Origin: JAHJDO01 sp030671985 [NCBI: bacterium]
GTDB taxonomy: Bacteria > JAHJDO01
Assembly (NCBI GenBank): GCA_030671985.1
Contig: DAOVHI010000080.1
Coordinates: forward strand, 1-6,636
Direction of reading: 5' to 3'
Length of the DNA: 6,636 nucleotides
The notes below the pieces were generated by a model. It did not search any database, was not told the origin of the DNA, and saw only the letters and a program-made list of their open reading frames with translations. The translations under genes were made by a program, and so were the position numbers. Below are positions 1 to 6,636 of the stretch, piece by piece; within the stretch, counting starts at the first letter, position 1, and every line of letters begins with the position of its first letter.

Positions 1-3000
1 AGATACCCTTAACAATAGTTAAAATATCCTCCAGCCTTTTTAACACCATTTTAATTTCCGCGCGCACTCTTTCACGTTCCCCCGGCGCTTCTTGTTCGTA
101 GCGCGCGGATGAGATCTCCTTATAGCCGTACAACTCATGTACAAGCGAGTATCTATCCAGAATAACTATAGGGCTCTGCTCAAAAAAGCCTTCCGCGAAT
201 CCATCTTCTTTGAATAAGGCAGGCTTTTTAATGACCTCATCATAAAGTTCATAAAGGGCTTTATATTTAGGCATAAGAGGATTAATGGTCTGCATATATA
301 GGCGCAACCATATAAGTTGTAGAAGTTCGTGATTATTATTTAACTGCAATCTCGTTATATTATCAGTTAACCTCTGTCTATCTATACGCTGAAGAAGCTT
401 AAAGATAAACCGGATATCCGACTCACGCACAACCTGTTCCAAATAAGCCAGTTGTGTAATAACTGCTTCTTTGTCAGACGTTTTTTCAGTTTCACGGATT
501 GTGTCCATGATTGATATTAATTCCTCGGGCTTAATCCCTAATTCATCTAAATAAGGCTTAACCTGCGAATCAGTCAATTTCCCTTCCAGGATAAGAGAAA
601 GAATCGATTCAAAACGGCTGTGATTATCAATTATAAAATCAGCCCCCATGAAGCCTTCCTCAATAACAGGATTCTCTGTTGTTTGTAGGATTTCTTTCTT
701 TTTTAATACCTCTTCGCGGGACATATTACGCCCGGTCTCATACGCAGATCTACGCACACCGCGGGCCAAACAATAGTCTGGATGAACATCGATATAGGCA
801 GTAGCATCATATAACTCTTTAAGATTGATCTTCATGTTTTTCGGAGGAGAAAGGCTGAGTATCCAGTCAACAAAAAATATACCGTCTCCGGGGGTTATCC
901 TCTGTAATGCATCCGCCCATTCTCCCGGTTTAAGAATAATTTCTTTTCTTCCCTCAATGGTCAGGGAAACTCCTTGCGGCCGGCGCTCAAGGATATGGTC
1001 GGTATCGGCAATCGTAAGAACTACTCGGCCATGCCCATCCTTTTTAACAGAGGCCTCGGCCCTTTCTCCCAGAGAAAAACTTTTCCGTTTGTCTCCTAAA
1101 GAAAATTCTCCATCCTCTTGCCCCCAGAACTCTAACATTGGTTCAGCCTGTTGCTCGTCTAAGCCAACGCGAAGGATAAGGTCTCCATCCTTTATCATAA
1201 TCTTTGCCTTATTGAGCGCCACAAGAGTAATCCTGCCGCGGTTTGTGCTGTCAAAAAGCGGTGTATAGTAGCTACCCGCCTTTTGTTTAAACTTCTTTTC
1301 CTCAGTAAAGGATTCCCATACCTCAAATTTCTCATTAGGATATTCAGTTGATTTCCTGGTATTAAAATCTATCGGCCTTCTGTCGTTGGGAAGAATCCTG
1401 TCGTCTGCCGAACGGATCTCCGCAACTAACCCTGTATTAGCCTTGATTATTTTTACAAAAAGTTTGACAAGCGTTGACTTTCCACTGGCCCCAAGTCCGG
1501 CAAAAGCAAACACCGTAGGAATACCCTTCTCCCTGTTTTCAGCATATGCTTTAAGAAGCACGGGAAGCATCTCTTCAATGGCCTCTCGAGGAGTCATTGT
1601 CCTGCTTAACCCACGCCGCAGGCGTTCGGTCCAACAACTGTATTCTTCCATCAGGGGCCCGGCAAACTCATCAACGATCCTCCGACGCTGTTCCACAACG
1701 GCGTCAGGGCTTAAAACCTGACATTTTTGATTCTCTGTTTTTATCGCGGGCGAGCTGGAAACGACTCTGCCGGATTTTTCATTTTGCGCGATATCCGAGA
1801 GTTTAGCCGAATCCGCCCTTCCCTCATCCACCGGTGAACTGCTTTTGTCTTTGGAATCCGCCTTCTCATCTATTTTTTCTGCATATTGCTCTATCTCTTC
1901 AGCAAACTTATCTCCTCCGTCCAGCTGCTCATTGACCCAAGATAATATATAATCTCTCCTGTATTTTAAAGTTTCTTTTAAATATTCTTTTTCTCTTCTC
2001 ATCAAATGTGTGTTCTCTATTAAGTAGTCTATCGTTTCATTCTTAAATATTCTCTCCAAAATAACTGCTTGCTTTGCTATATCCGTAATGGTAAGGCCAA
2101 GGCCTTCATATATTTGACGCGTTCTAAAATGTAAATCTTTATTGCCTGCGTCATATTCTAATTCCCTTACAGGTACTCCTGGGCCAAATTCATTTTTGTC
2201 TTTTCTCTTACCTCCAGCCTTATCAATAAAAAGTAATGCCCCGCCATTATCAATTCTATAAAGCACTCCTTTTGAAGCTTTGGTATTATTATCAATCCGG
2301 CGGGGAATATCCCAGTTAGCCATAAAGACATCCATTAAAAATCCATGCTTTAATTGCTGTTTGCGCGTACCAGGATTTTCTCCTCCTTCAAGGAGTAACA
2401 TTCGGGAAGCAAATCCACAAACATTATCAACTTTCACAATCTTTGTATCTGCTACCGGTACTCCAGCAAGCCTATACATCACATTTGCCAGCTGCTCGCT
2501 CCATATATGAGAGCTGTTTCCTGCCTCAGCAAATTTAACATAATAAATCTCCGGGCCGTTCTGGGCGGCTAATGTGAATTCAGCTCCCGGCCTGGTTCCT
2601 TTCTCTCCGCCAGTTTTTAATGAAAAATCCCAAGCTTCTATTGGTAGTTTCTTTAGCGCGCCTCTATCCACTGTTAAATAGTATTCATCCTTCTCTGTCT
2701 TAGCCCTAACATCGTCGAAAGTATACTCCCTAATCTCCCGTTCATAAGTTAAATAGTCCAACAGTGTTTCTTCTCTTTCCACCCAGGGATGAGTCTTGAC
2801 TTTTTCTCTTTTGTTTAATTCTTTCATGCCCTTGAGCATGATTTCTCTCAATTTATTCTGATTATCTATTCCAGCCGTATAACTTTCAAACAATCTCTTA
2901 TAAAAAGTTTCATTTAACGCCCCGTAGATCATCACCTTATAGCCTTTTTCCAGGCCACAGTCATCCCATAGTATTTTTACCTGTTTGCTTAACAAATCGA

Positions 3001-6000
3001 TGCTCTTTTGAATTTGCCCCTGAGGGATCCCTCCTCTGGAAATCGCTTCAAAAACTTCCGCGATAATTTGTTTAGCTTGCCGTTCTTTAAGCTGCCCTTG
3101 AAGCAAATTTTGCATATGCATTGACAACAGCGCGTCTTTTAGTCTAAAAATCCTTTTGCCCATATCTCGCGTCAACCGCAGCCCAAAAGCAAAAGGTTCA
3201 GTACTATCTGCAAACCTGTTTTCATTCTCATCCATGGCGAATCCCACATCATACTCTATAATCGCCTCTGCTCCATGCGCAGCTTTCCTCGAATTCCCTC
3301 TGGCACCTCTTCCTTCTCCTCCACCGCCACGTGCATACTTATAGGCAACACTCATTAAGGCCGTCATACTTTCCGCGCGGTCAGAATCATGTTCTCTTGT
3401 TCCGCTATATCCGCTTAACAAAACATCGTATACGAACGGAATAATTTTCTTTATACCGTCATGTTCATAAAATCTATAGCCGCACTTTAATATCATCTTT
3501 TCTAATTCCACCTCATTTACAGAAAATATCTTAGATAATACTTCTTGCATATTCTCTTGGCTATAGCTCCAAATTACCCGCCATTCATAATACATTATGA
3601 ACTTCTTAGCTATACGTAAAAGGTCTGTTGTTTGCTCCATAATACTTCTTAGGTTATTAAATAATACTGCTCTTACTATATCCGCTTTCGCGACAGTATT
3701 ATTTGCCGCCATCCTTTGTAAAGTTGAATATTGTTCTTCTATCAATAAACATCTGACTTTAGTAAAGGCCTGACTGTTAAGATACGGCATAAAAAGTTTT
3801 GTATTAATCAGCCGATTATCTCGCTGCATACCATTGACGGTATGCCAATCATCCAACAGGAATAAGCGCACAATACTGGCAAAAGAAAAGACCTCGCAAA
3901 TTTTCCTCAGTACTTTTTTATCTACTTTCTTTAATATAATCCATACAAAATAGAATGATCCTGGCGAAAATTCATCCAAAGCCTCTAATAATTCTCTCTC
4001 CTTCTCCAGATAAGACTCGTCAGGCCTATAATGACGCAATTCTTCTAAAATATCTTCAACCAACGATCGTTTATAGAGAATACCCCATATCTCCTCGCCA
4101 CCGGCTCCTTTACTGCTATGTTCATCTGCCAATGCGATAAATTCCTTTGCCGATTCTGTGGCATTTGACCTCAACGATAGTGGATAGAGAATATCCAGCG
4201 CCTCATCGATACGAACCCCCCCCCAATGAAGGGTAACTGCCAATAGCCTAAGATTCACTGCCGCTTCCGTGGCGTCTGCCCTCGACGACAGGTTAAAGAG
4301 AATCTTTCCGATCCACTCGCCGATAGCTCCTCTCATGCCAAGTTGAGTTGCTAATATACTAAATTCCTCTGCCGCTTCTGCGGCGTCTTCCCTCGACGAT
4401 AAATTATTAATAATCTTGCCGATCCACTCACCACTGACTTCCCACCTTACAAACTTGGTTGTCAATGCTTCAAAACTCTTTACCACTTCTGTTGCGTCTG
4501 CCCTCAACGATAGTTTATAGAAAATCTCCTCTATCTCCTCGCCACTGACTCCTTCCCTGTCCAATTGAGCCGCGAATGATAAAAGACCGGGTGTCTCTAA
4601 GATACGCCTTGCGACACCTGTCGCATCTGTCCTCAACGATAGTGGCAAGAGAATATGCGCTATCCCCTTGCCACTAACCTTCCTCCCGCCAAGTTCGGAT
4701 GTCAATGCTCTGAAATTCTCTGCCGCCTCTGCGGCGTCTGCTCTCAACGATAGGTTATAAAGAATATCCCATACCCAGATTAGCCATTTGAAAATGATTT
4801 TCTTCTTACTAAGTTCAATTATCAAGACTCTAAAATTCTCTGCTGCTTTTGCGGCGTCTACCCTCAACGATAAGTTATGAAGAATATCCATTACTCTCTT
4901 GCCAGTGGTTAACCATCCAAATCTATCTCCAAATTCAGCTGCCATTGCGCTAAAATTCTTCGCTGCTGTCTCTGGCCGCGCCGCATAAGTTCTTAAGTTG
5001 TTAATAATAGACTTTCCTTCTTCCTCACAGTCGAAATGGCTAAAGATAGCTTTTAACTGAATAAAAACATCTCTCCTGGCTTGTTCTTTCTCACCTATTT
5101 TTCTTAAATAATCTTTAACCTGCTCCCGCTGCTGCTCTGAGATCTCATCCTGACCCTTAACCGATTCCAATATTTCTCTAAACCCATAAATATCTATCTC
5201 CTCATCCTCCAGAGCGGCTATCACCTCTGCCTGCGCGTTAGGATCAAAAATTAAGAACTCTTCTATCTCCTTTGACACAATTTCCAAGTCACGGAATTCA
5301 TTACCGAGGATATAGATTAATTCATACTCCAGTTCCATAATCAAGAGCCATTTACAGCGGAATAATTCAACGTCAAGAAGGATTCTATTATAGGCAGGGT
5401 CTGCTCTGGCAAGGCGGTTAAGGCCGGATACTATCTCTATAGCCGGTATTGGAATGCCGCGGGCGCGATACGCCTCTAAGAATTCGTCGGTAAACACAAA
5501 ACCAAGCGCTTCATTAAGCATACGCGCCTTTTCTTTACTTAAATCGACATCCACGAAACTGTCCACCGTCCCACGCTCTGTCAACTTCAGCCTGGCAATA
5601 GGTCTATAATCATATGCCGAACCTTTCTTGCGGATTACGCTATTACGCGAAGGAATATTTACAATATTTCCGTCATTTTTTGTGACAGGCGAGCTGGAGG
5701 TCGATCCACTGGATTGTTTACCATTCTTACCTTTTTTATTTACCATCTCCAATTCCCCGATAAGATTCACTTGAACTTCTTCTGCATAAAGCTTAAATAA
5801 ATCTTCGGCTGTAAACCATTTTTTAGAAGAACCATCCATAAAGCCCTCCCCAATATCGTACATGTCTTTTCCCCAAATACGATTATTAGGATTCAAAAAT
5901 TTTGAAATAGGCTCTGTTTTTATTTCTATTTCTTCTGCTAAGTCAGGAAAACGTTTTTTAAGAGATTTTACCTGGGAACACTTGGCTACTAATATTAAAT

Positions 6001-6636
6001 CCGCCTTTTTTACATCCGCTTCCGAAACTTTTTTCTGCACATGTTTCTCATAAAATCTCCTAACCGACACCTGCTGCTCCTCACCGCAGGACTCAACAAT
6101 CCGATCAACCTCCTTCCAATATTCGATATAACCGAATCCCTTTTCTGAGGTCCCCGCTGAACATATATTTATGCCCAATTTACTTAATAAGTTTCTAAAG
6201 AAAAATTCAAATAGCGCGCTGCGGAACATATTAAGAGTACATACAACAAGAACCTTTTTCACCGGTCCAATCCCCTTACTCTTGAGAACACCGGTCTCCG
6301 GCGTTTTTACCGGCGATGAGCTTGGTTGTAACTCATCTTTTCCGCTTTTTTCTTCCATCCTCATCATCTTATTATTATTGTCCTGATTACTTCTCGAGAA
6401 TATCTCTATAGGCATTCCCTTGTAATGACTCCCCAAAGCCTCGGCAATATCCTTTACATGATCCATGCCTATAAAAATATAAGCTGAAAGGCCGCGCTCT
6501 TTAGCTTTACGAACAATATCTTTAATATTCAATACAATAAACTGATTACGCCATTCAAAATTAACTTTTAGTAAAGTATCCACACCGCGTTTTGTGCGCG
6601 GTTTCCTCAATAAATACTTAATATTACGGACATCCC
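1..6636 (-). CDS. Giant multidomain protein, internal fragment open at both ends (PTP-like, helical repeats, HipA-like kinase, uridine-kinase-like)
   Basis: One frame on the minus strand is open across the whole window: complete codons run from 6632-6634 down to 2-4, giving 2,211 residues with no stop. Neither the true start nor the stop is present, so the full protein is larger. Domains in order are a TraB/ChaN-like tail, a low-molecular-weight tyrosine phosphatase fold, an array of helical repeats of about 37 residues, a HipA/PI4K-like kinase and a uridine-kinase-like P-loop domain. SSSPV or SSSPA linkers bound several of them. I saw no signal peptide and no convincing membrane segment, but the N terminus is missing, so location is unknown. 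The recognisable motifs fall in one frame along the whole length, which argues against a chance open frame and against frameshifts. Overall function is unknown; the domain mix suggests phosphate-transfer signalling. Giant proteins with SSPV-type linkers are remembered from Omnitrophota, which is inference only. Confidence 0.95.
2..601 (-). other. Unrecognised helical segment after the P-loop domain, running off the window
   Basis: Residues 2012-2211 are almost entirely amphipathic helix, rich in Leu, Glu, Ile and Arg, for example ESILSLILEGKLTDSQVKPY and HELLQLIWLRLYMQTI, followed by a strand-like PIVILDRYSLVHELYGY and a charged helix (ERERVRAEIKMVLKRLEDIL). No family or catalytic motif was recognised. 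The frame is still open at the window edge, so what this segment belongs to lies downstream in the gene. Confidence 0.45.
602..1525 (-). other. Uridine kinase/phosphoribulokinase-like P-loop domain with a beta-rich insertion
   Basis: Residues about 1704-2011. A strand (VFAFAGLG) runs into the Walker A motif GLGASGKST (residues 1713-1721). The segment YPNEKFEVWESF (W1773) and the later YYTPLFDSTNRGR (D1795, R1799, R1801) correspond to the 'HP.aFDw..' and 'P.YD....R' elements of uridine kinases. FFVDWILSL (D1923) matches the family strand 'ivlvEGila', with Asp in place of Glu. ATAYIDVHPDYCLARGVRRSAYETGR (1944-1969, core motif D-x-R-x(2,3)-RR...GR) matches the lid region, and GADFIID ends the fold. 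About 110 beta-rich residues (1802-1912) are inserted before the D1923 strand, where a normal uridine kinase of about 210 residues has none. Expected chemistry is phosphoryl transfer from ATP or GTP to a small molecule; the acceptor is unknown. A zeta-toxin-like role is an alternative reading. Confidence 0.7.
899..1231 (-). other. Beta-rich insertion within the P-loop domain
   Basis: Residues 1802-1912 contain short alternating hydrophobic strands with Gly/Asp turns, for example KIMIKDGDLILRVG, EFSLGDKRKSFSLGERAEASVKK, GRVVLTIAD and VSLTIEGRKEIILKPGE. The pattern suggests a small beta-sandwich. An FHA-like fold is possible, but the diagnostic GR...S..H motif is not clear. It sits between the substrate-binding segment and the following core strand of the kinase fold, where it could cap the active site or bind a partner. 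Confidence 0.45.
1526..1744 (-). other. Helical lead-in to the P-loop domain
   Basis: Residues 1631-1703 follow linker 4. After a polar stretch there are two or three amphipathic helices (SPDAVVEQRRRIVDEFAG, EEYSCWTERLRRGLSRTM, TPREAIEEMLPVLLKAYAEN). No known family was recognised. The stretch probably packs against the P-loop domain as its N-terminal extension. Confidence 0.4.
1745..1759 (-). other. SSSPA interdomain linker 4
   Basis: Residues 1626-1630 read SSSPA, with the Val of the other copies replaced by Ala. It precedes a helical lead-in (about residues 1640-1700) and the P-loop domain. The underlying plus-strand 11-mer at 1749-1759 is identical to that in linker 2. Confidence 0.65.
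1829..1843 (-). other. SSSPV interdomain linker 3
   Basis: Residues 1598-1602 read SSSPV, after a Glu/Lys/Asp-rich helix (about residues 1573-1597) that ends the kinase section. Only 23 residues separate it from linker 4, too few for a folded domain, so linkers 3 and 4 form a double spacer between the two kinase-like domains. Confidence 0.7.
1955..2641 (-). other. HipA/PI4-kinase-like protein kinase-fold domain
   Basis: Residues about 1332-1560. A strand EIYYVKF carries the candidate ATP-binding lysine K1367. It is followed by GNSSHIWSEQLANVMYRLAG, whose E1380 is placed to pair with the lysine, then GVPVADTKIVKV and the hinge-like GFASRMLL. The catalytic loop appears as DVFMANWD-x5-DNN (D1435, N1440, D1442, D1448, N1449), and the metal-binding motif as RIDNGGALLF with D1462. 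A later FGPGVPVREL segment also fits. The order K...E...D-x4-N-W-D...IDxGGA is that of HipA-like and PI3/4-kinase-like bacterial proteins, distinct from Hanks-type kinases (no HRD or DFG). Expected activity is ATP-dependent phosphorylation of a protein or lipid; the substrate is unknown. All expected key residues seem present, so it is probably active. Confidence 0.7.
2642..4057 (-). other. Unrecognised helical region between the repeat array and the kinase domain
   Basis: Residues 860-1331. The sequence is mostly amphipathic helix. It opens with a charged helix (about residues 872-886, rich in Glu, Lys and Leu) and aromatic-rich segments (GSFYFVWIILKK, FIMYYEWRVIWSYSQEN) that may be buried core helices; neither is long or apolar enough to call a membrane span. 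A Gly/Arg-rich stretch at residues 1102-1116 splits it into two halves. The second half includes a Gln/Leu-rich helix (MHMQNLLQGQLKERQAKQII), likely a coiled coil. No catalytic motif was recognised. It may be the N-terminal extension of the kinase that follows, or an independent scaffold. Confidence 0.45.
3287..3331 (-). other. Glycine/arginine-rich flexible segment
   Basis: Residues 1102-1116 (RGGGGEGRGARGNSR) hold seven glycines and four arginines in 15 residues. This is unlike the helical sequence on both sides and is probably a disordered hinge or an RGG-like nucleic-acid-binding patch. Composition is the only evidence. Confidence 0.55.
4058..4981 (-). repeat. Tandem array of eight ~37-residue (111-bp) alpha-helical repeats
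   Basis: Residues 552-859. Unit boundaries by coordinate are 4862-4981, 4742-4861, 4631-4741, 4502-4630, 4391-4501, 4280-4390, 4169-4279 and 4058-4168. Five units are exactly 111 bp; the others are 120, 120 and 129 bp, always in frame. The consensus is about ADATEAAxxFxxLxxxL, then a variable turn, then GEWIxxILxNLSLR. This fits two helices per unit, as in solenoids of the HEAT, PPR or OPR length class. Similarity is visible in DNA too: the plus-strand 12-mer CCTCAACGATAG recurs with 0-3 changes at 4169, 4280, 4391, 4502, 4631, 4742 and 4862. That points to fairly recent tandem duplication or homogenisation. Such arrays usually bind protein or nucleic acid; the ligand here is unknown. The family name is not certain, though the repeat itself is clear. 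Confidence 0.88.
4216..4224. repeat. C9 homopolymer tract inside the coding sequence
   Basis: Nine consecutive C on the plus strand, read as G9 in the gene, encode part of His-Trp-Gly-Gly-Val in repeat unit 6. The frame is kept on both sides. A run this long is a known substrate for slipped-strand indels, and a change of one or two bases would cut the protein here. It is also a common site of sequencing or assembly error. Confidence 0.9.
4982..5683 (-). other. Unrecognised helical region ahead of the repeat array
   Basis: Residues 318-551. After a short basic start (IPSRNSVIRKKGSAYDYRP) the chain becomes rich in Leu, Glu, Ile and Lys with heptad-like spacing. It includes a segment of alternating acidic and hydrophobic residues (IMELEYELIYILGNEFRDLE) and a strongly charged helix around VKGQDEISEQQREQVKDYLR. 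The last 20 residues (to GKSIINNLRTYA) resemble the second half of the helical repeat that follows, so a decayed repeat may lie here. I do not recognise a family. It probably forms part of the same solenoid-like scaffold as the repeats. Confidence 0.5.
5684..5698 (-). other. SSSPV interdomain linker 2
   Basis: Residues 313-317 read SSSPV within a polar Lys/Asn/Gly/Ser stretch (about residues 299-325). It closes the phosphatase-like domain and opens the long helical section. On the plus strand the 11-mer GGCGAGCTGGA at 5688-5698 is identical to 1749-1759 in linker 4, so the linkers match in DNA as well as in protein. Confidence 0.7.
5741..6256 (-). other. Low-molecular-weight protein-tyrosine-phosphatase-like domain
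   Basis: Residues about 126-298. A hydrophobic strand (KKVLVV) runs into the P-loop CTLNMFRS, which fits the family signature C-x5-R-S with nucleophile C132, conserved N135 and phosphate-binding R138. Next come a helix, then GINICSAGTS, matching the family's second strand and SAG(T/S) motif. An H...S/D segment follows (HVQKKVSEADVKKADLILVA), matching the usual 'D..aDlil.m' strand. The catalytic acid, normally Asp in a DP motif near the end, is not obvious: D257 and D260 in GKDMYDIGEG are candidates, but no proline follows either. Gly at C+2 is replaced by Leu and the Pro after RS by Ala, so activity may be altered. The family normally acts on phosphotyrosine, or on arsenate in the related ArsC proteins. 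The domain is bracketed by two SSSPV linkers. Confidence 0.8.
6308..6322 (-). other. SSSPV interdomain linker 1
   Basis: Residues 105-109 read SSSPV, preceded by a charged stretch rich in Glu, Lys and Asp and followed by KTPETG. The linker separates the TraB/ChaN-like tail from the tyrosine-phosphatase-like domain. The same pentapeptide, or its SSSPA variant, occurs at three other places in the chain, each in low-complexity polar sequence at or near a domain boundary. Confidence 0.7.
6390..6634 (-). other. Partial TraB/ChaN-like domain (C-terminal part)
   Basis: Residues 1-82 of the visible chain, entering from the missing upstream part. The sequence has an Arg-Asn pair (R29, N30) followed by a helix, then a beta-strand-like YIFIGMDHVKDIAEAL segment with a G-x-x-H motif (H59). 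An arginine, an amphipathic helix and then hydrophobic-GxxH-hydrophobic-x-L is the layout of the C-terminal part of TraB/PrgY and ChaN-like alpha/beta domains, where the histidine lies near the active or metal site. Only the end of the domain is present, so the catalytic Glu/His motifs expected upstream cannot be checked. It could equally be another alpha/beta domain ending in a similar strand. A charged, Asn-rich tail (about residues 83-104) leads to the first SSSPV linker. Confidence 0.35.

Follow-up and report, generated by a model that had tools for sequence, protein, structure and literature searches.

Giant bacterial genes are known mostly as long, sparsely annotated reading frames, and their origin is an open question. 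The window analysed here, a stretch of 6,636 nucleotides that constitutes one entire contig (C86) of the draft genome G000 (152 contigs, 1,253,468 bases; estimated to be 92% complete and 1.4% contaminated), poses this question in concrete form: what kind of gene fills a contig from end to end, and how might it have been built? An earlier note on the same letters had proposed that the minus strand reads as one stop-free frame of 2,211 codons whose ends are not reached, and that it comes from the interior of a giant protein joining unrelated enzyme domains and scaffold in a single chain. The frame is located as follows.

2..6634, minus strand: open frame of 2,211 codons, open at both ends, spanning the contig whole.

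The existence of this frame was confirmed by stop counts. Specifically, the remaining five frames of the window contain 152, 223, 134, 106 and 71 stops, and a stop-free run of such length has a log10 probability of roughly −70 for independent bases at the base composition of the window. A purine occupies codon position 1 in 59–70% of codons across eight blocks of the frame (seven blocks of 300 codons and a final block of 111), and this steady pattern indicates that a hidden frame change has left no trace. A start codon with a ribosome site just inside a domain edge had been named in the earlier note as an observation that would speak for several artificially joined genes, but none is prominent. 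A five-base Shine–Dalgarno-like match accompanies 1 of 47 in-frame ATGs; the two remaining sense phases have 5 such cases among 76 ATGs and none among 18. The in-frame ATGs are not richer in such matches, and a buried gene start is thus not conspicuous. Although G000 is a draft, it is extremely improbable that separate genes were wrongly joined during assembly, because the frame and its codon-position pattern are steady, gene-start signals are not in excess and three more contigs share the same build.

Extension of the contig in both directions, which the earlier note had advised, did not succeed: the 141-base ends of C86 have no above-chance match in the other G000 contigs, and the start and stop of the gene are therefore out of reach. 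A contig survey drew on letters from 145 of the 152 contigs, whole or in part (120 were covered by their first 3,000 bases, with seven of these masked, and 16 only by pieces from searches). Nine contigs are open over at least 97% of the sequence examined: C86, C25, C55, C98, C18, C80, C49, C61 and C128. Of these, C128 is an RNA polymerase by Pfam, C49 and C61 resemble by eye an RND transporter and a carbamoyl-phosphate synthase, respectively, and in C18 and C80 Pfam gave nothing above cut-off and the SSP tripeptide is absent. C25 (1,364 codons), C55 (2,795 codons) and C98 (1,666 codons) are stop-free end to end, and all three carry linkers of the type found in C86. Furthermore, C55 and C98 have 141 end bases in common, without a mismatch, and their in-frame join yields 4,415 stop-free codons (13.2 kb) whose ends are again unreached. 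Contigs assembled by MEGAHIT overlap by one k-mer where its graph is broken, and the 141 bases may be an overlap of this kind. C86 and C25 have no ends in common with C55 or C98. The similar build of C25, C55 and C98 backs the earlier reading of the window as an internal slice of a giant protein.

Five domains or domain parts can be marked along the window protein.

6425..6589, minus strand: residues 16–70, resembling the end of a 233-amino-acid protein from an unrelated genome, G160 (E 2.9e-4).
5819..6259, minus strand: residues 126–272, low-molecular-weight tyrosine phosphatase domain, by PF01451 and the C-x5-R loop CTLNMFR.
4070..4873, minus strand: residues 588–855, helical repeat of seven copies of 37–43 residues (LSLRxDAxEAAExF...), by autocorrelation.
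1937..2653, minus strand: residues 1328–1566, putative HipA/CtkA-like kinase domain, by tblastn, alignment A3 and weak profiles.
593..1510, minus strand: residues 1709–2014, P-loop domain (GLGASGKST), uridine-kinase-like towards its C terminus, with a paralogue in C25.

The first of these is probably the tail of a domain that begins outside the window. For the phosphatase, Pfam PF01451 matches residues 128–230 above its curated cut-off (E 4.1e-7, 30.7 bits against 23.2) and the C-x5-R loop is in place; the alignments obtained do not extend to the catalytic Asp loop. The profile phrog_12429 (E 9.2e-7) and the structure PDB 2cwd (E 4.8e-4, with CTLNMFR present in the alignment) also match, as does NF007520 weakly over residues 126–272 (E 0.045). 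The helical repeat gives an autocorrelation peak at an offset of 37 residues, and its single-sequence structure model is all-helical at low confidence (pLDDT 53).

For residues 1328–1566, tblastn searches with an E limit of 0.05 returned 15 phage records, including 11 from Gordonia phages, and two plasmid records, one from Streptomyces and one from Pseudomonas (E 2e-12 to 8e-4). Alignment A3, which holds eight sequences (three incomplete at the C-terminal end), has 21 invariant columns that include Lys, Glu, Asp, NWD, Asn and RxDxGG, corresponding in the window protein to K1367, E1380, D1435, residues 1440–1442, N1450 and residues 1460–1465. These invariant residues are presumably catalytic. 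The family profiles stay below their curated cut-offs in all scores shown (HipA_2, 14.5 bits against 27; CtkA, E 0.34; HipA_C, also weak). Weak as they are, these matches make a HipA/CtkA-like kinase the likeliest fold for this region. A structure prediction made without relatives was uninformative (pLDDT 36).

The P-loop domain is matched by NF004018 (E 2.3e-5), by TIGR00235 over residues 1936–2014 (E 3.4e-4) and weakly by ABC_tran over residues 1709–1861 (E 0.019). With 24 bits against an equivalog cut-off of 180, it is only a distant relative of uridine kinases. It has a paralogue in C25 (E 1.0e-9), and the two contigs carry paralogous linker-plus-P-loop units. In the sister contigs, C55 encodes a TadA-like deaminase and a histidine-kinase ATPase, and C98 a receiver-like domain that scores 26 bits against a Pfam cut-off of 30.2. 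These domain matches and alignment A3 bear out the earlier claim that unrelated enzyme domains and scaffold occur in one chain. The sequence comparisons support a chain with a phosphatase, a HipA-like kinase, a P-loop kinase for nucleosides or small molecules, and a helical-repeat scaffold, set between linkers.

The linkers were absent from the earlier note, whose interpretation is partly supported. Four occur in the window protein.

6308..6322, minus strand: linker 1, SSSPV, residues 105–109, codons AGC TCA TCG CCG GTA.
5684..5698, minus strand: linker 2, SSSPV, residues 313–317, codons TCC AGC TCG CCT GTC.
1829..1843, minus strand: linker 3, SSSPV, residues 1598–1602, within a 120-base stretch that is 83% like C25.
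1745..1759, minus strand: linker 4, SSSPA, residues 1626–1630, codons TCC AGC TCG CCC GCG.

At the protein level, SSPV occurs 16 times in the 8,036 residues of the four contigs and twice in the 106,774 residues of 263 other G000 frames, which were taken from stop to stop and surely include some non-genes. Shuffling gave a mean of 0.07 and a maximum of 2 occurrences over 2,000 shuffles, and the reversed motif VPSS is absent. The full SSSPV is found 11 times in the four contigs, where SSP outnumbers PSS by 28 to 3. By contig, SSPV is present three times in C86, three in C25, nine in C55 and once in C98; with one SSPV among its ten listed linkers, C98 is the poorest keeper of the motif. None of 30 linkers (SSP plus ASP[VI] motifs) falls within nine marked domain intervals totalling 1,246 residues, compared with 4.7 expected (P 0.006), although these intervals were chosen by us, several rest on sub-cut-off matches, the C25 paralogue match or a weak TPR match, and the GHKL match of C55 was omitted.

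The linkers are conserved as DNA as well as protein. The 13-mer CCAGYTCRCCGGT is found 14 times with at most one mismatch in the 24,118 bases of the four contigs, always in a single sense phase and never antisense (codon-shuffle mean 0.04), a count and phase that are partly so by construction because the motif was derived from the same sequences. Exempt from this reservation is the lack of any copy with at most one mismatch in the other contigs, of which 462,237 bases were scanned on both strands, with some stretches counted twice. At two mismatches, there are 19 occurrences in the four contigs compared with eight elsewhere, one of the eight in C80.

Codon choice at the linkers, tested with comparisons that were picked after the codons had been seen, follows the same trend. 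Ser-Ser is encoded by AGY-TCR in 16 of 25 SSP[VALIM] motifs but in only 3 of 56 other Ser-Ser pairs of the same contigs, and in none of 16 SSP motifs of other frames. The second Ser, where it is TCN, ends in R in 21 of 23 cases (156 of 348 overall), and the linker Pro is CCG in 17 of 25 (88 of 266 overall). Even the codon that precedes the motif has C as its last base in 19 of 25 cases, compared with 6.6 (s.d. 2.2) expected from its own residue; by manual count, this holds for 14 of 16 preceding Ser codons and for 5 of 9 codons of other residues. In the residue after the motif, the third base is free, and conservation is weak past roughly 15 bases. Selection acting on serine alone would leave open the class of the first codon and the last base of the preceding codon; common descent of the linkers from a single short element, or a function of that element at the DNA level, explains both.

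As a caveat, of 38 codons around the linker that C86 and C25 share, 19 are identical, 7 synonymous and 12 residue-changing, and so this shared copy requires no constraint at the protein level. A loose pattern, WSNWSNTCNCCNGT, matches G000 as a whole 38 times, and by manual count ten of these matches have AGY-TCR, all in C25, C55 and C86. Across 385 genomes the loose pattern is uninformative, as it matches in all 385, in many of them far more often than in G000. Among 303 loci (240 from the listed viral-contig matches to linker DNA and 63 others, most too short or cut to hold a giant frame), there is no frame of at least 300 residues with three SSP[VALIM] motifs and no frame above 2,500 residues.

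These DNA-level features bear on whether the linkers are protease sites and the chain a polyprotein that is cut into separate enzymes, which we regard as unlikely. It would suit such processing that the linkers flank domains and spare the marked intervals, and that some segments resemble free-standing proteins, such as the phosphatase, which lies alone between residues 109 and 313. A protease would nevertheless leave the conserved synonymous bases and the preceding codon unexplained, the segments between linkers spread widely in length (23 to 1,285 residues) and no protease domain was recognized by Pfam in C86, C25, C55 or C98. Among the papers listed by literature searches on bacterial polyproteins, or on dispersed in-frame repeats in giant proteins, none was apt.

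The host phylum is represented in our genome set by five genomes of one genus. The LolD protein of G000 is 96–97% identical to that of three genus mates; its nearest named record is the metagenome-assembled genome 'bacterium isolate CSMAG_2459' (97%), and the next best records reach 46–47%. CSMAG is the prefix used in a cold-seep catalogue for which MEGAHIT is the named assembler (PMC10491686, in the portion available).

The window protein (P0001) has no match in the four genus mates. When it was compared with 385 genomes, G000 included, 11 matched: G000 itself, G160 through residues 16–70 and nine others through nothing but the phosphatase region, with the ten matches outside G000 sitting in frames of 157–786 codons. 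Scans by peptide pattern, which detect close relatives only, confirmed no relative of the window protein in viral contigs or named genomes. A second query (P0004), which covers the deaminase and histidine-kinase regions, gave 21 matches in the four genus mates at E values up to 1. Eighteen fall on the histidine-kinase region, within frames of 371–774 codons, and two weak ones on the deaminase region, within 368-codon frames. The last, also in the histidine-kinase region, lies on contig C57 of genus mate G002 in a frame of 2,648 codons, which runs on by eye into receiver-like sequence; the piece examined has a single SSP, encoded by different codons. The genus therefore does contain giant frames, and the window protein and its linker are seen in G000 alone.

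This distribution raises the somewhat unlikely, but by no means negligible, alternative that the giant gene is real and that C86, C25, C55 and C98 were misbinned from another organism, for example an Omnitrophota-like one. The missing matches in all four genus mates would fit, as would composition: in codon usage, C86, C55, C98 and C18 are each more distant from the pooled other frames than any of 300 mixed samples, the four linker contigs and C80 are mutually close (0.065–0.093), and the tetranucleotide correlations of C86 (0.88 and 0.85) fall below the 5% quantile of other contigs (0.889). However, ordinary large genes deviate in codon usage too. An AcrB-like gene (0.098) exceeds C86 (0.085), SecA reaches 0.083 and the other three of five large ordinary genes tested lie at 0.071–0.074. 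The tetranucleotide values of C55 and C98 (0.92–0.93) are in the median-to-lower range around a median of 0.94, the G002 frame with its histidine-kinase match belongs to a genus mate and the contamination estimate for G000 is low.

The phage and plasmid relatives of the kinase domain would fit a different origin, in which a phage or conjugative element encodes the product as a giant protein of polyvalent type. In three of seven regions opened, the kinase relative is adjoined by a portal or minor-head gene, and kinase-matched proteins are annotated as NUDIX protein or ADP-ribosyltransferase. The polyvalent class is defined by disparate enzymes in one chain (PMC5512222, from the text accessible to us), and the window protein likewise places unrelated catalytic domains in a single chain, with a kinase domain that is common to phage and plasmid proteins. 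Against this origin, which we judge improbable, phage and plasmid searches with the window protein matched the kinase region alone, and scans of viral contigs with the C86, C55 and C98 proteins and alignment A1, again sensitive to close relatives only, confirmed none. Unlike described polyvalent proteins, the window protein has no visible mobile-element context, although phage or conjugation genes could not show where the frame fills all four contigs, and with the sister contigs counted it is larger. ART, metallopeptidase and ParB-like domains are absent from the Pfam, PHROGs and NCBIfam matches listed for the four contigs (for NCBIfam, the best 25 of 56 for C55 and the best 25 of 28 for C98). 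No linker of this type figures in the consulted part of the polyvalent-protein account (PMC5512222).

A comparison with the giant genes of Omnitrophota, made in the earlier note, holds in part. In that phylum, frames longer than 20 kb are common and are thought to aid predation or adhesion; one example is a 39,678-amino-acid protein of Velamenicoccus archaeovorus, and such giants have transmembrane helices, are adhesin-like or carry few annotated domains (PMC10066038, as far as its available text goes). Related excerpts report that several PVC phyla are rich in huge proteins (PMC11573180) and cite a preprint on giant genes in predatory bacteria (PMC12057145). The window protein shares with the Omnitrophota giants, as they are described there, a very long single frame, poor conservation and few annotated domains; its known extent is 6.6 kb for the window and 13.2 kb for the joined C55 and C98, with ends unreached. 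In contrast to them, it looks soluble where seen, carries kinase, phosphatase and nucleotide-enzyme domains and has a recurrent linker. The transmembrane, adhesion or surface traits of many Omnitrophota giants were not found in these slices by hydropathy or Pfam. That the host itself is Omnitrophota is a conjecture, its phylum being represented by five genomes of one genus. The window protein resembles both the Omnitrophota giants and the polyvalent proteins and is established as neither.

A secreted or surface giant that serves attachment or predation, as suggested for Omnitrophota, accordingly seems quite unlikely here. Transmembrane-like segments are nearly absent from the slices seen, with at most two 19-residue windows of hydropathy above 1.6 in each of C86, C25, C55 and C98. 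No adhesion or carbohydrate domain was recognized in these slices by Pfam or NCBIfam, and the domains that were recognized are cytoplasmic signalling or nucleotide enzymes. The slices show giant frames whose parts are soluble enzymes of signalling and nucleotide metabolism, not adhesins of the cell surface. The near lack of membrane-like segments makes a cytoplasmic site probable, and the product may work in the cytoplasm of its own cell or, after delivery, in that of a partner cell, where it could serve as a multi-activity effector or a signalling scaffold.

Taken together, the window is probably, though with considerable room for doubt, a middle section of a giant soluble mosaic protein that grew by the addition of domain cassettes at a short DNA seam. 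Under this model, all linkers would descend from one short DNA element, and the gene would have lengthened as domain cassettes were duplicated and inserted at the linker seam, with the flexible SSSPV linkers letting the tethered enzymes fold and act independently. Because the linkers lie between domains and a linker-plus-P-loop unit is duplicated in C86 and C25, we infer that cassette growth at the seam accounts best for the gene. The searches brought up no homologous giant outside these contigs, and so cassette exchange has never been caught in action.

More tentatively, and with greater doubt, the 13–15-base element may be a working seam at which cassettes are copied or inserted in frame and in one orientation, building and reshuffling giant multi-enzyme proteins. 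By analogy, and just as tentatively, the process might resemble polymorphic-toxin loci swapping their tips, but would be serial and within one gene. About 15 conserved bases is short for homologous recombination. Cassette recombination is described for polymorphic toxin systems (PMC3482391, in part) and is here proposed. Unlike those systems, as presented in that text, the slices contain no recognized toxin domain, secretion domain or immunity gene, and the cassettes would be internal and serial.

A further precedent lies within coding sequences themselves. Rickettsia palindromic elements are dispersed repeats inserted in frame into bacterial genes, and the linker is likewise a short DNA element in frame inside coding sequence. 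It differs from them in being only 13–15 bases long, in keeping to a single strand and frame, and in occurring only in four giant frames, where it keeps clear of the marked domains. In a literature collection that lacks most subscription papers and bioRxiv, we found no description of a giant bacterial gene divided by an in-frame DNA linker, and among the titles listed for SSSPV none concerns a bacterial linker. A recurrent linker that is conserved at the DNA level and lies between domains provides a testable sign of how giant bacterial genes grow, together with a search key for more of them.

Two minor observations concern the sister contigs. The GHKL match in C55 spans residues 398–462 and contains no linker. 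A defence-family match is seen in C98 but in none of the other three contigs, namely PD-T4-6 on the receiver-like part (E 3.2e-5).

Contig C57 of a genus mate of the host genome holds an open frame of 2,648 codons in which a match to the histidine-kinase ATPase domain is followed by receiver-like sequence:

C57 of the genus mate (locus L254), 1-3279, plus strand: histidine-kinase ATPase match, then receiver-like sequence

Two further contigs of the host genome, C18 (L223; 1,102 codons) and C80 (L226; 1,092 codons), are open from end to end. The SSP motif of the linkers in the giant frames is absent from both, and a Pfam scan of the two frames gave no match over the cut-off. These contigs are possibly slices of other giant proteins.

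The giant frame of host contig C55 (L046) includes a stretch at residues ~2619-2655, flanked by two close linkers, whose translation is SLVTDDWCLVTGEARF. Judged by eye, this stretch resembles the translation of a simple DNA repeat, as though the frame had absorbed non-coding sequence.

The genes rpoB and rpoC, which encode the beta and beta-prime subunits of RNA polymerase, share a single 1,499-codon open frame in host contig C128:

C128 of the host genome (locus L227), 3-4499, plus strand: rpoB-rpoC open frame (Pfam)

Within this frame, the Pfam match to Rpb2 domain 7 extends to 1019, and that to Rpb1 domain 1 begins at 1050. Fusions of rpoB and rpoC are known from Helicobacter and Wolbachia; a literature search on the rpoB-rpoC fusion found no paper.

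Large phage and plasmid proteins (L257, L258, L247 and L260) also carry the HipA/CtkA-like kinase domain found in the window protein. Among the matches listed for the phage and plasmid members scanned, no kinase family exceeded the cut-off. A portal or minor-head gene adjoins the kinase-domain protein in three of the seven regions opened; other proteins with this domain are annotated as ADP-ribosyltransferase or NUDIX proteins.
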